A stretch of 64,000 bases of DNA from a virus: positions 1 to 64,000 of IMG/VR virus record IMGVR_UViG_3300035704_000387; one strand, 5' to 3'. Positions 1 through 64,000 of the stretch are shown piece by piece. A program made the translations under genes and the position numbers. Under the pieces are notes generated by a model. It was given only the letters and a program-made list of their open reading frames with translations. It was not told where the DNA came from and searched no databases. Positions within the stretch are counted from its first letter, which is position 1; every line of letters begins with the position of its first letter.

Positions 1-2094
1 TCAGTTCTCGCAGTGCGCTGGGTCCTGATCGCGCGAAGCCAGAGGCTCTGCCGTTGGGATGGAAAGGGCTTCCCGCATCGAGGCGAGAGCCTCTGGAACC
101 AAGCTAAAGCCGTTGGACCGTCCCAGCAGCTCGCGTTCGACCACCCCCGCCTCTGCCAGCTTCTTCAGGTGATCGGCGACGGCGCGCTCGGCAAGACCGA
201 GCCGCTCGAAGTCACGGACCCGTGCCGCAACCTGCTCTTCGGCCGCGGCGAGCATGTTGACGATCCGGAGGCGGTGGGGATCGGAGAGGGCCTTCAGCAT
301 TGCCCCCAACTCGGCCGCCCGGACCGCATCCAGCGTCGGGGCCGGCAGCGGTGGCGCGGCCTTCTCGGCTTCGCCACCTTGCCCCGAAGTAGCCGCCCGG
401 CGATCGTGCTCAGACCGCCTGCGAGGACGGGGCCGGCGACGGTAGGGAATGTCCTCGCCGGCATCGCGCAGCTCCTTGATGAAGGGACCGATCGCAGTCG
501 GCGGCATCTCGATGACTTCGGCGATCTCCCGTTCCGGCGTCCCCGCCCGCCAGAGTTGAATGACCTCGGCCGCCCGGTCTGCCCTGGTCGGCGGTCGATC
601 ACCTGGCGCATATTCCGGCGGCGGCAGCGGGCGCACGTACCAGTCCGCCACGTTGGTGAACAAGTCCGCTAGCCGCTCCTCGAGTGCCGCCGCCACCCTC
701 ACGAGCGTGAACACCCGGAATGCTCGACGGCCCGACTCGAGGTCCGAGAGGTCGTAGCGCCCGACCGAGGCAGTGACGGCGACAGCTTCCTGGGAGAAGC
801 CCGAGCGCCGCCGGACGGCGAGCGCGTTCTGCGCGAGGCGCTGGAGCGGCCCCTCCTCCTCCGGCGCGACGTCATCGACCCGGAAGACGCCGGCTGCGGG
901 GTCCCACCTGACACCGACCAAGAGCGCGCCACATCGCACGTTGAGGCAGGCCGCTAGCTTGATCAGCACCGCGGGAGCGGGCACGGCTTTCCCCTTTTCG
1001 AGCTGATAGATGCGGGTGTAATCGAGATGGGCGGCTTCGGCGAGCCGCCGCAGGCTGAGGCCGGACCGGCGACGGTAGCGCCCGAGGTTGGCCCCGACCC
1101 GACTGGCAATCTCGGCGGGGGAAGCGCCTTTCTCATCCCTCGCCTCGATCGGTATCTCCGCGGCTTCGCGAAGCCCCTCCAAACCGCCGCGCCGGAGCCT
1201 CGCCTCGTGTTGGGCGCCAACGAGCGGCGGGCGACGGTAGGGCACATGCTCACCCCGCTCGCGTAGCCGGTGGATCATCGTGGAGACGGTTCCCGGCGTG
1301 GTGCCAATGGCCTCGGCGATTTCCGCCGCCGAGCGGCCGGCGCCCCACAGCTTCACGATCTCCCGATCGCGCGAGCGGGCTGCATGGCGACGAGCGCCGC
1401 CGTACTTCGACGGGAGATCGGGCTGGGACTCCCGCCGGTATTCGATGCCGTCGAGCAGCAGCTCGGGCGGGACCTGCAGGGCTCGCGCCAGCGCGAGGAC
1501 CGTGGTGAGCGTGGCCTCGCGGACGCCGCGCTCGACCAGCGAGAGGCCCGAGCGGCTCAACCCTGCGGCGCTCGCGAGGTGCGCCTGGGTGAGGTGGCGT
1601 CGTTCGCGAGCTGCACCGAGGTTGCGCCCGAACAAGCGCGCCGCCTGCTGGCGCGTCACAACCTGCACCGCCGCCAGGCCGAGGTCGAAGACGGAGATAT
1701 TCGGAGGCGGGACCAGGAAGAAGCCCTCCAGCCGGACGGGTTCGCCACCTTGGCGGTTCACCTCCGCGGGATTCCAGTAGATGCCCTCGGTGATCTGATC
1801 GAAGCTCGCGCCAAGGGAATGACAGAGCTGCAAGAGGGTGGTCGTGCGAACTTCGTGGGCGCGATCGCCCTCGGCTTTCGTGACCTCGGCCGAGCTGAGG
1901 CGCGCCCGCCGCGATAGCTCTTTGCGCTCGATTCCCGCCTGAGAGCGAAAGCGGCGGAGGTTCCGCCCGAGCTGTTCCACGAAGGGGCTTTCCGGACCCG
2001 TTTCAGGTCGGCAGTCCTCGCATCGCTCGGGCACCGGGCCGTCGCCCAGGAAGGGCAGCTCGCGGCCGCATTCCGAGCATCGCGGCAGTTCCAC
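1..2094 (-). CDS. Multi-domain regulator with about seven helix-turn-helix units
   Basis: Complete 697-aa protein; the stop is the first three bases of the window. Residues 6-28 hold a CxxC...CxxC zinc ribbon. Four XRE-type HTH units follow at about 38-100, 150-215, 330-395 and 415-480. Two shorter resolvase-like HTH units sit near 235-285 and 500-550 (each ends GEHVPYRR or GEDIPYRR), and an ArsR-like winged helix near 600-660 (KALSDPHRLRIVNML). The order XRE-XRE-HTH occurs twice, so an internal duplication of about 250 residues plus an ArsR tail is likely. Expected role is cytoplasmic DNA binding; target unknown. The four genes to its right also run leftward, but 207 bp separate it from the nearest. 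It lies outside the prophage if the tRNA fragment at 4.57 kb is the junction. Confidence 0.85.
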   Translation of the reverse strand: MELPRCSECGRELPFLGDGPVPERCEDCRPETGPESPFVEQLGRNLRRFRSQAGIERKELSRRARLSSAEVTKAEGDRAHEVRTTTLLQLCHSLGASFDQITEGIYWNPAEVNRQGGEPVRLEGFFLVPPPNISVFDLGLAAVQVVTRQQAARLFGRNLGAARERRHLTQAHLASAAGLSRSGLSLVERGVREATLTTVLALARALQVPPELLLDGIEYRRESQPDLPSKYGGARRHAARSRDREIVKLWGAGRSAAEIAEAIGTTPGTVSTMIHRLRERGEHVPYRRPPLVGAQHEARLRRGGLEGLREAAEIPIEARDEKGASPAEIASRVGANLGRYRRRSGLSLRRLAEAAHLDYTRIYQLEKGKAVPAPAVLIKLAACLNVRCGALLVGVRWDPAAGVFRVDDVAPEEEGPLQRLAQNALAVRRRSGFSQEAVAVTASVGRYDLSDLESGRRAFRVFTLVRVAAALEERLADLFTNVADWYVRPLPPPEYAPGDRPPTRADRAAEVIQLWRAGTPEREIAEVIEMPPTAIGPFIKELRDAGEDIPYRRRPRPRRRSEHDRRAATSGQGGEAEKAAPPLPAPTLDAVRAAELGAMLKALSDPHRLRIVNMLAAAEEQVAARVRDFERLGLAERAVADHLKKLAEAGVVERELLGRSNGFSLVPEALASMREALSIPTAEPLASRDQDPAHCEN

Positions 2095-2216
2095 GGCGGC
2101 GCCCCTACGTCAGCGACGCAGCCCGGTCGAGAGAGGGCGCGACCGAGGCGCACTCATGGCACGGCGCCCCGCCTGTCCTGCCGTCCGTGGTTCTCCGAGG
2201 GCCGGGGCAGGAAGCG

Positions 2217-2240
2217 GCTCCCGCAAACCTTCGCGGGAGC
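2217..2240. repeat. Perfect 8-bp-stem hairpin between two regulator genes
   Basis: GCTCCCGC and GCGGGAGC face each other across an 8-base loop in the 207-bp gap between the multi-HTH gene and the ArsR-like gene. No T-run follows on either strand, so it is not a clear intrinsic terminator. It may attenuate read-through between the two leftward genes. Nothing else recognisable lies in 2095-2301. Confidence 0.45.
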
Positions 2241-2301
2241 ACCCTTCCTCCCTGTGGCCTGCGCCCCGGCCCTCGAACAACCACAGACGACTCCAGCGGC
2301 A

Positions 2302-2793
2302 TCAGTCAGCGCTCCCCCCAAGGCCATCCGATTTCTTGAGGCGTTCCAGCACCGGGCGGTCTTCCTCGACCCGGCGCTTGAGCCGCTCCATGAACTCGGT
2401 GTCCTCGCGCCGCTCGGCGATGTGTTCGTCCAGGCGGCGGCGCTGATCCTCCGGGCTCAGGCCAAGAGCGATCACCACGCGAGGCGTCAACCTGACCCAC
2501 CAGGACGCCTCGTAGGGATACGCGGCTGGACCGCAGCGTTCGTCCTCCCCTGCGAACTGGATGGCCCTGCACCTCTCCAGCTCGCGGACGTGGTGGCCGA
2601 CGATTGAGAGTGGCTGCCCAGCCGCCCTCGCAAGCTCGGCGGAGTCGAGCGGCTCGGTTGCTTCGACGTGGCGGCACAGCAGGTCTCTTCGGAGCGGGTG
2701 CCGCAGGGCGCTCAGAAGTACCTCGGTCGCCTCGACCGGGCGATTCCTCGGGGGCCGAGGCTCACCCCGCGGGGATCTTCCTTTGCCTGTCAC
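2302..2793 (-). CDS. ArsR-like winged-helix protein
   Basis: 163 aa from a GTG at 2793; the frame is open further upstream but there runs antisense-like through low-quality Arg-rich sequence, so the later start is preferred. The core (LLSALRHPLRRDLL, then AELARAAGQPLSIVGHHV) is the helix-turn-helix of ArsR-type regulators. The C-terminus is charged and probably helical (EDQRRRLDEHIAERR). It lacks the paired cysteines of a metal sensor, so the signal is unknown. Start assignment is uncertain; the family call is reasonably firm. Confidence 0.7.
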   Translation of the reverse strand: MTGKGRSPRGEPRPPRNRPVEATEVLLSALRHPLRRDLLCRHVEATEPLDSAELARAAGQPLSIVGHHVRELERCRAIQFAGEDERCGPAAYPYEASWWVRLTPRVVIALGLSPEDQRRRLDEHIAERREDTEFMERLKRRVEEDRPVLERLKKSDGLGGSAD

Positions 2794-2897
2794 CCACGAG
2801 GTGACGCAAGTGCCCCAGCCCCCGAGAAATCGCCATCGGCGTCGCGCCCGCGTCGAGCGCGAGGCACGCGCAGCCGGTCTGCCAGTTCGGCGGCGCC

Positions 2898-3194
2898 TCA
2901 CTTCTTCTTGCCCTCCGCCAGCTCGTATTCGCGCGGCTTGGCCTTTACTTGGCGAACGGCCTTCGCTTTCGCCTGGCGCCCGAGGCAGTTGGCGACGGCG
3001 CCGGAGGAGCGGCCGATTCCTTTGGAGATCGCGCTGGCCGTATGCGGGGCGTCTTTCTTGTGCGCTCGCATGTAGTCGAGCACCAGCTTGTCGAGCTGCC
3101 CTGGCCCAAGGCGCCCGTTTTTTGATTTCACCGGAGCCCGTTTCGCGCCTTTGGCGGCGGGCTTCTCTTTCGCGGCTGGTTTCTTCTCGGTCAT
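2898..3194 (-). CDS. Lysine-rich winged-helix protein, histone-H1-like tail
   Basis: 98 aa. The first 28 residues are a KPAAKEKPAAKGAK-type basic tail like that of H1-like or HU-tail proteins. A small winged helix follows (LDKLVLDYMRAHKKDAPHTA, then IGRSSGAVANCLGRQAKAKA), and the end is again lysine-rich (EGKKK). This suggests sequence-independent or chromatin-type DNA binding. The ATG overlaps the stop of the upstream gene at 3191, so it is translationally coupled. Confidence 0.7.
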   Translation of the reverse strand: MTEKKPAAKEKPAAKGAKRAPVKSKNGRLGPGQLDKLVLDYMRAHKKDAPHTASAISKGIGRSSGAVANCLGRQAKAKAVRQVKAKPREYELAEGKKK

Positions 3195-3826
3195 GCCTGT
3201 CCTCCTTGGTCATCGCCGGCCTGATCCCAGGCTGAGATCGCCCGGCGTCCGGGGCTCGGCCCCGGGTTTTCGTCAACGTCCGGAACGTCGTCGTCCGGCT
3301 CGATCCACTCTTGGAAGCAATGGGTGGCCGACCCCAGCCGCCATACAGCGAGGGAGAGCTGCTGGCCGAGGGCAAACCACTTGGACGAGTGCGGACGAGG
3401 AAGGGACTGCTGAATCAGGTTGCTCGCCTCTTCGAGGAGCGTGCCCACCTCCGCCTCGAACCCCTCGATCCGTAAGGCGGCCTGCACCCGGGCCTCCCGC
3501 CAGGCGCGGTGCTGGGGTGACTCCGGCAGCTCGCCGACCTCTTCGGCCGTGTAGGACTCGTCCAGCAGCTTCCGCCCCTCGGAGGTGAGGACCCAGCTCT
3601 CGCTGCCACCCCTCGCGGCGCGGGTCAGGTTGCCGTCATTGCGCAGGTTGTCGAGCCGGTGGCGAAGCGGGCCGAGGACGCCCTTCTCAGGCACAAAGCC
3701 GAGGTGTTCGATCACCGTCTCGGTGCGCACCTCGTCGGAGCGCTCCTGCCGGGCGGCTCGCTCAACTACCGCCAGGATGACGATGTCGGGCGGCTCGATC
3801 GGCGAAAGCTCATAGGTGGCGTTCAT
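3191..3826 (-). CDS. Winged-helix hypothetical protein
   Basis: 211 aa from ATG 3826, chosen because it overlaps the previous stop as ATGA; a start 48 bases upstream is possible. Residues about 10-75 look like a PadR/MarR-type winged helix (ETVIEHLGFVPEKGVLGPLR, then LRNDGNLTRAARGG, WVLTSEGRKLLDE). The rest is helical with an acidic C-terminus. Probably a regulator in the same small operon; no ligand domain recognised. Confidence 0.6.
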   Translation of the reverse strand: MNATYELSPIEPPDIVILAVVERAARQERSDEVRTETVIEHLGFVPEKGVLGPLRHRLDNLRNDGNLTRAARGGSESWVLTSEGRKLLDESYTAEEVGELPESPQHRAWREARVQAALRIEGFEAEVGTLLEEASNLIQQSLPRPHSSKWFALGQQLSLAVWRLGSATHCFQEWIEPDDDVPDVDENPGPSPGRRAISAWDQAGDDQGGQA

Positions 3827-4224
3827 CCCCGCTCGCCTGCCCTCGGATCTAGCGAGGCCAAGAGCTGCCCGCAAGTGTCGTAGCCCTGCTGGAAGCGCCG
3901 CTTCGTTTCCGCGTCCTCGGCGCTTTCTTCCCTGTCGAGGAGAACGATGCCCGCCTCCCCGCGCAGGCGCTCCAACAGTTCCATCAGGTCATGCGCCGGG
4001 ATCGTCAACGCGACCCCCTCGCGCCCCTCGTCCTCGCCCCAACCCAAGTCCATCATCAGGCGGACGTCTTCCATCAGCTCAAGGCCGAGGCGCTCGGCTT
4101 TGCCGAAGTCCTTCTCGCGCTCCAGCGCCTCAACGAGGTCGCCGGCTGAGCCCAGATCGTTGCGGGTCAGCTCGTAGAGCCCGTCGCGCTGCTCGCGGGT
4201 GATCGTGATCGTCGTGGCGGGCAC
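3823..4224 (-). CDS. Conserved hypothetical, helical protein of the flank operon
   Basis: 133 aa from GTG 4224, selected because GAGAGGAGG lies 8 bases upstream; the open frame extends to 4362 without a comparable ribosome site. The protein is acidic and helical (LVEALEREKDFGKAERLGLE, then LMMDLGWGEDEGREGVAL). This pattern recalls small hypotheticals I associate with Solirubrobacterales genomes; no function is known to me. First gene of the four-gene run reading left. Confidence 0.65.
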   Translation of the reverse strand: MPATTITITREQRDGLYELTRNDLGSAGDLVEALEREKDFGKAERLGLELMEDVRLMMDLGWGEDEGREGVALTIPAHDLMELLERLRGEAGIVLLDREESAEDAETKRRFQQGYDTCGQLLASLDPRAGERG

Positions 4225-4534
4225 TGGCGCCCCCTCCTCTCGGTAGGGCACCGAAGCCGGTCTCGATGCCGCCCCCGTGAGAGCAACGGCGAGTACCGTT
4301 TCTGTTGCATCGAAGTCCAGCTTCGGTGCCGGCCCCGGGGCGCTCCAACGCCGCCGGGGCACTTTTGCTTATGTCGGCGCGGCGACCGTAGCTCCGCTGC
4401 CGGGCTAAAGCGAGGCGGGACCGGCTGAAATCGGCGCTAATCGCCGCGTATCGGCGTCATTTCAGGCACTAGTGCCTGAAATGGAGGCGATATGCGGGGG
4501 TGGTTTGATTTCCCGAATGCCCCGCCTGAACGAC

Positions 4535-4560
4535 GAAAGCCCGCTCCAGAGCGGGCTTTC
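4535..4560 (-). terminator. Intrinsic terminator downstream of the tRNA-Gly remnant
   Basis: GAAAGCCCGC and GCGGGCTTTC form a perfect 10-bp stem with a 6-base loop, starting 8 bases past the tRNA 3' end on the minus strand. A stem framed by AAA/TTT is typical of terminators that follow bacterial tRNA genes. It supports the left side being native chromosome downstream of the tRNA. Confidence 0.7.
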
Positions 4561-4567
4561 GCGTAAA

Positions 4568-4613
4568 GCGGCTGATGGGATTCGAACCCACGACCTTCTG
4601 CATGGCAAGCAGA
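4568..4613 (-). other. Attachment-site remnant: 3' half of tRNA-Gly(GCC)
   Basis: On the minus strand this reads anticodon arm (TCTGC/GCAGA stem, loop TTGCCAT, anticodon GCC), variable loop AGGTC, T-arm with TTCGAAT loop, acceptor 3' strand CAGCCGC and a U discriminator. The 5' half (acceptor GCGGCTG and D-arm) is absent above 4614, so this is not a working tRNA. Tyrosine integrases commonly use tRNA 3' ends and leave such a copy at one end of the element. The integrase gene ends 112 bp away. The intact tRNA should be at the other, unseen end. Confidence 0.8.
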
Positions 4614-4724
4614 CGGCGTTGCCTCAGCCTGGTCCCCGTAGATGGCTTGAGCAGTGAGGTTCCCGACCACGCACCGCAATCTTGGCAACTGGATCGGATG
4701 CCAATGGGCGATTCGGTGGGCGAT

Positions 4725-6017
4725 TCACGTCGCGACGTTCCTGACCTTCGCCGGGGCGCCGGGGGTGGGAACCGCAACCTGCTCGCCCTCGTCAGAAAAG
4801 CGCATCAGCCTCCACACGAGCTTGCGATCGACGCGCTCCCGCTTCGTGGCATAGGCGTAGGCGTCCAGCGTCATCCGGCCGTCCTTGTGACCGATCTGGG
4901 CCTGCACGTAGGGCAGCTGGCGGCCGGCCCAGAAGCACAGGCAGGCGTAGGTCCGGCGTAGGTCATGCGGCGTCAGGCCCTCGGGGATCAGCAGCTTGTT
5001 GCGCTCGGCCCGTTCATTGTTGGCCCGCTTGACAACCTCGGGAAGGAAGCGCTGGATCGGCCGGGCGCCGCGCTGCGTGCCGTTGCGCGTCGCGAAGAGG
5101 GGCGTCTTCGGCGTCGGGTCGGCACGGATGATCTTCGGCAGCTGGACGAGGTGCGGGCGGACTTCCCCAAGCAGATAGGCGGTCAGGTCGATGTCGCGTT
5201 CACCGGCCTCCGTCTTGGAGCGATCGACCCGCAGCACCTCGGTGTGTACGTCGAGATCCGCAAGGCGCGCTGCGCAGAGCTCCTCGACGCGAGGACCGGC
5301 GAGGATCAAGGTGGCCAGCAGGGCCCGTCGACCGAAGCACTGGTGGTGCTGGTTGCGATCGCGCAATTCTTCCTCCCACTCTCCAGCGGCGTCGAGGAGG
5401 TCGACGACCATGTCCGGCTCGAGGAAGCGCTTTCGCTTCTTCCGTTCGCGGACCCGCCGGCGGGGGCCGCGGGCGGGGTTCGCCGGCAATAGCCCGTATT
5501 CGACCGCGTCGTCGAGGATCATCGCGAGCGCCGCGAGCGCCATGTTGATCGTCCTCGGCGAGAAGGGCTTGCCTCGCTCGGAGATGCGCCGGGCCATGTA
5601 CTCGCGGAAGTCGTCGACCCAGCGGACGTCGATGTCTTCGGTGGCGACGTGGGGCTGAGCGCCGAGGATGTGATTGAGGCGCCCCTTGTAGTCGGTGGCC
5701 GTCTTCGGCTCGAGGCCTTCTGCCTGCCTGCGTTGCCACCACCGCGACGCCGTCACGTGGAGGGTCTCGGCCTCGTCGGAGTGCGCCGGCGCGGTCGTCG
5801 CGATCGGCGGCGACCAGGTGCCGCGCTCGACCTGGCCCATAACGCGCTCTAGCTCGACTTCGGCGCGCTCCGGCGTCCAGCCCTCGTGGTTGGTCCCGAG
5901 GTTGACTCGCGGGCGCCGGCCCTTGTAGGGAATGCGGAGACGGAAGGACTCGGTTCGACCGTCCTTCCACCGGTGGACTTCGACTTCTCCCTTTGCTGGG
6001 CGCGGCAAGCGCCGCAC
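4725..6017 (-). CDS. int: Tyrosine-family site-specific integrase
   Basis: 430 aa if started at GTG 6017, which lies one base past the excisionase stop; an ATG at 6050 would add 11 residues. The N-terminal part has the Arm-binding strand pattern, then a SAM-like core-binding domain (TASRWWQRRQAEGL). The catalytic domain shows the tyrosine-recombinase residues (numbering from the ATG): R254 in GPRVEEL, K279, H362 and R365 in TPHDLRRTYA, H388 in IGHKDGRM, and a Tyr in DAYAY at 398-400. It should integrate the phage at the tRNA-Gly site next to it. Gene order int-att is the usual arrangement. Confidence 0.93.
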   Translation of the reverse strand: MRRLPRPAKGEVEVHRWKDGRTESFRLRIPYKGRRPRVNLGTNHEGWTPERAEVELERVMGQVERGTWSPPIATTAPAHSDEAETLHVTASRWWQRRQAEGLEPKTATDYKGRLNHILGAQPHVATEDIDVRWVDDFREYMARRISERGKPFSPRTINMALAALAMILDDAVEYGLLPANPARGPRRRVRERKKRKRFLEPDMVVDLLDAAGEWEEELRDRNQHHQCFGRRALLATLILAGPRVEELCAARLADLDVHTEVLRVDRSKTEAGERDIDLTAYLLGEVRPHLVQLPKIIRADPTPKTPLFATRNGTQRGARPIQRFLPEVVKRANNERAERNKLLIPEGLTPHDLRRTYACLCFWAGRQLPYVQAQIGHKDGRMTLDAYAYATKRERVDRKLVWRLMRFSDEGEQVAVPTPGAPAKVRNVAT

Positions 6018-6018
6018 G

Positions 6019-6282
6019 CTAGTTCCCGGCGGGCAGAGGGAGGAGCTCAACCCCAGTCGGCGCGGCCCTGCGTCCCGGTCGCTGCGGCTTTTTTGCCTGG
6101 CTCACGAGGGCCTCGAGGGACTGCCGGCGCTTGTAGGCGGCGATGCGGTCGGGCTCAAAGCGCAGCTGCGCGCGGCACGAGCGACCCATGCGGATCCCGC
6201 CGAGCTCGACCGCGTTCTCGCGGACCCAGTCCTCGGACATGGCCAGCTCGGCCGCCACTTCTGCCGTCGTCAGGAGAGCCAT
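6019..6282 (-). CDS. Excisionase-like MerR-type HTH protein
   Basis: 87 aa from ATG 6282. The N-terminus LLTTAEVAAELAMSEDWVRE is the helix-turn-helix of excisionase/MerR-like proteins, followed by an RFEPDRIAAYKRR wing typical of the HTH_17 group. It sits directly upstream of int and probably directs excision. The frame is open further left to right, but this start leaves 5 bases after the preceding stop and fits family length. Confidence 0.8.
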   Translation of the reverse strand: MALLTTAEVAAELAMSEDWVRENAVELGGIRMGRSCRAQLRFEPDRIAAYKRRQSLEALVSQAKKPQRPGRRAAPTGVELLPLPAGN

Positions 6283-6287
6283 CGACG

Positions 6288-6515
6288 CTACGCCCCCGAC
6301 CCCCGCTGCCTGCTCTTGGTCCGATAATGAACGGGGCTGGGTACGAGCCAGGGAGCGACGAGAAGGGCAAGCTTCTCCCGGAATCTCCATGCGCGACGAC
6401 GGACCTTCTGGAAGTTCTCCGGGCAGGGCGTCTCGCTCGGGCGCATGGTGCCTTCTTCAACGGCCCACGTGTGCCAGAGGCAAGGATTTCCCGGTCGGCA
6501 AACGCAGTCGCTCAC
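6288..6515 (-). CDS. Small hypothetical protein
   Basis: 75 aa, GTG start overlapping the previous stop as GTGA. Three Cys/His near the N-terminus (CVCRPGNPCLWHTW) suggest metal binding; the C-terminus is basic. No family recognised. Kept because it fills the operon with no gap between two better supported genes. Confidence 0.5.
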   Translation of the reverse strand: MSDCVCRPGNPCLWHTWAVEEGTMRPSETPCPENFQKVRRRAWRFREKLALLVAPWLVPSPVHYRTKSRQRGSGA

Positions 6516-6856
6516 TGCCCCTCCCTCTCAGCCTTGGCCTGCTCCCAGACACCCTGAGCTTCGGCTAGCCGCTCGGCCTTCTCCTTGGTCATGAAGCCGG
6601 GGAAGTGATTGCTCAGCCCGGTCTCGGCCCAGTGGGTGGCGCGATAGATCGACCTGCCAGGCATCTCCACCTTGCTTTCGAAGCGGGGTAACTGCTCGAT
6701 GGTCATCGTCCTCAGACGAGCGGTGAGCCACTGGCTGGTCGGTCGTCGGAAGCCGAGAGCGGCGACGGCGTCCCTGAGCTCGCTGGCGGTGCACCAGGCG
6801 CCGCCGCGTAGGAAAGCGACGAGGGCGATCGTGTCGTCGGTGGGCTTGCCGCTCAT
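6512..6856 (-). CDS. Hypothetical protein with winged-helix-like N-terminus
   Basis: 114 aa, ATG overlapped by neighbours on both sides. Residues about 7-60 (DTIALVAFLRGGAWCTASEL, then LRTMTIEQLPRFESKVE) resemble a small winged-helix fold used by phage regulators and replication accessories. The remainder is charged and helical. No specific function can be assigned. Confidence 0.6.
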   Translation of the reverse strand: MSGKPTDDTIALVAFLRGGAWCTASELRDAVAALGFRRPTSQWLTARLRTMTIEQLPRFESKVEMPGRSIYRATHWAETGLSNHFPGFMTKEKAERLAEAQGVWEQAKAEREGQ

Positions 6857-7293
6857 CGCTCCCTCCCTGCTTTTAGGGCGGCGAAAGAGTCGAGCCTGCC
6901 GACTACCTGTTTCAGAATTGCGGCACGGTCTCTCGGGTAGGCGTTCGTCAAGCGTGCCTCCTCGACCAGCCAGGCTCGAAGTCGCGTTAGCGGATCACGG
7001 TCATCGATCAGCGCCGGATACTCGCGAGCATCGAAGCGGCGGTCGAAGGCCGCCACGTAGTTGGGCAGCGGTTGGAATTCTTGGTAGGGCGTGTGGCGAA
7101 ACCGGGGCGGGTCTGAGATGACTTCGGCGCGTTCGCCGAGCGCCACGGCGAGACTGCATTGCTGTGAATCGCCCGGGATGCCTCGGGGCAGTTTGCCAAG
7201 TGGTCTGTAGGGGCCTTCGCGGCCGACCTTCCCAGCCCGCTGGCGGTTGATCCAAGCGAGCAACCGCAGCTCCTGTTTCGGCGTCGGCCTCAT
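6853..7293 (-). CDS. Hypothetical phage protein
   Basis: 146 aa, coupled by 4-base overlaps to both neighbours. Basic N-terminus (MRPTPKQELRLLAWINRQRA) then a central segment with FDRRFDAREYPALIDDRD. No transmembrane segment, zinc motif or catalytic signature seen. Function unknown. Confidence 0.6.
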   Translation of the reverse strand: MRPTPKQELRLLAWINRQRAGKVGREGPYRPLGKLPRGIPGDSQQCSLAVALGERAEVISDPPRFRHTPYQEFQPLPNYVAAFDRRFDAREYPALIDDRDPLTRLRAWLVEEARLTNAYPRDRAAILKQVVGRLDSFAALKAGRER

Positions 7294-7544
7294 CGATCTT
7301 CCCCTGCTGCTTGTAGGGCGGAGCGGCCCTTGTCGGTCAGTCCGAATTCGCTGTCGTAGTAGCGCCCATCGCGAAGGGCGAGCTGCACGTAGCAGTGGCG
7401 TGAGGCGGCGAGACGGCGCAGGCGTTCGTGCGCAGAGCGATCCTCAACTCCGAGACACTGTGCGATCTCGTCGATGCGCGCGCGACCTTCCAACGCGTTC
7501 AGATGCCTCAGCGTCTCTATCTGAGAGGGACGTAGCTCAGGCAT
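7290..7544 (-). CDS. Small winged-helix protein
   Basis: 84 aa. IETLRHLNALEGRARIDEIA followed by ERLRRLAASRHCYVQ and GLTDKGRSALQ is a complete MarR/ArsR-like winged-helix with the terminal 'LTDKGR' wing. Probably binds DNA. It is one of several single-domain winged helices in the operon (compare 8791-9177). Confidence 0.65.
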   Translation of the reverse strand: MPELRPSQIETLRHLNALEGRARIDEIAQCLGVEDRSAHERLRRLAASRHCYVQLALRDGRYYDSEFGLTDKGRSALQAAGEDR

Positions 7545-7731
7545 CGTCGCCCTTTCCTGCTCGAATGGTGATGCGGATATTTAGGCGCCCGATGACGTAG
7601 CCGAGAAGAACGCCAGCGAGAGGTGCGGCGATGTAGGCGACTACGGGCTGGCCAGTTACGGCCCCGACTACCGCAAAGACAGCGAGGGACATCGCCGCCA
7701 GCGTGATCGCGACTGCGAAGTCCTCGGACAT
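7537..7731 (-). CDS. Small two-span membrane protein
   Basis: 64 aa with two hydrophobic spans (AVAITLAAMSLAVFAVVGAV and VVAYIAAPLAGVLLGYVIG) joined by a short turn, and a basic C-terminus. Overlaps the next gene by 8 bases. Possibly a small inner-membrane accessory protein such as superinfection exclusion, but this is only a guess from size and position. Confidence 0.6.
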   Translation of the reverse strand: MSEDFAVAITLAAMSLAVFAVVGAVTGQPVVAYIAAPLAGVLLGYVIGRLNIRITIRAGKGDDA

Positions 7732-8042
7732 CAGCCCTCTCCTTTGTGTTGAGAGGCGGCCTTAAGCGCGGAGCGGTAGATCCGTCTCTTATCTATAGAC
7801 CGTCCATTGACCGAAGGGAGGAGAATCGATGTCCCGACGAACTTGGCGCCGCTGTCCTTCCTGCGGCGGGGTACTCGGCCAAGCCACTCGTTACGAGTGA
7901 GAGCTGGGACGTTCTCCACGCCCTGCTCGAACATGTCCGTTGGATAGCCCCAGTTGCCCTCGGCTGAAGGCAGGTAGAAATCGGCAGGAGGATTGGGCCG
8001 GCCGTGAAGGAGAGCGCGAAAGAAGTCGCGAAGGCGGGTCAC
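7731..8042 (-). CDS. Hypothetical protein
   Basis: 103 aa from a GTG overlapping the preceding stop. Contains an aromatic, Asn/Gly-rich middle (YLPSAEGNWGYPTDMFEQG) and a basic C-terminus (DKRRIYRSALKAASQHKG). No family recognised; retained for tight operon packing. Confidence 0.55.
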   Translation of the reverse strand: MTRLRDFFRALLHGRPNPPADFYLPSAEGNWGYPTDMFEQGVENVPALTRNEWLGRVPRRRKDSGAKFVGTSILLPSVNGRSIDKRRIYRSALKAASQHKGEG

Positions 8043-8365
8043 GGGCTCTCCTCTCCCTGCTGTGGGGGGGCACCGGTTTTCAGAGGCTCGGGAGCATCCG
8101 GCCAGTCAACGCCGTGGCGCTCTGCCATCTCGACGCACTTTGGGCAGCGGTACTCGGGTGCCCACTCGTCGCTGCCGCCAACGATCCTCTCCGGGTCGCG
8201 GGGCCACCAAGCGACGGCGCCGCAGAGGGACTGATCGGGCTCGCGGATCAGTCGACCTGAACGCAAAGGCTCGGTCGGGTACAGGTGGACGTTGGCCCGG
8301 GTGCCACCGCGGCTGCCGGCGAAGCACTGGTTCCTGGGTACGTGGTAGCGGGCGCGACCGTTCAC
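8039..8365 (-). CDS. Hypothetical zinc-site protein
   Basis: 108 aa from GTG 8365, which overlaps the upstream stop at 8362 (GTGA). RVHVP-like start, then a C-terminal CPKCVEMAERHGVDW that resembles half of a zinc ribbon, with another Cys in QSLCGAV. Similar single zinc knuckles recur in this operon. Function unknown. Confidence 0.6.
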   Translation of the reverse strand: MNGRARYHVPRNQCFAGSRGGTRANVHLYPTEPLRSGRLIREPDQSLCGAVAWWPRDPERIVGGSDEWAPEYRCPKCVEMAERHGVDWPDAPEPLKTGAPPQQGEESP

Positions 8366-8619
8366 CGCTCCCCACCCCCGCTCGGCTCCGGGCGGCGGGC
8401 AAGGATCTCCTCGGCTTCGTCCAGGTATTCGCCAGCGAGGGTGAGGTCGCCGTACCCGAAATTCGAGATGGCGTCGGCGATCCGCGCCGATCCCTTGGTG
8501 GCGATGGGAAGGTTGTAGGTGATTGCCCCGATGTCCGCCGGGTTCTTCGGCGTGAGAGTGGACACCGTGTGCACGGCGCTGTAGATGCGGGCGAGGACAT
8601 CGCGCTCCTTCTGGTTCAC
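8362..8619 (-). CDS. Hypothetical helical protein
   Basis: 85 aa, GTG start. Fully helical-looking (RDVLARIYSAVHTVSTLTPK, then GEYLDEAEEILARR). No motif recognised; coupled on both sides. Confidence 0.6.
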   Translation of the reverse strand: MNQKERDVLARIYSAVHTVSTLTPKNPADIGAITYNLPIATKGSARIADAISNFGYGDLTLAGEYLDEAEEILARRPEPSGGGER

Positions 8620-8798
8620 GACACGTCACCCCCGCTCGGCTCCTTCTCGGCGGCATTCAGCTCAGCGGCGTGCGCCCGAGCGTCCTCCTCTGAGTCGTAG
8701 GCAGAGGCCCTTACCTGCTTGACCGTGTCCACCACGCACCAGGCGGGCAGCCAGTCGTAGCCGGGACCGGAGGCGCGGACCACGAAGCGATCAGCCAT
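8616..8798 (-). CDS. Small hypothetical protein
   Basis: 60 aa. N-terminal beta pattern (RFVVRASGPGYDWLPAWCVV) then DSEEDARAHAAELNAAE, a layout common to small phage proteins in which a strand pair precedes an acidic helix. No function inferred. Confidence 0.6.
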   Translation of the reverse strand: MADRFVVRASGPGYDWLPAWCVVDTVKQVRASAYDSEEDARAHAAELNAAEKEPSGGDVS

Positions 8799-9177
8799 TC
8801 TCCGGCTCCTTCTCCTGCTTTGGCTCCGTCAACTCGTGCACGTCGAATGGACTGACCGGGAAGTCGCGGAAGGCGTTGGCACGAGCGAGCCCCCTGTCGG
8901 TGAGCAACCAGCTCAGCGTGTCGTCATGGTGCGGGCCGGCACTCGATACCAGGCCGCGTTGCTGTAGCCCTCGGAGACGCGCGGCCGCCGCGCTCACGGT
9001 CACGCCGAGGACACGAGCGATTTCCCGGGTGGATGCCATGCCATCTACCTCTGCCACCGAGTGCGCCTCGAAGACCTCCCGGTCCCGATTGTTGAAGAGG
9101 ACGTAGCCGCCCGAGTAGGCGAGAACGAGAGCGCGGAAGGTGCGAAAGACCTCAGCCACGGTCGGCCTCCGGCTCAT
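8791..9177 (-). CDS. MarR-like winged-helix protein
   Basis: 128 aa. Central winged helix (TREIARVLGVTVSAAAARLR, LQQRGLVSSAG, WLLTDRGLARA) with an N-terminal alpha extension and an acidic tail. Likely DNA-binding. A GGGGG run lies directly before the ATG, and the start overlaps a possible 31-aa frame (9152-9247). Confidence 0.65.
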   Translation of the reverse strand: MSRRPTVAEVFRTFRALVLAYSGGYVLFNNRDREVFEAHSVAEVDGMASTREIARVLGVTVSAAAARLRGLQQRGLVSSAGPHHDDTLSWLLTDRGLARANAFRDFPVSPFDVHELTEPKQEKEPENG

Positions 9178-9247
9178 CCCCCGTTACACGATCTACCGTG
9201 TGACGGTCTGGGGCACCCTCTTGCTCGGGGGACGCGTAGAAGCTCAT
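9152..9247 (-). CDS. Possible 31-aa microprotein
   Basis: ATG at 9247 overlaps the stop of the ribbon-helix-helix gene as ATGA, and the frame ends 26 bases inside the next gene. It encodes HTVDRVTG, the same words found in the 412-aa protein at about 9650, from an identical 19-base stretch. It could be a real linker-type microprotein or a leftover of duplication; no other support. Confidence 0.35.
   Translation of the reverse strand: MSFYASPEQEGAPDRHTVDRVTGDEPEADRG
9183..9201. repeat. 19-base repeat, copy 1, with palindromic ends
   Basis: gttacacgatctaccgtgt; identical to 9651-9669. ACACG and CGTGT face each other across 6 bases. The two copies lie either side of the ribbon-helix-helix gene at 9244-9456. 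Could be an operator pair, or the ends of a duplicated coding module. Confidence 0.55.
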
Positions 9248-9456
9248 CGAGGGATGACCTCACGTAGGTCGCCGCCTGCCCGCTCGATGAGAATGCGGCT
9301 GCCCTGCCGGCGCTCTTCGTGGAACCAGCGCTCCAGGGCGATGGCGTCCCGCAGGATCTCCGCCTTCGTCTTGCCGCTCTCCTCGGCGAGGAGGGTGAGA
9401 TCGGCGAACGCGCCCTCGGAGAAGTTGACGTTGACGCGGTGGATGAGCTTACCCAC
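9244..9456 (-). CDS. Ribbon-helix-helix (Arc/MetJ-type) DNA-binding protein
   Basis: 70 aa from GTG 9456. A strand KLIHRVNVNFSEGAFADLTL is followed by ESGKTKAEILRDAIALERW, the classic RHH layout with the 'GKTKAEILRDAI' second helix. Such dimers repress their own operon or act as antitoxins; no toxin gene is adjacent. Flanked by two copies of a palindromic 19-mer, which may be its operators. Confidence 0.75.
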   Translation of the reverse strand: MGKLIHRVNVNFSEGAFADLTLLAEESGKTKAEILRDAIALERWFHEERRQGSRILIERAGGDLREVIPR

Positions 9457-10687
9457 GGTCCACCCCCGGCTCCCGGCCACCCTCCCCTACATCGGTGGGC
9501 TGGGTAAGGGCAACTTCCAGGTCGGCGCGGATCTGCAACGCCTCCGACACGTCGGTGTTCACCCGGACGCCGCTATGCCAGCCCCGCCGCGCTCGCATCA
9601 CGTCGGCGACCATCGCGTCGGTCACCACGGCGGGATCACCCGCCCCCTCGGTTACACGATCTACCGTGTAATGGTCTGACTGCGTCGCGTTGATGCGGTG
9701 GAGCCGGTCGCGCTCGGTGGCGAGGATGAGAGAAGCCAGCTCGGCAAGGAGTTGCAATGCCGTCGGAGGCAGGCCGAAGTCCTCGGCAATGGCATCTAGG
9801 TCGTCGCCTCCATGTGCGCGGTCGAAGACATCGCGCACCCGCAGGCCGCCGCTCAGCGCGAGCATAGGTTCGCCGTCGGCAATCCAGGGCAGCGAGTAGA
9901 TCGGGAGGCTTTTGAGCCCGACGTAGATCGGCTCCGAGCCACCCTCTCCCCCATCAGTAGAGCCGCGACCTTGGCGGATGCGCTCGTAAACCTCGTACAG
10001 GCGGTCCACTTCCTCGGAGCCGCAGCCGACGCCGCCATCCACGGTAAAGGGCTCGACCGCCGCCATCAGCTCGGCTAGTGCTTCAGCAGAGCCACGGGTA
10101 CCTTGGGTCTCGGGGACTGGCTGGGTGGCGGCGAATAGCTCGAAGCCCTTGGCGATGTAGCCGTCTAGCTCTTCGCGGACGAGGGCGAGGGTGTCGTCAC
10201 GGCCTCGGAGCCACGCCGCGTTCTCAAGGTCGCGGCAGTTCGTGTGGAACTCGGTCGGTGCCGACTCCAGCCCAGCGCGTTCGAGCAGGCCGGTGACCTC
10301 AATCGCAATGTCACCTTGAAGCGCCTCTCGGTCCCCTTGGGTCTCGGGGTGCTGGTTGGCTGGTTCGTAGGTGGCGGCGAAAACCTCTGCTGCGACGGGC
10401 CAGAGATCGTCGGGTGCTGCGGTGACGATCCACTCGGTAGGACCGGCGCAAACCCACTGGCCTTGCTTCGTTCTGACCTCAAGAAAGCCGCCGCTCTCCT
10501 TGTAGGCCCGCAGCCGTGACACCCCGCCGTGGCCCTCGTCCGTCTCGGGGTCAACCTTCAGCCCGTCAATAACCCACTGCGGCAGGAGGCACTCGTGCTC
10601 GGCCCCTACGCTGTCGATGATCTCTGAGGCCCGGACCGCCTCGACCTCAACAGCCTTCTTCCGGTACCGGTTACTCACTGCCATCAC
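9449..10687 (-). CDS. Mosaic protein: phage 'YRKK' N-domain plus DUF433-like HTH
   Basis: 412 aa. Residues 6-110 match a family of small phage proteins that begin YRKKxVEVEA and end WPVAAEVFAATYEP. A linker with PETQG repeats follows twice. Near 255-320 is a DUF433-like segment (LPWIADGEPMLALSGGLRVR, then AIAEDFGLPPTALQLLAELA), a domain often seen in antitoxin-like small proteins. The fusion of these two is unusual to me. The C-terminus has GEGGREPGVDRG, related to linkers in the neighbouring genes. Role unknown. Confidence 0.6.
   Translation of the reverse strand: MMAVSNRYRKKAVEVEAVRASEIIDSVGAEHECLLPQWVIDGLKVDPETDEGHGGVSRLRAYKESGGFLEVRTKQGQWVCAGPTEWIVTAAPDDLWPVAAEVFAATYEPANQHPETQGDREALQGDIAIEVTGLLERAGLESAPTEFHTNCRDLENAAWLRGRDDTLALVREELDGYIAKGFELFAATQPVPETQGTRGSAEALAELMAAVEPFTVDGGVGCGSEEVDRLYEVYERIRQGRGSTDGGEGGSEPIYVGLKSLPIYSLPWIADGEPMLALSGGLRVRDVFDRAHGGDDLDAIAEDFGLPPTALQLLAELASLILATERDRLHRINATQSDHYTVDRVTEGAGDPAVVTDAMVADVMRARRGWHSGVRVNTDVSEALQIRADLEVALTQPTDVGEGGREPGVDRG
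9651..9669. repeat. 19-base repeat, copy 2, 7-bp palindromic arms
   Basis: Same 19-mer as 9183-9201, here extended so that TTACACG and CGTGTAA form perfect 7-bp arms around 6 bases. It lies inside the 412-aa gene, encoding TVDRV in the same frame as the short frame at 9152-9247. Confidence 0.55.
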
Positions 10688-11939
10688 CTCCAGGGGCCGG
10701 GGAATCCCCCAGGGTGCGATCTACCGTCTCGCGGATTTCGAGAATGGTCCCGTCTCGCGCCTCACCACGCCCGGTGTGAAATCGCACGTCGCGCAGCGCC
10801 CGTTCCAACTCTGCAATTCGTTCCTGCTTGACGCCTTCCTCGCCTCCATGGGATGGCGACTCGATCTGCTCAAGGGCGGCCTCCAGGCCGGGCAGGAGAT
10901 CGGAGACCGCAAGCTGCCGCTCACCCGCGATTCGCAGTTCGAGGTCTGCGATCACGTCGGCTAGTGCTTCCTCACCTCCAGCCCCCTGTGGGTCTGAGGG
11001 GGTGGTTGGTTGCTGGGTGGAGTCGCCCGAGCGGGACTGGTCCGCGTAGTAGAGGATCTGCGCGACGATCTCGGGCCAGTTCGCCTCCTGAGTCGCACCC
11101 CCCGGCATGTCGAAGACCGCATGCGTGGGCTGGAATCGCTCCAGCACCTTCCTCGCAAGCTCGTCGTAGTCCGGCTCCCCCTGCTCTACCTGGGGGTCGG
11201 GGACGTTGGAGGCGAGGCGGCGGATCAGTCGCGCATCGTCTTCATGGAAGCGGGGATCGGCGTCGGGTGCGTGGACGGCGCCGATGATGTCCGCGATCTC
11301 GATGAGGCGCTTGCGGTCGGGATCGCCTAGCTCCAGCTCCGGCCGCCCTCCCTCTACTGGTTGGCAGCGGGGGCAAAGGAAACGGGCGACCTCGGAGACG
11401 AGCGAGTACGGGCGGGCCAGCGGGTCGAGGTCCTCCCACTCGCAGCCGCCGTAGACCCTCAAAAGCCAGGCGTGCGCTGCCTTCGTCGCCGCCTCAAACG
11501 CCTCGTCAGAGACGATCAGATGCGGACCACCGCTCCCGTCGCATTCAACGGCACCGGCTCTCCGCGAGCCTTCCTCGGCGCCGGCGGGCGCAGCGGTGAC
11601 AGATGCCCGATGGGCCTCCGCCTCTCGCTCGGCTTCATTTCGGTTGCGCCTGACGATCCCTTTCCAGCCGCACGTGCAGGTGGCGACCGCGCCGGAAGCG
11701 TGCGGGTGAATCGTGCAGACGTGCCCCTCTCCTACCTGCCCTTGGTCCTCATGGGAGTCCAGGGCGGCTCGGAGCTTGACGACAGCTTGGTCGGCCGAGG
11801 CGTTGAGGCGGCGGACTTCGGCCAGCTCGACCTCGTCCATGCTGGCCATCTCGGCAAGCCGGGAGTGCGCCCGCTTCGCTAGCTGCTGGGCCTCCTCAAC
11901 CGTCAGCTCTACACATACGGTCCTCTCAGGCTGGGGCAT
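10671..11939 (-). CDS. Hypothetical mosaic phage protein with zinc ribbon
   Basis: 422 aa. A helical N-terminus (LTVEEAQQLAKRAHSRLAEM), a Cys/His pair region near 75-95 (CTIHPHASGAVATCTCGWKG), a CPRC near 205, then helical segments and PTTPSDPQG linker, ending in helices with TVDRTLGDSP. The CTCGW knuckle plus VECDGSGGPH looks like isolated zinc-binding inserts. Overlaps the next gene by 17 bases. Function unknown; composition and linkers match its neighbours, suggesting module shuffling. Confidence 0.6.
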   Translation of the reverse strand: MPQPERTVCVELTVEEAQQLAKRAHSRLAEMASMDEVELAEVRRLNASADQAVVKLRAALDSHEDQGQVGEGHVCTIHPHASGAVATCTCGWKGIVRRNRNEAEREAEAHRASVTAAPAGAEEGSRRAGAVECDGSGGPHLIVSDEAFEAATKAAHAWLLRVYGGCEWEDLDPLARPYSLVSEVARFLCPRCQPVEGGRPELELGDPDRKRLIEIADIIGAVHAPDADPRFHEDDARLIRRLASNVPDPQVEQGEPDYDELARKVLERFQPTHAVFDMPGGATQEANWPEIVAQILYYADQSRSGDSTQQPTTPSDPQGAGGEEALADVIADLELRIAGERQLAVSDLLPGLEAALEQIESPSHGGEEGVKQERIAELERALRDVRFHTGRGEARDGTILEIRETVDRTLGDSPAPGGDGSE

Positions 11940-12156
11940 CGGCTGGCTCCTTGCATAGGGCGGCGATGGCTAGGTCGAGCCCCGGATCGCGGTGTTTGGG
12001 TCGGTGGCGCTTCGCGTCTCGGCGGTCGGCGCATTGGTCGTGTTCGTCCGACGCGCAGCGCCAGTGCGAGTAGGGGCGTGAGCCGAGGCGGGCGGGCACT
12101 CGCTGCCGGTGACTCGTCATCTCGCCGCAGACGATGCAGGCGCCGGTCTCGCTCAT
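11926..12156 (-). CDS. Small zinc-finger protein
   Basis: 76 aa. CIVCGEMT and, later, HWRCASDEHDQC give a four-ligand zinc site. Basic C-terminus. Probably a nucleic-acid-binding knuckle protein, as seen repeatedly in actinophage early operons. Confidence 0.6.
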   Translation of the reverse strand: MSETGACIVCGEMTSHRQRVPARLGSRPYSHWRCASDEHDQCADRRDAKRHRPKHRDPGLDLAIAALCKEPADAPA

Positions 12157-12935
12157 CGGTCAGCCTCCTGGTCAGAGTCGGGGCGGCCACCGAATCGCGG
12201 ATCAGTCTCGGGATCGACCGTCTCCAACTCGGTGTAGGTAGCTGCTCGGTCGGGCTGCTTCTTGCCGGTGCCGTGGCAGGAGCAAGTGCATGGTGCAACG
12301 CCGTCTTTGCCCTTGTTGTCGCAGCGGTCATGGCGATTGATCGCGCACTCGGCCGAAATCCGCGCCCAGATCGGCGAGGTTCGCTCCTCTCCCTCTACCG
12401 GGGAAGCGCCGGGAAGTTTGCCTTCGGCAACAAGCTCTTCTCCTCGGTCGACATCTCGTTGGGTTACCCGGTCCTCTACCGGGGAAGGTGAGAGGGCGGC
12501 GTCAATGACTTCTTCGACCGCTCCGAAGGGCAGATTGTCGTAGTCGTTGCCCTCGGTGTCGAGCTTGTTGAGCCCGGCCATGATTTGATCGCGTGCTCGC
12601 TCCCGCTCAACGGCAAGAGCCGCCTTGGCGTTCTGGGCGCGCTCAGCTTCACGTTGGCTCTCGGCACGTAGAACGTCGGCGTCGGCGTCGTCCATCTTCA
12701 GGGCGACACGCGCACGCAGATCGTCTACCTGCTCTTCAACCTCTTTCCGCTTCTCCTGCTCGGCTTGTAGGCGGGAGATTGGGACGACCTCGAAACCGAC
12801 TTGCGTTGCGGAGCCGAGGCCGCCGGGATTGCAGGCCCAGCACACGCCGCCAACCGTTGAGTCAGCGACGTGGCCTTTCGGGCAGATCCAAATCTTCACC
12901 GGCCTCTCCGGCCACTGGTTCTGCTCAGCAGTCAT
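12153..12935 (-). CDS. Hypothetical coiled-coil protein with terminal zinc motifs
   Basis: 260 aa from ATG 12935 (overlaps the upstream TGA); a GTG nine bases earlier is possible. CPKGH...CWAC zinc ribbon at the N-terminus, a coiled coil over about 55-120 (EQEKRKEVEEQVDDLRARVA), a linker with SPVEDRV and SPVEGEER, then CAINRHDRCDNKG and CTCSCHG near the C-terminus. The two SPVE linkers come from a repeated 15-base stretch. Function unknown. Confidence 0.6.
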   Translation of the reverse strand: MTAEQNQWPERPVKIWICPKGHVADSTVGGVCWACNPGGLGSATQVGFEVVPISRLQAEQEKRKEVEEQVDDLRARVALKMDDADADVLRAESQREAERAQNAKAALAVERERARDQIMAGLNKLDTEGNDYDNLPFGAVEEVIDAALSPSPVEDRVTQRDVDRGEELVAEGKLPGASPVEGEERTSPIWARISAECAINRHDRCDNKGKDGVAPCTCSCHGTGKKQPDRAATYTELETVDPETDPRFGGRPDSDQEADR

Positions 12936-13111
12936 CGGAGCCACCCGTCCTCGGCTTCCAGTTCTTCGAGGCCTTCGTCCTCTAACCGGCGCTCATATTC
13001 CGCGAAGCCAGCGTCGAACTCAGCCTGCTTCTCTCGCCGCGCCTCGGCTTCGCGGTCCATCGCCTCGACCTCCTCGATGCTCGGGATCAACACCGGCCCC
13101 CGCTCAGCCAT
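12932..13111 (-). CDS. Small acidic coiled-coil protein
   Basis: 59 aa, just under usual length cut-offs. ATG at 13111 lies inside the end of the upstream gene and the TGA overlaps the next ATG. Sequence begins MAERGPVLIPSIEEVEAMDR and is then charged and helical, ending EDGWLR. It fills an otherwise empty 170-base gap in the operon, which supports it. Confidence 0.6.
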   Translation of the reverse strand: MAERGPVLIPSIEEVEAMDREAEARREKQAEFDAGFAEYERRLEDEGLEELEAEDGWLR

Positions 13112-13409
13112 CGGAGCCGACCTCCTGCTGGGTGGGGAAGGCGTGGTCGAAGGTCGCAGCTACGAGGTCATGCCAATCGCCATCGGGCGTGTTAAGGCGT
13201 TCCAGCCCGGCCGAAACGGCGTCGTCCTCCAGCAGCTTCTCCCGTACCTCACCCAGCAGGTGCTCTCTTAGGGCGGGTAGGGCTGCCTCAAGGAGAACCT
13301 CAACCCGTTCCCGGTAGCGCCGCCTGCCGTCCTCGTCTCGGATGGGCCAGGTGGATGACGTGGCGATCGCCGCCTCTACTGCAGCCTCTGGGACTACAGG
13401 GGGGGTCAC
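13104..13409 (-). CDS. Hypothetical helical protein
   Basis: 101 aa, GTG start overlapping upstream stop. The run VPEAAVEAAIATSSTWP, then YRERVEVLLEAALPALREHL, is amphipathic helix. Similar 'aleaalp.lr' proteins occur in many actinophages without known function. Confidence 0.55.
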   Translation of the reverse strand: MTPPVVPEAAVEAAIATSSTWPIRDEDGRRRYRERVEVLLEAALPALREHLLGEVREKLLEDDAVSAGLERLNTPDGDWHDLVAATFDHAFPTQQEVGSDG

Positions 13410-13675
13410 TTGGACTCCGCCTGAGCCGGTAGAAGGATGAACGCGGCGTCGTCTTTGACGAGACCGAAAAAGCGATCGAAGTTGTCCGCGAATGCCTCGA
13501 CATCCTCGGTCTTGGACACGCAGACGATTGCGGCGTTGAGTCGCGGGCCTGCATTGAAGCCCAATTCCAGGAGTGCGTCTGACAGGCTCTCCCCGATCGC
13601 CTCGACGTTTTGATCGGCCTCGACTTCTAGGTAAATGCGGAAGCTGGTTACGCCCGCCTTCTCGCTACTCGCCAT
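13406..13675 (-). CDS. Hypothetical alpha/beta protein
   Basis: 89 aa. Reads as a ferredoxin-like alpha/beta fold (SFRIYLEVEADQNVEAIGES, then RLNAAIVCVSKTEDVEAFAD). A GGAGCCACCCC-like region precedes the ATG. No activity inferred. Confidence 0.55.
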   Translation of the reverse strand: MASSEKAGVTSFRIYLEVEADQNVEAIGESLSDALLELGFNAGPRLNAAIVCVSKTEDVEAFADNFDRFFGLVKDDAAFILLPAQAESK

Positions 13676-13702
13676 CTGGGGTGGCTCCTTTCGTGTGGGT
13701 GG

Positions 13703-15496
13703 TCACGCGATCACCTCGAGCAGGCGCCCGACGAGCAGCTCCATCGCCGGCGGCGTGACCGCGTTGCCGTACTGCGCCATCCGCTCGCGCTTGTTACCGA
13801 GAACGATGTAGTCGTCATCAAAGGCCATGGCTGCGGCGATCTCGTGGAGCTGGAACATGCGGAAGCGGCAGTCGTCGATGTCCTCCTCGCTAAGCACCAT
13901 CGCAGGCGGCCCTTCGGCGGTGGCCGTGGGGGCGACGTCGCGATCGGCGTCACGTGGGCGGCCGTTGCGGGTGTAGGGGATGACCATCGCCAGGCGGTCG
14001 CGGGTGGTGAGGGTTTGCGTCGGCTCGTCCTCGGCGACGCGTGCCTGACCGGAGCTGTCGTAGGGGATCAGCAGCGACTGGTGGCAGCCGCGGGTGAGGG
14101 TTCTGATCGGCTCGTGGGTCGGCGTCGACATCTCGGCTCCGCCGGAGTTGTTCCGCATCACCACGCCGACGGTCTCCCCGGTGAGGATCGGGGGCGACGG
14201 CTGGGTCTCGGTGTCCTTCGGGACGTTGTTCGCCCGGTTCGCCATCACCATCCCGAAGCGATCTCCCGCGCAGACGGTGTGCATGGCCTCGGCCTCCGCG
14301 TCCTTCGTCGCGTTGCCGTTGGAGTTCCGCTGGTTGTCGCGCATCACCAGGGCCTTCGATTCCCGCGCCATCTGCGTCGCCAGCGGGTCGAGCGCGGCAT
14401 CGGCGCCGTCGTCGGACCAGCTCCCCCCCGCCGTCGTGACCAGCGCCGGCCGAGTCGTGGTCGGCTGGGTCGGTGCTGGGGCAGCGTGCGCGTCCCTCGG
14501 CGCCACCGAACCCATCGGCGGCACGACCATCGCCATGTCGTGGCGCTGGGTGAGAGTGACGATCGGCAGCGTCAGCGGCTTGGGCGCACCGCCGTGGGTT
14601 AGGCGGATCGCGAAGTCGTCCCCGGCCAGCTTCTCCAGGCCGCGGCGGATTCGCTTACGAGTGTTGAGCGCCAGCGGCCGGGCGCGATCGCCGATGCGCT
14701 CGGCCGGCAGGCTCCAGTCGATCGCCGTCGCCGCTGGGTGGACGCCGGGCAGCACCGACCCGTTGCACTCCGGACAAGCGAAGAAGTACTGCGCGCCGTA
14801 GCGACCCCACGGCCGCTGGGGTTTCTTCCAGGTCTGGCGTCCGTCGACCAGTTGCTCGCAGCGCGGGCACCAGGCGATCGGCTCGACGCGGAGGTTCGGC
14901 CTGCGCATCCCCTTCAGCCACCACACCACGTACATCCGATCCCGCGACTGCGGCACCGCACCGGCGAACATGGAGTTCAGGTAGACGATCTCGAACTCGT
15001 AGCCGAGGGCCTTTCCGGTCGAGAGCCATGCGGCGAATAGCGCGCCGTCGTCGTCGGGTCCCCACTTGAAAGCGTCAACCACGTTCTCGACGACGATCGC
15101 CTTATACGGGTGGCCGGCGAGCTGCTTTTGCTCGGCGAAGCGCCAGACATCCCACATGGTCGCCCGCGAGCGGTCCTGCTCGGCGTCCCCAGCTGGGCCG
15201 TCCTCGAAAAGGGATGCTGCCTGCGGCTTCCGCCGGCGCGCGCCTTTCGCGAGTGAGTGATTGGTGCACTCAGGGGAGGCGAGCAGGATGTCCGTGTGCG
15301 GGTACCGCCGAATCTGCGCCGTCGTCAGGGCGGCGACGTCGTTACAGTCGTGATCCGCTTGCTGGAAGTTCGACGCGTGGGTTTCGATCGCGCGCTCCCA
15401 GTGATTGAGAGCGAGACGGATCTCGGCGCCCGCATCCTCGGCTCCCTCGCTTGAGCCGCCCGCACCACAGAAGAGGTCGGTGATCGTCGCGCTCAC
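13703..15496 (-). CDS. C5-cytosine DNA methyltransferase with long repeat-bearing target region
   Basis: 597 aa. Motif I DLFCGAGGSSEGA (7-19), catalytic motif IV as PECTNHS with Cys77, motif VI ENV (137-139) and motif VIII QSRDRMYVV (183-191) are all present. It should methylate cytosine C5 with SAM. The C-terminal half is unusually long and contains about five loose repeats of the type T-x-T-R/V-D/G-x-x-AMVxPYxxxGR, inside the target-recognition region, before the conserved FRMFQLHEIAAAMAF end. No restriction partner is adjacent, so an orphan phage enzyme protecting or marking its DNA is likely. A CxxC pair near 220 and another near 260 suggest a structural zinc. Confidence 0.88.
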   Translation of the reverse strand: MSATITDLFCGAGGSSEGAEDAGAEIRLALNHWERAIETHASNFQQADHDCNDVAALTTAQIRRYPHTDILLASPECTNHSLAKGARRRKPQAASLFEDGPAGDAEQDRSRATMWDVWRFAEQKQLAGHPYKAIVVENVVDAFKWGPDDDGALFAAWLSTGKALGYEFEIVYLNSMFAGAVPQSRDRMYVVWWLKGMRRPNLRVEPIAWCPRCEQLVDGRQTWKKPQRPWGRYGAQYFFACPECNGSVLPGVHPAATAIDWSLPAERIGDRARPLALNTRKRIRRGLEKLAGDDFAIRLTHGGAPKPLTLPIVTLTQRHDMAMVVPPMGSVAPRDAHAAPAPTQPTTTRPALVTTAGGSWSDDGADAALDPLATQMARESKALVMRDNQRNSNGNATKDAEAEAMHTVCAGDRFGMVMANRANNVPKDTETQPSPPILTGETVGVVMRNNSGGAEMSTPTHEPIRTLTRGCHQSLLIPYDSSGQARVAEDEPTQTLTTRDRLAMVIPYTRNGRPRDADRDVAPTATAEGPPAMVLSEEDIDDCRFRMFQLHEIAAAMAFDDDYIVLGNKRERMAQYGNAVTPPAMELLVGRLLEVIA

Positions 15497-15672
15497 GACA
15501 CGTCCTCCGGCCCCGGCGTCTCCTCAAGAACCCGCCTGACCTTCTCGGGTAGATCGGGGTCATCGAACTCGTACTGCCTCAACGTCTCGACGACGTCCTT
15601 TGGTCCCTCTGCTCCCTCATGGGCGTAGGCGAGGAAGGCTTCTGCGAGTTGGGTGAAGGTGAGGTCTTTCAC
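15493..15672 (-). CDS. Small acidic hypothetical protein
   Basis: 59 aa from GTG 15672, which overlaps the methyltransferase-upstream stop at 15669; the stop overlaps the C5-methyltransferase start. Helical and acidic (LTFTQLAEAFLAYAHEGAEG, then KVRRVLEETPGPEDVS). Coupled between two DNA methyltransferase genes; function unknown. Confidence 0.55.
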   Translation of the reverse strand: MKDLTFTQLAEAFLAYAHEGAEGPKDVVETLRQYEFDDPDLPEKVRRVLEETPGPEDVS

Positions 15673-16175
15673 CGGGCAGCCATCCCGTCGCCGAAGATCA
15701 CGAGGCAGCAGCCGAAGGGCGGCCGTTCGTTCGGTTTGATCTCGGTCTGCCCGGGCTTCAGGAAACGAAGGCGGCCGGGGAGGAACTCGACCGTGAGCGT
15801 GCCGTCCAGCCGGTAGGGCTCGACCTGCCGCTGCCACCATCCCTGCTCGGTGCGGTTCGCCGGAAGCAAGAGGACCACGAGTTCAGCGCCCCCCCCGTGG
15901 GCCTTTTCGACCCACGGCTCGATCGAGGAGTACGGCGGGTTGCACCAGACGCGCTCACCGGTCCAGTCCTGAACGAGCCCGTCGTCCTCGAGCGTGTAGA
16001 AGCGCGGGAGCTTGGCGTTGGCCTCTGAGGCGGCCACGTCGATCGTGAAGTCGAACCGCTCGTGCAGGGGCGCGAACACCTCTGGCGTCGTGGCGCGATC
16101 GTCAACGTCTGGCCGTGGGCCGCGTTTCCCTACCTGCTGGCGGTGGTTGCGCGCGTGGAATCCGACGAGGCTCAC
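15669..16175 (-). CDS. Phage N6-adenine DNA methyltransferase (Dam-like)
   Basis: 168 aa from GTG 16175. ATTPEVFAPLHERFDFTIDV and the catalytic NPPY tetrad at 79-82 (VWCNPPYSSIEPWVEKA) match the phage Dam family (PF05869-type), which uses SAM to methylate adenine N6. TLEDDGLVQDW before NPPY is also typical. Lies next to the C5 methyltransferase and an HNH gene, giving the phage two base-modification activities. Confidence 0.9.
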   Translation of the reverse strand: MSLVGFHARNHRQQVGKRGPRPDVDDRATTPEVFAPLHERFDFTIDVAASEANAKLPRFYTLEDDGLVQDWTGERVWCNPPYSSIEPWVEKAHGGGAELVVLLLPANRTEQGWWQRQVEPYRLDGTLTVEFLPGRLRFLKPGQTEIKPNERPPFGCCLVIFGDGMAAR

Positions 16176-16714
16176 CTGACGCTCACCGCCTCCCCGCACT
16201 CCAGCCTCAGCCGCTCATACATCGACGGGTGGTTGGACCCGTAGCGCTCGTCGATCTCCCGGCAGAACAGCTTGCACTCGTCGCTCAACTCGTGCCAGTG
16301 GATGCGGAGTCGCTTGACCCCATCGTGGCCTGCTCGGCAGAGCGGGGCGCCGATCTGAGGCGCGTAGAGGATCGCCAGCAGCTCGTCTTCTGGGAGGTCG
16401 CCGAATTCACGGCGGATCCACTGCTTCTCGACGAGATGGTGGGCGTCTAGCGGGTAGGTGCAGACGTGTCCTGGGCGTCGGGTCTCCCCGGCGATGACCT
16501 CGCTGTAGAAGCACGGGTGGTCTCGGACCTCGGCGTTGAAGCGGTGGCGGGCCCGGGTCTCGGCGGCGGAGCGATCGGCGCCGAGTTGGCGGCCAGCCGG
16601 CTTCGGCATCGGCTTCAGGTCGCACCGGTGCTCGGGGCAGCGACGTTCGCCTGCCCGCGGCTGCATAGCCACCTTGACCTTGTGCTCGCCCTCGGGGCAC
16701 CACTTCCAGGCCAT
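16172..16714 (-). CDS. HNH endonuclease-like protein
   Basis: 180 aa. The centre DAHHLVEKQWIRREFG followed by LCRAGHDGVKR is an HNH ββα-metal layout (HH, then the second half H-x-x-V). Two CxxH/CPEH pairs near the N-terminus suggest structural zinc. Probably a nicking or homing-type nuclease; the family is common in early operons of actinophages. Coupled by 4 bases to the Dam gene. Confidence 0.75.
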   Translation of the reverse strand: MAWKWCPEGEHKVKVAMQPRAGERRCPEHRCDLKPMPKPAGRQLGADRSAAETRARHRFNAEVRDHPCFYSEVIAGETRRPGHVCTYPLDAHHLVEKQWIRREFGDLPEDELLAILYAPQIGAPLCRAGHDGVKRLRIHWHELSDECKLFCREIDERYGSNHPSMYERLRLECGEAVSVR

Positions 16715-16917
16715 CAGCCCATCCGCCCCAAGGTCGGTTGGCGAGCAACTGTGTCCATGCGGTCGATCGCGTCGCTTGCCTGGTCCCAGGTACGGCAGAC
16801 CGGCATCTCAACGTCGGCGATGCGGGCGAGGCGGCCCAGCTTCCTTGTCTGGGCCGCGTTCACCGGCTTGTTGCGGCGGCGTATTGCCTCCGCCCTCTGG
16901 AAAGCCCTTCGGTTCAC
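16714..16917 (-). CDS. Small basic hypothetical protein
   Basis: 67 aa, strongly basic N-terminus (MNRRAFQRAEAIRRRNKPVN) that may bind nucleic acid. Start and stop both overlap neighbours. No family recognised. Confidence 0.55.
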   Translation of the reverse strand: MNRRAFQRAEAIRRRNKPVNAAQTRKLGRLARIADVEMPVCRTWDQASDAIDRMDTVARQPTLGRMG

Positions 16918-17699
16918 GCGGTGACCGCCGGAGCCGGGAGGGCTTCCAACTCAGCAATGAGGCGGTCAGCTTCACGTTCGTACGCCGCCGACTCCGCCGA
17001 CCACGCCGACCGCGCCGACCGCGCCGACCACGCCGACCGCGCCGCCGACCACGCCGACTCCGCCGACCACGCCGACTCCGCCGACCACGCCGCCGACCAC
17101 GCCGACCGCGCCGACCACGCCGACCGCGCCGCCGACTCCGCCGACCGCGCCGCCGACTCCGCCGACCGCGCCGCCGACCACGCCGACCACGCCGACCCCG
17201 CCGCCGACCGCGCCGACCGCGCCGCCGCTTCGCGGTCGCCCTTACCTTCAAGAGCCGCGATGGTCTGCTCGATGGAGGTGACCACCTGCGCTTTGACTGA
17301 CTCGGGCCAGCTCCCGCTCAGCGGCAGGCACTCTTCCTTCAGGCGGCGGATCGCCAGACGGTCGGCCAGACCATCGAAGTCAGCGCCGACCGGGATCGCG
17401 CTAAGAAAGCGCTCCGGCCAGAAGGCCATCTTCTCGTCGGGGAGGCCCTTGAAGATCTTCTCCTCCAGATACGCGAGCCACTCTGGGATGCCCCAGCGAG
17501 ACGGATACTGTTCGTGGCCGCCGCTCGGATCTTCGGTCAGGCAGCCGACGGCGCATACCCTCGTCTTACCGTTCTTGGAGAAGTAGGCGTCCTTGACGAA
17601 CTCGCCGCCCTCTCGGTGCAAGCGGGCCTTTGCGACGGTCTCCTCCTTTAACTGCTCCTGGCCGTGGTAGGCGCGCAGGGACTCAGTGGCGTTGGTCAT
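16914..17699 (-). CDS. Hypothetical protein with long SAxSA tandem repeat
   Basis: 261 aa. Residues 1-150 form a globular domain (RVCAVGCLTEDPSG, IPEWLAYLEEKIFKGLPDEK, AIPVGADFDGL) found in several actinophage proteins. From about 158 to 238 the chain is nearly all Ser-Ala-Trp/Arg/Glu triplets (SAWSAARSAES), then returns to a normal helix at the end. The family I recall often carries similar Ala/Trp/Arg repeats after the same domain. The repeat probably forms a single long helix; length may vary by slippage. Function unknown. Confidence 0.7.
   Translation of the reverse strand: MTNATESLRAYHGQEQLKEETVAKARLHREGGEFVKDAYFSKNGKTRVCAVGCLTEDPSGGHEQYPSRWGIPEWLAYLEEKIFKGLPDEKMAFWPERFLSAIPVGADFDGLADRLAIRRLKEECLPLSGSWPESVKAQVVTSIEQTIAALEGKGDREAAARSARSAAGSAWSAWSAARSAESAARSAESAARSAWSARSAWSAAWSAESAWSAESAWSAARSAWSARSARSAWSAESAAYEREADRLIAELEALPAPAVTA
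16980..17226. repeat. Tandem short repeats encoding SAxSA
   Basis: About 245 bases built from near-identical 9-base units such as GCCGACCAC and GCCGACTCC. All three frames on both strands stay open, which creates long spurious frames (Arg/Pro-rich and Ala/Asp-rich). This is protein-coding on the minus strand only. Confidence 0.8.
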
Positions 17700-18103
17700 G
17701 CGGTGGTGCTCCTTTCAGTCGGGACGGTGTGAGCCGCCGCGCCCCTGACGCATCGGGCGACGGTCTTCTCACCGCGGCCGACGATTCGGGCCACGGCTCG
17801 GAAGCTCTGGTGCTCGCGGTAAAGGCGGACGATGCGGCGCTCGGTCGCGGTGTCTACCCGCCCGTGGATGGTGCGATCCGGTGCCGAGCGAAAGAAGCTC
17901 TCCGGGAGCTCGCCGATGCAAACGCCGAGCTTGCACAGGATCCGATCGGCGACGTAGTAGTCGGCGGCACCTCCCCCTCGCCAGGCTCGGATCCGGCACT
18001 CGTCATCGCGGCCGACCTGGATCGATACTGCGGTGAGGATGTCGCTCTCTTCCAGCCAGGCCACGAGCTTGGGCCCGTCGATCCAGTCGGTCTGCGGGGG
18101 CAT
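17696..18103 (-). CDS. Hypothetical HTH protein
   Basis: 135 aa. The C-terminal part (TERRIVRLYREHQSFRAVAR, then GRGEKTVARCVRG) is a homeodomain-like/HTH_23-type segment; the N-terminal half is an alpha/beta region with two Cys. Probably a DNA-binding accessory in the replication module. Confidence 0.6.
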   Translation of the reverse strand: MPPQTDWIDGPKLVAWLEESDILTAVSIQVGRDDECRIRAWRGGGAADYYVADRILCKLGVCIGELPESFFRSAPDRTIHGRVDTATERRIVRLYREHQSFRAVARIVGRGEKTVARCVRGAAAHTVPTERSTTA

Positions 18104-18573
18104 CAGCCAGCGCTCCCGATGAACTCGACTCGGTCGAAGCGGGTTCCCTCAAGACACTCGGCGATCAGGGTGAAATAGCGGCGTTCAATCCAGGCACAGA
18201 CGCCTACCGGGGCAATGAGGAAAAGGGTCGATCCCTCGGCGGCGGTCGGGCGCAGTGGGCGCAGCCAGAGGCGATAGGTCGACGGAGGGACTGCGCGGCG
18301 GAGTCGGCGGCGGGCTGCGATCCACGAGCGGAGAAGTTCGCGGCAGTCGACAGCCTGAGCCGATGCGAGCCGTTCGAGTTGCGCCAACTCCTCGGCCATC
18401 GCGACAGCGGCGAGGTCGCGCTTGCGGCGGGAGCCGTGGGCGACTCGGAAGCGACGGACCTCCAGGGGAACCGGATCGCAATCGAGAGCCACCCGCTGCG
18501 GGGGGACCTCAGGGGGGTCCGTAAAGGGACGGGACGGGACGGGGTTCGATTTCGCGCGAAGCAAATGGTTCAC
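18103..18573 (-). CDS. DnaA N-terminal-domain protein (no AAA+ domain)
   Basis: 156 aa from GTG 18573, which overlaps the previous stop (GTGA). The last 75 residues (STYRLWLRPLRPTAAEGSTL, then WIERRYFTLIAECLEG) match DnaA domain I/N, the part of the initiator that binds DnaB helicase and regulators. There is no AAA+ ATPase or DNA-binding domain IV, and a basic N-terminal segment replaces them. Placed after a replisome-organiser-like gene, it may recruit host helicase to the phage origin (inference). Confidence 0.75.
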   Translation of the reverse strand: MNHLLRAKSNPVPSRPFTDPPEVPPQRVALDCDPVPLEVRRFRVAHGSRRKRDLAAVAMAEELAQLERLASAQAVDCRELLRSWIAARRRLRRAVPPSTYRLWLRPLRPTAAEGSTLFLIAPVGVCAWIERRYFTLIAECLEGTRFDRVEFIGSAG

Positions 18574-18911
18574 TTTTTGCCTCGCGCTATGCCGGAAGCA
18601 ACGCCACCGCGTTTGCCAGCCTCGGCGCGAACCTTTCGCTTCGACTCGACTTCCTCGCGGCTCGGGTTGAACTCCAGGTAGTCGGGGATCAGCAAGTCCG
18701 ATCCGTCCCGCTCGACGAAGTTGTGCTGCTCCAGGAGCTTCTGCACTCGGGCGGGCGCGATGAACTTCGCCGTCTCCGAATTCACCACCCCGTCGGTCAG
18801 CTGGTTGCCGCAGAAGCTGAGCATCCGGCAGTACGCACCGGTCGCCTCGTTGCCTGCCGCGACCACCTTCGGTTTCGACCAGAGAAGGTCGTCGAGCTTG
18901 ATCCAGGGCAT
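18570..18911 (-). CDS. Replication-initiation winged-helix protein (organiser-like)
   Basis: 113 aa. WIKLDDLLWSKPKVVAAGNE, AYCRMLSFCGNQLTDGVV and LIPDYLEFNPSREEVE match the N-terminal winged helix of phage replisome organisers and Gram-positive replication proteins. The usual C-terminal DnaA-like or helicase-loader part is missing here, but a DnaA-N protein follows immediately, so the function may be split over two genes. Ends with a basic KKRKV-type tail. Confidence 0.75.
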   Translation of the reverse strand: MPWIKLDDLLWSKPKVVAAGNEATGAYCRMLSFCGNQLTDGVVNSETAKFIAPARVQKLLEQHNFVERDGSDLLIPDYLEFNPSREEVESKRKVRAEAGKRGGVASGIARGKK

Positions 18912-18914
18912 CGC

Positions 18915-19841
18915 TCAACCCCGTCCCACCGAGGAGCAGATGTCTACGCGGGGCCACGGCACCTGCGCCGCCTCTCCCCAATCGGCATCCTTGAAAGCAG
19001 ACCGTGGCCGCTCTCGTCCGACCTCGTCCCCTAAAAAGGTCAAGGGCTCAGAGGAGGCCACGCCGGAGGTCGCATCGGCTGGGTGCGGCTTGAGGGTCGC
19101 ACCCTGGCCCCGGCCTCCGGCGCCGCCCTCGTCCTCAGCACTGATCGGTTGATCCCCGGCACCGTGTTTCGTGGCGGTCGCAATCTCGTTCCCGCCCGGC
19201 CTGTCGAGGGTGCCGGTGACGCTATGTGGACCGGCGGTCCCTTCCGGGTTGATCGTGCCGTTGTTGGGCTTCTCACCCGAGTGGGTGCTGGCGGCTCCTA
19301 CGCCATACGAACGCGGAGGTGAATCCGAGCCGTTGCCAACACCCACTCCGACGAGCTTCGCCCGTCCCTTCGCGGTGATCCGATACGTCGGCGCTTTCCT
19401 TCCGTTCGCCGCAGGGTGAGAGACCTTGCGATAGACGCCGGTGGACTCCATGAAGCCTTTGTTTCGGAACCAGGCGGAGCGGGAGCCTTTGAGGTTGCAG
19501 TGCTCCGGTGGGACCCCGAGTGGATCGAGATCGTCGGCGTGGAAGTAGCCGGTCTCTATAAGGGTGCGGCGGATCTGCTCGTCGATCGCCCCGGCCCAGT
19601 CTCGCTTGTCCCGCTGTTCGGACTGGAGGTCGCGTGCCTCTTGAACCGATCTGACGTTGCCGCCTCGGCTACCTGCTCCAGCGCCCTGAGCGCTTCTGAG
19701 CGCTTTGTCGCCATCGCTCGACCTACCGAGCAGTTCCTGACGTAGACGGGTCGCGTCGGCCCGACAGGATGAGTCGCAGTAGCGGGCGTGGGCACGCTTG
19801 CCGCCAAGGGGGTTGCCGCAGTACTCGCAGACGCGAATCAC
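18915..19841 (-). CDS. Zinc-finger hypothetical protein of the replication module
   Basis: 308 aa. N-terminal CEYCGNPLG...YCDSSCRADA is an FPG/IleRS-like or MYND-like zinc finger common in phage DNA-metabolism proteins. A winged-helix-like middle follows (RRTLIETGYFHADDLDPLGV, then APTYRITAKGRAKLVG), then a long Gly/Ser-rich disordered tail. Ends 3 bp before the organiser-like gene, so a shared role in replication is plausible. Confidence 0.65.
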   Translation of the reverse strand: MIRVCEYCGNPLGGKRAHARYCDSSCRADATRLRQELLGRSSDGDKALRSAQGAGAGSRGGNVRSVQEARDLQSEQRDKRDWAGAIDEQIRRTLIETGYFHADDLDPLGVPPEHCNLKGSRSAWFRNKGFMESTGVYRKVSHPAANGRKAPTYRITAKGRAKLVGVGVGNGSDSPPRSYGVGAASTHSGEKPNNGTINPEGTAGPHSVTGTLDRPGGNEIATATKHGAGDQPISAEDEGGAGGRGQGATLKPHPADATSGVASSEPLTFLGDEVGRERPRSAFKDADWGEAAQVPWPRVDICSSVGRG

Positions 19842-20050
19842 GCCCGCACCTCCAGCCGCTCTTGCCCCTCGACCTTCCCGACGATCTGCCGAGCAGTGAC
19901 CTCGCGGTAGGTGACGGACTTCGGGTCGGGGTCATCGATCCTGTGGCCTCCCAACCGCGTGAGCGAGTAGCCGAGGTATCGCGCCGTGAAGATTTGCCCC
20001 CGCACGTTGCAGCGGATGCGGTCGCCGACCTTGAGGGAGCGGGTGTCCAT
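19838..20050 (-). CDS. Small SH3-like hypothetical protein
   Basis: 70 aa from ATG 20050, overlapping the preceding TGA. LKVGDRIRCNVRGQIFTARYLG is a beta-barrel pattern seen in many tiny DNA- or ligand-binding proteins. No family name can be given. Confidence 0.6.
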   Translation of the reverse strand: MDTRSLKVGDRIRCNVRGQIFTARYLGYSLTRLGGHRIDDPDPKSVTYREVTARQIVGKVEGQERLEVRA

Positions 20051-20490
20051 CAGGCCGCCACGCTCCACGTCTGGTTACGACCCTCGCGGCCAGCTGACCA
20101 TGCTTTGCGGGTCTGCTTCGCGGCGATGAATGCCGATCGGGTCGCTTCCTCGGAAACCGTCGCGATCTGAACCTTGCCCTTGGCCCGGGTGATGTGGCAG
20201 GCAAGGACTTCGAGAAGCTCGTCGGCTTGGCCCGTCGCTGGCTCGACCTCTCCGCGTAAGCAGTGCGAGATGGCTGCCGCGTCCGTGCAGATCAGGGCCG
20301 GTAGGGCGCCGGGCTTCACGGTGATCGCGACTTGGCGCAGGACCGCAAGCAAGTCGGCAGAGAGAGGGTCACCAGCGGCGACGACATCGCAGGCGATGAC
20401 CCTGCCTCCCCGGAACGTCGCCGCGATCCCTGCCACTCCGCGAGAGGCATCGAAATCGGCGGCCACATAGATGTCCTTGCGGGGCCTCAC
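20050..20490 (-). CDS. Possible RNase H-fold protein
   Basis: 146 aa from GTG 20490. Begins with IYVAADFDASRGVAGIAATF, then a second strand ending in an Asp (ALICTDAAAISHCL) and a helix, a layout like RuvC/RNase H folds with acidic residues on strands 1 and 4. The full catalytic set is not evident. A Holliday-junction or similar nuclease is possible; a RusA-type gene is already present at 31.6 kb. Confidence 0.5.
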   Translation of the reverse strand: MRPRKDIYVAADFDASRGVAGIAATFRGGRVIACDVVAAGDPLSADLLAVLRQVAITVKPGALPALICTDAAAISHCLRGEVEPATGQADELLEVLACHITRAKGKVQIATVSEEATRSAFIAAKQTRKAWSAGREGRNQTWSVAA

Positions 20491-20711
20491 GCCGCGACCG
20501 CCCCAACCTCGACACGCCCCTGCAGCACCGCCGCGACCTCGTCGGCCGGCACGCCGACGCCGTCGGGAAGTTCCATGACCTGTTCGGTCGTACGCATGGC
20601 CCCATAGCCGTCGTCCCATCCCCGTCGCCGGCCAAGGGAGAAAGAGCCGACGATGAGGACGGAGACGATCGCGGCGATAACCGCAAGTTCGACGGGGAGA
20701 GCGCGGAGCAT
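20487..20711 (-). CDS. Small single-span membrane protein
   Basis: 74 aa. One N-terminal transmembrane helix (LAVIAAIVSVLIVGSFSLG) followed by an RRR stop-transfer and a soluble acidic domain, so type III (N-out) or signal-anchor topology. Coupled to neighbours; role unknown. Confidence 0.6.
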   Translation of the reverse strand: MLRALPVELAVIAAIVSVLIVGSFSLGRRRGWDDGYGAMRTTEQVMELPDGVGVPADEVAAVLQGRVEVGAVAA

Positions 20712-21553
20712 CAGGCAGGCGTGCCCCTGTAGACGCGGGTGAACTTGTCGCTAACCCGGTCGGCGACACGCTGCAGCGCTTCTTCGACAGCACGTTCGGG
20801 CCGTTCGAGCTTGTAGCCGATTTCGAGCCGACCGCTGCGCGTGCTGTGGCGCAGGTTGGCGGCAATCGCTACCGGTTCCTCGCCCATGAAGGGAGCCAAA
20901 TGGAGGATGAACTGACGCGGAACCTCGATCTCACCGTCGGCGGCCGTGGTCGCCGTCGCCTTGCTTTCCTCGTCGTACTTGAACTTCTTGGCCCCTGAGT
21001 TGAAGTCCACCTTAGAGCGGAAGTGGACGTCGGTGGTCGCCTCGAAGTTCTCGGCGATTTCGATCAGAGTGGCGGCGTCCGGGGTTTTGATGTCAGGCAT
21101 CCCTTCCCGCAGGTGCTCAGCGAACGCCTCCTGGGACATGAGCGAGCCGTCCCGCGCGCCGGCCCACAGTTCCCACTCGGGGGAGTGCAGAAGGCTGAGC
21201 ACGGCGCGGTGGTCGCCCCAGGCGCTGTCATCGGCTGAGTTGTCGTTGATGACAGCGACGACCTCGCCTTTGGTCGGGTGGACCCAAACAGTCGTCATCG
21301 CCTCGACCTTGTGGTTGTCGACGTAGTCGATGAAGCTGGCGACGTCGGAGGGGCGGTAGGTGCCGCGGGCGCGAGTCGGCGCGTCCAAGTACTTCTCCAG
21401 GTCGACGATCTGATGCGAGGCACCGCCGAAGGGCGTGGTGACGCTGTAGAGGCCACCGGGCTCCACGGCTGACGGCTCGGCTGATGCGATTGCGGTCTCG
21501 ACGACCACGGCGGCGTCTCCGCGCTCGATGAGGTTCGGGTCGGATTCGGGCAT
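20711..21553 (-). CDS. DUF2303 (YfdQ-like) phage protein
   Basis: 280 aa from ATG 21553 with AAAGGAA upstream; 16 extra codons further up lack a ribosome site. Matches DUF2303 across its length: DLEKYLDAPTRARGTYRPSD, SFIDYVDNHK, VVAVINDNSADDSAWGDHRA, EWELWAGARDGSLMSQEAFA, and the IEVPRQFILHLAPF end. The family is widespread in phages beside recombination genes; its biochemical role is not known to me. Confidence 0.8.
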   Translation of the reverse strand: MPESDPNLIERGDAAVVVETAIASAEPSAVEPGGLYSVTTPFGGASHQIVDLEKYLDAPTRARGTYRPSDVASFIDYVDNHKVEAMTTVWVHPTKGEVVAVINDNSADDSAWGDHRAVLSLLHSPEWELWAGARDGSLMSQEAFAEHLREGMPDIKTPDAATLIEIAENFEATTDVHFRSKVDFNSGAKKFKYDEESKATATTAADGEIEVPRQFILHLAPFMGEEPVAIAANLRHSTRSGRLEIGYKLERPERAVEEALQRVADRVSDKFTRVYRGTPA

Positions 21554-21590
21554 AGGTGTGATTCCTTTCGTTCGGCTGGTCGGGTCGGTG

Positions 21591-21956
21591 CTAGCTCGCA
21601 CTCGCGTCGCGCAAGCCGGAAAACTGGGTTTGCTTCGGATCCGTCCGCGAGACGTTTCCGTGGTCGTCGGTGAACCAGCGTGAGGGCTTCGTGGTGGGGC
21701 GCGGGATGCCCGGCTTCAGCGTGTCGCTGAGGACGACCGAGTTCTCGTCGTCCTTGGCTGGCTCGACCGTGATCTGGATCGTCAGCGAGCCCTTCTTTTG
21801 GGTCTCCTTCACGGCCTTGACGACGGACTGGAGTTCCTCGCTGGCTTCGTTGTGAAGTCCGCCACCCCGGTGCTCCATCAGGATCGATGAGACGGTCTTG
21901 ACGGGCGGCGGGGCTTTGTCGTCGCCTGCGGCCACCGTTTTCGCTGGCTCAGCCAT
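21591..21956 (-). CDS. Hypothetical protein paired with DUF2303
   Basis: 121 aa with an excellent AAGGAGG site 8 bases before ATG 21956. Helical N-half then strands (GSLTIQITVEPAKDDENSVV) and a proline-rich basic end. In phages a gene of this type commonly precedes DUF2303. Function unknown. Confidence 0.65.
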   Translation of the reverse strand: MAEPAKTVAAGDDKAPPPVKTVSSILMEHRGGGLHNEASEELQSVVKAVKETQKKGSLTIQITVEPAKDDENSVVLSDTLKPGIPRPTTKPSRWFTDDHGNVSRTDPKQTQFSGLRDASAS

Positions 21957-22053
21957 ATAGGTCCTCCTTGGGTTGGAGGGCTCAAGAAGGCGCTCCTTTC
22001 AGAGTGCTTCCCCCCACCACCGGCGACCTCGCTGAGCATCGGAACCGTGCCCT

Positions 22054-22890
22054 TCACGCCCGCACCGCCAACCGACTCGTCTTCTTGAACTCGACGCCGG
22101 GCATCTCCGGCGGCTTCCCGGTCGCCTTGATCGTGTCGTGCATGTACTGGCGCAGAGCGGCGGTGAGGACTGCCTTGAGCGGCGTGCCGTCGGGGAGGTG
22201 ATCTGGGAGCAAGCCGATATCGGTGACCTCGAACTCCCAGTGCTCGGAGGTGCCGGCGCCCTCGGGCTTCACGGGCGCGGCGACCTCGGCTCGAGGGAGG
22301 GTCGGATCGGGCAGCGAGGAAATCGCCTCAGCGGCAGTCGTGGCTTCCGCGGCTTCTGCCGCGGTCTCCTCGGCCAGCAGGGCGAGCTCGGGATCCTCGG
22401 CCGCGAGCTCGCGAGCTTCCTGGGCTTCGCGCTCCTTGTCGGCCTGGGCTTTGCGCGCCGCAGCTTCCTCGGCCTCTCGCTTCTCGCGCTCCAGCCGCTC
22501 CCGCTCTTCGCGCTCGCGATCGAGACGCGCCTGCTCCTCCTGGCGCTTGCGCTCTACGTCGTCCAGATAGGTCTTGACGGTCCCGCGCAGAACATCCTCG
22601 ACCTCCTTGAAGGGCGCGATGACCTCGTCGAATCGGCCTTTGATCAGTTCCGCCGCGTCCTTGCGGGGTTTGGTCAACGAGACCCGCTTCTTCTCGATCG
22701 CTTTACGTTCGGCGATGACGGTGCGAAGGAGCGCGGTCGCCGCCTCCGCTGATTCCTCGTCGTCAACCTGGATCGACTCGGCGAGTGCTCGGGCGCGGGC
22801 GACTGCCTCCTCCCCGCCCCCGACCAGCTGGTCGAGATCGGTGGGCAGGAACTCTTGGACCTCGGCTGGAGCCACCTCGGTGCCCGTCAT
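22054..22890 (-). CDS. Coiled-coil recombination-module protein
   Basis: 278 aa. Residues about 90-190 are a continuous charged coiled coil (KRQEEQARLDREREERERLE). Flanking parts are helical; the C-terminal 80 residues (HWEFEVTDIGLLPDHLPDGT) look globular. Such proteins often lie between exonuclease and recombinase genes in phages and may be structural or ssDNA-associated. Overlaps the exonuclease gene by 4 bases. Confidence 0.65.
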   Translation of the reverse strand: MTGTEVAPAEVQEFLPTDLDQLVGGGEEAVARARALAESIQVDDEESAEAATALLRTVIAERKAIEKKRVSLTKPRKDAAELIKGRFDEVIAPFKEVEDVLRGTVKTYLDDVERKRQEEQARLDREREERERLEREKREAEEAAARKAQADKEREAQEARELAAEDPELALLAEETAAEAAEATTAAEAISSLPDPTLPRAEVAAPVKPEGAGTSEHWEFEVTDIGLLPDHLPDGTPLKAVLTAALRQYMHDTIKATGKPPEMPGVEFKKTSRLAVRA

Positions 22891-23837
22891 GCCGGCACCG
22901 CCTCTCGGGCCTTATTGGCCTCTCGCTCAGCCGCACGCATGCGCTGATCGAGTTGCTTCCCCGACTGCGAGGCGAGCAGGGCCGAGTTGAAATCAGCGTC
23001 GGTCGCGCAGCTCCAGAACTCCTGGTAGGTCCCGTCTGGGAGAAGGACGACGACCAGCTCTAGGTCCGACTCGCCGATCCCGCACTCGCGGTTGGACATC
23101 TTGTAGCCACGAAGCTGGACGTGGTCGGATTTGTAGGTGCGGGGCTTCTCGCGGGTCTTGTCGTCGATCAGGACGATCGCCGAGCCGTGACCGGGGTGCT
23201 CGCAGTCCTTCGGGAGCGGCGGCAGGCCCGGGGAGTCGAGATCCAGCAGGGCCAGCAGGTCGAAGGTGCCGGCGAACTTTCGCGTGTGGTGGACGGTCGC
23301 GCACTCGGCCGCGAAGGGCTCGGGCTGGCGGTCGCGCCACCACTTCAGTTTCGCCTGCCCGTAGCCTCGGGCCTCGTCGCTTAGACCGGCGAGACTCGGG
23401 GCCGAGCGACCCATGGCCAGCTCGAAGGTGATCTCTTTGTGGACCTCCTTGCCCTCGTCGGCTCGCTGGTTGCGACGGTCAGACCAGCGGAGCTTTCCCG
23501 CCTCCAGTGCTTCCGCGATCGCCTTCGGATCGGCGAGCCAGGTCAGGTCCCCCTCGGCGGCAAGCGCTGCGTCCGCGAGGGCGGCGATCCCTTCCCGCTC
23601 CAACCTCGCCGCCCAATACATGAGCGGGTCGGCGTCTGGATCGAGGTACTTGGAGATCCCCGAGGCGCCGGGAAGGCCAGAGCCCTGGATGTAGGAGAAT
23701 CCGCCGGACGCCGCCGGGTTGGCTTTGATCTCCGCCCAGTAATAGTGGTTCTCGCCCCGGACTTCCTTGTAGATCGGGTCGCCCTTGGGGAACGAGAATT
23801 TCTCGAAGCGGCCGACCTGCTCGCTAGGCGGAAGCAT
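22887..23837 (-). CDS. PD-(D/E)XK exonuclease of the recombination module
   Basis: 316 aa. GKEVHKEITFELAM supplies the GxxH motif, AGTFDLLALLDL the G-x-x-D, and VLIDDKTREK the D-x-K of the RecB/Cas4-like PD-(D/E)XK fold. It should resect dsDNA 5' ends to give substrate to the RecT protein encoded directly upstream (23824). Coupled by a 14-base overlap. Confidence 0.82.
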   Translation of the reverse strand: MLPPSEQVGRFEKFSFPKGDPIYKEVRGENHYYWAEIKANPAASGGFSYIQGSGLPGASGISKYLDPDADPLMYWAARLEREGIAALADAALAAEGDLTWLADPKAIAEALEAGKLRWSDRRNQRADEGKEVHKEITFELAMGRSAPSLAGLSDEARGYGQAKLKWWRDRQPEPFAAECATVHHTRKFAGTFDLLALLDLDSPGLPPLPKDCEHPGHGSAIVLIDDKTREKPRTYKSDHVQLRGYKMSNRECGIGESDLELVVVLLPDGTYQEFWSCATDADFNSALLASQSGKQLDQRMRAAEREANKAREAVPA

Positions 23838-24948
23838 TCGCGGCCTCCGTCGTCTCGGCGTTCAGCTCCAGCTTCTCCAGCTCTTCTTCGATTGCCTGGC
23901 GCTGCTCGGGCGTGAAGGCAGCAAGAGCCTGAGCGAAGTCCGCAGACGGCGGGATCGCATCGAGCCCGATCGAGCCGAGCAGGACGTTGAAGCCGTCGTG
24001 CCAGTTGCCCTCGGCGCCGCCCTTGCCCAGGTGCTGGGAGCGGTCCTGGATCGCGGCGTTGAACTCCTCGACCTGGTGAATGATGCAGGCCTGGAGTTCC
24101 TTGGCGAGGTCCTTGGCCTCGTCCTCGGTCAGAGCGCCCAGCCCCTCGTCCAGCTTCCCGAGGTCGATCATCTTTGACCCGAGGTCGAGCGAACTTAGGA
24201 TGGCGTTCACCCCGTCGAGGGTGTTGATCCCCAACTCCTGTAGTGAGGGAGAGGCGAGGTTGATCAGCCACTTCAGCGGGGCGACGTGCGGGGGCTGGTC
24301 GGCGGGCGGCGTCTCCTCGACGACCTGGGCGTCGGTGACGACCTCCACCTCTGGGTAAACGACTTCGCCTTCGTCATCGACTTCCGCGCCTAGCTCCTCG
24401 GGCGTGTAGGCCGGGGTGCCTGCGGTGACGTCAGGAGCAAACTTTCGATGCCCGCGGGAGATGCAGCGAGCGAACAGCATGTCCTCCGGCGAGTTCTGCC
24501 AGCGGCGCGTCTCGGCAAGAGCCTTCCACTGGCCGTACTCCTTCACCTGCATCTTCTGGGCGCGCTCGTAGGTGAACTTGGAGATCCCCGCCGGCTCGTC
24601 GTTCTCGAAGAATTCGAGTTCGCAGACCTCGTTGTCGCTGCGCTTGACTTTGTAGTCGTACTTCTCGGATCGCTTGATCAGCGTGGCCAGCACGTTCGCG
24701 CTGTGGCTCGGCTTGCCGTCGATGATGCGGATGCCCTGCATCGAGGCCATCGGGCCGAGGCCGACTTCTTCCCCAGCGACGATCTTCACGATCGCCTGGC
24801 TCATCTCGGTCGCATCCTTGAAGTAGCCGGACGCGGCGAAGTGCCTGGCAAGTCCTTCTGGGTCGCGACGCATCAGCGGCGTCGTGTCGCGCCGACGGGT
24901 CACGGTTTGCGTCTGGGCGGTCGGTGCCTCCCCCACTCCCCCGCTCAC
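23824..24948 (-). CDS. RecT-family ssDNA annealing protein
   Basis: 374 aa. The family core is clear: MSQAIVKIVAGEEVGLGPMA, IIDGKPSHSANVLATLIKRS, FTYERAQKMQVKEYGQWKAL and EDMLFARCISRGHRKFAPDV, with YTPEELGAEV after it. RecT coats and anneals single strands, and together with the adjacent exonuclease forms a Red/RecET-type pair. The C-terminal 150 residues are an acidic helical extension not typical of all family members. Confidence 0.88.
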   Translation of the reverse strand: MSGGVGEAPTAQTQTVTRRRDTTPLMRRDPEGLARHFAASGYFKDATEMSQAIVKIVAGEEVGLGPMASMQGIRIIDGKPSHSANVLATLIKRSEKYDYKVKRSDNEVCELEFFENDEPAGISKFTYERAQKMQVKEYGQWKALAETRRWQNSPEDMLFARCISRGHRKFAPDVTAGTPAYTPEELGAEVDDEGEVVYPEVEVVTDAQVVEETPPADQPPHVAPLKWLINLASPSLQELGINTLDGVNAILSSLDLGSKMIDLGKLDEGLGALTEDEAKDLAKELQACIIHQVEEFNAAIQDRSQHLGKGGAEGNWHDGFNVLLGSIGLDAIPPSADFAQALAAFTPEQRQAIEEELEKLELNAETTEAANASA

Positions 24949-25274
24949 GACTCCCGCTCCATGGCCCGGACTGCCTGCCGCAGGGCCGGGATCTCCTCAC
25001 GGGCTTCCCCGATCTTGATCCCTGCCCGACCCACGGGGACCGTTCCTGCCGAGCCGTCGCCAATGAAGCCGCTGATCGTCGCCAGCGCCGCCTCTGCCTC
25101 GGCGAGCTTTTGGGCGAAGTCTGAGATCCAGCCTTCGGCTCGCTCACGAGCGACGGTGTCTATCGGCGGGTTGTCGTGATCCAGCGGAGGAGCGCACTCG
25201 ATCGGCGCCAACCGCCGGCCGTTGTCCACCCGCTCGACGATGTCGCCCGGGTGTATTAGGTTCTCTTCGTTCAC
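24945..25274 (-). CDS. Hypothetical protein of the recombination operon
   Basis: 109 aa, GTG start preceded by GGAGGTAACCC, an ideal ribosome site. Acidic N-terminus then a helix pair (WISDFAQKLAEAEAALATIS, then GIKIGEAREEIPALR). Overlaps recT by 4 bases. Function unknown. Confidence 0.6.
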   Translation of the reverse strand: MNEENLIHPGDIVERVDNGRRLAPIECAPPLDHDNPPIDTVARERAEGWISDFAQKLAEAEAALATISGFIGDGSAGTVPVGRAGIKIGEAREEIPALRQAVRAMERES

Positions 25275-25456
25275 GGGTTACCTCCGTGGATTGGGGCGTC
25301 GGGGACTTCAGATCCCACGGCGCCTCGTTTCGTTTGGGCGGGGAAAAGGTGGATGCCGGATCGCTGGCAGGTGCGGCGAGCGTCTCGAAGAGCCAGCGCG
25401 AAGCCGAGCACCAGGACCGCGATCAGGGCGAGGAGGCCGGGAGTTGTCGCCGTCAT
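25271..25456 (-). CDS. Small membrane protein
   Basis: 61 aa with one N-terminal helix (LLALIAVLVLGFALALRD) followed by a short basic soluble part. Coupled with the next gene, which is also a small membrane protein, so the two may act together. Confidence 0.55.
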   Translation of the reverse strand: MTATTPGLLALIAVLVLGFALALRDARRTCQRSGIHLFPAQTKRGAVGSEVPDAPIHGGNP

Positions 25457-25722
25457 GCCGTCCTCCCGAGTTCGCGTGCTTCTTCGTTGCGGTGGCAGGT
25501 GGCGAGGTGCTCACGACGGGCGGCGTCGAGGTCGACGGGCCTCTCGGGCTCAGGGCGCTGACGCTGAAGGGCGGGGTAGCGCTTACACGCTCGCGTCGTT
25601 CGCTTGTAGGTGACGATGGCGGCGAGGGCCATCGCGATGAGCGAGCCCCCGATCCCCGCCACCGCAATCAGGAAGGCGATCAGGTACCGGTGCGCTTCAG
25701 CGGTGGTGAGGGTGGCGAGCAT
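25453..25722 (-). CDS. Small membrane protein
   Basis: 89 aa. One long hydrophobic helix (YLIAFLIAVAGIGGSLIAMA) and a cytoplasmic basic tail with Cys-His pairs (CKRYPALQRQR...HLATCHRNEE). Coupled both sides by 1-4 base overlaps. Function unknown. Confidence 0.55.
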   Translation of the reverse strand: MLATLTTAEAHRYLIAFLIAVAGIGGSLIAMALAAIVTYKRTTRACKRYPALQRQRPEPERPVDLDAARREHLATCHRNEEARELGRTA

Positions 25723-26204
25723 CAGCCGGTCTCCCCCGCCGCCGGCAGCTCGGCTAGAGGTCGCTCAAGCTGGACCGTGCCGGTGTCGGCAAGCTGCTCG
25801 AAGATCGTCCGGTTGGTCCGCACGTCGATCAGGTGGGCAAGGAACGCCTCCTCGAAGGTCTCGACGTTCTCCTGCACCGCCACCATGCGGGCCTTGAGGT
25901 TCCAGGCGATGACCCGCCAGATGCCCCGCTCCTCCTGCTCGTAGAGGTCGTCGCGGATCTGATCGATCGTCTTCGTCCGGGCCCGGCGGAGTTTGGCGTG
26001 GACTTCGCGCTCGTCCACCGGCTTCAGCGGCACCCGGATTCGGACGGCGTTGAAACCGACGACGAACTGCAGGGCCGCCCAGCGGCGCCCTTCGTCGTCA
26101 CGGTCCTCGGCGAAGGCCAGACGGCTCGCCCCCGCTTCGCTGAGCAGCTTGCGGACCGTGCCCTGCGAGCGCTCAACCGGAACGCTGGTCGACTCGTAGG
26201 CCAT
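25722..26204 (-). CDS. Hypothetical phage protein
   Basis: 160 aa. ALQFVVGFNAVRIRVPLKPV, LYEQEERGIWRVIAWNLKAR and FEEAFLAHLIDVRTNRTIFE give a compact alpha/beta pattern that recurs in actinophage early operons. I cannot name its function. Start overlaps the upstream stop by one base. Confidence 0.65.
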   Translation of the reverse strand: MAYESTSVPVERSQGTVRKLLSEAGASRLAFAEDRDDEGRRWAALQFVVGFNAVRIRVPLKPVDEREVHAKLRRARTKTIDQIRDDLYEQEERGIWRVIAWNLKARMVAVQENVETFEEAFLAHLIDVRTNRTIFEQLADTGTVQLERPLAELPAAGETG

Positions 26205-26431
26205 CAGCCCCCCACCCCCGCCTCAGTCCGCTGGTCGACCAGATCGCACAATCCGTCGGCGACGCCATCGACCTGCTCCTCGATCTCGTCGATCTGAGAC
26301 CGCAGCTGACCCGACCCTTTCACCCGGTTGCCGAGTACGCCGAGCCGGTGACGGATCACCCGCACGTCCTCCTCGATTCGGACCATTACCTGGTCGGCTT
26401 CGCTGGGGGAGTAGAAGCCTGCTCGGGGCAT
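26204..26431 (-). CDS. Small hypothetical coiled-coil protein
   Basis: 75 aa; two predicted helices (EADQVMVRIEEDVRVIRHRL and LRSQIDEIEEQVDGVADGLC) suggest a hairpin coiled coil. Coupled to neighbours by one-base overlaps. Confidence 0.6.
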   Translation of the reverse strand: MPRAGFYSPSEADQVMVRIEEDVRVIRHRLGVLGNRVKGSGQLRSQIDEIEEQVDGVADGLCDLVDQRTEAGVGG

Positions 26432-26598
26432 CAGCGAGATTCCTCGGCGAGCATCAGCAAATTGAGGACGGCAACGGCAAGGTCAGCAGCGACAAGAGCG
26501 ATCGAAAACTTGTCCCCGGTCAGCGCAGACGGAACGTTGAGCGCGGCCGCGACGCAGAGTCCGATGAATACAAGTCGCCTTGCGTCGACCCGCTCCAC
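26431..26598 (-). CDS. Very small membrane protein
   Basis: 55 aa from GTG 26598, immediately after the TAG of the upstream gene; stop overlaps the next ATG by one base. Two hydrophobic stretches (LVFIGLCVAAALNVPSAL and ALVAADLAVAVLNLLMLA). Its exact fit between the stop and start of its neighbours supports it. Confidence 0.6.
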   Translation of the reverse strand: MERVDARRLVFIGLCVAAALNVPSALTGDKFSIALVAADLAVAVLNLLMLAEESR

Positions 26599-26838
26599 CT
26601 AGACCACCGCCCCACTCGCCTCGACCCGCCACGCTTCGACGGTCAGGTGCGTTTCAGGATCCTCATGCACATACCGGTGGCCACCCAGGACGGAGAGAGC
26701 CGCCATCCGGGCCTCCATGGGGAGGATGCCGGTCTCCGATTCGATCCGGGGCGCCAGTTGCTCGACGGGGACCTCGAAGCGGTCGATCAACTCCTCGGTC
26801 GAGTAGGGGTTGGAGACCTCGACGATGTAGACGCTCAT
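26599..26838 (-). CDS. Small hypothetical protein of the early operon
   Basis: 79 aa; ATG overlaps the ribbon-helix-helix stop (ATGA). VYIVEVSNPYSTEELIDRFE then GGHRYVHEDPETHLTVEAWR is alpha/beta. Second gene of the early transcript; no function assigned. Confidence 0.65.
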   Translation of the reverse strand: MSVYIVEVSNPYSTEELIDRFEVPVEQLAPRIESETGILPMEARMAALSVLGGHRYVHEDPETHLTVEAWRVEASGAVV

Positions 26839-27008
26839 GCTGCGGCCCGATCGGTTGCGGCCGCCTCGCCATTACTGCCCAGCCAGGCACGGAGGGCCAT
26901 GCGGATCTCGGCTGCTCGCGACCGTTCCGACTCGGCGCGTTTCTCGTCAAGCCGGCGGAGCGTCTCCTTGTCCAGCTCGGTGGCTACGGGCGTGAGCTTC
27001 TTTGCCAT
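26835..27008 (-). CDS. Ribbon-helix-helix protein, first gene of the early operon
   Basis: 57 aa. Basic start MAKKLTPVATELDKETLRRL, then EKRAESERSRAAEIRMALRA and WLGSNGEAA: a compact CopG/RHH-type dimeric DNA-binding fold. ATG 27008 is six bases after the -10, so the message appears leaderless. It may act as a Cro-like second repressor of the switch. ATGA overlap with the next gene. Confidence 0.72.
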   Translation of the reverse strand: MAKKLTPVATELDKETLRRLDEKRAESERSRAAEIRMALRAWLGSNGEAAATDRAAA

Positions 27009-27051
27009 GCCGACAAGATAGCAGATTATCTTCGGTTGTCAAAGATTATCT
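27008..27051 (-). promoter_or_regulatory. Early leftward promoter with two repressor operators
   Basis: On the minus strand: -35 TTGACA (27042-27037), 16-base spacer, -10 TATCTT (27020-27015), then six bases to the ATG at 27008, so the transcript is predicted to start at or just before the start codon. Two identical 9-mers, AGATTATCT (27023-27031 and 27043-27051), are inverted repeats around a central base and lie 20 bp apart, one inside the promoter spacer and one above the -35. They are the obvious targets of the divergent XRE repressor. Confidence 0.75.
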
Positions 27052-27121
27052 GCGATTTCTTGTTTCGCTCACCGGACAAGCCGCGCGCAGCGGTCGAAAT
27101 CTCCGTACAGTCCTGCGACGA

Positions 27122-27466
27122 ATGGCGGCGGAGAAGGAACCGGTCCGAGAGCTGGGCCGGCGGGTGGCGATGGCTCGGGCCTACCGGGGCCTCCACCAGA
27201 CGGCGGTAGCCGAGAGATTCGGGATCGAACCGCAGACGCTGGGGCGCTACGAAAAGGGCGACATCCCCGAACATCGAATGCCGTGGCTCACCGACCGCTC
27301 GATCGAAGTGTTTGAACTCCCGGAGGAGTTCTTCGACCCGGAGGTCGACTTCAGCCGGCTAGCGCTGATGGTCGAGACGTGGCGACAGGCGAAGCGACTG
27401 CCCGATCCTGCTGAGCTGCCCCATCTGATCGACCAAGTTCTGAATGAAATGCCGCGAGGCGGATAA
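27122..27466 (+). CDS. XRE-family phage repressor
   Basis: 114 aa from ATG 27122; an upstream TTG/other start would run into the early promoter. ELGRRVAMARAYRGLHQTAV, then RFGIEPQTLGRYEKGDIPEH is a complete lambda-repressor-like HTH, and a short helical C-terminal part follows. It is the only rightward gene facing the early operon, and paired operators lie between them, so it is the likely lysogeny repressor. There is no peptidase-type C-terminal domain, so induction would not be by RecA-stimulated self-cleavage of the LexA kind. Confidence 0.75.
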   Translation: MAAEKEPVRELGRRVAMARAYRGLHQTAVAERFGIEPQTLGRYEKGDIPEHRMPWLTDRSIEVFELPEEFFDPEVDFSRLALMVETWRQAKRLPDPAELPHLIDQVLNEMPRGG

Positions 27467-27706
27467 GCCCGGGTCGAAGTTTCGACCGGCTCGGGAGCCG
27501 GTTCACGTGCCGGAGGGCGACAGCTTCAATCTCGGCGATCGCTTCAGCCTCCAGCCGGCGTAAGTCCGCCGCGTGATCCATACCTTCATGCGCTGCCGAC
27601 CCGTCAGACACCTTCGTTGCAGCTCCCTTTAACGGTCAATGGTTTGGCCCCGGGGTTATCCCGGATCGCCAAACCGCTTGTCAAGCCTTGGGCGCTGCAG
27701 ATTTGT
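27467..27706. other. Gap between convergent repressor genes, with inverted repeats
   Basis: 240 bases without a convincing gene. It holds ACCGGCTC/GAGCCGGT (27485-27502, 2-base loop) just after the repressor stop and GGTTTGGC/GCCAAACC (27641-27648 and 27668-27675, 19-base loop). Neither is followed by a T-run. They could end transcription from either side weakly. Confidence 0.4.
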
Positions 27707-28303
27707 CTAGCGGGGTGGCGGCGTCTTGAGGATCGCAAGGCACACGGACATATGGACGGTGTCGCCGTTCCCTCGAGCCCGTCGCTCTGCTGAGCGCTTC
27801 AGGATCTCGACAACCTCGTTCTGCTCAATCCGATCGAAAAGCTCGATGAGTTCGTCGCAACCCTGGCTGTCGACCTTTACCGGCGTCCGATCGATAAGGA
27901 ATTGGTTGTCCGTTCCAACCGTGCCGGCCTTCACCGAGCGCGTGATGTCGTCGAAGAGTGCCTGGGTGTTCTGAGCGAAGAGGTACTCAGCCAAGCGCGG
28001 GTTCTCGTCAACCAGCGCGGTCCAGTCACTGTCATCAATCAGGACAGGGCGGGTCGAACGGTAGAAGTGCTCGACCGTCCCGCGAACCGGCCGAGTTTCG
28101 ACCAACTCGGCGCAGCCGAGCCTCACCAGCTCCTTGGTGTGGTGCGACACATTGGAGAGATTGGCGTCAAGCGTCTCGGCGAGTTCTTTTGGACTCGCCA
28201 CCCGCTCGTAGAGGAGCAGCCAGATTTCGTGCCGCAGCTCGTGGACCATCGCTTTTAGGTGGTTCTGCCGGGCCGTCTGCCCCGAAAACGACTTGGTCGC
28301 CAT
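27707..28303 (-). CDS. ArsR-like regulator
   Basis: 198 aa with AAGGAGAGGAA just before ATG 28303. N-terminal helix-turn-helix (VHELRHEIWLLLYERVASPK, ELAETLDANLSNVSHHTKEL) then a helical C-terminal half (DDITRSVKAGTVGTDNQFLI). The long C-domain without paired Cys is typical of an actinobacterial subgroup of ArsR-like proteins. Convergent to the XRE repressor. Inverted repeat CGCTACA...TGTAGCG at 28371-28390 upstream may be its operator. Confidence 0.75.
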   Translation of the reverse strand: MATKSFSGQTARQNHLKAMVHELRHEIWLLLYERVASPKELAETLDANLSNVSHHTKELVRLGCAELVETRPVRGTVEHFYRSTRPVLIDDSDWTALVDENPRLAEYLFAQNTQALFDDITRSVKAGTVGTDNQFLIDRTPVKVDSQGCDELIELFDRIEQNEVVEILKRSAERRARGNGDTVHMSVCLAILKTPPPR

Positions 28304-28370
28304 TTCCTCTCCTTATCCAGAAGTGTTGAGCAGTAGAGGGTAGCCCTTCGCCGCAAACTCGTTTTTTGAT

Positions 28371-28390
28371 CGCTACAGAACGATGTAGCG
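28371..28390. promoter_or_regulatory. Inverted repeat upstream of the ArsR-like gene
   Basis: CGCTACA and TGTAGCG, 7-bp arms around 6 bases, about 70 bases upstream of the leftward ArsR-like start and about 65 bases before the rightward 19-aa frame. Position and shape suit an autoregulatory operator; no direct proof. Confidence 0.5.
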
Positions 28391-28453
28391 CCGGAACGAC
28401 CTGCACCATCTTTACGGTCGCCTCCTCAGCTATTTGCGGAGGGAGGTGAAGCC

Positions 28454-28513
28454 ATGCTGGCGATCAAGCTGGAGCGTCCGATGCCCGTCGCGCTCAAATC
28501 GAAGGGGGCATAG
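28454..28513 (+). CDS. Possible 19-aa leader-type peptide
   Basis: ATG 28454 follows GGAGGGAGGTGAAGCC, the best ribosome site in the region. It encodes only MLAIKLERPMPVALKSKGA before TAG. A 12-bp-stem hairpin begins 13 bases later. The arrangement resembles a translated leader or a stand-alone microprotein. No gene of similar strength follows directly. Confidence 0.4.
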   Translation: MLAIKLERPMPVALKSKGA

Positions 28514-28526
28514 CCCGCGCCTAATC

Positions 28527-28577
28527 GCGGTGCCCCTGGCTAGTCAGTTTTACCTGGGAGCCCGTCAGGGGCACCGC
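28527..28577. repeat. 12-bp perfect inverted repeat with 27-base loop
   Basis: GCGGTGCCCCTG (28527-28538) pairs with CAGGGGCACCGC (28566-28577). No T-run follows on either strand, so it is unlikely to be a standard terminator. It could be a structured 5' region behind the 19-aa frame, an operator, or a recombination site. The surrounding 474 bases (28434-28907) hold no confident gene. Confidence 0.55.
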
Positions 28578-28637
28578 TCGAAGCCGCACCCCCTTGGCTG
28601 TAGACGCCCCAGGCACCCTCGGCGAGACACTGCCTAC

Positions 28638-28823
28638 ATGCTCGGGGCAAGGGAACCCCGGCGGCTCAGCATCGACCCGGCAAGCGTGAGCGTCTGTCGC
28701 GGCCTGCTGATGCTCGGATCTCGCCACCACTTCATCCCGGAGACGGAGCGGGAGGTCGAAGCGCTCTCCGGCTGGGAGGTCGTGCGGCGGGTCGAGGTGA
28801 TCGTCCTGCGCCGGCGACGCTGA
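28638..28823 (+). CDS. Doubtful small protein
   Basis: 61 aa from ATG 28638. HFIPETEREVEALSGWEVVR followed by RVEVIVLRRRR reads like a short alpha/beta unit, but there is no clear ribosome site and the frame could be chance in GC-rich DNA. Kept only because the gap lacks a better gene. Confidence 0.3.
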   Translation: MLGAREPRRLSIDPASVSVCRGLLMLGSRHHFIPETEREVEALSGWEVVRRVEVIVLRRRR

Positions 28824-28907
28824 GCCCTTCGGAGATTTGCGTCGACCGAACCCGGGAGGGAAAATCGCCATGGCGGCGGCCCGGCTGAACCCCCGGCGCT
28901 GTAGCGA

Positions 28908-29240
28908 ATGCCGGGTCGTCCCACCCCCCCGGACGACGAGCAGGAATCCTGTCGTTCCTATAGCTTGCGGCCCAGCGTGGCGAAGGCAGAAGCGCCAGAA
29001 CAGCACGACAAACGGGCTGAAAAGCCAGAGGCAAAGTGCCCCCGTCACCCCGACAAGGACTACCGGAAGCTGGTCGACAAGGCGTGGAAGGCCGGCTGGT
29101 GGTGCGAGGAACGTCGCAAGTACATCTACTGCCGGCCACCAGATAAGAAGCTGGACATCGTGAAGATCCCGATGACGCCGAATCAACGAACGATCCACAA
29201 CGTCAAACGAAACCTGCGAGCGTCTGGTTTAGACGTGTAA
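28908..29240 (+). CDS. HicA-like protein
   Basis: 110 aa. The second half (DYRKLVDKAWKAGWWCEERR, KYIYCRPPDKKLDIVKIPMT, IHNVKRNLRASGL) has the HicA/YcfA dsRBD-like order: helix with GW, a strand, charged 'IP', then a terminal helix and 'GL'. In HicA a His on the second strand is catalytic; here the equivalent stretch is KYIYCRPP with no His, so activity is uncertain. The first 40 residues are a charged extension; a GTG at 28977 could be the real start. It forms a pair with the gene 16 bases downstream. Confidence 0.62.
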   Translation: MPGRPTPPDDEQESCRSYSLRPSVAKAEAPEQHDKRAEKPEAKCPRHPDKDYRKLVDKAWKAGWWCEERRKYIYCRPPDKKLDIVKIPMTPNQRTIHNVKRNLRASGLDV

Positions 29241-29256
29241 TCTTGAGGAGGGCGAG

Positions 29257-29625
29257 ATGGCAGCAGAATCGAAAATCGGGAAGGAACGTTGCTCTGAGGC
29301 CAACGTCCTGATCGAGTTCCAAATGCTCGAGCCCATGTCGGAGGAGGTGCTCGACGCGAACTCCGATGACGTGCTCGAGGCCGTCGAATCCGGCGCTTCC
29401 GATGTCGCACTCGGGGCCTGCATCGCCCTCAACCCGCACGAGAATTCGATCAAGCTGCGGTTCGATGTCCTCGCCAAGAACGACGCCGAGGTCCACAAAA
29501 AGATCGCGAAAGTCATCACGGTGATCTTGCGCGACACGGACTTCGAGTTGCACGTCAACCGCTCGAGCGTCCAGGCTCAGCAAGACGGCGAGCGGGCACA
29601 GACCGGCGAATTCGCCGCAGCGTAG
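29257..29625 (+). CDS. Unfamiliar 122-aa partner of the HicA-like protein
   Basis: Starts 16 bases after the HicA-like gene behind GAGGAGGGCGAG. LEPMSEEVLDANSDDVLEAV and VALGACIALNPHENSIKLRF, then HKKIAKVITVILRDTDFELH: mixed alpha/beta, acidic, no HicB helix-turn-helix or ribbon domain seen. It could be a non-HicB antidote or an effector of a two-gene system. I do not recognise the family. Confidence 0.6.
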   Translation: MAAESKIGKERCSEANVLIEFQMLEPMSEEVLDANSDDVLEAVESGASDVALGACIALNPHENSIKLRFDVLAKNDAEVHKKIAKVITVILRDTDFELHVNRSSVQAQQDGERAQTGEFAAA

Positions 29626-29646
29626 TCCCTGCCTCGGAAACTCGGA

Positions 29647-29889
29647 TCAGTCCTTCTCGCCGATCTCCTCGGCCAGGGCGAAGACGTCCACCAGGCTGGT
29701 CTCGAGCGCCGCGGCGATCTTGGCGACCGAGATAATCGTCGGGTTCCGATAGCCCCGCTCCATCTGCGTGACCCAGGTGATGTGGACGCCGGCTTTCTCT
29801 GCGACTGCTTCCTGGGTCAGTCCCTTCTGTTCCCGCATCTGCTTCAAGGCAGCGCCTACAGCTTTGGGGAGATCGTCGGGCGAGAGCAT
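29647..29889 (-). CDS. XRE-family HTH protein
   Basis: 80 aa, stand-alone helix-turn-helix: LKQMREQKGLTQEAVAEKAG, HITWVTQMERGYRNPTIISV, KIAAALETSLVDVFALAEEI. Convergent with the HicA-like pair (21 bases apart) and divergent from the ArsR-like gene at 29983, with two inverted repeats between. Likely controls this local region. Confidence 0.78.
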   Translation of the reverse strand: MLSPDDLPKAVGAALKQMREQKGLTQEAVAEKAGVHITWVTQMERGYRNPTIISVAKIAAALETSLVDVFALAEEIGEKD

Positions 29890-29922
29890 GGGTGGCCGAG
29901 CAAATCCGTCTCCCTAGGCCGG

Positions 29923-29955
29923 CGTCTATAGACGATGTATCAGGTAGCGTTACCT
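29923..29955. promoter_or_regulatory. Two operator-like inverted repeats between divergent regulators
   Basis: CGTCTATAGACG (29923-29934) is a perfect 12-base palindrome. AGGTA-GCGT-TACCT (29942-29955) is a second inverted repeat whose centre is 20 bp away, two helical turns. They lie between the leftward XRE gene (start 29889) and the rightward ArsR-like gene, so either protein may bind them. Confidence 0.5.
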
Positions 29956-29982
29956 CCTTGAATCGAGTTGAGCGCCGAGACG

Positions 29983-30303
29983 ATGCCTGACCGAGACGAC
30001 GCCGACGGTTCGGCGGCAGTAGCCGCCATCTGCAAGGCCCTCTCTCATCCTCTGCGAGTCGAGTTCATCGAGGCGCTCCAGCGCGACGACGGCACCCTCT
30101 CGGCATCGAAATTCGCCAACGCCAAGGACGCCGACCTTTCCCGGGTCGCGTATCACGCCGTTCGCCTGAAGGAGGCCGGTGTGCTCGAGGTCGCTAGCGA
30201 GCGGAAGGTCCGAGGGGCGACAGAACGGTCTTACTCGCTCACCGGGACCAATGCCGAGCTCGCCGTTAAGCTGATCGCGATGGCTCGGAACGGATGCGGC
30301 TGA
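29983..30303 (+). CDS. ArsR-like winged-helix protein
   Basis: 106 aa from ATG 29983; a TTG at 29968 would add five residues. AAICKALSHPLRVEFIEALQ, then DLSRVAYHAVRLKEAGVLEV is the ArsR helix-turn-helix; a short wing and a helix end the protein. No metal-binding cysteines. Related in style to the ArsR-like genes at 2.3 and 27.7 kb. Confidence 0.72.
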   Translation: MPDRDDADGSAAVAAICKALSHPLRVEFIEALQRDDGTLSASKFANAKDADLSRVAYHAVRLKEAGVLEVASERKVRGATERSYSLTGTNAELAVKLIAMARNGCG

Positions 30304-30327
30304 GCTCAGGGCTGAGGCTCAGAACGC

Positions 30328-30362
30328 AAAAAGGCCCGCCGCCTCGGAAGAGACGACGGGCC
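30328..30362 (-). terminator. Intrinsic terminator of the leftward 30.4-kb gene
   Basis: On the minus strand GGCCCGTCGTCTC and GAGGCGGCGGGCC pair over 13 bp (two or three G-U) with loop TTCC, followed by TTTTT. Lies 50 bases after the stop at 30412. The opposite strand could also slow read-through from the ArsR-like gene. Confidence 0.8.
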
Positions 30363-30411
30363 AGTTACCCAATCCCCGGATGGTCGGGGTATATGTAATG
30401 CGGGGGCGAGA

Positions 30412-30963
30412 CTATCCCAGCCCAAGAAGGTCAGCGCATTCCCAGGGCTGCAACCCGTAGGCCATGTAGAGACGGTGGGCGACGATGTCTTGTTCTCGCT
30501 TGCTCGCCTGACCTGGAGACGGTGCGAATCCGGGATCGCTGAAGCTCTGCCAGGTCGGCACCGAGCCGCTGAAGAGGATCCCGTAGTAGCCGCTCGGCAC
30601 GTAGGCGCGGACGCCGGACTCGCAACGCACGATCGGGAACGGGATAGCCCAGCGCCGGCCGCCACCGTGAAACGGGGTGACGCGCGAGCGCCAGAGCTCG
30701 GCTCGCCGATGCTTGTAGAAGGCGTGCTGCAGGAGCGCCCAGCTTCGCTTCATCTCCCGCCGTTCGCCGGCGCCGGCACACGCGAGTCGATGACGCGCCG
30801 CGGCGATCGTCAATGCCTTGGGCTTCTCCCTCTCCCAGCGAGAGGTCTTCCAGATCTTCTTGGCGAAGGTCTCGAAGGCTGGGGCCGTGAAGGATTGGCC
30901 GTGGCAGGGATCGGGGTGGAGCGGGATGTTTGGTCGCAGGGCCTCGGTCGGACTCGCCAGCAC
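30412..30963 (-). CDS. Exported transglycosylase-like (resuscitation-factor type) protein
   Basis: 183 aa from the first canonical start (GTG 30963). The last 80 residues (PIVRCESGVRAYVPSGYYGI, LFSGSVPTWQSFSDPGFAPS, KREQDIVAHRLYMAYGLQPW) match the lysozyme-like fold of transglycosylase/Rpf-type domains, with the catalytic-type Glu in CESG. The frame stays open upstream and reads RRVALPISGVAVLLALVLAS, a good signal peptide, but with no ATG/GTG/TTG; GGAGGA lies just before an ATC at 31014. The real N-terminus is therefore probably upstream. Likely cleaves peptidoglycan outside the cell. Confidence 0.75.
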   Translation of the reverse strand: MLASPTEALRPNIPLHPDPCHGQSFTAPAFETFAKKIWKTSRWEREKPKALTIAAARHRLACAGAGERREMKRSWALLQHAFYKHRRAELWRSRVTPFHGGGRRWAIPFPIVRCESGVRAYVPSGYYGILFSGSVPTWQSFSDPGFAPSPGQASKREQDIVAHRLYMAYGLQPWECADLLGLG

Positions 30964-31110
30964 AAGCGCGAGCAGGACGGCGACCCCTGATATGGGTAGA
31001 GCGACGCGGCGGATAGATCCTCCGTTGTCGGGGACAGGATGCGCCGCTCAGAGCCAGGGAGACCGGGGCGCTTCTGAGGTGAAAAGGAGGGATTGCGCCA
31101 CTGCCGGCGC

Positions 31111-31125
31111 TACAGTGGGTGCGTG
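31111..31125 (+). promoter_or_regulatory. Leaderless-type promoter element, copy 1
   Basis: TACAGT, six bases, then GTG start at 31123. The same CTACA(G/C)TGGG(T/C)GCGTG string occurs before another rightward gene at 38116-38130. No ribosome site lies between, so the transcript probably begins at the start codon. The -35 is not clear here. Confidence 0.55.
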
Positions 31126-31350
31126 GATGCAGTGATCAAGCCGGACGGCAACTGCCCGAACTGCGGCACGTTCGTTGACCTGCCGGGCGGCTTTCACGGC
31201 ACGCCCTCGATGACTCCGCATTCCCACCGTGACTGCCCCGACTGCGCGCGGCCCCTCATCTGGTTCAAGGACGCGCAGGCGTTACCCGAAGGTTGGATGG
31301 TTGACGAGGTGGAGGAGCGACGGCGCGCCGCGCAGGCGGAAGACCTCTGA
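31123..31350 (+). CDS. Zinc-ribbon moron protein
   Basis: 75 aa from GTG 31123. GNCPNCGTFVDLPG and RDCPDCARPLIW give two CxxC knuckles, a rubredoxin-like zinc ribbon. Rightward gene inside a leftward neighbourhood with its own leaderless promoter: the usual signs of a moron. Role unknown. Confidence 0.65.
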   Translation: MDAVIKPDGNCPNCGTFVDLPGGFHGTPSMTPHSHRDCPDCARPLIWFKDAQALPEGWMVDEVEERRRAAQAEDL

Positions 31351-31553
31351 TGGCTCGCGGCCCCATCCCAGACCAGCCGGAAGCTGCGCACATCGCGGCC
31401 AATTTCGCCGCCATCGCCAACACTGGCTACACGCTCAAGGATTTCGTCAGGGCGGAGCGCCGCTACTTGGAATCGCTACCGACCGCCGCCGAGTTCCTCG
31501 CCGCATTCTCCAACCAGCCCCTCAGCTCCTCCGCGCACCCAGCACACAAGTAG
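31350..31553 (+). CDS. Small hypothetical protein downstream of the zinc-ribbon gene
   Basis: 67 aa; ATG overlaps the preceding TGA. Helical (AAHIAANFAAIANTGYTLKD, then RRYLESLPTAAEFLAAF). Co-transcribed with the zinc-ribbon gene. Unknown role. Confidence 0.6.
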   Translation: MARGPIPDQPEAAHIAANFAAIANTGYTLKDFVRAERRYLESLPTAAEFLAAFSNQPLSSSAHPAHK

Positions 31554-31631
31554 ACCCACTCCACCCGCGGTCTTGATGAGGGTCGATGCGGTTGGGGCAC
31601 CGAGAGCAGGAGAGGCTCTTGCCGTCCTCGC

Positions 31632-32054
31632 TCACTTCTCGTAGTCGAGCGTGATGACGGTCAGCGGCTCAGGCGAGGGAGCGACGAGCTCGACAGCGCC
31701 GAGGCAGTAGTACTCCGGCGTGTCGTCGGGCAAGCCCCAGCCTGACTGCAGCACGTCGCCCAGTGCCTTGTCGATCAGCGGGCGAAAGTTCGCTTCATCC
31801 CTGCGTCGCCGCTGGGTGAAGTGGATCGCAGCCGTAGCCGTAACCCAATCGAGCCTGCGGGGCACCTTCGCAACCATCAAGGCAGTGGCAATGTCCTGTT
31901 CCCATCGCTGCTTCTCCCGTCGACCGACCGCCCAGTGAGAGCGGTAGCCGACCGCGTTGAGCGAGGAGGGCGTTCCGGGGATCTCAAGCGTGGCCCGGAT
32001 CGGTGCATCGGCTGAAGCCACGCCGCCGTGTAGTTGATCCCGTAGCGCTCCCAT
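31632..32054 (-). CDS. rusA: RusA-family Holliday junction resolvase
   Basis: 140 aa. RATLEIPGTPSSLNAVGYRS opens the RusA fold, and RRRDEANFRPLIDKALGDVL with GLPDDTPEYY holds the acidic residues (D, D/D) and lysine used for metal-dependent cleavage of four-way junctions. Role: resolving recombination or packaging intermediates. Sits at the distal end of the lysis cluster. The exact start is uncertain by a few codons. Confidence 0.85.
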   Translation of the reverse strand: MGALRDQLHGGVASADAPIRATLEIPGTPSSLNAVGYRSHWAVGRREKQRWEQDIATALMVAKVPRRLDWVTATAAIHFTQRRRRDEANFRPLIDKALGDVLQSGWGLPDDTPEYYCLGAVELVAPSPEPLTVITLDYEK

Positions 32055-32065
32055 CGGGTCACCAG

Positions 32066-32407
32066 TCAGTACGAGCTGATGATCTGACTCGGGGGCTCGA
32101 CTAGCGAGGCCAAGGTCTCTGGCGTCCGGTGCTCATCGCAGAGCGGGTAGCCGTTGCCATGTGGCGGCCGGGTGGTCAGGCCCTTCTTGGTCGGCTCGCC
32201 GCAGATCTCGCAACCCGTCCAGTCGCCATAGCTCTCCTCTTTCTGGCCGGCGAGCAGGTAGGAGTGGAAGCACTCCTCTGCCTCCTTGCAGGTAGCGTGA
32301 GGCTCGTGGTTCCGGCAGTCGCCCTCCCGCCAGATCTGGCCATTGTGCATGCCGGTGAAGTGCCAGCCGGAGCCGTCCTTGAGCTTGCGGGCTTCGTAGT
32401 AGTTCAC
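32066..32407 (-). CDS. Hypothetical zinc-finger protein
   Basis: 113 aa, GTG overlapping the upstream stop. GWHFTGMHNGQIWREGDCRN, then CEICGEPTKKG and YPLCDEHRTPE form a treble-clef-like zinc site. Basic and compact; a nucleic acid role is possible. Ends 11 bases before rusA. Confidence 0.6.
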   Translation of the reverse strand: MNYYEARKLKDGSGWHFTGMHNGQIWREGDCRNHEPHATCKEAEECFHSYLLAGQKEESYGDWTGCEICGEPTKKGLTTRPPHGNGYPLCDEHRTPETLASLVEPPSQIISSY

Positions 32408-32550
32408 GGCCGATACCCCGCTTCAAACGCCAGCCCGACCGGCTTGAAGCTGACCGTGTCCACCCAGCTTGGTTTCCAGTCCCGCACCGAGTGAGCACCG
32501 CCGGCCGAGGAGGAGAGCGGCGAGGAGTTACAGCGCGCCAGCCGCCTCAT
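32404..32550 (-). CDS. Small hypothetical protein
   Basis: 48 aa from ATG 32550, overlapping the preceding TGA. Ser-rich start then DWKPSWVDTVSFKPVGLAFE. The stop overlaps the following GTG. Supported mainly by gapless packing. Confidence 0.45.
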   Translation of the reverse strand: MRRLARCNSSPLSSSAGGAHSVRDWKPSWVDTVSFKPVGLAFEAGYRP

Positions 32551-32630
32551 TTGTTGAGGTCCAGGTCAGCGTCGGTCAGCGTATATTCGCCGTCCAGCAT
32601 CGCGTTCTTGCCGTGTTCGGTGTAGGGCAT
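32547..32630 (-). CDS. 27-aa microprotein resembling the start of phage fibre proteins
   Basis: ATG 32630 follows GGGGGAGAGCACG, a strong ribosome site. MPYTEHGKNAMLDGEYTLTD resembles the N-terminus of a phage protein family that begins with a Tyr-Thr and KNAMLD. Here the frame stops after 27 codons, so it is either a microprotein or a remnant. Confidence 0.5.
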   Translation of the reverse strand: MPYTEHGKNAMLDGEYTLTDADLDLNK

Positions 32631-32650
32631 CGTGCTCTCCCCCTATCTGC

Positions 32651-33013
32651 CTACGGCCGATGCTGGGTCCGGTGGGCAGCCGCGATTCTGACGCGTGCTT
32701 CCTGGGCGTAGACGATCTGCCCGCTGGCGGCATGCAGGATGCTGGTGAGCGCAGCGACGATCGGCACGGCCTCCGGCACTCCGGACGCCAGCGCTGCCAG
32801 GAAGACGCCGGCGAGGGTGAGGATGGTGTTGACGACGGCTGGCACCTTGAGCTTGGAATAGCTGAGGTAGCCGGCGGCCGTGCTGAGGATGGTGACCACT
32901 GCGGCGGTGATCGGAGCGATGGCCGGAACGACCCCGCCGACCGCGGCAGCGATCGCGAGTGCGACGACGAGTGCGAGGCCGACGTACGCCGGCACCTTCA
33001 CCTTGGGATGCAT
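32651..33013 (-). CDS. Putative holin
   Basis: 120 aa with GAAAGGACCC before ATG 33013. Three hydrophobic helices (VGLALVVALAIAAAVGGVVP, ITAAVVTILSTAAGYLSY, IVAALTSILHAASGQIVYAQ region) and a charged C-terminus: holin size and topology. Located two kilobases from the amidase gene in the lysis cluster. Would form the membrane lesion timed for lysis. Confidence 0.7.
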   Translation of the reverse strand: MHPKVKVPAYVGLALVVALAIAAAVGGVVPAIAPITAAVVTILSTAAGYLSYSKLKVPAVVNTILTLAGVFLAALASGVPEAVPIVAALTSILHAASGQIVYAQEARVRIAAAHRTQHRP

Positions 33014-33093
33014 GGATGGGTCCTTTCTGTAGCTCGCGGGATGCGAGCGGAATGGAGCGCTCAGGGGCGAGCGCGGCGGAGAACCGGCAGCCG

Positions 33094-33849
33094 CTACTCG
33101 GCTACCGGGAACGTCGAGACCTGGAGCAGGCCGAAACTGGCCTTGATGCGGCGGTGGCGGCGGGAGCCGGGCAGGATGTCGACGGGACGCTGGCCGGCGG
33201 CGCGGCCGTTGGTCGGATCGCCCTCGGCAGTCACCTGCTGCCAGCCCGCCTTCAGGTTCCCCAGGTCGAGGAAGGAGAGGTATCCGCCCTTGGCCAGTGA
33301 GAACGGCTCGGTGACGTGGCCCTTGAAGGAGAGCAGCTTGCCCTTACCCGCGAACTGCGGTGAGAAGTAGTCGGGCAGCACGAAGTCGGAGACCAGCACG
33401 CCGTCGATCTCATAGCCGAGCGCGTCGGCCTCGACCGCGTCGGAGAGCTCCTTCGCGTAGAGCCGCCCCGTCTTCGGATCCAGAGCGCTTTCGTTGATGT
33501 CCGCGTCACCCAGCATCTCCAGCAGCTCGTGGGAGGCGGTGACCGAGACCTCAGCGCCGTAGCGCTTGTCGGTCGCCGCGAAGACCTTCCCGACCGGCTG
33601 AAGACCGTTGGGGGTCAGGTCGTGGTAGCCGAGCGCGCCGGCTTGGTCGGAGTCGTCGAGGATCGCCAGCACCCAGGCGTTCGCCGGCGGCTTCCCGCCC
33701 TTCGGGACCGGGACGAGGTGCGCGGCGTAGCCCCAGGTCGAGCGAACGTCGTCGTCCACCTGCTTCTGAAGTGCAGCGGTGATGCTCGCGACCTCCTCGT
33801 CCGTGCAGGCCGTGGACTGGTTGACGATCGCGACGTTGATCCGGCTCAT
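33094..33849 (-). CDS. HExxE-motif zincin-like protein
   Basis: 251 aa from ATG 33849 with AAAGGAA upstream. VTASHELLEMLGDADINESA contains H-E-L-L-E, followed by VEADALGYEIDGVLVSDFVL and GYLSFLDLGNL. I have seen this arrangement (HE(I/L)LEML, then 'VSDFV.P.YF') in actinobacterial and phage proteins of unassigned function that resemble zinc metallopeptidases. The second metal ligand is not certain. No signal peptide. In a lysis cluster, a cell-wall or protein-processing role is possible. Confidence 0.6.
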   Translation of the reverse strand: MSRINVAIVNQSTACTDEEVASITAALQKQVDDDVRSTWGYAAHLVPVPKGGKPPANAWVLAILDDSDQAGALGYHDLTPNGLQPVGKVFAATDKRYGAEVSVTASHELLEMLGDADINESALDPKTGRLYAKELSDAVEADALGYEIDGVLVSDFVLPDYFSPQFAGKGKLLSFKGHVTEPFSLAKGGYLSFLDLGNLKAGWQQVTAEGDPTNGRAAGQRPVDILPGSRRHRRIKASFGLLQVSTFPVAE

Positions 33850-33905
33850 GCGGATTCCTTTCAATTCGGGATTCGGTCAGGTGGACGAGACCGAGAGAAA
33901 AGGGA

Positions 33906-34085
33906 CTACGGCAGCGGCCAGACAGTCGGAGCCCATCGGCGACCGGCCCAGCGCAGCGGCCGGTTGCAGCGGCGGCAGATGCGGCAGATGCCTCCGCAGA
34001 AGTCGATCGTTTCGCCACGTTCGATCTTCCCGCGTCGGTGAGGGCACCTCGGCTTGTGGCCGAAGAGGCGACACAGGATCGGCAT
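33906..34085 (-). CDS. Small basic CxxC protein (DUF1660-like)
   Basis: 59 aa from ATG 34085. MPILCRLFGHKPRCPHRRGK, then CGGICRICRRCNRPLRWA has three Cys pairs and the LCRLFGH start of a small prophage family. Likely zinc-stabilised. Follows a 38-aa frame by 14 bases. Confidence 0.65.
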   Translation of the reverse strand: MPILCRLFGHKPRCPHRRGKIERGETIDFCGGICRICRRCNRPLRWAGRRWAPTVWPLP

Positions 34086-34099
34086 CTGCCCTCCCCTGC

Positions 34100-34216
34100 T
34101 CAGCGGGTCCAGTCGTCCCGTTCGCCGTCTTCGTTCCAGTCGCCCGTGACGAAGGCACGACCGAGCGCATAGATGGCGCGGGGCAGTTCGACGAAGAGGA
34201 GCCGCAGAAACTTCAC
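34100..34216 (-). CDS. 38-aa amphipathic microprotein
   Basis: GTG 34216 overlaps the preceding stop (GTGA). KFLRLLFVELPRAIYALGRA is an amphipathic or membrane-associated helix, then an acidic tail (DWNEDGERDDWTR). One of seven micro-genes in tandem between the amidase and zincin genes. Confidence 0.55.
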   Translation of the reverse strand: MKFLRLLFVELPRAIYALGRAFVTGDWNEDGERDDWTR

Positions 34217-34374
34217 TGCTCTTCCTTCGAGCTGAGGACGAGGACGTCGCCAACCTTCAGCGGCGTCTCGCCGGCGGCGTAGGAGCCGGACTCCGAGATG
34301 CGTACGAGGCGACCTGGGCCCTCGTCTTCGGGCAGGACCTCCTCGACCGTGTACTGGGCGGGTTGGGTGCTCAT
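34213..34374 (-). CDS. 53-aa hypothetical protein
   Basis: ATG 34374 with GGAAGGAAG upstream. VEEVLPEDEGPGRLVRISES, then PLKVGDVLVLSSKEEQ reads as a small beta-barrel. The longer open frame above is not supported by a ribosome site. Confidence 0.6.
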   Translation of the reverse strand: MSTQPAQYTVEEVLPEDEGPGRLVRISESGSYAAGETPLKVGDVLVLSSKEEQ

Positions 34375-34520
34375 CGGTGCTTCCTTCCTGCTCGGTGGAG
34401 TTCCTGGGGAAGCCGCCGCCAGAAGGCGAGCGTCAGCTTCGACTCGTCGAGCGAGCGGTTGTTCGAGCGGTCGGTCCACAGCACGTACTCGTTCGGGCCG
34501 CAGACGTGCCGCTTGCCCAT
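34371..34520 (-). CDS. 49-aa hypothetical protein
   Basis: ATG 34520; TGA overlaps the next ATG. MGKRHVCGPNEYVLWTDRSN, then LTLAFWRRLPQEL. Its end carries the ribosome site of the following gene, which fits translational coupling. Confidence 0.55.
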   Translation of the reverse strand: MGKRHVCGPNEYVLWTDRSNNRSLDESKLTLAFWRRLPQELHRAGRKHR

Positions 34521-34529
34521 GGGCGACGC

Positions 34530-34679
34530 TCAGGGCTTGCGGCGCCGTTTCTGCCACCCGCTTTCTTCGTATTCGTGCTGGTCGCTGTATTCGGAGAGAC
34601 TCTTCCAGAGGTCGTGGATGCCCTTCACGATCAGCCAGGGCAGCAGCACGACGGTCTTGACGACCTTGAGGATCTTCAT
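34530..34679 (-). CDS. 49-aa membrane-associated microprotein
   Basis: ATG 34679 with AAAGGAGG 7 bases upstream, an excellent site. MKILKVVKTVVLLPWLIVKG is a probable membrane-interacting helix, followed by a charged soluble tail ending KRRRKP. Could modulate the holin; no proof. Confidence 0.6.
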   Translation of the reverse strand: MKILKVVKTVVLLPWLIVKGIHDLWKSLSEYSDQHEYEESGWQKRRRKP

Positions 34680-34710
34680 CACTGCCTCCTTTCGATTAAG
34701 CCGGTGAGGC

Positions 34711-34779
34711 TCATTTCTTGCCCTCCCAGATCAGGCAGACATAAAGGCCGTCGCCGAAGAGGGCGGGTTGGTTGCTCAT
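34711..34779 (-). CDS. 22-aa microprotein coupled to the amidase gene
   Basis: ATG 34779 overlaps the amidase stop as ATGA. The product is MSNQPALFGDGLYVCLIWEG plus KK. Too short for a fold; may exist only to couple translation. Confidence 0.4.
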   Translation of the reverse strand: MSNQPALFGDGLYVCLIWEGKK

Positions 34780-35417
34780 CGGTGCGCCTTCGGGGCCGGG
34801 ATCTCATCCACGCCGTAGTGCTTGCGCTGGCGGTTCAGCTTGTGCCGGAGCGTTTCGGCGTGCTTGGAAGTCGGGTGCAGGCGGTGAGCGATGAAGTACT
34901 GGGCGAGCTCGATCACGTAGCCCTCGGGGTAGCCGGGGCCGCAGTCGACATGGCCGCTGCCCATGATCCCGAAGTCCTTGTGCTGGAAGACACCGGGACG
35001 GGTGATCGCTGCACCCGAGCACTCGCCCTTCTCCAGTGGCACGCCATAGTGCATGTGGCCGTAGGCGAGGAACTCGGCGGCGCCGTGAAGCTGAGCGTGC
35101 CGGTGGGCCATCCACTCGTCACGGGAGAAGTGGGCGAAGGCGATCTGCTCCAGATTCAAGGTCACGGAGTTGAGTTCGCAGACGGCCCACGCCTTCATCC
35201 CGTCCTCGACATAGCGACCGAACTTGCCATCGACGTTGACGCCCAGGTGGGCAGAGGCTTCCTCGCCGTCGAAGATGCTACCCAGCGTGACCAGATCGGA
35301 CGGCGGATCCCCGTGAGGGGCGTCGCCGCCCTCCGTCGTATGGAGGACGAGGCCGTGGATTCGGGCTCCCTCTCGAGAAGAGGCGTGCGAGGTCAGGTGC
35401 GTGTAGTCGACCTTCAT
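34776..35417 (-). CDS. N-acetylmuramoyl-L-alanine amidase (endolysin)
   Basis: 213 aa from ATG 35417 with AAAGGAA upstream; the longer open frame has no ribosome site. IHGLVLHTTEGGDAP gives zinc ligand H26, VFQHKDFGIMGSGHVDCGPG gives the second His and the Asp/Cys ligand pair of the Amidase_2/PGRP fold. It hydrolyses the amide bond between muramic acid and L-Ala of the stem peptide. No separate wall-binding domain is visible. First gene of the leftward lysis/microprotein run. Confidence 0.88.
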   Translation of the reverse strand: MKVDYTHLTSHASSREGARIHGLVLHTTEGGDAPHGDPPSDLVTLGSIFDGEEASAHLGVNVDGKFGRYVEDGMKAWAVCELNSVTLNLEQIAFAHFSRDEWMAHRHAQLHGAAEFLAYGHMHYGVPLEKGECSGAAITRPGVFQHKDFGIMGSGHVDCGPGYPEGYVIELAQYFIAHRLHPTSKHAETLRHKLNRQRKHYGVDEIPAPKAHR

Positions 35418-35527
35418 CGAGGCGATTCCTTTCGGTGGTTCTGGAGCCGCGCTGTACTGGGCGGCGAGGTCTTGGTGGGGCGCTACAGTGGGGTCACTGC
35501 AAATCGATCTGAGAGGGGAAGCCTCAG

Positions 35528-36079
35528 ATGCAACGGACGACCTATCCGGTCCTCCATTACCACGAATACCTCGGCGGCCGCGATTCGCAAACCGTCCACG
35601 GAACCCGCCAATACTGTGGCCACTGTCGGCGCGATATCGGCGGAATCCATGGCGGGGCCTGTTACGGCTGGCCTGGAACGCCCGACGACTTGGAAGCCAA
35701 GAACGAGCGCGACAGCCTGCTCGGATCCTGGGAACCCAACCGTGACCCCCTGGAGCACTATGCCTTCTGTCCATGGTGCGGCGTGCAGTTCGAGGACGAG
35801 TGGTGGAACCACAGGGTTATCCAGAACGAGCGCGTAATCGATCACTTCCGATGCCCGGGCACGCACAAGGGCGATACGCACGAGTTCCGAGGAAGCTTTG
35901 AGGGGCACTATCTGGCAACGACGGATCCGATGGTTTGCTGGTGCGAGCCCCAAATCACGCCGGGTCTGATGGGATGTGTGATCCGCCATCAGGACCGGAG
36001 CTATGCCGACTATCTGGCATCGCGGCCCGATCCTGAACCGGAGGAGTACTTCGACAACGATGAAGACTTCGAGACTTAG
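35528..36079 (+). CDS. Zinc-ribbon moron protein
   Basis: 183 aa behind GAGAGGGGAA. RQYCGHCRRDIGG, then YAFCPWCGVQFEDEWW and C-H pairs later form two zinc sites. Acidic C-terminus (EEYFDNDEDFET). Rightward in a leftward region, with a TACAGTGGGG element 40 bases upstream and its own terminator. Probable cargo gene. Confidence 0.65.
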   Translation: MQRTTYPVLHYHEYLGGRDSQTVHGTRQYCGHCRRDIGGIHGGACYGWPGTPDDLEAKNERDSLLGSWEPNRDPLEHYAFCPWCGVQFEDEWWNHRVIQNERVIDHFRCPGTHKGDTHEFRGSFEGHYLATTDPMVCWCEPQITPGLMGCVIRHQDRSYADYLASRPDPEPEEYFDNDEDFET

Positions 36080-36111
36080 CGGGCCAGCTTCCCGCTACGC
36101 CCGCTTTGCGC

Positions 36112-36143
36112 GACGGCCCGCTCCGGCGGGCCGTCTGCGTTTT
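36112..36143 (+). terminator. Intrinsic terminator of the 35.5-kb moron
   Basis: GACGGCCCGC and GCGGGCCGTC pair perfectly over 10 bp with a TCCG tetraloop, followed by TGCGTTTT. Placed 33 bases after the zinc-ribbon gene's stop. Confidence 0.8.
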
Positions 36144-36162
36144 GACGGTTTAAGGTGAGCAG

Positions 36163-36357
36163 ATGGCCCAAATCACCGCCGAGGAGTTCGAGCGGCGCTA
36201 CGCCGAGCGCTCCGGTCTTACCGTCGAGGAACTGCGCGCCCTCGGTCGGGTCGTGCGCCCGTGCGATTGCGAATACGAGGAGTGCGAGGGCTGGCAGTCC
36301 GTCAGCGCCGAGATCGCCGCCGAAATCGACGATCCCGCGCTCCCCTTCGTGCGTTAA
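36163..36357 (+). CDS. Small moron protein
   Basis: 64 aa behind AAGGTGAGCAG. ITAEEFERRYAERSGLTVEE, then CDCEYEECEGW. A TTGACG with TTTAAG lies just after the previous terminator and could be its promoter. Similar short 'SGLTVEELRA' proteins occur in actinobacterial phages; function unknown. Confidence 0.6.
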   Translation: MAQITAEEFERRYAERSGLTVEELRALGRVVRPCDCEYEECEGWQSVSAEIAAEIDDPALPFVR

Positions 36358-36371
36358 GGGGCAGTCCGTCG

Positions 36372-36983
36372 CTACGGCGGGCAGGGACCTACCAGCGCTC
36401 CCCTCACCCCGCACTGCACCTGACCCACCGTTTCGCCCACGTCTTCTGCGGCTTCCCGGACGCTTTCGATCGCTTCGGGGATCAGGGCCGGTGCAGCGGG
36501 AGTCGGCAGGATCGGTGGGACCGTCGGCGTTTCGATGACGGGTGGCGGGGGCGGTTCTAAAGTCTGCGTCGGCTGCGTGACGGTCGGGGCGGCGGTCGAA
36601 GGCGAGGAAGCCGGCGCCGGCGAGGGTTCACTGCCGCCTGAGGACGGCGCTGGCGGCGAGTGGTGCCGGGGCGGCGTGTGCTTGACGGGCGCCTGAAGCT
36701 GATGGGCAACTGATGGAGCGTTCGCCTGTGACGGCGCATCAGTTGCGCCAACCTCCAAGCTTGGGACCGACTTGGAGCTGCCTTGGACTTCGCGCGCCTC
36801 ATGAACAGCGAGCTTGTGCAGTTGCCGATGGTCGTGCTGGCGTTGGATGACAACCGTGTCGATCCGGCCTTCGATCCTCTGGCCCCAAAAGTAGGCGCCG
36901 GCGAGAAGGAGTAGGAAGCCAATGCCGACTCCCAGCGATCGCCACCCCGCCGCTTGGACCTCACGCTGAAGGGCAGTCTTCAT
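36372..36983 (-). CDS. Proline-rich membrane-anchored protein
   Basis: 203 aa from ATG 36983. One N-terminal helix (GVGIGFLLLLAGAYFWGQRI), a short coiled stretch, then about 80 residues of Pro/Thr/Ser/Ala, then an amphipathic helix (AIESVREAAEDVGETVGQ) and a pair of Cys. Topology (anchor, long extended linker, distal helix) could span the wall, but it is not a recognised spanin. Coupled to the XhlA-like gene. Confidence 0.6.
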   Translation of the reverse strand: MKTALQREVQAAGWRSLGVGIGFLLLLAGAYFWGQRIEGRIDTVVIQRQHDHRQLHKLAVHEAREVQGSSKSVPSLEVGATDAPSQANAPSVAHQLQAPVKHTPPRHHSPPAPSSGGSEPSPAPASSPSTAAPTVTQPTQTLEPPPPPVIETPTVPPILPTPAAPALIPEAIESVREAAEDVGETVGQVQCGVRGALVGPCPP

Positions 36984-36984
36984 C

Positions 36985-37302
36985 TCAGATTCCTCCCTTG
37001 GCAACGATGATTCCCAGGGCGGCAATCAGGAAGAGGCCAACGCCTTGAGCCACCTTGACGGCGAACGCGGCGCCCTTGCCTTCATCGCGGGTGGACTCAA
37101 GCGAGTCGATCCGCCCCTCGTGGTCCTTCACCCATTCCTCGGAAGCCTTGCCGCCGACTTCCTGGCGGAGCTCCTCGAGCCGGCGGACCACCTCTCCATG
37201 CTCGACGGTGTTCTCGGCACGCATCTCCGCTACCTGCTTGCCCAAGGCACGGACCTCCCCGATGAGTTCGCCCAGCTCCTTTTCGCTTGCAGGTGGGTTC
37301 AA
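36985..37302 (-). CDS. XhlA-like coiled-coil membrane protein
   Basis: 105 aa, TTG start. Coiled coil over about 5-70 (EVRALGKQVAEMRAENTVEH) then one C-terminal helix (FAVKVAQGVGLFLIAALGII). This is the layout of XhlA/haemolysin-type holin partners. It begins the leftward lysis cluster. Confidence 0.65.
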   Translation of the reverse strand: MNPPASEKELGELIGEVRALGKQVAEMRAENTVEHGEVVRRLEELRQEVGGKASEEWVKDHEGRIDSLESTRDEGKGAAFAVKVAQGVGLFLIAALGIIVAKGGI

Positions 37303-37389
37303 CCGGGCCTCGCTTGGGGTCGATGTTTGCGCTACTTAGGGGGCCTTGCGGCTAACCTCTACTCCCCCTACGAAAAGGTGCCCTCCGCG

Positions 37390-37418
37390 ACAGGCCCGCT
37401 CTTTCGACGCGGGCCTGT
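37390..37418. other. Hairpin in the 191-bp divergent gap
   Basis: ACAGGCCCGC and GCGGGCCTGT pair over 10 bp with a 9-base loop in the gap between the leftward XhlA-like gene and the rightward 37.5-kb gene. It is upstream of both, so it cannot end either; it would suit the end of a short non-coding RNA or insulate the two. No long T-run. Confidence 0.4.
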
Positions 37419-37493
37419 TGTGCGTCTGGAGGGACTAAATTCGGATGCTGAACTGGGCTGTAGCGCTCGGGATCGGTTACGGTGCTCGGCGCG

Positions 37494-38081
37494 ATGGGCG
37501 TGCGGAACCTTCGAGCGATCTGCCCGAACTGCGGCGGCAAGATCCACACCCAGCCGAAGGGCCTTGGCCACTTCACCTGGGCCAATAGCTGGATGCTCGT
37601 CCAGACCGGGAGCGAGTGCCAACACTGCGGGGCGGCACTGAGCGGGAAGGTCGCGGCTGGCAACAAGGCGATCCTCGCTGAGGATGCAGATAAGACCTGG
37701 CGCGAGCGCGAAACCGGCAAGCCTGCCAAGGCTGCTTCCGTGCCGCGCTTTCGGCTGCCCGCCGAATACCAACGCTCCCTCGTTGTGGAATTCACGTTTG
37801 AGGACGATGCCGACGCCATATTCGCCGCCCTGCACCGGGCGACCCTTGGTCTCGGTCACCGACTCATTGAATCCGACAAGACAAGCCGAAGGCTCGTATT
37901 CAAGACGCCGTTTTCTATGGCATCTGGACGCCTCCGAATTGAAGGGCGGGTATTTGTGGGCGAGGATGACGAGCCGGGCTGCTTCCTTCGCATCTATCGC
38001 CCCGCGGTTCCCCTCCTCGCGTGGGGGGAGAAAAACGCCGTAACCGAACAACTCATGGGTTTGATGCTGGAGCCGATGTGA
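37494..38081 (+). CDS. Zinc-ribbon moron protein
   Basis: 195 aa from ATG 37494 (a GTG four codons earlier is possible). ICPNCGGKIHTQPKG and ECQHCGAALSG form a ribbon at the N-terminus. The rest is alpha/beta (SLVVEFTFEDDADAIFAALH, RLIESDKTSRRLVFKTPFS). Rightward cargo gene; no function recognised. Confidence 0.6.
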   Translation: MGVRNLRAICPNCGGKIHTQPKGLGHFTWANSWMLVQTGSECQHCGAALSGKVAAGNKAILAEDADKTWRERETGKPAKAASVPRFRLPAEYQRSLVVEFTFEDDADAIFAALHRATLGLGHRLIESDKTSRRLVFKTPFSMASGRLRIEGRVFVGEDDEPGCFLRIYRPAVPLLAWGEKNAVTEQLMGLMLEPM

Positions 38082-38092
38082 GTCAGTTGCGG

Positions 38093-38130
38093 TTGCGCCA
38101 CTCAGCGACGCTCCCTACACTGGGCGCGTG
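38093..38130 (+). promoter_or_regulatory. Leaderless-type promoter element, copy 2
   Basis: TTGCGC (38093-38098), 17 bases, TACACT (38116-38121), six bases, GTG at 38128. Spacing is that of a σ70-type promoter. The string CTACACTGGGCGCGTG matches the one at 31110-31125. Transcription should begin near 38128. Confidence 0.6.
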
Positions 38131-38193
38131 CATACCACAGCGCCCCCGCGACGCAGCAACGTCCGGGGGCATGACACCAGGAGGCTAGTCCTG

Positions 38194-38574
38194 ATGCGAT
38201 TCCGAACGGTAGCAATGCTCGCAGTGGCGGCGCTTGCCCTATCCCTCCCGTCCTCCGCCATGGCGGTCTCCGCTAGGCCGACAATTCTCCAGGCAGCCGA
38301 AGCCCTGCATGACCAAGAAGGCCTGCAGGATGGCTCGACCACCGTTGCCGAATGCCACACTGGCGCCCAGCCCGGAACGGTCGTATGCGTTGCCACCATG
38401 AGGGGGATCGTTGAACTCTCGGTAGGCCCCGTTGAAGCCGAGTGCGTGGCTGCGGTGGCGGCGGTATGGCTACCGCTCCGCGTATCCGGCTTCAAGGTGG
38501 TGGGCGCGCCGGGGATGTGGAGCCCGCGAGCAGTGTCTGACACGCGCTGCGAAGGTGTGCCCCTAAACGGCTAA
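38194..38574 (+). CDS. Secreted moron protein
   Basis: 126 aa from ATG 38194 behind AGGAGG. MRFRTVAMLAVAALALSLPS followed by SAMA is a clear signal peptide with an AxA cleavage site. Mature part has four Cys, so disulfides are likely. The GTG at 38128 is in frame and would add 22 residues, but the ribosome site favours 38194. A lysogen-expressed secreted protein is a typical moron function; target unknown. Confidence 0.68.
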   Translation: MRFRTVAMLAVAALALSLPSSAMAVSARPTILQAAEALHDQEGLQDGSTTVAECHTGAQPGTVVCVATMRGIVELSVGPVEAECVAAVAAVWLPLRVSGFKVVGAPGMWSPRAVSDTRCEGVPLNG

Positions 38575-39467
38575 TAGCCGAAGACGACGACCCAGAGCTG
38601 TCGTTCCTTCACCGTGAGAGGAGCGCCGCCGCCGCCGGCCTTAAACCTGACAGAGAGGTTGTAGGTGCCGGCAGCAGCGAAGACCTGACAGAGACCGCCG
38701 TAGGCACCGCTAGCCAGCATGCCGCCACCCAATTCTGCTTCGGCTGACTGAGGCATCCCAACCACGGCGCCAGTCGTTGGCCAAGCCAACGCCCCCGGCG
38801 TCACCGTCTGGCTGCCGACTAGCCCCAGCGGGCATGAGGTCAAGGAGCCCCATTGATTTTCGGTGAGGGTTGACGAGCGAGCTGCTTGCTTGCCTTCACC
38901 GCCTGCCGGGTCCGGTACACGAAGTTGGTTTTCGCCCAGAAATATCGCTGCTGCGCCGCGGCCGACTCCTTTCGTCCCGGACTTCCAGATTGCTTTGTAA
39001 CCCACCAGCATGAATCCTCCGGCTGGGACTACGATGTTCTGAATTTCATCGGCCGTCGTCAGGGCAGTGAATGATTCCGAGGTCTTCGTCTCTTCGGTCG
39101 AAATGATCTTCGGTGCGTACCAGGAGACCGGCTTGGCAGAGGTCGCGAGCTTTGAAGTGCCCACTGCTCCGTTTTTGATCTTCCCTTCGGTGACTTTTTC
39201 GCTACCGATCGTGAAGACGCCCGATTCATCATTCGTCACGTCTCCACTGCCCGTCACGTACTGAGGCACGCCAGAGGCGTTGCAGACGACTAGCTGTTTG
39301 GCCGAGCCTTTCTGGAGCCATTTCAGCGACTGCTCGTTTTCGGCCGCGAGGATCGCGTGGACCCGTTCGGCAATCGCTTTTGAGACCGCCGCCATGTCCG
39401 GCGGTTTGTCGGTGCCGAGGTAGTAGGGGACTTCCCAGGGCGCAGCGGTTTTGCCAGAGACGGCCAT
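38571..39467 (-). CDS. Distal tail fibre or baseplate-associated protein
   Basis: 298 aa from ATG 39467 with AGGAGT upstream. N-terminal helix region (DMAAVSKAIAERVHAILAAE), then VTNDESGVFTIGSEKVTEGK repeats typical of fibre stalks, and a beta-rich C-terminal head (AAGTYNLSVRFKAGGGGAPL). Last gene of the leftward tail operon, after tail protein I, which is the usual fibre position. Confidence 0.7.
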   Translation of the reverse strand: MAVSGKTAAPWEVPYYLGTDKPPDMAAVSKAIAERVHAILAAENEQSLKWLQKGSAKQLVVCNASGVPQYVTGSGDVTNDESGVFTIGSEKVTEGKIKNGAVGTSKLATSAKPVSWYAPKIISTEETKTSESFTALTTADEIQNIVVPAGGFMLVGYKAIWKSGTKGVGRGAAAIFLGENQLRVPDPAGGEGKQAARSSTLTENQWGSLTSCPLGLVGSQTVTPGALAWPTTGAVVGMPQSAEAELGGGMLASGAYGGLCQVFAAAGTYNLSVRFKAGGGGAPLTVKERQLWVVVFGY

Positions 39468-39480
39468 GCGGGACTCCTGA

Positions 39481-40119
39481 CTACAGTTCGGAGGGCAGGA
39501 TTTCGGCGAGGACCTGGACGGAGGGGAAGTCGGCTGCGAGATCGGCAACCGTCGTCCATTTGGTCGAGGCCGCCACGTCGGCGACGGTGACGCCGCTGAT
39601 CGCTTCGTATTCGAGCGCCTCCCAAGCTGGGAGTTCTTCGCGCAGGATCGCCTGCGTCCGGCTCGGATTCGGCGTCTGCGCGAGCAGCGTGCGAATGTAG
39701 TGATGCCAGACTTCCGGCGTCCGCGGGTGGATGATCACAAAGAGTTCTTCGCCTTCAACCACTGGCTTGAGGGTCCGCTTGGTCGCGAGCCGAATCGCCT
39801 CAGGCTGCCCCCGCTTCCAGCCAGTCGGCTGCTTGATCTCGGCCCGCAACTGTTCCTCGGACATCTCGGGAGTCGGGATCACCCCGACCCATTGCGCCAG
39901 GTGCGGCAGCCATTTTGCCGGGCAACGATCAGGGTCCAGCAGCACCGCGAAGGGCGCCGGCTCGTCATCGCGTTCCCGGACGAGATCGTAGATCGGCTGA
40001 TAGGGCAAGCTCAGCGCGTCACAAAGCTGGAGGAGCTGCCCGTTGCCTGCTTCGTCCTGTTCGCGGAACCAGCCCAGCGGTTCGTAGATCAGTTCCCAAA
40101 GCTGGGAGTTGTCGCTCAC
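39481..40119 (-). CDS. Tail protein I (P2 gpI-like)
   Basis: 212 aa, GTG start. SLPYQPIYDLVRERDDEPAP, LDPDRCPAKWLPHLAQWVGV and TGWKRGQPEAIRLATKRTLK match the gpI family of baseplate proteins. Follows baseplate J with a 4-base overlap, the normal P2-like order (gp25, J, I). Confidence 0.82.
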   Translation of the reverse strand: MSDNSQLWELIYEPLGWFREQDEAGNGQLLQLCDALSLPYQPIYDLVRERDDEPAPFAVLLDPDRCPAKWLPHLAQWVGVIPTPEMSEEQLRAEIKQPTGWKRGQPEAIRLATKRTLKPVVEGEELFVIIHPRTPEVWHHYIRTLLAQTPNPSRTQAILREELPAWEALEYEAISGVTVADVAASTKWTTVADLAADFPSVQVLAEILPSEL

Positions 40120-41273
40120 AACGATGTCACCGTGATGGCGCCGGCTTGGGTCAACGGCGCCACGCCTTCCAGGGTGATTTCTTCAGCCGTGCCGAGCCCT
40201 TCTGCGTTCTTGGCCCATTTGAAGGTCGAGACCCGAGCCACCCCGCCGAGCCGCTCGATCTGGCCGATCACCTTGAAGCGGTAGGCCTTCGTACGGTTGA
40301 TCCAACCCGAGCCCGAATCGCCCTGGGTCGGCAGCCCCCATTTCGCCGGCGAGAAGTTTTCAGCCCAGAACGCAGAGACCGCAGCGCGCACCGTAGCCGG
40401 GTCGAACCCCGCTTCCACTTCGATCTGCACTTCCCCTTTGAACGTCGTGTAGGCAGGGGCGCCGACGTAGTAGTTGATGCCGCTGAGAAGCTTGGCCTTC
40501 TGCCTGACTTCGAGCGCTTCCTTCGTCGGGGCGCTCGACCCTTCGCCAGCAGAGTCGATTGGGATGACACTGACCGCGCCAGCTTCAGCTTTGCCTTCTT
40601 TGATGTTGTAGGCCTCGATGCACTTCGCTCGAGCGATGGCGGCGATGGCACGGGCGTCGATCTCGAAGTCGCGGCTGAGGATCAGTGAGAGGGAGAGCGT
40701 CTGGAGCTCTTCGACCAGGCGATTGAGGTAGGCGTCCTCTTCCTCTTCATCCACGCCGTCTGCGGTTTCGCCAACGAGTTCGATCGCCTGCACGAAGGAA
40801 AGCGAGTCGATCAGCAGCGGATCTGCGGTGAGGCCATTCGCGGCCACCCCGGCTTCGACGGACTGCAGTAGCACGGTCGCGTTTTCTGCCCCTGGAGCGA
40901 CGGTGACCGCGCCAACCGTCGTGAACCCGACCACGGAGTCGCCGGAGGCTTCGATGCCAACCTGCGTTCCTGCCGGGATCGTGTAGCCGGCTTTGTCGAT
41001 CATCGTCCAGGTGCTTTCCGCAGTGGCAGGAGCAGCCTGGATCGGTGGCACCGAGACGATCGATTCGCCAAAGCGCTTGAAGGCCGCCTTCGACATGGCG
41101 CTTGCTTGGTCGACGAGCTGGTTGCCGACTCGCGCCCATGCTTTGACCAGCCAGGTGAGGGGGGCGCCTTCGACCGGCTGCCACCCTGCAAAGGCAGCTT
41201 CGAAGGCTTCGAACATTTCGGCTTCGGCGGTACCGACGTTTGCTTCAGCCTCAATGGCGACGAAAGTGCTCAC
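40116..41273 (-). CDS. Baseplate J-like protein
   Basis: 385 aa. Central PAGTQVGIEASGDSVVGFTT and AGVAANGLTADPLLIDSLSF, then EEEDAYLNRLVEELQTLSLS and YVGAPAYTTFKGEVQIEVEA, match the gp47/baseplate J family. It builds the wedge of the contractile baseplate. Coupled to gp25-like gene. Confidence 0.87.
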   Translation of the reverse strand: MSTFVAIEAEANVGTAEAEMFEAFEAAFAGWQPVEGAPLTWLVKAWARVGNQLVDQASAMSKAAFKRFGESIVSVPPIQAAPATAESTWTMIDKAGYTIPAGTQVGIEASGDSVVGFTTVGAVTVAPGAENATVLLQSVEAGVAANGLTADPLLIDSLSFVQAIELVGETADGVDEEEEDAYLNRLVEELQTLSLSLILSRDFEIDARAIAAIARAKCIEAYNIKEGKAEAGAVSVIPIDSAGEGSSAPTKEALEVRQKAKLLSGINYYVGAPAYTTFKGEVQIEVEAGFDPATVRAAVSAFWAENFSPAKWGLPTQGDSGSGWINRTKAYRFKVIGQIERLGGVARVSTFKWAKNAEGLGTAEEITLEGVAPLTQAGAITVTSL

Positions 41274-41587
41274 GCAGCATTCCTTTCCGTTTCAAGCTGG
41301 ACCCGCTGGATCAGCCCTTCCACTTCTGAGGTGGCGAGGAGCCTGACCCTGGGCTCGACTGCTGCGACGGCACGGACGAACGCCTCCGCGCTCGGGTTGC
41401 GGCGCTGGCGCTTGAAGGTCTGGTCGGCCACGCCGTAGTCAGGCGCCTCCATGCGGGAGCCGAGCCGGGTGGCGACGCAAGCGAGGACGCACTGCCGGAT
41501 CTCCTCTTTGCTGCCCTGCTCGACGACTGCGACGGTGCCATCTTCAACGCGAAACGGCACGGCAAACTGGGGGACCTGTACAGCCAC
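41270..41587 (-). CDS. Gp25-like baseplate wedge protein
   Basis: 105 aa. FRVEDGTVAVVEQGSKEEIR, then VLACVATRLGSRMEAPDYGV matches the gp25/GpW lysozyme-like wedge family (the EIR and 'G.R...P.YG' signatures). Required to trigger sheath contraction. Confidence 0.85.
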   Translation of the reverse strand: MAVQVPQFAVPFRVEDGTVAVVEQGSKEEIRQCVLACVATRLGSRMEAPDYGVADQTFKRQRRNPSAEAFVRAVAAVEPRVRLLATSEVEGLIQRVQLETERNAA

Positions 41588-41601
41588 GGTGGTTGCCTCC
41601 C

Positions 41602-42780
41602 TCAGTCGGTGTAGAAGCTGATCTCGGACAGCGAGAGGTAGTCGACGTTGCTAGCGACGGCACCCACGACGATGACTTCGCCGTTTGCTTTGACATCGAT
41701 GCGCACTGGCCCGACATAAGCGGCGGAGTTCAAGGCACCTTGGCCCTCGAAGACTTCCTGAAGGGCAGGCCGAAAGCCGGTGGGCAGTTGGAAGATCGCT
41801 TTCTGCGCTTCGAGACCTCCGGTGTGCTGAACCAGTCCGCGGATGTGGACCCTGCCGTCCCGACTCCTGCGGTAGCTGGCTTTGCTGAAGACACCAGGAG
41901 ATGGCGTGTAGTTGGCGTAGGAGTTGAGCAGCGTCGGTTCCACCCAGGCACCCGCATAACCGAAGGTCAGCGCCGTCGTGTTGAGCGTGATCGTCCCGGT
42001 GGTCAGCAGGGCGAACTCGACCCCGCCATTCTGCGTCCCCTCGGCGACCAGGATCAGCGTCCCCGACCGAGCCTCTTCGCTGGAGTCGAATTCGGCGATC
42101 CGTTCCAGGGTCCATTTCGACCCGGCCCCGCCGGCAGCAGTGACTTTGTAGGGGCCGTTGTTTGCGCCCGTCGCCTCGTTCTTGACCAGCAGCACTTCAC
42201 CGACGCCGAGGGTCACCCCGTCCTTGGCTCCGAGCGAGCCGTTTGCGGAGGCGGTAAGGACATTGCCAGACCGCGAGTTGGAGGCGAGCGCTTCCGTGGT
42301 GGCGGCTCGGACGAAGATCACGCCCTTGCCGACCGGGCCTTCCGGTCCAATGGAACCCGTTGCCCCAGTTGCCCCCATGGATCCTTTGGGACCTTCAGGC
42401 CCCGTGGCCCCGGTGGCGCCTTTAGGCCCTTCTGGGCCGGTAGCACCCGTCGCGCCTTTGGGGCCTTCCGGTCCAGGTTCGCCGACTACGAAGGCATCCG
42501 GCGTCGCGCCCTCCTTCGGCTCCCAGGTGATGAGTCGCGGCGGACCATCAGGCGGCGTAGAGACCTGAGCCTTGCAGCCCCTCTTCGGATAGAAGATCCC
42601 CGCAGCCGTGCTGACCGGTGACCACCCAAGGGGGTCGGTGGCGAGCGGTGCTTCCTCGGCTGGGATTTCGCACCGCACCAGCTGTCCGATCGCCGTGGCG
42701 TCGTCGAGGACTTCGGCGGTGTGGACTTCCTGGCGCGGGGACGGGACAGCACGCGGGTCGAGTTGTGAGGGGTTTGGCAT
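41602..42780 (-). CDS. Collagen-like fibre protein
   Basis: 392 aa. Residues about 100-150 are 15-17 Gly-X-Y triplets in units such as [12 protein letters not shown], flanked by a globular N-terminus and a C-terminal head of about 240 residues with [20 protein letters not shown] and [12 protein letters not shown]. The collagen stretch should form a trimeric stalk. Located between hub and gp25 rather than after gpI. Confidence 0.78.
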
Positions 42781-42784
42781 CGAC

Positions 42785-44743
42785 TCAGAAGCCCTTGGGG
42801 TGGCGCTTGATCTCGAACTGCTTCAGGAAGTCCTTCACGCCACTCGTTACCTTTCCCAAGCCACCGTTTGGGTTGCTGTTCTCGCTTCCGCCACCCGACT
42901 CGAACACAACACCGGCAATTTCGATGGCCGTGTGTTCGGTGTGGGGATCTCCAGTGTTGGCGTGGTCATAGATCGTGATCCACTGACCGGGACCTGACTC
43001 TCCGAAGGAGGCGAGGGTGACGGTGGTAAGGCGTTCTTCAAGGAAGCCGCCGATTTTGAGCGCGTAGGAGACAGCGCCGGAGCAATCGAAGCCCGTGTCC
43101 GGGTCAAATCCGCCCCAGACGTAGGGCTTTTCCTTATCCGCCGCCTGTTCCATGGCCTCAAGCATCCGTTCGACGGTCCTGTTGCCTTCCGCTCCAGGCG
43201 TGACGCCGCTGATGCTTCGGGTCTTGTTGGCAGGCTCGGGAAGTTTCGGCGTAGCCCGATGCGCCTTGATCGTCGCCATCCGCTGCGCCGGGTCATCAGC
43301 CAGCGGGACTTCGATCGAGGAGAGGATGTAGCGGCCCCGCCCTTCGAGGGTGGCCGTGTTCAGATTGGTTTGGCTGATGCCCTCTTTCACCGGGGCTTCG
43401 CCGAAGCCGATGCTCGCCGGCCCATGATCAGCGAGCGTGACAACGCAGCCCGGCGGCGGCTTCCACTGCGAGACCAGCGCTTCGATTTCGATTTCGGTGA
43501 CGGGGTGGTTGCCGTCATATTCGAAGTCGACCTTTTCGATACCGGAGTCGTCGCCTTCGACCGACTCGTTATCGATCGCCAGTCGGACCATGCCCTTGCT
43601 CAATTCGGGTTCCGGCATGAAGTAGAAGACATTGCCGACGACGAAAGCCCGCCAGTTGACGTCCTTCGCCAGTTTCTTGATCGCCGACCAGTAGTCCTGC
43701 TTCTTTTTGACGACGAATTCGTAAGGCTCGGTGACATCGATCGATTCGCCGCCTTCGCCCCCGAACGCTTCAACCCACTTGCGGGCCTCGCTGTCAAACT
43801 TCCCATAGTTTGAGGCACCGTCTGAGCTTTCGCCGGCGCCGGACTTCTGCACCGCCTGAGCGATTTCGTGCGGAGCGGCGTTCGAATGGGTCTTGTAATA
43901 GTCGATCGCCGTGGTTCCGGTCCACATCGGCTTGCCCGCCACAAAGCCGCTGATCTCTTCCTCTGCCGGTCGGACCTTCGTATACGGTTCGAGCGCCTGC
44001 AGGACATTGCCTGGAGAAGCGGAGCCCATCGACGACTCGGCCATTAGAGCCTCTATCAAGGAGACCTGGACCGCGAAGGGGGCATCGTAGGATTCGGCGA
44101 TGATCAGAGCGGTGTGTCCGAGTTCACGCTGAGCAGCGGTGGCCTCGGCGCCATCGATGGTCAGGTGCTTGACATCGCCAAGACCCTTCCCGCGATTGGC
44201 CTTGGCTTCTTCCTTGGCCTTCTTCGCCTTTTCCTTGTTGTCGATCGGCTGCTGGACGTGCAGCTGCGGGCAGAAGAAGCGGAGGCCCTTGCCGCAGGCT
44301 TCTTCCACCAGCATCTTGATGAACTCGGCGCGGGTCATCTGGTGCGCGCCCTGGCCTCGCACCACTCGCTTGGGTCCTTCCTTTTCCCGAAGCAACGCGA
44401 TCCAGCGGTCTTCGAGAGTGAGCGTCAGGATGTCGCCGCTCTTGGTGAGCCCACCTGGGTAGCGGAAGTGCAATCCATCCATCTCCGCATCCCATTTCTC
44501 GGAGACGAGCGAGTGCCGGAGCAGGCGCCGTTCGGGATCTAGGACTTCGAGTTCAACCGAGCTTGCCCCGTATATCGTCCGGGTCAGCTTCGGGTTGCTG
44601 ATGACCGAGACCCCGACCTCCAACTCCAGGTGATCCTTCACGCTACGGCCCGCGGCACGAATCGTCAGGTCATCGACCTTTGAGTCAATTCCCTGTACGC
44701 GGTCAGCAGTGGGCCGCGCCGGGCTATCGGCGACCTTCGGCAC
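42785..44743 (-). CDS. Baseplate hub (gpD-like) fused to NlpC/P60 hydrolase
   Basis: 652 aa. The first 480 residues are hub-like ([40 protein letters not shown]), as in late-control D/gp27-type hubs. The C-terminus is NlpC/P60: [20 protein letters not shown] with the catalytic Cys in DCSG, and [11 protein letters not shown] with the His. This places a peptidoglycan endopeptidase on the tail tip for wall penetration. Follows the LysM protein gene. Confidence 0.82.
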
Positions 44744-44761
44744 GGGCTACCCCCACCGGGT

Positions 44762-45388
44762 TTAGAGGATCAGCGTCTTACCGGCCGGGAGAACCTTGTG
44801 TGGATCGTGGATCCCGTTCTTGCGGCCGATTTCTTTCCAACGGGTCCAGTCGTGGTAGAGCTTGTGTGCCACCTTTGCGAGCGTGTCGCCCTGGACCGTT
44901 ACGTATTCGAGCGGCACGGCGTCGGAGAGGCCCATCTTGCCTTCCTTCTTCCGGCCTGCCTCGTTCGCCGGGACGAACTCCTCGAGCTTCAGCACCAACC
45001 GCTGTTTGAGTAGCGTCCCGTCTTCGGCGCGGATGACATCGACACTCGGAATGGTCCCAAATTCTGGCTCGTCTCCGAAGACGTAGACATCACCTTCATG
45101 GTGGATAGGTCCGTATGCCCGGAACTTCGTTGCTCCACCGAATTCGAGCAGCCGTTCGAGCTGGGGTTCGATGCTCCGGTTTTCCCGGAAGCCATCGAGC
45201 AGCACCGGCACGTCCTGCGCAAACGGCTGCACGCCGATAAAGCTCGTCATGCCCTTGCGCCGGATCCGGCTGATCGTTTCGTGACCGGAGAAACCAGCGG
45301 TAGGGGTGGCGGGACCGTCCCCCATGTTGAGCTTGAGGTCGAGCTTGTGATCGACGGAGACGAGATGCAACTGCGGCCGTTCGCTCAT
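44762..45388 (-). CDS. LysM-domain tail protein
   Basis: 208 aa. N-terminal two-thirds resembles contractile-tail cap/hub proteins of the gpX/CIS group (TSFIGVQPFAQDVPVLLDGF, VDVIRAEDGTLLKQRLVLKL). The last 45 residues are a LysM (YVTVQGDTLAKVAHKLYHDW, ending VLPAGKTLIL) that could dock on the tube or hub. Between tape measure and hub, as usual. Confidence 0.8.
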   Translation of the reverse strand: MSERPQLHLVSVDHKLDLKLNMGDGPATPTAGFSGHETISRIRRKGMTSFIGVQPFAQDVPVLLDGFRENRSIEPQLERLLEFGGATKFRAYGPIHHEGDVYVFGDEPEFGTIPSVDVIRAEDGTLLKQRLVLKLEEFVPANEAGRKKEGKMGLSDAVPLEYVTVQGDTLAKVAHKLYHDWTRWKEIGRKNGIHDPHKVLPAGKTLIL

Positions 45389-47943
45389 TCGCGGTTTGCC
45401 GCCTTCTGGCTTTGACGCGTGGTGCTCTCGGCGACCGCCTTGCCGTCCAGCTCCAGGGTGCTGTGCGAGTGGACCTCGATCTTCAGGACGTTGGCTAGGC
45501 CATCAGTTCGATGAGTGAGCCTCTTCGGCTCGGGTCCGCGGAAGCCGGCATTGGCGCGCCTATGGGTCTTCGCCTGAGACTTCTGACCACCGAAGGAACG
45601 GTGGTGCATCCCTTCTGCACCTTTGGATTCCCTCCTCGCCGGCTGGAGTCCTTCCGTATGTTCGACGAAGTCCTTCTGGGCGCTGTTGTATTTGAGCAGT
45701 TCGTTTCGGGCTTTGTTCCACATTCCGGACTGCTTGAGTCCGGCCCGAGTAAGTTCCTGCATCTTGCTGCGAGCTTTTTGCTGCGCCTGGACGAGGGTGT
45801 TGCCTTTGGCCCCATATTTGGCCTGCAGGGTAGTAAGCGATTGAAGACGTTTTGCCCACGGCTTCCCAGCCTTCGCTTCAGCTTCGGCGTAGATACCCGT
45901 GAGCTTCTTTTTCTCCTTGCCTACCCGCTTTTCGAGGCCTTCCAGCTCATCGAGAAATTTGATACCGGTCCTGCCGTGGTTGACTTCTGCGCGCATCGCA
46001 CCTATGCGCTTCCGCTGCACGGGAACCAGTTGCTTGATGGATGCTGCGGCATGCAGTGATTGAAGCCTGAACTCCTTCAGTCGGAATCCAGACAGTCGCT
46101 GTAGGTGTTCCTCCGCTTTGCCGGTCCTCGTAACCTGACGCTGAGCCTCGCTAAGCCGCCGTTGCGCCCGGGTCGCTCGGGTTGAATTGACGCCATAGTG
46201 AGCGAGTACTTGCACAAGCGCATGGCTTGCGCTTCGCTCCGCATGCAACGCCCGAAGGTGTCGGCTGCGCGCATTGTCTGCCCGCTGTTCGATGTGCCTC
46301 AGACCTGAGATCGATTCGCCATAACTCGTCATCGCTGAGGTGAGATGTTCAGTCTCTCCTCGCATCAATGAGATTTTGGGGCCGGTCGAGAACATCTTCG
46401 ACAGGAGTTCTCCGCCTAGTGAACCGAGCCCGACGCCAAGCATGGCCCCCATCGGCCCTCCGAGCATGAAGCCAGCGACGCCGCCTGCCAGCGCGCCGCC
46501 AGCCTCATACCCAGCATCTTTCCAGTCGCCACTGGTCGCCGAGGTGATGATATTGCCGATGCCGTATGCGGCGACTGCAGGGCCAAGGCTGTAGGCAAAT
46601 CCCTTCGCGGTCTGGATGGCACCTGACTTGCCGAAGCCTTCGAAGGCCATTCCAGCCGATCCCTTGAGGCCCTGTCCCGACTGGAGGGCGGTCGAGAAGA
46701 TCCCTACGTTCTTCGCGACCGCGGCGAGTTTGGTGGTAAGGATTAGCGCGCGCCCAATACCAGACGCGAAGTAACCAAGGCCGCTGGCCACAGGCCCCGT
46801 TAGGAGCAGGAACCCAACCACCGAGGCTTTAACGGGTCCTGGGAGCGCCGTGAAAATGGATGCCAGCTTCTCGCCGTCTTTCGCGAGCATTTCCAACCCA
46901 GGGCCGGCGATCGGCAGCAACCCGTCGCCGATTTCGACCAGCGAAGCTTGGATACCCGACCAGGCTTTCTTCAGTTTGACGAGCGGCTGTTCTTCGGCCT
47001 CTTGGACGTGTTTGTTGTAGAGCTGCACATCGCCATCTACTTCATGCCATTTCTTCTTGGCTTCACCGATGTGCTGTAGGACGACGAGGAGGCCCTTCGA
47101 CATTCGGCCGCCGCCGAACATTTCGTCGATTTTCTGGATCTGCCGCCCTTTGGGAAGGTTCGCCAGTTTCTGCTTCAGGAGATCTAAAGCCCAAGGGAGC
47201 CCTTTTTTCTGGGCTAGCTTGATGAGCTGTTCCTGTCCGATCCCGAGCTCCTTGAAGACGTCCTGCGCCTTTTCGGTCGAGGGAACGAGTTTCTGCAACG
47301 TGAAGTTCAGGGCATAGGCTGACTTCTGGGCAGGTATCCCGCGCGCGGTCATGATGTCCAGCGCCGACCCCACGTCAGCGACGTTGAGACCAAGCGCTTT
47401 CGCGGTCGGAAGGAGACCCGTCGACATCGCGGCCGTGAGTTCTTCAAGCCGAATGTCACCGTGGGCGACGATCTCGTTCAGCTGGGCCGCCGTCTTCGTG
47501 ATCCCTTTGAGCGAATCCCCTTCGTTCAGCGCTTTGTTGGCCGAGACGAGCGCGTAGGTGGTCTGCTCAAGTTCGGAGTTGCCCGACGTAGCCAGGCGTG
47601 AGGATTCCCGCAGGACTTTCATCGCTTTGGCACCGCGGTAGCCGGCGGACTCGACGTGGAACAGGGATTCGGCGAGCTGCTGAGGGCTGTACTGCGATTC
47701 GCGCGCGAGGCCGAGGACCGAGCCTTCAAGGGCTTCCACTTCTTTCATGGTGCCGCCGGCATCCGTGGCGACGAGGCCCATCTGGCGTTTGAAGTTCATC
47801 GCCATCCCGCCGGCAACCACACCGAGTGCGGCGACGGGGAGGCTCACATGCCGGGTCCAGGATTTCCCGAACTTCTTCAGGCTGTCGGCCTTGGCGGCAA
47901 AAGCCGACATGGCTTTCGCCCCTTTAAGTCCCATCGCCTCCAA
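45385..47943 (-). CDS. Tail tape measure protein (N-terminus probably in another frame)
   Basis: At least 852 aa. Central TP901-type tape-measure region (GLARESQYSPQQLAESLFHV, LVSANKALNEGDSLKGITKT, FTLQKLVPSTEKAQDVFKEL), then membrane-like helices (VKASVVGFLLLTGPVASGLG) and long coiled coils. First ATG in frame is 47934; a TTG at 47943. The frame remains open back to a TAG with RKFSKEVAASGAELE upstream of these starts, while the ribosome site and start lie in another frame at 48032. So the true product is likely longer by -1 frameshift or indel. Confidence 0.82.
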   Translation of the reverse strand: MEAMGLKGAKAMSAFAAKADSLKKFGKSWTRHVSLPVAALGVVAGGMAMNFKRQMGLVATDAGGTMKEVEALEGSVLGLARESQYSPQQLAESLFHVESAGYRGAKAMKVLRESSRLATSGNSELEQTTYALVSANKALNEGDSLKGITKTAAQLNEIVAHGDIRLEELTAAMSTGLLPTAKALGLNVADVGSALDIMTARGIPAQKSAYALNFTLQKLVPSTEKAQDVFKELGIGQEQLIKLAQKKGLPWALDLLKQKLANLPKGRQIQKIDEMFGGGRMSKGLLVVLQHIGEAKKKWHEVDGDVQLYNKHVQEAEEQPLVKLKKAWSGIQASLVEIGDGLLPIAGPGLEMLAKDGEKLASIFTALPGPVKASVVGFLLLTGPVASGLGYFASGIGRALILTTKLAAVAKNVGIFSTALQSGQGLKGSAGMAFEGFGKSGAIQTAKGFAYSLGPAVAAYGIGNIITSATSGDWKDAGYEAGGALAGGVAGFMLGGPMGAMLGVGLGSLGGELLSKMFSTGPKISLMRGETEHLTSAMTSYGESISGLRHIEQRADNARSRHLRALHAERSASHALVQVLAHYGVNSTRATRAQRRLSEAQRQVTRTGKAEEHLQRLSGFRLKEFRLQSLHAAASIKQLVPVQRKRIGAMRAEVNHGRTGIKFLDELEGLEKRVGKEKKKLTGIYAEAEAKAGKPWAKRLQSLTTLQAKYGAKGNTLVQAQQKARSKMQELTRAGLKQSGMWNKARNELLKYNSAQKDFVEHTEGLQPARRESKGAEGMHHRSFGGQKSQAKTHRRANAGFRGPEPKRLTHRTDGLANVLKIEVHSHSTLELDGKAVAESTTRQSQKAANRE

Positions 47944-47960
47944 CTCAGCACCAGAGGCCG

Positions 47961-48032
47961 CTACTTCTTTGCTGAACTTCCGCTGCCCGTGAAGTCTAAA
48001 AAAACGTCGATCGAACTAGACCGTCCAGTCAT
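47961..48032 (-). CDS. Probable 5' end of the tape measure gene (0 frame)
   Basis: 23-codon frame from ATG 48032 behind GAGAGGGGGGAAG. It reads MTGRSSSIDVFLDFTGS, the style of tape-measure N-termini, and stops 18 bases into the tape-measure open frame. Codons GTT TTT TTA form the canonical -1 slippery heptamer T TTT TTA at 48003-47997. Slipping there joins it to the main frame. Confidence 0.55.
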   Translation of the reverse strand: MTGRSSSIDVFLDFTGSGSSAKK

Positions 48033-48074
48033 CTTCCCCCCTCTCGCGACTCACGTAGCCCCGCAAGGGGCTGC

Positions 48075-48479
48075 TCAATGGACGGAAGCCCAGTTCCGTC
48101 GAGCGACGATCTCCCGGACATACTTCGGCTTGATCCCGTACAGGGCAGCAATGGACTCGCGGCTGTCCCCAGCAGCAAACCGACTACGTATTGCCCGGAC
48201 TCGCTCTGGGTTCAGACGCCCTGGACGCGTCTCCCACCTGAGGCCAAGATGCTTCCATGACCGGCCGTTGACCATGGCGCAGATCGTGGCCTTGTTGACT
48301 CCGAACTCTCCGGCCAGCCGGGGGACCGACACACCGGACGAATAGCGACGGTGGATCTCGCGAACGTCTCCCTCCGAGAGTCGACACGGAGCGGAGAGCT
48401 CACCCTTTGCCTGCCGCCCCTTCCTATCCCGGTCGGCCGCATTGTCCGCGCGCGTACCGAGGAACTGATGCCCCGGATT
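48075..48479 (-). pseudogene. Decayed HNH homing endonuclease, 5' part missing
   Basis: The frame reads NPGHQFLGTRADNAADRDRK, then GRQAKGELSAPCRLSEGDVR and two related DNA-binding repeats (VRxIxxRxxxG, then WKHLG or WASVH). This is the second half of the free-standing HNH family (C-NPxHL-GTxxDN-DxxxKGRQ). The first half, with the leading His and Cys, is missing: the frame runs into the end of the tail-chaperone gene with no start codon. A GTG inside (48332) would give only an 85-aa fragment. It sits between chaperone and tape measure, a common insertion place. Confidence 0.75.
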
Positions 48480-48480
48480 C

Positions 48481-48735
48481 TCAGTTCTTGTCGAGTGCTT
48501 CTCCGATGGTGTTCACGATTTCAACGGAGAAGTTGTGACGTTCAACCTCACGGTGTTCTTCAACCACTGCGGCTCGCGCCTGCAGGGCAACCCGCTCGGC
48601 CGGGTCCGAACTGGTCAGGTAGTGGCCTCCGTCGAGGCCGAGTGCATCGAGACGGCCGGCTTCCCGGATCGCGGCCGAGTCGACTATTCCCCCAGGAGGG
48701 TCCTGTCGATCTTGTCGCGCTCGCCTCGGTGCCAT
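48481..48735 (-). CDS. Tail assembly chaperone, -1 frame extension (GT-type)
   Basis: 84 aa if started at its own ATG. It lies in the -1 frame of the preceding gene and overlaps it by 52 bases. LTSSDPAERVALQARAAVVE and EIVNTIGEALDKN look genuine. As in lambda G/GT, it is more likely read by -1 frameshift from the upstream gene near CTG GGG GAA TAG (48684-48695). Directly before the tape measure, where such pairs occur. Confidence 0.65.
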   Translation of the reverse strand: MAPRRARQDRQDPPGGIVDSAAIREAGRLDALGLDGGHYLTSSDPAERVALQARAAVVEEHREVERHNFSVEIVNTIGEALDKN

Positions 48736-49265
48736 TGAAGGATCGCGGTGACGTGCTTATCCATCGCGTTCGGCATCAGGCGGGGGCTCGATGGATCGTC
48801 TGGGCGGCTTCGCGGGCAGAAGAAGTCGATAGTCGTCTCCACTGCTCGGTCTGGGCGCAACTTGATCCCCTTGGTCGCAAGAATCGCCGCTAGGCGCCCT
48901 TCGAACCGCACTGGACCGTGTTGGTCTTCCAACACGACGTACTTGCTTGATTCTGGGGGCCGAACCTCAACCGCCGCGCAGAGGTCGACGAGAAACTGGG
49001 CCTCTACCTCCCATTCGGCGGCGATGCCCTCCGTCTTGCTGTCCCGTCGACGTTTCGCCAGCCGATCCATCTGCACCTCTGGCAGGAGCTGGTACCGAGC
49101 CCGGATCTTGCCCTCCCAACCGGGGACGAAGAGCGAGAGCGTCTTCTGCTCCAGAATCTCCTGAAAGCGCTCCTCGATTCCATCGAGGGCGTTTCCGATT
49201 CCGTCGAACTGCTCTTTCTCGATCTCAGCTTTCGGGCTCATGGGGTCGCGGTTCTCCTCGCTCAT
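48684..49265 (-). CDS. Tail assembly chaperone (G-type)
   Basis: 193 aa; ATG overlaps the tube gene's stop. TLSLFVPGWEGKIRARYQLL and AQFLVDLCAAVEVRPPE are typical of the G/gp14-type chaperone that coats the tape measure. Ends DRTLLGE, with GGGGG two codons before the stop. See the extension frame at 48481. Confidence 0.7.
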   Translation of the reverse strand: MSEENRDPMSPKAEIEKEQFDGIGNALDGIEERFQEILEQKTLSLFVPGWEGKIRARYQLLPEVQMDRLAKRRRDSKTEGIAAEWEVEAQFLVDLCAAVEVRPPESSKYVVLEDQHGPVRFEGRLAAILATKGIKLRPDRAVETTIDFFCPRSRPDDPSSPRLMPNAMDKHVTAILQWHRGERDKIDRTLLGE

Positions 49266-49687
49266 CCGGGATTGCCGTCCTGTTCGATCTCAACGGTGCC
49301 CATGCGCGGGTCGCTCGACGTGGCGTCGTAGGTGCCGGTGTCGAGCGCCGAAAACATGCCGGCGAAGTTGCCCAGCGTGCCGATGAAGTTCCCATCGGTA
49401 TCCAAAATCTGCTCGGTCCCGTTGGCGCGCTTCTTGCCAACCCGAGGCTTAAGCCACTGAATGGTTTCATTGTCGCGAGACGGCACGAACTCGAATTCGA
49501 AGGTGCCATCTTCGATGTCGATGATCCCCCCATGGGCGACCTTCGGTTGCATCGCTCCGGGGGGGGTCTTGGACCCTTCCGTCGTGATCTTTCCGCCTGA
49601 TTTCTTCTGGAACAGGAACGGCAGAGGTCGACCGTCGATCGTGATCGTGACGTTCGCCTGATCCTGCCGGTTGGTTTCGAGAGGCAT
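49262..49687 (-). CDS. Tail tube protein
   Basis: 141 aa. ANVTITIDGRPLPFLFQKKS, DGTFEFEFVPSRDNETIQWL and the GTYDATSSDPRMGTVEIEQD end fit the small contractile-tail tube family, and it directly follows the sheath gene. Forms the inner tube through which DNA passes. Confidence 0.8.
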   Translation of the reverse strand: MPLETNRQDQANVTITIDGRPLPFLFQKKSGGKITTEGSKTPPGAMQPKVAHGGIIDIEDGTFEFEFVPSRDNETIQWLKPRVGKKRANGTEQILDTDGNFIGTLGNFAGMFSALDTGTYDATSSDPRMGTVEIEQDGNPG

Positions 49688-49701
49688 TGGTCTTTCCTTC
49701 C

Positions 49702-51132
49702 TTAGTTGGTCTCGACGACCGTCAGCGGGATCTGCTCGGCGAAATCGACGGGTGCCGCCCCGATCTGCGCTTCGAGCTTCGCGATGGAGCCATCGGTGGG
49801 GTTCGTTTCCTGGGTGACTGACACCGAGTAGGCATCGGCTTCGGTTTCGCCGAAGAGCGCTTCGCCCTCAAAGAGCGGTTTGAGCACCTCATTGCGAACG
49901 GCACCCTCTGCTGCAGCCCTCGTCTTGCCGGCAGCGTCGGTGCGCTTGAACAGGTAGCGCCGGAGCACTTCCTTGGCTCCGTAGGCGATCGAGGTCATCA
50001 CGCGGGCGGCGTTGAGGGCGAGCCATCCTGCCTGGGAGACTGGATCAGCCAACGTCCGCCAGCCGTAGGTAGTGGGCAGCCCGTCCTCCATGATCGAGAC
50101 GTTCACCCCCACGTTGTTCAGCGCTTCGCGTTCCTGTGGAGAGCGGGTGCGGGCAAGGCCGATGACGAGGCCACCTTCGCGCGCCTTGCCATTTCTGCCG
50201 GCCGCCGGTTCGCTAGCGGTGCCGGTCTGCGCATCGACAGCCGCGACGGCACCCAACTGCCGACCGCAGGGAGGGACCGTGCGAGTCGTGCCGGAGGCAA
50301 CTCCCTTGGCGATGTCCCAGGGGTCGAAGATGGCACCCTGACGAGCCCCTGCCGCAGTCCTCAGTGCGAGGGCCGCAGCCACAATGTTCGAGTAGGTGCC
50401 GGTGTCTTCGGCGTCGAGGAACGGCGTCCGCTGCATTTCATTGCAGTGGGCGATGACTGCGAGCTGCACCGCTTCGGCAGTGTTGCCCGGGACAGCCACC
50501 TGGCCAGGGCCGAGGTCCGCCGTGAAAAGGGCGAGGCCGGCGGTGATGACTTCGGCGGTGACGTTGTTGCGGTCATCCGCCCCGGAGGCCAGCGTCACTT
50601 TCTGGGCTTTCGGGTCTTCGGTGCCGAGGGCTTTGATCGTGACCAGCGTCGAGTAGCTGGCTGCCCAGGCAACAGCAGCGTTGACATCGGCCAAATCCGA
50701 GGAGGACTCCTTCAGTTCGCTGCCGATGTAGACGCGAAGCTTGAAAGCGCCTTCGGCGCCACCGGCGAGAGCTTCCACGGATACCGAGTTGCCCCATTCG
50801 CCCGGTGAGGTGGCGATGGCTTCCAGCGTGTTCGCCGATCCGGAGTCGACCAGTTTTTTGCTCGCGGTCACAGCCGATGGGCCGACCCGACGCACGAAGT
50901 AGGCCTGATTGAGCCCACGATCGAAAGCTACGTCGAGCGTGTCGAAGATTGGGCTGTAGGAGACCCGGCCGCCACATGCGCTCGCATACTGCGCCATCGA
51001 CTGCAGGGGGATGGGGATGTCGACCGGACCGCGTTCTGCGGTGCCGACGATGAACGCCGTCCCCGTGCTGCTCGGCAGCGAAGTGCGGGTAAGGCTTTCG
51101 CCGATTTTCGGGAATACGCCAGGCAGCGTCAC
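49702..51132 (-). CDS. Tail sheath protein
   Basis: 476 aa, GTG start overlapping the previous stop. TLPGVFPKIGESLTRTSLPS, FIVGTAERGPVDIPIPL, and at the C-terminus RVMTSIAYGAKEVLRRYLF, are hallmarks of phage sheath (P2 FI/T4 gp18-like). Its presence makes this a myophage. Confidence 0.9.
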   Translation of the reverse strand: MTLPGVFPKIGESLTRTSLPSSTGTAFIVGTAERGPVDIPIPLQSMAQYASACGGRVSYSPIFDTLDVAFDRGLNQAYFVRRVGPSAVTASKKLVDSGSANTLEAIATSPGEWGNSVSVEALAGGAEGAFKLRVYIGSELKESSSDLADVNAAVAWAASYSTLVTIKALGTEDPKAQKVTLASGADDRNNVTAEVITAGLALFTADLGPGQVAVPGNTAEAVQLAVIAHCNEMQRTPFLDAEDTGTYSNIVAAALALRTAAGARQGAIFDPWDIAKGVASGTTRTVPPCGRQLGAVAAVDAQTGTASEPAAGRNGKAREGGLVIGLARTRSPQEREALNNVGVNVSIMEDGLPTTYGWRTLADPVSQAGWLALNAARVMTSIAYGAKEVLRRYLFKRTDAAGKTRAAAEGAVRNEVLKPLFEGEALFGETEADAYSVSVTQETNPTDGSIAKLEAQIGAAPVDFAEQIPLTVVETN

Positions 51133-51341
51133 TTGGACTCCTCCTTCTCGGGCTTGCCCTCCGGCTCAGCCTCGGTCTGTGCCCGCTGCTTGCGCTGATC
51201 GGGCTCCTTCTCCAGCACGCCTCGCTCGACCAGCCGAGGGTTCTTCTTGGCGTCGGCGTCGGAGATGGTGTCCCCGGCGACGATCATTCGGCCGTCGTGA
51301 AGGGACTCCACATGGCCTGCGTTGGTAGCGCGGTAGCTCAT
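51129..51341 (-). CDS. Small structural-region protein
   Basis: 70 aa. MSYRATNAGHVESLHDGRMI, then an acidic/basic Lys-Glu tail (EGKPEKEESK). Such 'sheath-neighbour' small proteins are common between tail completion and sheath genes in myophages; role unknown. Confidence 0.6.
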   Translation of the reverse strand: MSYRATNAGHVESLHDGRMIVAGDTISDADAKKNPRLVERGVLEKEPDQRKQRAQTEAEPEGKPEKEESK

Positions 51342-51931
51342 TCGACCTCCACGTCGACATTGACTTCGGTGATTTCGGGATCGAGTCCCGGTGGTGAGTC
51401 GGTTGGATCGGCCGTCTTCGGCCCTAGCTGCCAGTTGACGACCTCATCCTGGGTGACGAGGAAGAAGTTTTCGGAGGCCGCCCGCGTGGCTTTGGCGGCC
51501 TTCTCGAAGGGGTTCAGTTCGCCAGTCCAGCGCGCCACCCGACCGCTCCCGCCAAGAGAGCGTTTCTGCAGCAGCGCCCCACGGACGACGGCCCCGTAGA
51601 CCTGGGCGATCCGGCGCGCCTCGACCACGCTTGAGTGCTCGACGACGACGACGATCGCGAGGCTCCAGCCTGCGCGATACCAGCCGCCGGCGTACTCCTC
51701 AGGGTCCCCGCCCTTTGCGGTGCCGCCGGCGACCACGATCAGTGCCGGCAGTTTCTGCTCGGGCCAGCGCTCGGCCTGCTCATCGACCAGGCCCCACGAC
51801 TGGATCTCCGGCAGTTTCACCCCATGCTGCGTAAGAGCCTCGTCGGCATAGGAAGGAATCCGGCGCTGAAGCGCCGACAGGACTCCTTCCTCAATCTGGT
51901 GAGGACTGAAAAGAGAGCCGTATTCGCTCAT
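51338..51931 (-). CDS. Head-tail / tail completion protein
   Basis: 197 aa. SPHQIEEGVLSALQRRIPSY and WYRAGWSLAIVVVVEHSSVV, then RRIAQVYGAVVRGALLQKRS, fit tail-terminator-like folds in position between virion morphogenesis protein and sheath. No strong motif, so the call rests on synteny. Confidence 0.6.
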   Translation of the reverse strand: MSEYGSLFSPHQIEEGVLSALQRRIPSYADEALTQHGVKLPEIQSWGLVDEQAERWPEQKLPALIVVAGGTAKGGDPEEYAGGWYRAGWSLAIVVVVEHSSVVEARRIAQVYGAVVRGALLQKRSLGGSGRVARWTGELNPFEKAAKATRAASENFFLVTQDEVVNWQLGPKTADPTDSPPGLDPEITEVNVDVEVE

Positions 51932-52437
51932 CGGCCGAGCAGGTAGTCGGTGAGGATCCGCAGAGCCGTGTTCTTCTCAAGGTCGTTGATGCCCAGAACC
52001 GGTCGCTTCGGCTCGACGCCGCGCCGCCCCCCTGAAGCGCCGCCCTGCGCGAATAGCGCCCGGAAGAGGCTGCGGTCGACCCCGACGCTCACGCTCCCCT
52101 TCGAGACCCTGGTTCGACTCCCGGCACCGCCCGACAGTGCCTCCTCGAGGCCGCCCCCTTCAACCAGCACCCGGCCGAGCGATGGGATGGTGGAGCGTGA
52201 CTTTCGAGCGATGGTTTCGGGACTTTCCCGCGCCCATGGCGTGCCGAGAAAGGCTCCCCTTGAGGTGAACTGCGAGCGGTGACCGGCGATGAACAGCTCC
52301 CGGATCTCGCCCATCGCCGGCCGCATGTCCTCGCCACGCGCTGCGGCGTCACGCAACATCGCCGTGGTTCCAGCCAACCCCTCGACGTTGATGCTCGCAG
52401 CCGGCCCGTTCACCAGACCCACCACCACAGGAGGCAC
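51928..52437 (-). CDS. Virion morphogenesis protein (Mu gpG-like)
   Basis: 169 aa. FTSRGAFLGTPWARESPETI, KSRSTIPSLGRVLVEGGGLE, SVSVGVDRSLFRALFAQGGA and RPVLGINDLEKNTALRILTD match the phage virion morphogenesis family (PF05069-type). A later GTG at 52413 would avoid overlap with the preceding gene. Confidence 0.75.
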   Translation of the reverse strand: MPPVVVGLVNGPAASINVEGLAGTTAMLRDAAARGEDMRPAMGEIRELFIAGHRSQFTSRGAFLGTPWARESPETIARKSRSTIPSLGRVLVEGGGLEEALSGGAGSRTRVSKGSVSVGVDRSLFRALFAQGGASGGRRGVEPKRPVLGINDLEKNTALRILTDYLLGR

Positions 52438-53429
52438 CGCGCTTTCTGGACGGTGGGCCTATTGGCGAGGACCCACCACTGGACATCGGAGGCAAGCTGT
52501 CCTAGCTCTTCGTCGCCGCTCATCCTGAGCGTCTGAAAGATTGAGCGGGCATCTTCAGCCTGGGTGGGGATATAGCTTCGCTCCACCTCTGCAGCTGCCT
52601 TGACAGCCGCTACCCCTCGCGCCTTCTCAAGCAGCTCGCCCGGCACTCGGCCCGTTCTCCGGGCGACGTCCGTGCAGGCTTTCGTGATCTCGCGTTCGAC
52701 CTGGGCTGCCGTGGGCTGGGTGTCCTCGGTGAACTCGCCGAGCAGGTCCCCACCGGATAGAGCAGCCATTGGTTCGTCGGGGTCGACATGGCCCTTCGAG
52801 TAGGTACGTGCCCGCAGGCTGGAGGCAATTTCGGCCACCGATGGGCGGAATTGCTCTCCGTCGCCACAGACCCGCGCAGTAGGAGCGCTCGCATTGCTTT
52901 CCGAGTCCCGGAAGGTGATCCGCACCCAGCGAAAGGCGGTGAGCACGCTGAATCCGCGCAGCATCGGCTGGCGCGGATCCGTATCGAGAGGTTCGAGATC
53001 AACGCTTTTGACTTCCACCCATCCGCTGTCCCCACCGGCAGCGTTGGTTCCCTCGATTCGGGCTTTCGTCCAAGCGCTGCCGTCCTCACGGGCGGGCGGG
53101 CGGAAGGCGGAGAGGGTGACTAGCCGGGGACTCGGAGATCCGACTTCAAAAGAATCAGGCCCGACGACCAGCGTCCCTTTGCTAGCCGTTTCGACCGCAC
53201 CACTCGCCTGCCAGCGGTATTCCCACTCACCGGCCTGGTCAAGGGCTATAACAGCCGAGAAGATCCCGGTGCTCGGGTGAGCAATGCCTTCCCCCGGCCA
53301 TTCACGAACTTCCGTCTCACCATCCGGGGGAAGTACCTGCAGGGTGAGGGAAGTCGGGTCCGCGAGTTTCTCGTTGCCGTCGCGCAGCGTCAGGTCAATC
53401 TCGGCGCTGGCGCCACGCTCGTAGTTCAT
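52410..53429 (-). CDS. Head-tail adaptor-like protein
   Basis: 339 aa from ATG 53429 behind AAGGAG. First half is Ig-like beta (EIDLTLRDGNEKLADPTSLT, SFEVGSPSPRLVTLS), second half helical (EITKACTDVARRTGRVPGEL). The helical half recalls head-tail connector proteins; the Ig-like half is unusual for them, so a fusion or other role is possible. Confidence 0.6.
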   Translation of the reverse strand: MNYERGASAEIDLTLRDGNEKLADPTSLTLQVLPPDGETEVREWPGEGIAHPSTGIFSAVIALDQAGEWEYRWQASGAVETASKGTLVVGPDSFEVGSPSPRLVTLSAFRPPAREDGSAWTKARIEGTNAAGGDSGWVEVKSVDLEPLDTDPRQPMLRGFSVLTAFRWVRITFRDSESNASAPTARVCGDGEQFRPSVAEIASSLRARTYSKGHVDPDEPMAALSGGDLLGEFTEDTQPTAAQVEREITKACTDVARRTGRVPGELLEKARGVAAVKAAAEVERSYIPTQAEDARSIFQTLRMSGDEELGQLASDVQWWVLANRPTVQKARCLLWWWVW

Positions 53430-53439
53430 TGAGGCTCCT

Positions 53440-55119
53440 TCAGGACATAGAGACGCGGGAAAGCGGTCGGTCCGACGACGCAGCAGCACCGATCGCGCGA
53501 ACCGTCGTAGAACCTGAGCCGAACAGCCGATCGGCGACGATGGCGGAGCCCAACGAATTGCTGAGAAGCAGGGCGAGGGCAAGATCTATCTCATGCCCAG
53601 GCGTAAAGGTGATCGGCTGGGCACGAAGGACGATGGCCATCGCTGCCTCAATCTCCAGCGCGGGCAGCAGGGTCGCCCTGATCGGCTTCAGATGGTGAGG
53701 CCCAAGAGCCGCATCCGTCTCCCCTGCCGGCAAGAGCCCCAGGTAGATCGGCTTGTGGAAGGCCAGCACTGCGGCATGATCGATCTCACCGGCGGGGATG
53801 AAGCTGATGGGTCCGAAGAGGTTGCGGTGGGAGAGTTCCTGCGCCTGGCCACCCTCTTCCGCCGGGAGGAAGAGGGCGAAGTGAGTCCAAGCGAGCGAGC
53901 GAGCGGCATCCGTCTCCGCAGCTGCACCCAGTGCGATCTGTCGCAGGGCCGCCACACCTTTTGCCGCATCGACCTCAGTGGCCGGGAGCAAGCCAACGCG
54001 GTGGCGGATGGCAAATGCAACCCCGACATCCGCCTCGATGGCGAAGCTCAGAGCCAGTCGCTTCGACAGGCGGGCAGACACGGCATCGCCTGCCTCGGTC
54101 GCTGGAGAGAAAGCGACATGGATCGTCTTCAGCACCATGATGCCGACTGCCGAATCGACCTCTCCAGCAGGAGCCAGGGCCACATGCCTGGTGACCCTGA
54201 TCAACAGGACCGAATCAGCCTCGGCCGCAGAGAGCAGCCCTACTTGCTTCGCCCGGGCCAGCCCTACGGCTGCATCGGACCCGGCCGCGATGCCCGGACT
54301 AATCCTTTTCAGCGCTGGACGGGCCACGGCGGATCCCGACTCGCCCGCCGGGACAAAGGCAACCCGCTTCGCGCGAGCGAGTACCCGCGCACCATCAACC
54401 TCTGCTGCGGTGCCCAGGGTGACGCGCTTCGAGCGCGAGAGAGTTTGAGCGCTGCCCGTCTCCGCCGCCGGCGTCAGGGTCTTGCGGATCGTCTTGACAA
54501 CACCGAGGGGGCGGGGGGAGTCAGTCTCGGTGCTCTGACCGAGGGTGACTTTCGTACCGGCTTCTTCGATCGCCCCGCCGTAGAAGTCATCCCAAGCAAT
54601 CCCGGTGCCGCTTCCGGCATGACCAATGAATCCTTCGCCGGCAACCGTCGAATTCGTTTTTTCGATGACGGTGGTTTTGACCCCGCCCGAGGTTTCATGG
54701 ATGCACTTGATCGCCGTGCCGTTGCATTCCAGCCAGAGCTTGTCGCCCACCGCGATCGTCTTCGTGCCGGTGCCGACCGTCGCTTCGACGCCCGCTTTGA
54801 CGCTCCCGAGTTCCCAGCCGCCTGCCGTGGTGACGGCGAGGTAGTAGCAGTTGAGCGTTGAGAGGCCGGGGTTCTGGATGCGTGCCGTCAACTCGAAGGT
54901 GCGGCTGGCGACGGAGGCGGCGACCGTGATCCGCACGACCTGATTGGCAGGGAATTTCGTGGCCCAGTATGAGTTCGACCAGGCGTTTTCGGAGTTGGCG
55001 AATCGTTCGCTAGCGAGGGCTACCTGTTTGTCGCCGTTGAAGACCGGACCTTTCCACGCACCACCGTTGTTGAGGGGCGTTTCGTTGGTGCGGTTGCCGT
55101 TGTCGAGAAGGGTGGCCAC
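53440..55119 (-). CDS. Capsid decoration/minor structural protein with about 16 repeats
   Basis: 559 aa. Residues 1-185 form a LamG-like jelly roll (VRITVAASVASRTFELTARI, AVGDKLWLECNGTAIKC). From about 195 to 535 come about 16 units of 20-22 residues with the form L-x-PAxExDxAxxLxxxKx (AAEVDGARVLARAKRV and similar). The units look like a spiral or fibre stalk. The gene lies between capsid-proximal and adaptor genes, so it is most likely on the virion surface. Similar (E/T)TDxAQPL-type repeats occur in other actinophages. Confidence 0.7.
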   Translation of the reverse strand: MATLLDNGNRTNETPLNNGGAWKGPVFNGDKQVALASERFANSENAWSNSYWATKFPANQVVRITVAASVASRTFELTARIQNPGLSTLNCYYLAVTTAGGWELGSVKAGVEATVGTGTKTIAVGDKLWLECNGTAIKCIHETSGGVKTTVIEKTNSTVAGEGFIGHAGSGTGIAWDDFYGGAIEEAGTKVTLGQSTETDSPRPLGVVKTIRKTLTPAAETGSAQTLSRSKRVTLGTAAEVDGARVLARAKRVAFVPAGESGSAVARPALKRISPGIAAGSDAAVGLARAKQVGLLSAAEADSVLLIRVTRHVALAPAGEVDSAVGIMVLKTIHVAFSPATEAGDAVSARLSKRLALSFAIEADVGVAFAIRHRVGLLPATEVDAAKGVAALRQIALGAAAETDAARSLAWTHFALFLPAEEGGQAQELSHRNLFGPISFIPAGEIDHAAVLAFHKPIYLGLLPAGETDAALGPHHLKPIRATLLPALEIEAAMAIVLRAQPITFTPGHEIDLALALLLSNSLGSAIVADRLFGSGSTTVRAIGAAASSDRPLSRVSMS

Positions 55120-55139
55120 CTCTCGCTACGGGCTCTTCG

Positions 55140-55604
55140 TCAGGTGGCCCGGAAGACTTCTCCGGCGTTGACGACCACATCGTTGCCATCCGCCGTCACG
55201 GCCATGTCGAGATGCAGCAACGGGATCAGGTTCGCATCGGTGCCACCGGTGGTATCTGAGTCGTAGGCGAGTAGGCACCCAGTGGTGTTTTTGCCTGAGC
55301 TGGGCGCCGTCCATTTGACTTCGGGGATCGACGCCTGCCCGCGGTTGTTGACGTTATCGGCCGCTTGACTAACGGCTGACAACTCCGAGTCCGTCAACAC
55401 CTTCCGCGACCAGCCTTCGGTCTGCTCGTCTGGCGTCGCCGCAAGGAACGCTTCGACTGAGGCATCGTCCTGCCGATTGGCCTCCGTGTCGGAGACTTTC
55501 AGGGGAATCATCAGAATCGCCGAGTTCGCCGGTTCGTTGGCCTTGACCCGGTTAAAGAGCTCGATGACACGGCCCTTGCCGATGTTCTCTACGTAGTTAG
55601 CCAC
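55140..55604 (-). CDS. Small structural-region protein
   Basis: 154 aa from GTG 55604. RVIELFNRVKANEPANSAIL, LTDSELSAVSQAADNVNNRG, then LLAYDSDTTGGTDANLIPLL. This order is found in phage proteins near the capsid gene of many actinophages. Perhaps a minor capsid component; no definite name. Confidence 0.6.
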   Translation of the reverse strand: MANYVENIGKGRVIELFNRVKANEPANSAILMIPLKVSDTEANRQDDASVEAFLAATPDEQTEGWSRKVLTDSELSAVSQAADNVNNRGQASIPEVKWTAPSSGKNTTGCLLAYDSDTTGGTDANLIPLLHLDMAVTADGNDVVVNAGEVFRAT

Positions 55605-55944
55605 GGGTCTCGTCCTCCAGGTCAACTGCCGCCATGTCTTCGCTGGCTGGCATCAGGGTGATGGTCTGACCGACTCCGCCACTGCCCGGCGCCGCATCTA
55701 GCTCTCCGTATTCAGAGCTATCCACCCGCAGTAGGACGACGCGGCAAGTGGGAGGCGTCGACTGGATCTCCTCAGCGCCCGAAGCACGGATGATCTTGAT
55801 CTCTTCCGCGCCACCCTCCCCACGGCCGGCGGCGATGCAGGCGGTTCGATCATCGAAGCCGGGACCAGTGGTCACCTCACCATCGACGACGTGCTCCCAG
55901 TTCCACTTGCCATCCTCAGACGGGACAATGCGGATCTCCTCCAT
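55597..55944 (-). CDS. Hypothetical protein of the head module
   Basis: 115 aa. EIRIVPSEDGKWNWEHVVDG, then strands (CRVVLLRVDSSEYGELDAAP). The first part resembles small DUF2188-type domains. Coupled to the next gene by 8 bases. Role unknown. Confidence 0.55.
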   Translation of the reverse strand: MEEIRIVPSEDGKWNWEHVVDGEVTTGPGFDDRTACIAAGRGEGGAEEIKIIRASGAEEIQSTPPTCRVVLLRVDSSEYGELDAAPGSGGVGQTITLMPASEDMAAVDLEDETRG

Positions 55945-55947
55945 GAT

Positions 55948-56277
55948 CTAGCTTTTGTCCTTGGAGGCGCCGGTCTGGTCTGAATCGGTCGTGCTGGCAG
56001 GCTTGCCCTCGCCAGGTGCAGCAGTCGCCTGCTTCTCCTCGCCGGCCTCACTCTTCTCCGGCTCAGTCTTCTTCTGACGACGCTGACGACGCTTCTCGCC
56101 AGGTGCAGCAGTCGCCTGCTCAAGCTCGTTATCGACCTTGAAGGGCTCGAACATCTCCTCTCGGCCCTCGATCACCGAATGACCCTCTCGGAAGGTTTCG
56201 CCCTTCGTCACGACACGCGGCGTGCCGTTGATCTCGGTGCTGAAAGACTCCTTCGCGACCAGAATCTCGTCGCTCAT
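55948..56277 (-). CDS. Small head protein with charged, repeated tail
   Basis: 109 aa from ATG 56277. N-terminal part (VAKESFSTEINGTPRVVTKG, VIEGREEMFEPFKVD) resembles head-decoration or adaptor proteins that follow the capsid gene. The tail holds two copies of QATAAPGE, from a 26-base direct repeat (56008-56033 and 56095-56120), and is basic then acidic. Confidence 0.6.
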   Translation of the reverse strand: MSDEILVAKESFSTEINGTPRVVTKGETFREGHSVIEGREEMFEPFKVDNELEQATAAPGEKRRQRRQKKTEPEKSEAGEEKQATAAPGEGKPASTTDSDQTGASKDKS

Positions 56278-56350
56278 GCTTCGCCCCTTTCTGGAAGCGG
56301 TGAGAATGCGGGGGCTGGCCGCATCTAGCGGCCAGCCCCAACGTCGCGGT

Positions 56351-57796
56351 CTATTCCTTGACTTTGAGGCCCCGGAAGGCTGCTTTCGAGAGCACCTTGG
56401 AACCGGTGCGCCAGAAGAAGTACAGCCCCGACTGACCCGATGGCTTGCCTTCCGGCCCGGGAACGTCCGGGATCGGTTTGGCGACCATCCCGATGCGGTC
56501 GGCAATCAGGAAGTAGCGGAAGTCACCGAAATACAGAATCGTTTTCAGTTTCGCCACCGCCGATTCCATCGTCGACAGCTCGTTGGTCGGGTAGTCCAGC
56601 AGTCGCTGGTTCAGGTTCCCGTTGGGCACGTTGGAGAGCCCTTCCGGGAGCCGGACCCACAGCGAAGCGCCGCCGGCCGTGTCGAACTGGCGGATCTTGT
56701 TGTAGATCGCCCGGTTGCCGACCCAGGCACCACGGGTACGGAACCGGGGCGGGAGAGCCTGTTCGAGGCCATAGACATCGCCCACCGCGAAGGTGACCGA
56801 AGCTGCGGTTTCGACCAATTCGGTAGCGCCAGTGGCGAGACCGAACGGCTCTTTTTCGCCGGAGCCGGACAGGTATTTCGTCGCCTCGAGTTCGTCCTTG
56901 GCATCCGTGACCAGGTTCGCGATTTCGGGAGCGATCGAGCCGTAGTCCTGCCCGAACTCGTAGCTCCACTCAGCGAATGCATCCGCTGCGTGGCAGGTGA
57001 CTTCCGGCTGAGCGAATTTCGGAGAGTCGTCGGTGGTTTCTTCACCTTCCGCTTCCCTGAATTTCGCAACCATGCCGCCAGAGGTCGCCCCTTTCCAGGT
57101 GTTCGTGGTGGTCTGCTCCACGCGAGAAATCGCGCGCAGCGGGTTCACCACGCCACTGGACGTCGGGATGATGGTCGGGTCGAGCGTGTAGGGCAGCAGG
57201 AAGCCACCCGTCGCACCTTCGCCAAGATTCAGGGAACGAGTCGCCTGCATCTCGGCATCGGTCATCTGCTGGCCCGTGATCCCCCGCAGGAAACCCTGCT
57301 GGTACCTACGGTTACCGGTCAGCAGCATGTGGCGCGAGAATGCGCCGTCGGCCCCGTCCAGTTTCTCCTGGAGCTGCTCCAGGTGGGCCTGTACGTCCTC
57401 GCGATTGGCATCACCGTGAGCTGGCACCATCCGCTCGATCTCCCGCTTGCCGCGATCACGCAGCTCGCGGACCATCTCGTGCGGATTCGCCATGCTGCCG
57501 CGAATCGTGGAGAGGTCGTAGATGTCTTCGCCGGTCACGGCACCTGGGCGCCGGGTCTGGAACGAACGTTCCTCCTCGCGGTTCTCCTCTTTGCCGGAGA
57601 GCGCCTCGACACGTTCTTTCCGGAAGTGAAGCTCTTTGAGCAGTTTTTCGTTCTCTTTGCGCTCCTCCTCGAGGTGATCCCACCTGTTCTGGGCCTCCTC
57701 GGGGAGAGCTTGGTTGCGATACTCCTCATCCAGGCCGGTGATCTCCGAGCGGAGCTCCTCGACGCGGGCTTCGAGTTCCTCGATGTTCATAGGCAT
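56351..57796 (-). CDS. HK97-fold major capsid protein
   Basis: 481 aa from ATG 57796 behind GGAAAAGG. The first 90 residues are a coiled-coil scaffold-like delta domain (MNIEELEARVEELRSEITGL). Then the HK97 fold: GGFLLPYTLDPTIIPTSSGV, WSYEFGQDYGSIAPEIANLV, LGDFRYF-type end and FWRTGSKVLSKAAFRGLKVK. The delta domain is normally removed by the prohead protease encoded just upstream. Confidence 0.9.
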   Translation of the reverse strand: MPMNIEELEARVEELRSEITGLDEEYRNQALPEEAQNRWDHLEEERKENEKLLKELHFRKERVEALSGKEENREEERSFQTRRPGAVTGEDIYDLSTIRGSMANPHEMVRELRDRGKREIERMVPAHGDANREDVQAHLEQLQEKLDGADGAFSRHMLLTGNRRYQQGFLRGITGQQMTDAEMQATRSLNLGEGATGGFLLPYTLDPTIIPTSSGVVNPLRAISRVEQTTTNTWKGATSGGMVAKFREAEGEETTDDSPKFAQPEVTCHAADAFAEWSYEFGQDYGSIAPEIANLVTDAKDELEATKYLSGSGEKEPFGLATGATELVETAASVTFAVGDVYGLEQALPPRFRTRGAWVGNRAIYNKIRQFDTAGGASLWVRLPEGLSNVPNGNLNQRLLDYPTNELSTMESAVAKLKTILYFGDFRYFLIADRIGMVAKPIPDVPGPEGKPSGQSGLYFFWRTGSKVLSKAAFRGLKVKE

Positions 57797-57812
57797 GTTG
57801 GGCCTTTTCCTT

Positions 57813-59198
57813 TCAACCGGCCGATCGCCACGGGGGCGTCGGCTCGCCGGACTGACGCCACGGGGGCGTCTGCTTTTCATTGCTCGCGTCGTCGCGGCTC
57901 CGGCCGGAGTGAGGAACCTCGGCTCCAGGGAGTGCTTCTTCCGCTTCTCGATCTCCTGCCTCGGTGGCAGGCTCTGGAGTGCCCTCTGCGGGCGGCTCCG
58001 AAGACTCTTTGCGCAGGGCGTTCACGTCGAGTGCCTCTGCGACTGATTCGGGGCTGAATCCGGCCTCGACGAGGGCGCTGATGGCCTCCTCGCCTCCGCC
58101 GCGCGCCTCAGCCTCGATGGGCTCGGCGCTTCGGTCCTTCAGTTCAGCCGGTTCCTTACCCGCATCCCGCAAGTGGTGGGCCAGGTGGTCGTAAACGCCT
58201 TGGCGATCCTCGTCGGGGATCGTGGTCCCCTGCATCTCGCCATTGAGGACACCGATGCCGGTGCTGCAAGCCTGCGTGTCGGCGTCGCCGACCGTGCCGT
58301 CCTCGGCTACGAGGTGATGCACGAACCGGCAGGCGTCCTTGGGGATGTTCCCTTCGTCGATCCTGGTCTCGTCGATCCAGGCGAACGCTTCGCGGGCGGT
58401 CTCGGCTGAGAGCGGCGAAGGAAGGTTCGCCCGGTTCGCCGGCCCGTCCCATGCCGCTTCGCTGGTCGGCGTCTCCTTGTAGGTGACAACGGAGCGTTTC
58501 TGCTGCGTTTCGGAGACCAGCGATCGAAAGCGCTTTGGGTCGCGGCGCATCCAGTCCTGACGCTCCTCGTCGCTTACCTGGTCTCCCTTCAGGGCGACGA
58601 GGTCGGTCAACGAGACACAAGGGGCTGAAACGGGCTGAATCGAGCGCACGCCAGCACTTGCTCCCGAGTAGGCAGGGAAGGTCACCGGGCCGAACTCGCT
58701 GACCGCAGCCTCAGTCACGGTCCGTTCTGGTAGTCCCTTCGGATTCGCTGCCGAGACCCCAGGGTCTTCCTTGAACAGTTCCTGCACTGAGCGGAAGCAG
58801 AAGGATGCGCCGTAGAGCTTCTCCCTCAGCCCGGGAAGGATCTCTTGCACATAGAGAGCTTCGACAAGGAGCGGCACCTCGTAGTACACCCCTTCCTCGT
58901 CTTCGCGAAGCTCCTGAATCGGCCCGAGCGGCTTGTCGCCTGCCAGGTAGTCAAAGCCGTGCTGGAAGAGGACTTTCATTGATTCGCGGCCCTCTCCGAT
59001 CGTCTTCTTGAAGGCGCCCGGCGCGAACCGCTCTATGAAGTTGCCCTCCATGAATGACTGGATCACGGTGGGCTGGTTGAACACCGCGAAGTGGCCAAAC
59101 AACACCGGAGGCTCACCATCGCCTTCGGACCGAAAGCCCTGAACCCGGGCAGTGACCGCCCGATAGCACGGGCCTTCGAACTCGCGTAGAGACGGCAT
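57813..59198 (-). CDS. Prohead protease (HK97 S78-type) with long C-terminal extension
   Basis: 461 aa from ATG 59198 with AGGAGG upstream. First 200 residues are the protease: FAVFNQPTVIQSFMEGNFIE, a His in VLFQHGFDYLAG, and TEAAVSEFGPVTFPAYSG with the catalytic Ser. After it comes a Cys/His-rich domain (FVHHLVAEDGTVGDADTQAC, VYDHLAHHLRDAGKEPAELK) and a tail with LVEAGFSPESVAEALDVNAL, related to the portal's C-terminus, then TPPWRQSGEP/TPPWRSAG. The extension is likely scaffold or interaction sequence. Confidence 0.87.
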   Translation of the reverse strand: MPSLREFEGPCYRAVTARVQGFRSEGDGEPPVLFGHFAVFNQPTVIQSFMEGNFIERFAPGAFKKTIGEGRESMKVLFQHGFDYLAGDKPLGPIQELREDEEGVYYEVPLLVEALYVQEILPGLREKLYGASFCFRSVQELFKEDPGVSAANPKGLPERTVTEAAVSEFGPVTFPAYSGASAGVRSIQPVSAPCVSLTDLVALKGDQVSDEERQDWMRRDPKRFRSLVSETQQKRSVVTYKETPTSEAAWDGPANRANLPSPLSAETAREAFAWIDETRIDEGNIPKDACRFVHHLVAEDGTVGDADTQACSTGIGVLNGEMQGTTIPDEDRQGVYDHLAHHLRDAGKEPAELKDRSAEPIEAEARGGGEEAISALVEAGFSPESVAEALDVNALRKESSEPPAEGTPEPATEAGDREAEEALPGAEVPHSGRSRDDASNEKQTPPWRQSGEPTPPWRSAG

Positions 59199-59258
59199 TG
59201 ATCCTCCTGTAGAGGTAGGTGAGAACGGCACCGGCCCAGACGCCGGGGACCGCAGGGC

Positions 59259-60620
59259 TTACTCGCTGCTTGAGGGAGCCGGCGGCGTGTTGCCTTCGGC
59301 CGAGCCGGGTTTGCTCCCCGGCGGTTGAAGCTGAATCGAAACGAGACCGGAGTGCTGGAGGCGGCTCAGATCGTTGGAGTCAATGGCCAACATCGCGCTC
59401 TCAGGGGTATAGCCGGCTTCAACCAGTCGTTTCAGCGCTTCGGCCTGTTTGAACTGGATTTCCGCAGCGTCTTTCTCGTCCTCTTGGAGGTAGGAGATGT
59501 CAGAGGCGTCGTACCAGAGCCTGCAGGCGGTCGGGACTTCGATGATCGTTTCGAGCGATGCACAAGCCTCCCGCCACAGACGGCGGATCGTCGCGTCGCC
59601 GAAGTGGCGTCGAGCGTTCCCGTAGTTCGCCAGCGTGGCTGCTTTCAACCCTTCGGAGAGACTGGCGATGATGGGCGGTACTCCAGCTGCCGCAGAGATC
59701 CGCGTCTCTCCCTGACCCTGAACGGCCTGGAATTCGATCGCCTTTAGGTCCGCACCGACGACTTCGGCTTCCCCCCCCGCCGCCAGGTAGAGGGTTTTGA
59801 AGGCGTTGATGCTGCCCTGGTGACCTTCCTCGAATTTGTCAATCCAGTCGTTGAAGACCTCGGGGTTCACGTTCGCGCCCATATTCACGACCATGCCCGG
59901 AACCGCTCCGTTCTCGAAGAACTGGAGCTTGTGGGTGGTCATCGCCTGGTCGCCCATGATCTCCCGGATCAACGGAGTGATCCATGACATGCCCCGGAAT
60001 TCAGCAGTCGGGTCGGGGATGGGCTTGAAGTGGGCGACTTCGTGGGTGAGGAAGGTCATCGGGCGCCCGCTGCCGCCTTTGCCTCCCGGCTCGTAGATGT
60101 AGCCGAGCACCTCCGCATCGACATCGCCGAAGCCAATGTCCGGATCCTTGTAGCTGCCAAGGACCATCGTCACCCAGTCAGGTCGCAGCCGCTTGATCTT
60201 CCCGCCGGGTCGCAGCGCACCAAACCAGTTCCCGGCCAGATCGGCATCCTGGGCCATGCGGGAGAGCAGATTGCCGGTGGTCGCACCGGGCCAAGGGTTC
60301 TGCAGAGGCGCCAAGGCTCCCGTCGTGAACGGCTGCCCCGGCCGACCGTTCGGCATCCGCTGCAAGCAGAAGACCCCTTCGGAGAACACCGATCGCCTCG
60401 CCTCCATGCAGGCGAAGACGATCGGGTTCGCCTTCATCGCCTGATAGGCGTAGCCCTCGAAGTTGCCCCTGATTTCCTCCTGCTTCGCCCCAAGGGTCGT
60501 CCTGGGGCCACTGAGGAACGGGTTCATCCCGTCCCATTTGAGGAACTGGTTCAGGTATTCCTGGAGCGAGAGGCTGACGCCTTCGGAGGAGCGCCGGGAG
60601 AGTGCTTGGCCGAACTTCAC
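59259..60620 (-). CDS. HK97-type portal protein
   Basis: 453 aa, GTG coupled to the upstream gene. YQAMKANPIVFACMEARRSV, FLTHEVAHFKPIPDPTAEFR, MSWITPLIREIMGDQAMTTH and QGQGETRISAAAGVPPIIAS are portal signatures. C-terminal VEAGYTPESAMLAIDSNDLS is the usual portal tail. Forms the dodecamer at the capsid vertex. Confidence 0.9.
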   Translation of the reverse strand: MKFGQALSRRSSEGVSLSLQEYLNQFLKWDGMNPFLSGPRTTLGAKQEEIRGNFEGYAYQAMKANPIVFACMEARRSVFSEGVFCLQRMPNGRPGQPFTTGALAPLQNPWPGATTGNLLSRMAQDADLAGNWFGALRPGGKIKRLRPDWVTMVLGSYKDPDIGFGDVDAEVLGYIYEPGGKGGSGRPMTFLTHEVAHFKPIPDPTAEFRGMSWITPLIREIMGDQAMTTHKLQFFENGAVPGMVVNMGANVNPEVFNDWIDKFEEGHQGSINAFKTLYLAAGGEAEVVGADLKAIEFQAVQGQGETRISAAAGVPPIIASLSEGLKAATLANYGNARRHFGDATIRRLWREACASLETIIEVPTACRLWYDASDISYLQEDEKDAAEIQFKQAEALKRLVEAGYTPESAMLAIDSNDLSRLQHSGLVSIQLQPPGSKPGSAEGNTPPAPSSSE

Positions 60621-61168
60621 GGCTTGCCGCCGAGGAGGATCTTGAAAGGCGGTGCCACGGCGGCGTTAAACAGGCTCGCAGCTTCGAGTGCCAGTTTCAC
60701 GCGGACGCGCGGCTCGCCTTTGGACGCGAAGAGGGCACCGCGGGCGATCTCGCCACCGGACCCCACGGCCACCTCACCGCGAGCCGACCTGCCGACCTGA
60801 AAGTCGGAGCAGATCCGGTACAGCGAGCCGCGCCAGCCGACCAGGAACTCGCCGCCTTCCTCAACGCCGTTTTCGACCTTCGCGTAGCCCCCACTCTTGA
60901 GCGTCGTCCGAACGGCGTCGATGAACTCCGTAGTCATCCACTTGTCGCGAGCATCCTGGCCGATGCTCTTTTCAGGTCGGCGCGGGAGGTTGAGGTTGTA
61001 GCGCAGCAATTGCCCCATCCGAAAGGAAGACGTGAAGCCGTAGACGAACTCACCTGCCCGCCAAACCTTCTCGTCTGCCCGAATCGTCTGCGACCAGCCG
61101 CCCGTTCCGGCCGAGTCGCCGCCGATGAGCACGCCCTTCTCAGTCTCGACGCCGACGATGCAGGTCAC
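60617..61168 (-). CDS. Proteasome/HslV-like Ntn (threonine) hydrolase
   Basis: 183 aa, GTG start. The product begins Met-Thr-Cys-Ile-Val-Gly-Val and continues KGVLIGGDSAG. If Met is removed the Thr is residue 1; Asp17 (GGDS) and Lys33 (in DEKVWRAG) then fall exactly at the catalytic positions of HslV and proteasome β subunits. FVYGFTSSFRMGQLL and VGSGGEIARGALFA follow the same fold. Role in the phage is unknown: capsid maturation or interference with host proteolysis are possibilities. Coupled to portal and to the 109-aa gene. Confidence 0.78.
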   Translation of the reverse strand: MTCIVGVETEKGVLIGGDSAGTGGWSQTIRADEKVWRAGEFVYGFTSSFRMGQLLRYNLNLPRRPEKSIGQDARDKWMTTEFIDAVRTTLKSGGYAKVENGVEEGGEFLVGWRGSLYRICSDFQVGRSARGEVAVGSGGEIARGALFASKGEPRVRVKLALEAASLFNAAVAPPFKILLGGKP

Positions 61169-61494
61169 GCACCAACCTCGCCCCGGCCAAGATTCGGCGT
61201 CGAGGGAGGCGACGATGGCGGCTCGATCACGAACCCCAGCGCGCTCTCCCGTGGACCCGATCGCTCGGCCATCAGTCGAGCAACATGCTCCGCTTTTTCG
61301 CGATTAACCTCGCCGGCGTAATAGATGCCCTCAGGGTCATCGCGGTAGTCCCACACGCCGCCGAGTCGCTCGGTCCCGTCATCTTCGACGACGACCTCTA
61401 ATGCAAGGCCGAGCGGGTGTAGGAAGAGGCGGTTCAACTCCTGGAGATAGCCCTCGCTGCGGAACTCGGCGATATCAATGCGCTTGATCTCCAT
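61165..61494 (-). CDS. Conserved phage protein near the terminase
   Basis: 109 aa from ATG 61494, which overlaps the upstream stop. RIDIAEFRSEGYLQELNRLF, then LHPLGLALEVVVEDDGTERL recur in phage proteins of no known function. Beta-strand rich; the terminal Pro/Ser tail overlaps the HslV-like gene start. Confidence 0.65.
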   Translation of the reverse strand: MEIKRIDIAEFRSEGYLQELNRLFLHPLGLALEVVVEDDGTERLGGVWDYRDDPEGIYYAGEVNREKAEHVARLMAERSGPRESALGFVIEPPSSPPSTPNLGRGEVGA

Positions 61495-61643
61495 TAGACC
61501 TCCACCCCTCTCCACACGGCTGCAGCCAAACCGCCACCGCCGACCACCATCGCCGCCGGCACAGAGAGCATCACGAGCCCTACCAGGGCAGTAGAGACTC
61601 CGACCACAAGCAGAAGGAGGGCAGCGGGAAACGGAAGCTTCAT
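61494..61643 (-). CDS. Very small membrane protein
   Basis: 49 aa from ATG 61643 behind AAGGGAG. Two hydrophobic helices (AALLLLVVGVSTALVGLVML and AMVVGGGGLAAAVW). Located between terminase and portal modules; role unknown. Confidence 0.6.
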   Translation of the reverse strand: MKLPFPAALLLLVVGVSTALVGLVMLSVPAAMVVGGGGLAAAVWRGVEV

Positions 61644-61677
61644 CGGGATACGGCTCCCTTCGAGAAAGTTCGGAGGT

Positions 61678-63165
61678 TCAGCGGAAGGCGAAGAGCGGTT
61701 CGGAGGGCGGCTCCTCTTCCAAGTGCTCGCCGACCGCCGAGGAGTGGACCATCGAGGCGGCGTCCAGCGCATCCCAGACCCGCTGCTCCTGCTGGCTTTT
61801 GTTCCGCGAGCTGGAGGAGCGATCGAATCGGATGCGGCCGTCCGGCAACGTCCTCGCGATCGCGTTCATCGCGTGCCGGGTGAACTCGGGGTCGCCCGGC
61901 TGTTTCAGGAAACCCTCGCGGAGCCCCTCGAGGAACCGCTCTGCGGCCAGCGCCTTCATCGGGTTGCCCTGTGGATAGCTGACAACGCGAACCCCAGGGA
62001 ACTCGTCCCGAATCCAGCCGAAGATGTCCTCGGCGCGGGTTTCGTCTCCGACCACGACCTCGACGGGATTGCGTTCGTTTAGATCCCTGAACGCCTGTTT
62101 GACCAGCTTCGGTTCGAGGCTCGTCCCATCACGAGGCGGGGTGAGGATGGTCGGTATGCCGAGCTGGCGATGTTCGCGGTCCCGCCACCAGAAGGGCGCC
62201 CAAACGGTCGTATCCCATTTCCAGCCGGCATCGAAGCCGACCCACACGGCCTGGCCCTCTGGAATGTCTTCGCCAACGTCAGCCTCGGTCCATTCGGACT
62301 CGTCGATCGCCGTTGAGATCCCGCGCACGGCTTGGTTGCACTTGAACCGACGCCAGTGAGTGCCCGACATCGTTGGCGAGCCGCGGTCCTCAGCGAGCAT
62401 CTCGACCGTGATCGTCGACAACGGATTCGCTGCCTTGACCTGCTCCATGTCCTCGACATCGCCATCTGCTGGCACCGAGTAGTCGTGGAGCACCATCCCG
62501 GCGCCCGCTGCTCGCGTATGGGCGCCCGTCACCCTGAGATCGGGCGCCTCGGTTCGCACCTGGGCGCGGATCTGCTCGAACTCGCTGTCCGGCTCACCGG
62601 CAGTCGAGATGGCAGCGACCTGACCGCCACGCTTTCGCGTCTTCCCCCGCCAAGTCCGGTAGAGGCGAAGGTCGCGATGCCGATGGAGCTCGTCGAGCAG
62701 GGCGAGAGTAAAGATCACGCCATCGCCCGTGCGCTCGTCAGCGGCGAAGACCTGGATGCGCCCACCGGTCCTCAGCGCCTTGATGCGCCGGTAGCCGTCG
62801 AAGACTCGGAAGCGCCTTTTCAGGCCATCGGTTCGTTCGACGAAGCCAGCGGCTTGGCGGTGAAGCCACTCGCACTGGTCTCGGGATGAGGCACCGAGCA
62901 CCACCTCGGCGCCGGGCGTGTAATCGGCGTGGTAGAGGGCGACGCCGCCGAGCAGCGTCGTCTTGGCATTTCCCTCGGGTACGACCATCCAGACCTCGGG
63001 CTCACCGGCGAGGATGTCGGCGACGACTTCGAGTTGGAAGTCCTCCGGCACCCAGAGCGAACCCGTGTCGAGAACGAGGTTGCTCGCGTAGGCCCGGAAG
63101 TGGTCGACGGTGAGCGGTTTAGGACGCCTTGCGCTTTGCTCGCGCTTTGGCGAGCTCGTCGTCAC
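61678..63165 (-). CDS. terL: Terminase large subunit
   Basis: 495 aa from GTG 63165 (overlaps the small subunit by 47 bases). Walker A-like PEGNAKTT at 63-70, Walker B LALLDELHRH, and a nuclease domain with WVGFDAGWKWDTTVWAPFW and VVVGDETRAEDIFGWI. It powers DNA packaging through the portal and cuts the concatemer. Confidence 0.9.
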   Translation of the reverse strand: MTTSSPKREQSARRPKPLTVDHFRAYASNLVLDTGSLWVPEDFQLEVVADILAGEPEVWMVVPEGNAKTTLLGGVALYHADYTPGAEVVLGASSRDQCEWLHRQAAGFVERTDGLKRRFRVFDGYRRIKALRTGGRIQVFAADERTGDGVIFTLALLDELHRHRDLRLYRTWRGKTRKRGGQVAAISTAGEPDSEFEQIRAQVRTEAPDLRVTGAHTRAAGAGMVLHDYSVPADGDVEDMEQVKAANPLSTITVEMLAEDRGSPTMSGTHWRRFKCNQAVRGISTAIDESEWTEADVGEDIPEGQAVWVGFDAGWKWDTTVWAPFWWRDREHRQLGIPTILTPPRDGTSLEPKLVKQAFRDLNERNPVEVVVGDETRAEDIFGWIRDEFPGVRVVSYPQGNPMKALAAERFLEGLREGFLKQPGDPEFTRHAMNAIARTLPDGRIRFDRSSSSRNKSQQEQRVWDALDAASMVHSSAVGEHLEEEPPSEPLFAFR

Positions 63166-63529
63166 CGTCTAGCTCCTCGAAAGGATCTGCCGGCTTCTCG
63201 CCGCCGGGGTCCTTCTTCGATCGGAGCATTTCCCAGTAGAGCTTTTGCGCAGCAACGGAACCTTTCTTCGCGGCCCGCGAGACGACGATCCGCAGCTCGT
63301 CCTCGTCCATCGGCTGCTCTCGCTCGGCGGACTCTTCGCGCGCCCGCTCGATCGCATCGGCGAAGTCCGAGTAGGGTCCATCGCCCTCGCGCCGGCCGCG
63401 CGTCAACCAGTTCTTGACGGTCTTGACGTTGACGCCCGCAGCGCGAGCGGCATCCGAAGTCGAGAGGCCATCGAAGACGAGTTCGACGATCGCTTCACAC
63501 GTGTCGGGATTGAACTTCGGAGCAGCCAT
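63119..63529 (-). CDS. terS: Terminase small subunit
   Basis: 136 aa from ATG 63529 with GGGGGTGG upstream. VFDGLSTSDAARAAGVNVKT then NWLTRGRREGDGPYSDFADA is the HTH plus helix of small terminases, and RAAKKGSVAAQKLYWEMLRS the oligomerisation part. It selects phage DNA for packaging. Confidence 0.82.
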   Translation of the reverse strand: MAAPKFNPDTCEAIVELVFDGLSTSDAARAAGVNVKTVKNWLTRGRREGDGPYSDFADAIERAREESAEREQPMDEDELRIVVSRAAKKGSVAAQKLYWEMLRSKKDPGGEKPADPFEELDGDDELAKARAKRKAS

Positions 63530-63701
63530 CGGGACCACCCCCAGGATGTGCTTCGCTTTTTTTCGCCACGACGGGGGAGCCGGTGTCGGCGTATTTCGAC
63601 CTCCCAGATCGACCCCCTACCCCCCCTCTGGAGGGTGCTGAGAGGCGCCGTCAGAGCGGCCCGGGGTGGCTTCCGCTTTGCGATCACTGCAAGCGGCTGA
63701 G

Positions 63702-63968
63702 CTAGCCCTTGTGGCGGCGAGCCGGTCCGCGCCGTAAATAGAAGGGATCGACTTCGGCATCCGCCGGGATACGGTCGCGCCACCACCATTCACCGTGGCT
63801 GGCGTGACCGCCCCGGCCGCCGTTGCAACTCATCGGCTCGGTGACCAACACGGCCAACTCGGCAGCGAGCCGGTCGTGCAGGCCGTCCGGTAGGTAGGTA
63901 TCGCCCGGCTCTGCCGGGTGCATGGCAGCGCAAACGATCCGGCCGCTCGCGCGAATGCGGACAGCCAC
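63702..63968 (-). CDS. Small conserved phage protein upstream of terminase
   Basis: 88 aa, GTG behind AGAGAGGGG. VRIRASGRIVCAAMHPAEPG, DTYLPDGLHDRLA, LVTEPM and GEWWW recur in small actinophage proteins near the packaging genes. His/Trp-rich centre. Function unknown. The 170 bases between it and terS hold no gene. Confidence 0.65.
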   Translation of the reverse strand: MAVRIRASGRIVCAAMHPAEPGDTYLPDGLHDRLAAELAVLVTEPMSCNGGRGGHASHGEWWWRDRIPADAEVDPFYLRRGPARRHKG

Positions 63969-64000
63969 GAGCGGCCCCTCTCTAGGAGGGATTGGCGACT

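Follow-up and report, generated by a model that had tools for sequence, protein, structure and literature searches.

What is a proteasome-like peptidase doing among the packaging genes of a phage that already carries a head protease of the ordinary type? The question is raised by an open reading frame at 60617-61168, on the minus strand of a 64,000-nucleotide stretch of DNA (hereafter, the window) belonging to a virus record of 68,133 bp; its 183-aa product begins MTCIVGVETEKGVLIGGDSAGTGGWSQTIRADEKVW. An initial annotation, which named no strand, had described this gene as an HslV/proteasome-like enzyme located beside portal and terminase, and had proposed that it matures another virion protein or interferes with the host proteasome. 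The genes of the region are as follows.

56351..57880, minus strand: HK97-type major capsid protein, 509 aa (PF05065, 5e-33)
57813..59231, minus strand: S78 prohead protease, 472 aa, the usual enzyme of head maturation (PF04586, 2.6e-17; phrog_80, 9.7e-18)
59259..60620, minus strand: portal protein, 453 aa (PF04860, 2.5e-25; phrog_12, 1.3e-29)
60617..60620, minus strand: 4-bp overlap between the peptidase stop codon and the portal GTG start (coordinates and sequence)
60617..61168, minus strand: HslV/proteasome-like Ntn hydrolase (phrog_1040, 7.7e-17; invariant Thr/Asp/Lys, AlphaFold2, Foldseek)
61165..61515, minus strand: small phrog_3954 gene (4.1e-11), whose stop overlaps the peptidase start (GTGA)
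61494..61643, minus strand: very small hydrophobic, membrane-type ORF between the TerL and phrog_3954 genes (sequence)
61678..63165, minus strand: terminase large subunit (TerL), 495 aa (PF03354, 9.7e-7; phrog_9, 3.3e-52)
63119..63538, minus strand: terminase small subunit-like HTH protein (phrog_4102, 6.7e-9)

Read along the minus strand, the order is therefore terminase small subunit-like gene, TerL, hydrophobic ORF, phrog_3954 gene, peptidase, portal, S78 protease and HK97-type capsid. The 4-bp overlap between peptidase and portal recurs in relatives L001 and L085, and would point to translational coupling of the two genes. The phrog_3954 gene, which has a 63% identical homolog in L002, likely has its true start at an ATG at 61494. 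An integrase at 4725-6050 suggests that the phage is temperate. Two other minus-strand proteins of the window were noticed: a 697-aa protein (1-2094) combining several Cro/C1-type helix-turn-helix domains and one of ArsR type in a single chain, and, downstream of the capsid gene, a 559-aa protein (53440-55119) with many short degenerate repeats of the 'LxPAxExDxA' type, which matches phrog_14065, a PHROG of no known function.

The reading frame was examined in detail. The GTG at 61166-61168, the sole common start, is the earliest start codon to follow the upstream stop and directly precedes a Thr, which leaves no room for a propeptide beginning at a common start. Counting from this Thr, the Thr/Asp/Lys spacing is exactly the T1/D17/K33 of HslV and β-subunits, as had been noticed initially, with Thr1 encoded at 61163-61165, Asp17 at 61115-61117 and Lys33 at 61067-61069, all on the minus strand. 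The plus strand holds an unrelated open frame over the same interval (frame 1); an antisense ORF, 60602-61321 on the plus strand, was dismissed, as all homology lies in the minus frame. A promoter scan near the peptidase gene yielded nothing above chance.

Assignment to a family depended on the method. The window protein matched PHROG 1040 ('peptidase HslV family') with E=7.7e-17, and all 58 sequences of our alignment match this PHROG too; it is a clustering label rather than a demonstrated function, and no tested difference separates the window protein from it. A Pfam search with the window protein alone did not recognise it, nor did any NCBIfam model at E≤0.01, the curated HslV models included; the latter weakly matched 3 to 7 of the 58 aligned sequences. 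Since both libraries miss the window protein alone, it is the PHROG match, the profile and the fold that carry the proteasome-like call. A profile was required for the PDB search, as the single sequence gave chance matches only: with a profile of 11 sequences, BPH, the beta-proteobacterial proteasome homolog, was matched at 4.6e-7 and HslV at 5.6e-6, together with 20S beta subunits.

In the alignment with relatives of 30-72% identity, M1, T2, D18 and K34 were each present in 58 of 58 sequences, so that no relative lacking the Thr/Asp/Lys set was encountered; the invariance of Met-Thr is partly built in, since part of the homologs were gathered with the pattern MTCIVGV, which preselects it. No such preselection applies to D18 and K34, or to the homologs obtained with a second pattern (around SFRMGQLL). 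Also invariant, in GTG-start numbering, were G44, R50, Q53, G136 and G138, that is G43, R49, Q52, G135 and G137 of the mature protein.

AlphaFold2, run on the 58-sequence alignment, produced a confident model (pLDDT 96.1, pTM 0.91) in which helices and strands follow one another as in proteasome subunits: an Ntn fold of the alpha-beta-beta-alpha type, its nucleophile N-terminal, with helices 49-58, 71-92, 139-148 and 153-167 around the beta sandwich. A Foldseek comparison with the PDB returned 925 matches at E≤1e-3, and all 50 among the matches listed were proteasome, HslV or BPH chains, the top one being BPH 5ovs (TM 0.80), followed by 20S beta and HslV. In a viral library, the best matches (TM 0.85-0.91) were phage homologs, one of them annotated HslV. 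A fold other than Ntn, which would have spoken against the initial proposal, was thus not what structure prediction gave. We conclude that PHROG, profile and predicted fold confirm the product of 60617-61168 as a real proteasome-like Ntn hydrolase.

Is the enzyme likely to be active? In the 20S proteasome and in BPH, further active-site residues matter, namely Ser129, Asp166 and Ser169. Judged from the BPH profile alignment, from which the site correspondence was taken, the Ser129 equivalent (residue 137, alignment A2) is Cys in 46 of the 58 sequences and Ser in the window protein, and the Asp166 equivalent is mostly Ser or Asn across the 58. Because of these substitutions, catalytic activity is not guaranteed for the family. 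The protein might then be a catalytically dead or ligase-like Ntn protein serving as a structural or binding unit, an idea to which the variable auxiliary residues lend themselves, as does the presence of a ligase, connectase, in the proteasome-homolog family (PMC8665760). We regard it as highly improbable: T1, D17, K33 and the glycine motif show no variation in any of the 58 sequences, and the two-helix S3/S4 insertion that marks connectase was not seen in the AlphaFold2 model.

Relatives were numerous. A tblastn check was passed by 403 viral contigs, of which 80 were kept; at E≤0.01, matches were obtained in 200 phage records. Plasmid copies were found in Rhizobium, Sinorhizobium, Mesorhizobium, Paraburkholderia, Streptomyces and Bacillus. 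One pattern search of genome contigs yielded a homolog on a 37.6-kb phage-like contig of Mycolicibacterium palauense, which also encodes TerL, portal and S78; the window portal is 44% identical to the portal of this contig, and the nearest named-phage matches of the window TerL are Streptomyces phages, at about 28%. Across 397 genomes from the phylum to which Mycolicibacterium belongs, a survey yielded 8 matches: the phage-like contig already mentioned, a possible homolog (L101), one weak partial match, and five that were set aside as looking like ordinary 20S beta subunits, aligned over no more than the first 40-46 residues of 286-404-aa frames. Longer homologs with C-terminal extensions exist in Pseudoalteromonas and Vibrio phages (L119:4001-5167, 388 aa; L120:4001-4867, 288 aa); a search of these two and of L044 and L006 for domain fusions revealed no recognisable extra domain. 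Related genes also lie on Streptomyces linear plasmids (L110:8001-8543 and L117), the L110 copy near helicase and 3'-5' exonuclease genes.

Does the position in the packaging region carry meaning? In this phage, as in its two closest relatives, the peptidase belongs to an operon of TerL, portal, S78 and capsid genes, and the TerL-peptidase-portal placement is found in the window, L001 and L002. Over 78 non-redundant loci, 15 have the peptidase at most 300 bp from TerL, portal, S78 or capsid, often overlapping it, in differing orders. Among the 35 relatives with a recognised portal, the peptidase is on the portal's strand in 34, and within 5 kb of it in 18, against 7.6 expected by random placement (P=7e-5). 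With a null placing the gene in the late half of the genome, however, 15.2 are expected (P=0.20). Because late-half location explains the 18 of 35, we do not take portal proximity as functional evidence; the gene lies near portal in about half of the wider relatives, a share no higher than expected for a gene of the late operon. The packaging-near state requires 18 changes on a quick tree, at least 5 of these changes being forced by well supported branches. In lytic isolates, the peptidase lies near genes for DHFR/thymidylate synthase, PhoH, ribonucleotide reductase, or thymidine kinase and deformylase. The peptidase is often a late-operon gene, and its neighbours are not fixed. The initial description of a gene in the packaging module was right for this phage, where it adjoins portal and terminase genes, but its position, unconserved in the family, offers no support for a particular function.

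These data bear directly on the proposal of a second virion-maturation protease, which would trim the portal, a scaffold or delta-domain remnant, or another head protein, after or beside S78. The overlap with the portal gene, shared by this phage, L001 and L085, the late-strand bias, and the TerL-gene-portal, portal-gene-S78 and S78-gene arrangements in unrelated modules all speak for it. Nevertheless, the conserved place beside portal or capsid that a head-maturation role would predict was not found, as position varies among relatives; lytic phages carry the gene elsewhere than in their head modules, rhizobia in or near nif clusters, and the portal enrichment vanishes under the late-half null. 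Moreover, the normal S78 protease that the initial annotation reported is indeed there (PF04586, 2.6e-17) and S78 was matched in 27 of 50 relatives, so that the peptidase is no stand-in for the head protease. We consider a dedicated maturation role unsupported and quite unlikely. In a bolder version, a phage lineage would have recruited a proteasome-type barrel into its packaging operon, where, needing no unfoldase, it would serve as a second assembly protease and clear or trim portal and scaffold products. This seems to us very doubtful; if true, it would put a genuine relative of the proteasome to work in virus assembly.

Alternatively, the protein could be directed at the host, degrading or mimicking a component of host HslV/HslU or of the 20S proteasome, or removing host stress or defence proteins. 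Many lytic phages carry the peptidase beside host-takeover and nucleotide-metabolism genes, cellular copies are kept on plasmids, and the lack of an own unfoldase makes a host AAA+ partner conceivable. This last idea is without sequence support, however, no match was found in the defence library PADLOC, and the family has no conserved neighbour; we hold this explanation to be unlikely, if worth keeping in mind. Regarding unfoldases, a search of the 68-kb phage record, which may be incomplete, gave no match to AAA (PF00004) or AAA_2 (PF07724). In 39 relatives, no AAA_2 match was above the cut-off, and a PF00004 protein was found in 9 of 50 relatives, mostly on larger contigs. A partner ATPase could still be supplied by the host.

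The reading that we favour, with somewhat more belief than doubt, is that of a group I peptidase, most likely AAH (see below), carried as an unfoldase-independent, mobile late cargo and not as a dedicated virion-maturation protease. Removal of Met before Thr by methionine aminopeptidase is an established rule, and here it would expose Thr1 as the N-terminal nucleophile acting with Asp17 and Lys33. From the predicted fold, the subunits would probably form a small ring barrel, as in HslV and BPH. As no recognisable AAA+ unfoldase is encoded in the phage record, the enzyme may act unfoldase-free, its probable substrates being peptides and unfolded or loosely folded proteins, as proposed for BPH, rather than tagged native ones; soluble misassembled proteins or host proteins would be likely targets. 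In this phage, the overlapping genes suggest late synthesis, with translation alongside the packaging and head operon. This does not extend to the whole family, because relatives in lytic phages occupy early or metabolic regions. Should host proteins or virion assembly turn out to be its field of action, the enzyme would be a rare case of a virus using the proteasome fold.

Another setting of the gene was found in rhizobia, whose copies are located within or near nif gene clusters. In the quick tree, the rhizobial clade is nested among phage sequences (98% SH-aLRT), which looks as if a phage gene had been domesticated in symbiosis plasmids. On two Sinorhizobium symbiotic plasmids (L109:8001-8546 and L115:7001-7546), the peptidase gene lies between nifQ and an Fe-S assembly-nifS-nifW-fixAB group; the Rhizobium copies L114 and L118 are ~6 kb from nifH, and that of R. 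tropici (L108) is truncated. At ~5.6 kb from the proteasome-like gene of S. fredii GR64 there is a ThiF/JAB(Mov34)/multiubiquitin operon (L109:1-2422), a link that may be due to chance, being absent at the S. mexicanum locus.

How does the window protein compare with known systems? Group I proteasome homologs, phage-borne members included, were described by Fuchs et al. 2021 (PMC8665760), who reported AAH in alpha-proteobacteria, actinobacteria and many phages, and found gene context uninformative. By comparison with the published description, the window protein is most likely an AAH. Like AAH, it has T1/D17/K33, four helices H1-H4, no propeptide and no C-terminal H5; the last three traits are common to BPH and other group I members, and so not diagnostic for AAH alone. 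The nearest cellular copies of the family that we found, rhizobial and Streptomyces plasmid genes, are 53-58% identical to a phage relative, which fits AAH. PPH is likewise a viral group I proteasome homolog, but has about 140 aa and no helix H2 (PMC8665760); with 183 aa and a long H2 at 71-92, the window protein is not a PPH. BPH (PDB 5ovs, 5ovt, 5ovu) is the best match by fold and by profile and, as here, has no dedicated unfoldase, yet identity is ~18% in the fold alignment, and in the phage family its Asp166 site is mostly Ser or Asn and its Ser169 site is not Ser. HslV/ClpQ shares fold and catalytic set (profile E 5.6e-6, TM 0.60-0.70), but, unlike for HslV of HslVU, there is no HslU in the phage record, and curated HslV models do not match the window protein. 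Fuchs et al. detected AAH in no actinobacterial phage (PMC8665760), a gap that the Mycolicibacterium palauense contig may fill, and perhaps also the window. Literature searches brought up no experimental work on the phage protein. The phage-borne family itself is already known, being annotated in PHROGs and having phage members described in Fuchs et al. 2021; what is new here are its contexts. In phages, the gene recurs in late operons, though at shifting sites; in rhizobia, a clade of copies lies within or close to nif clusters. Both contexts open the question of the substrate to tests in tractable systems.
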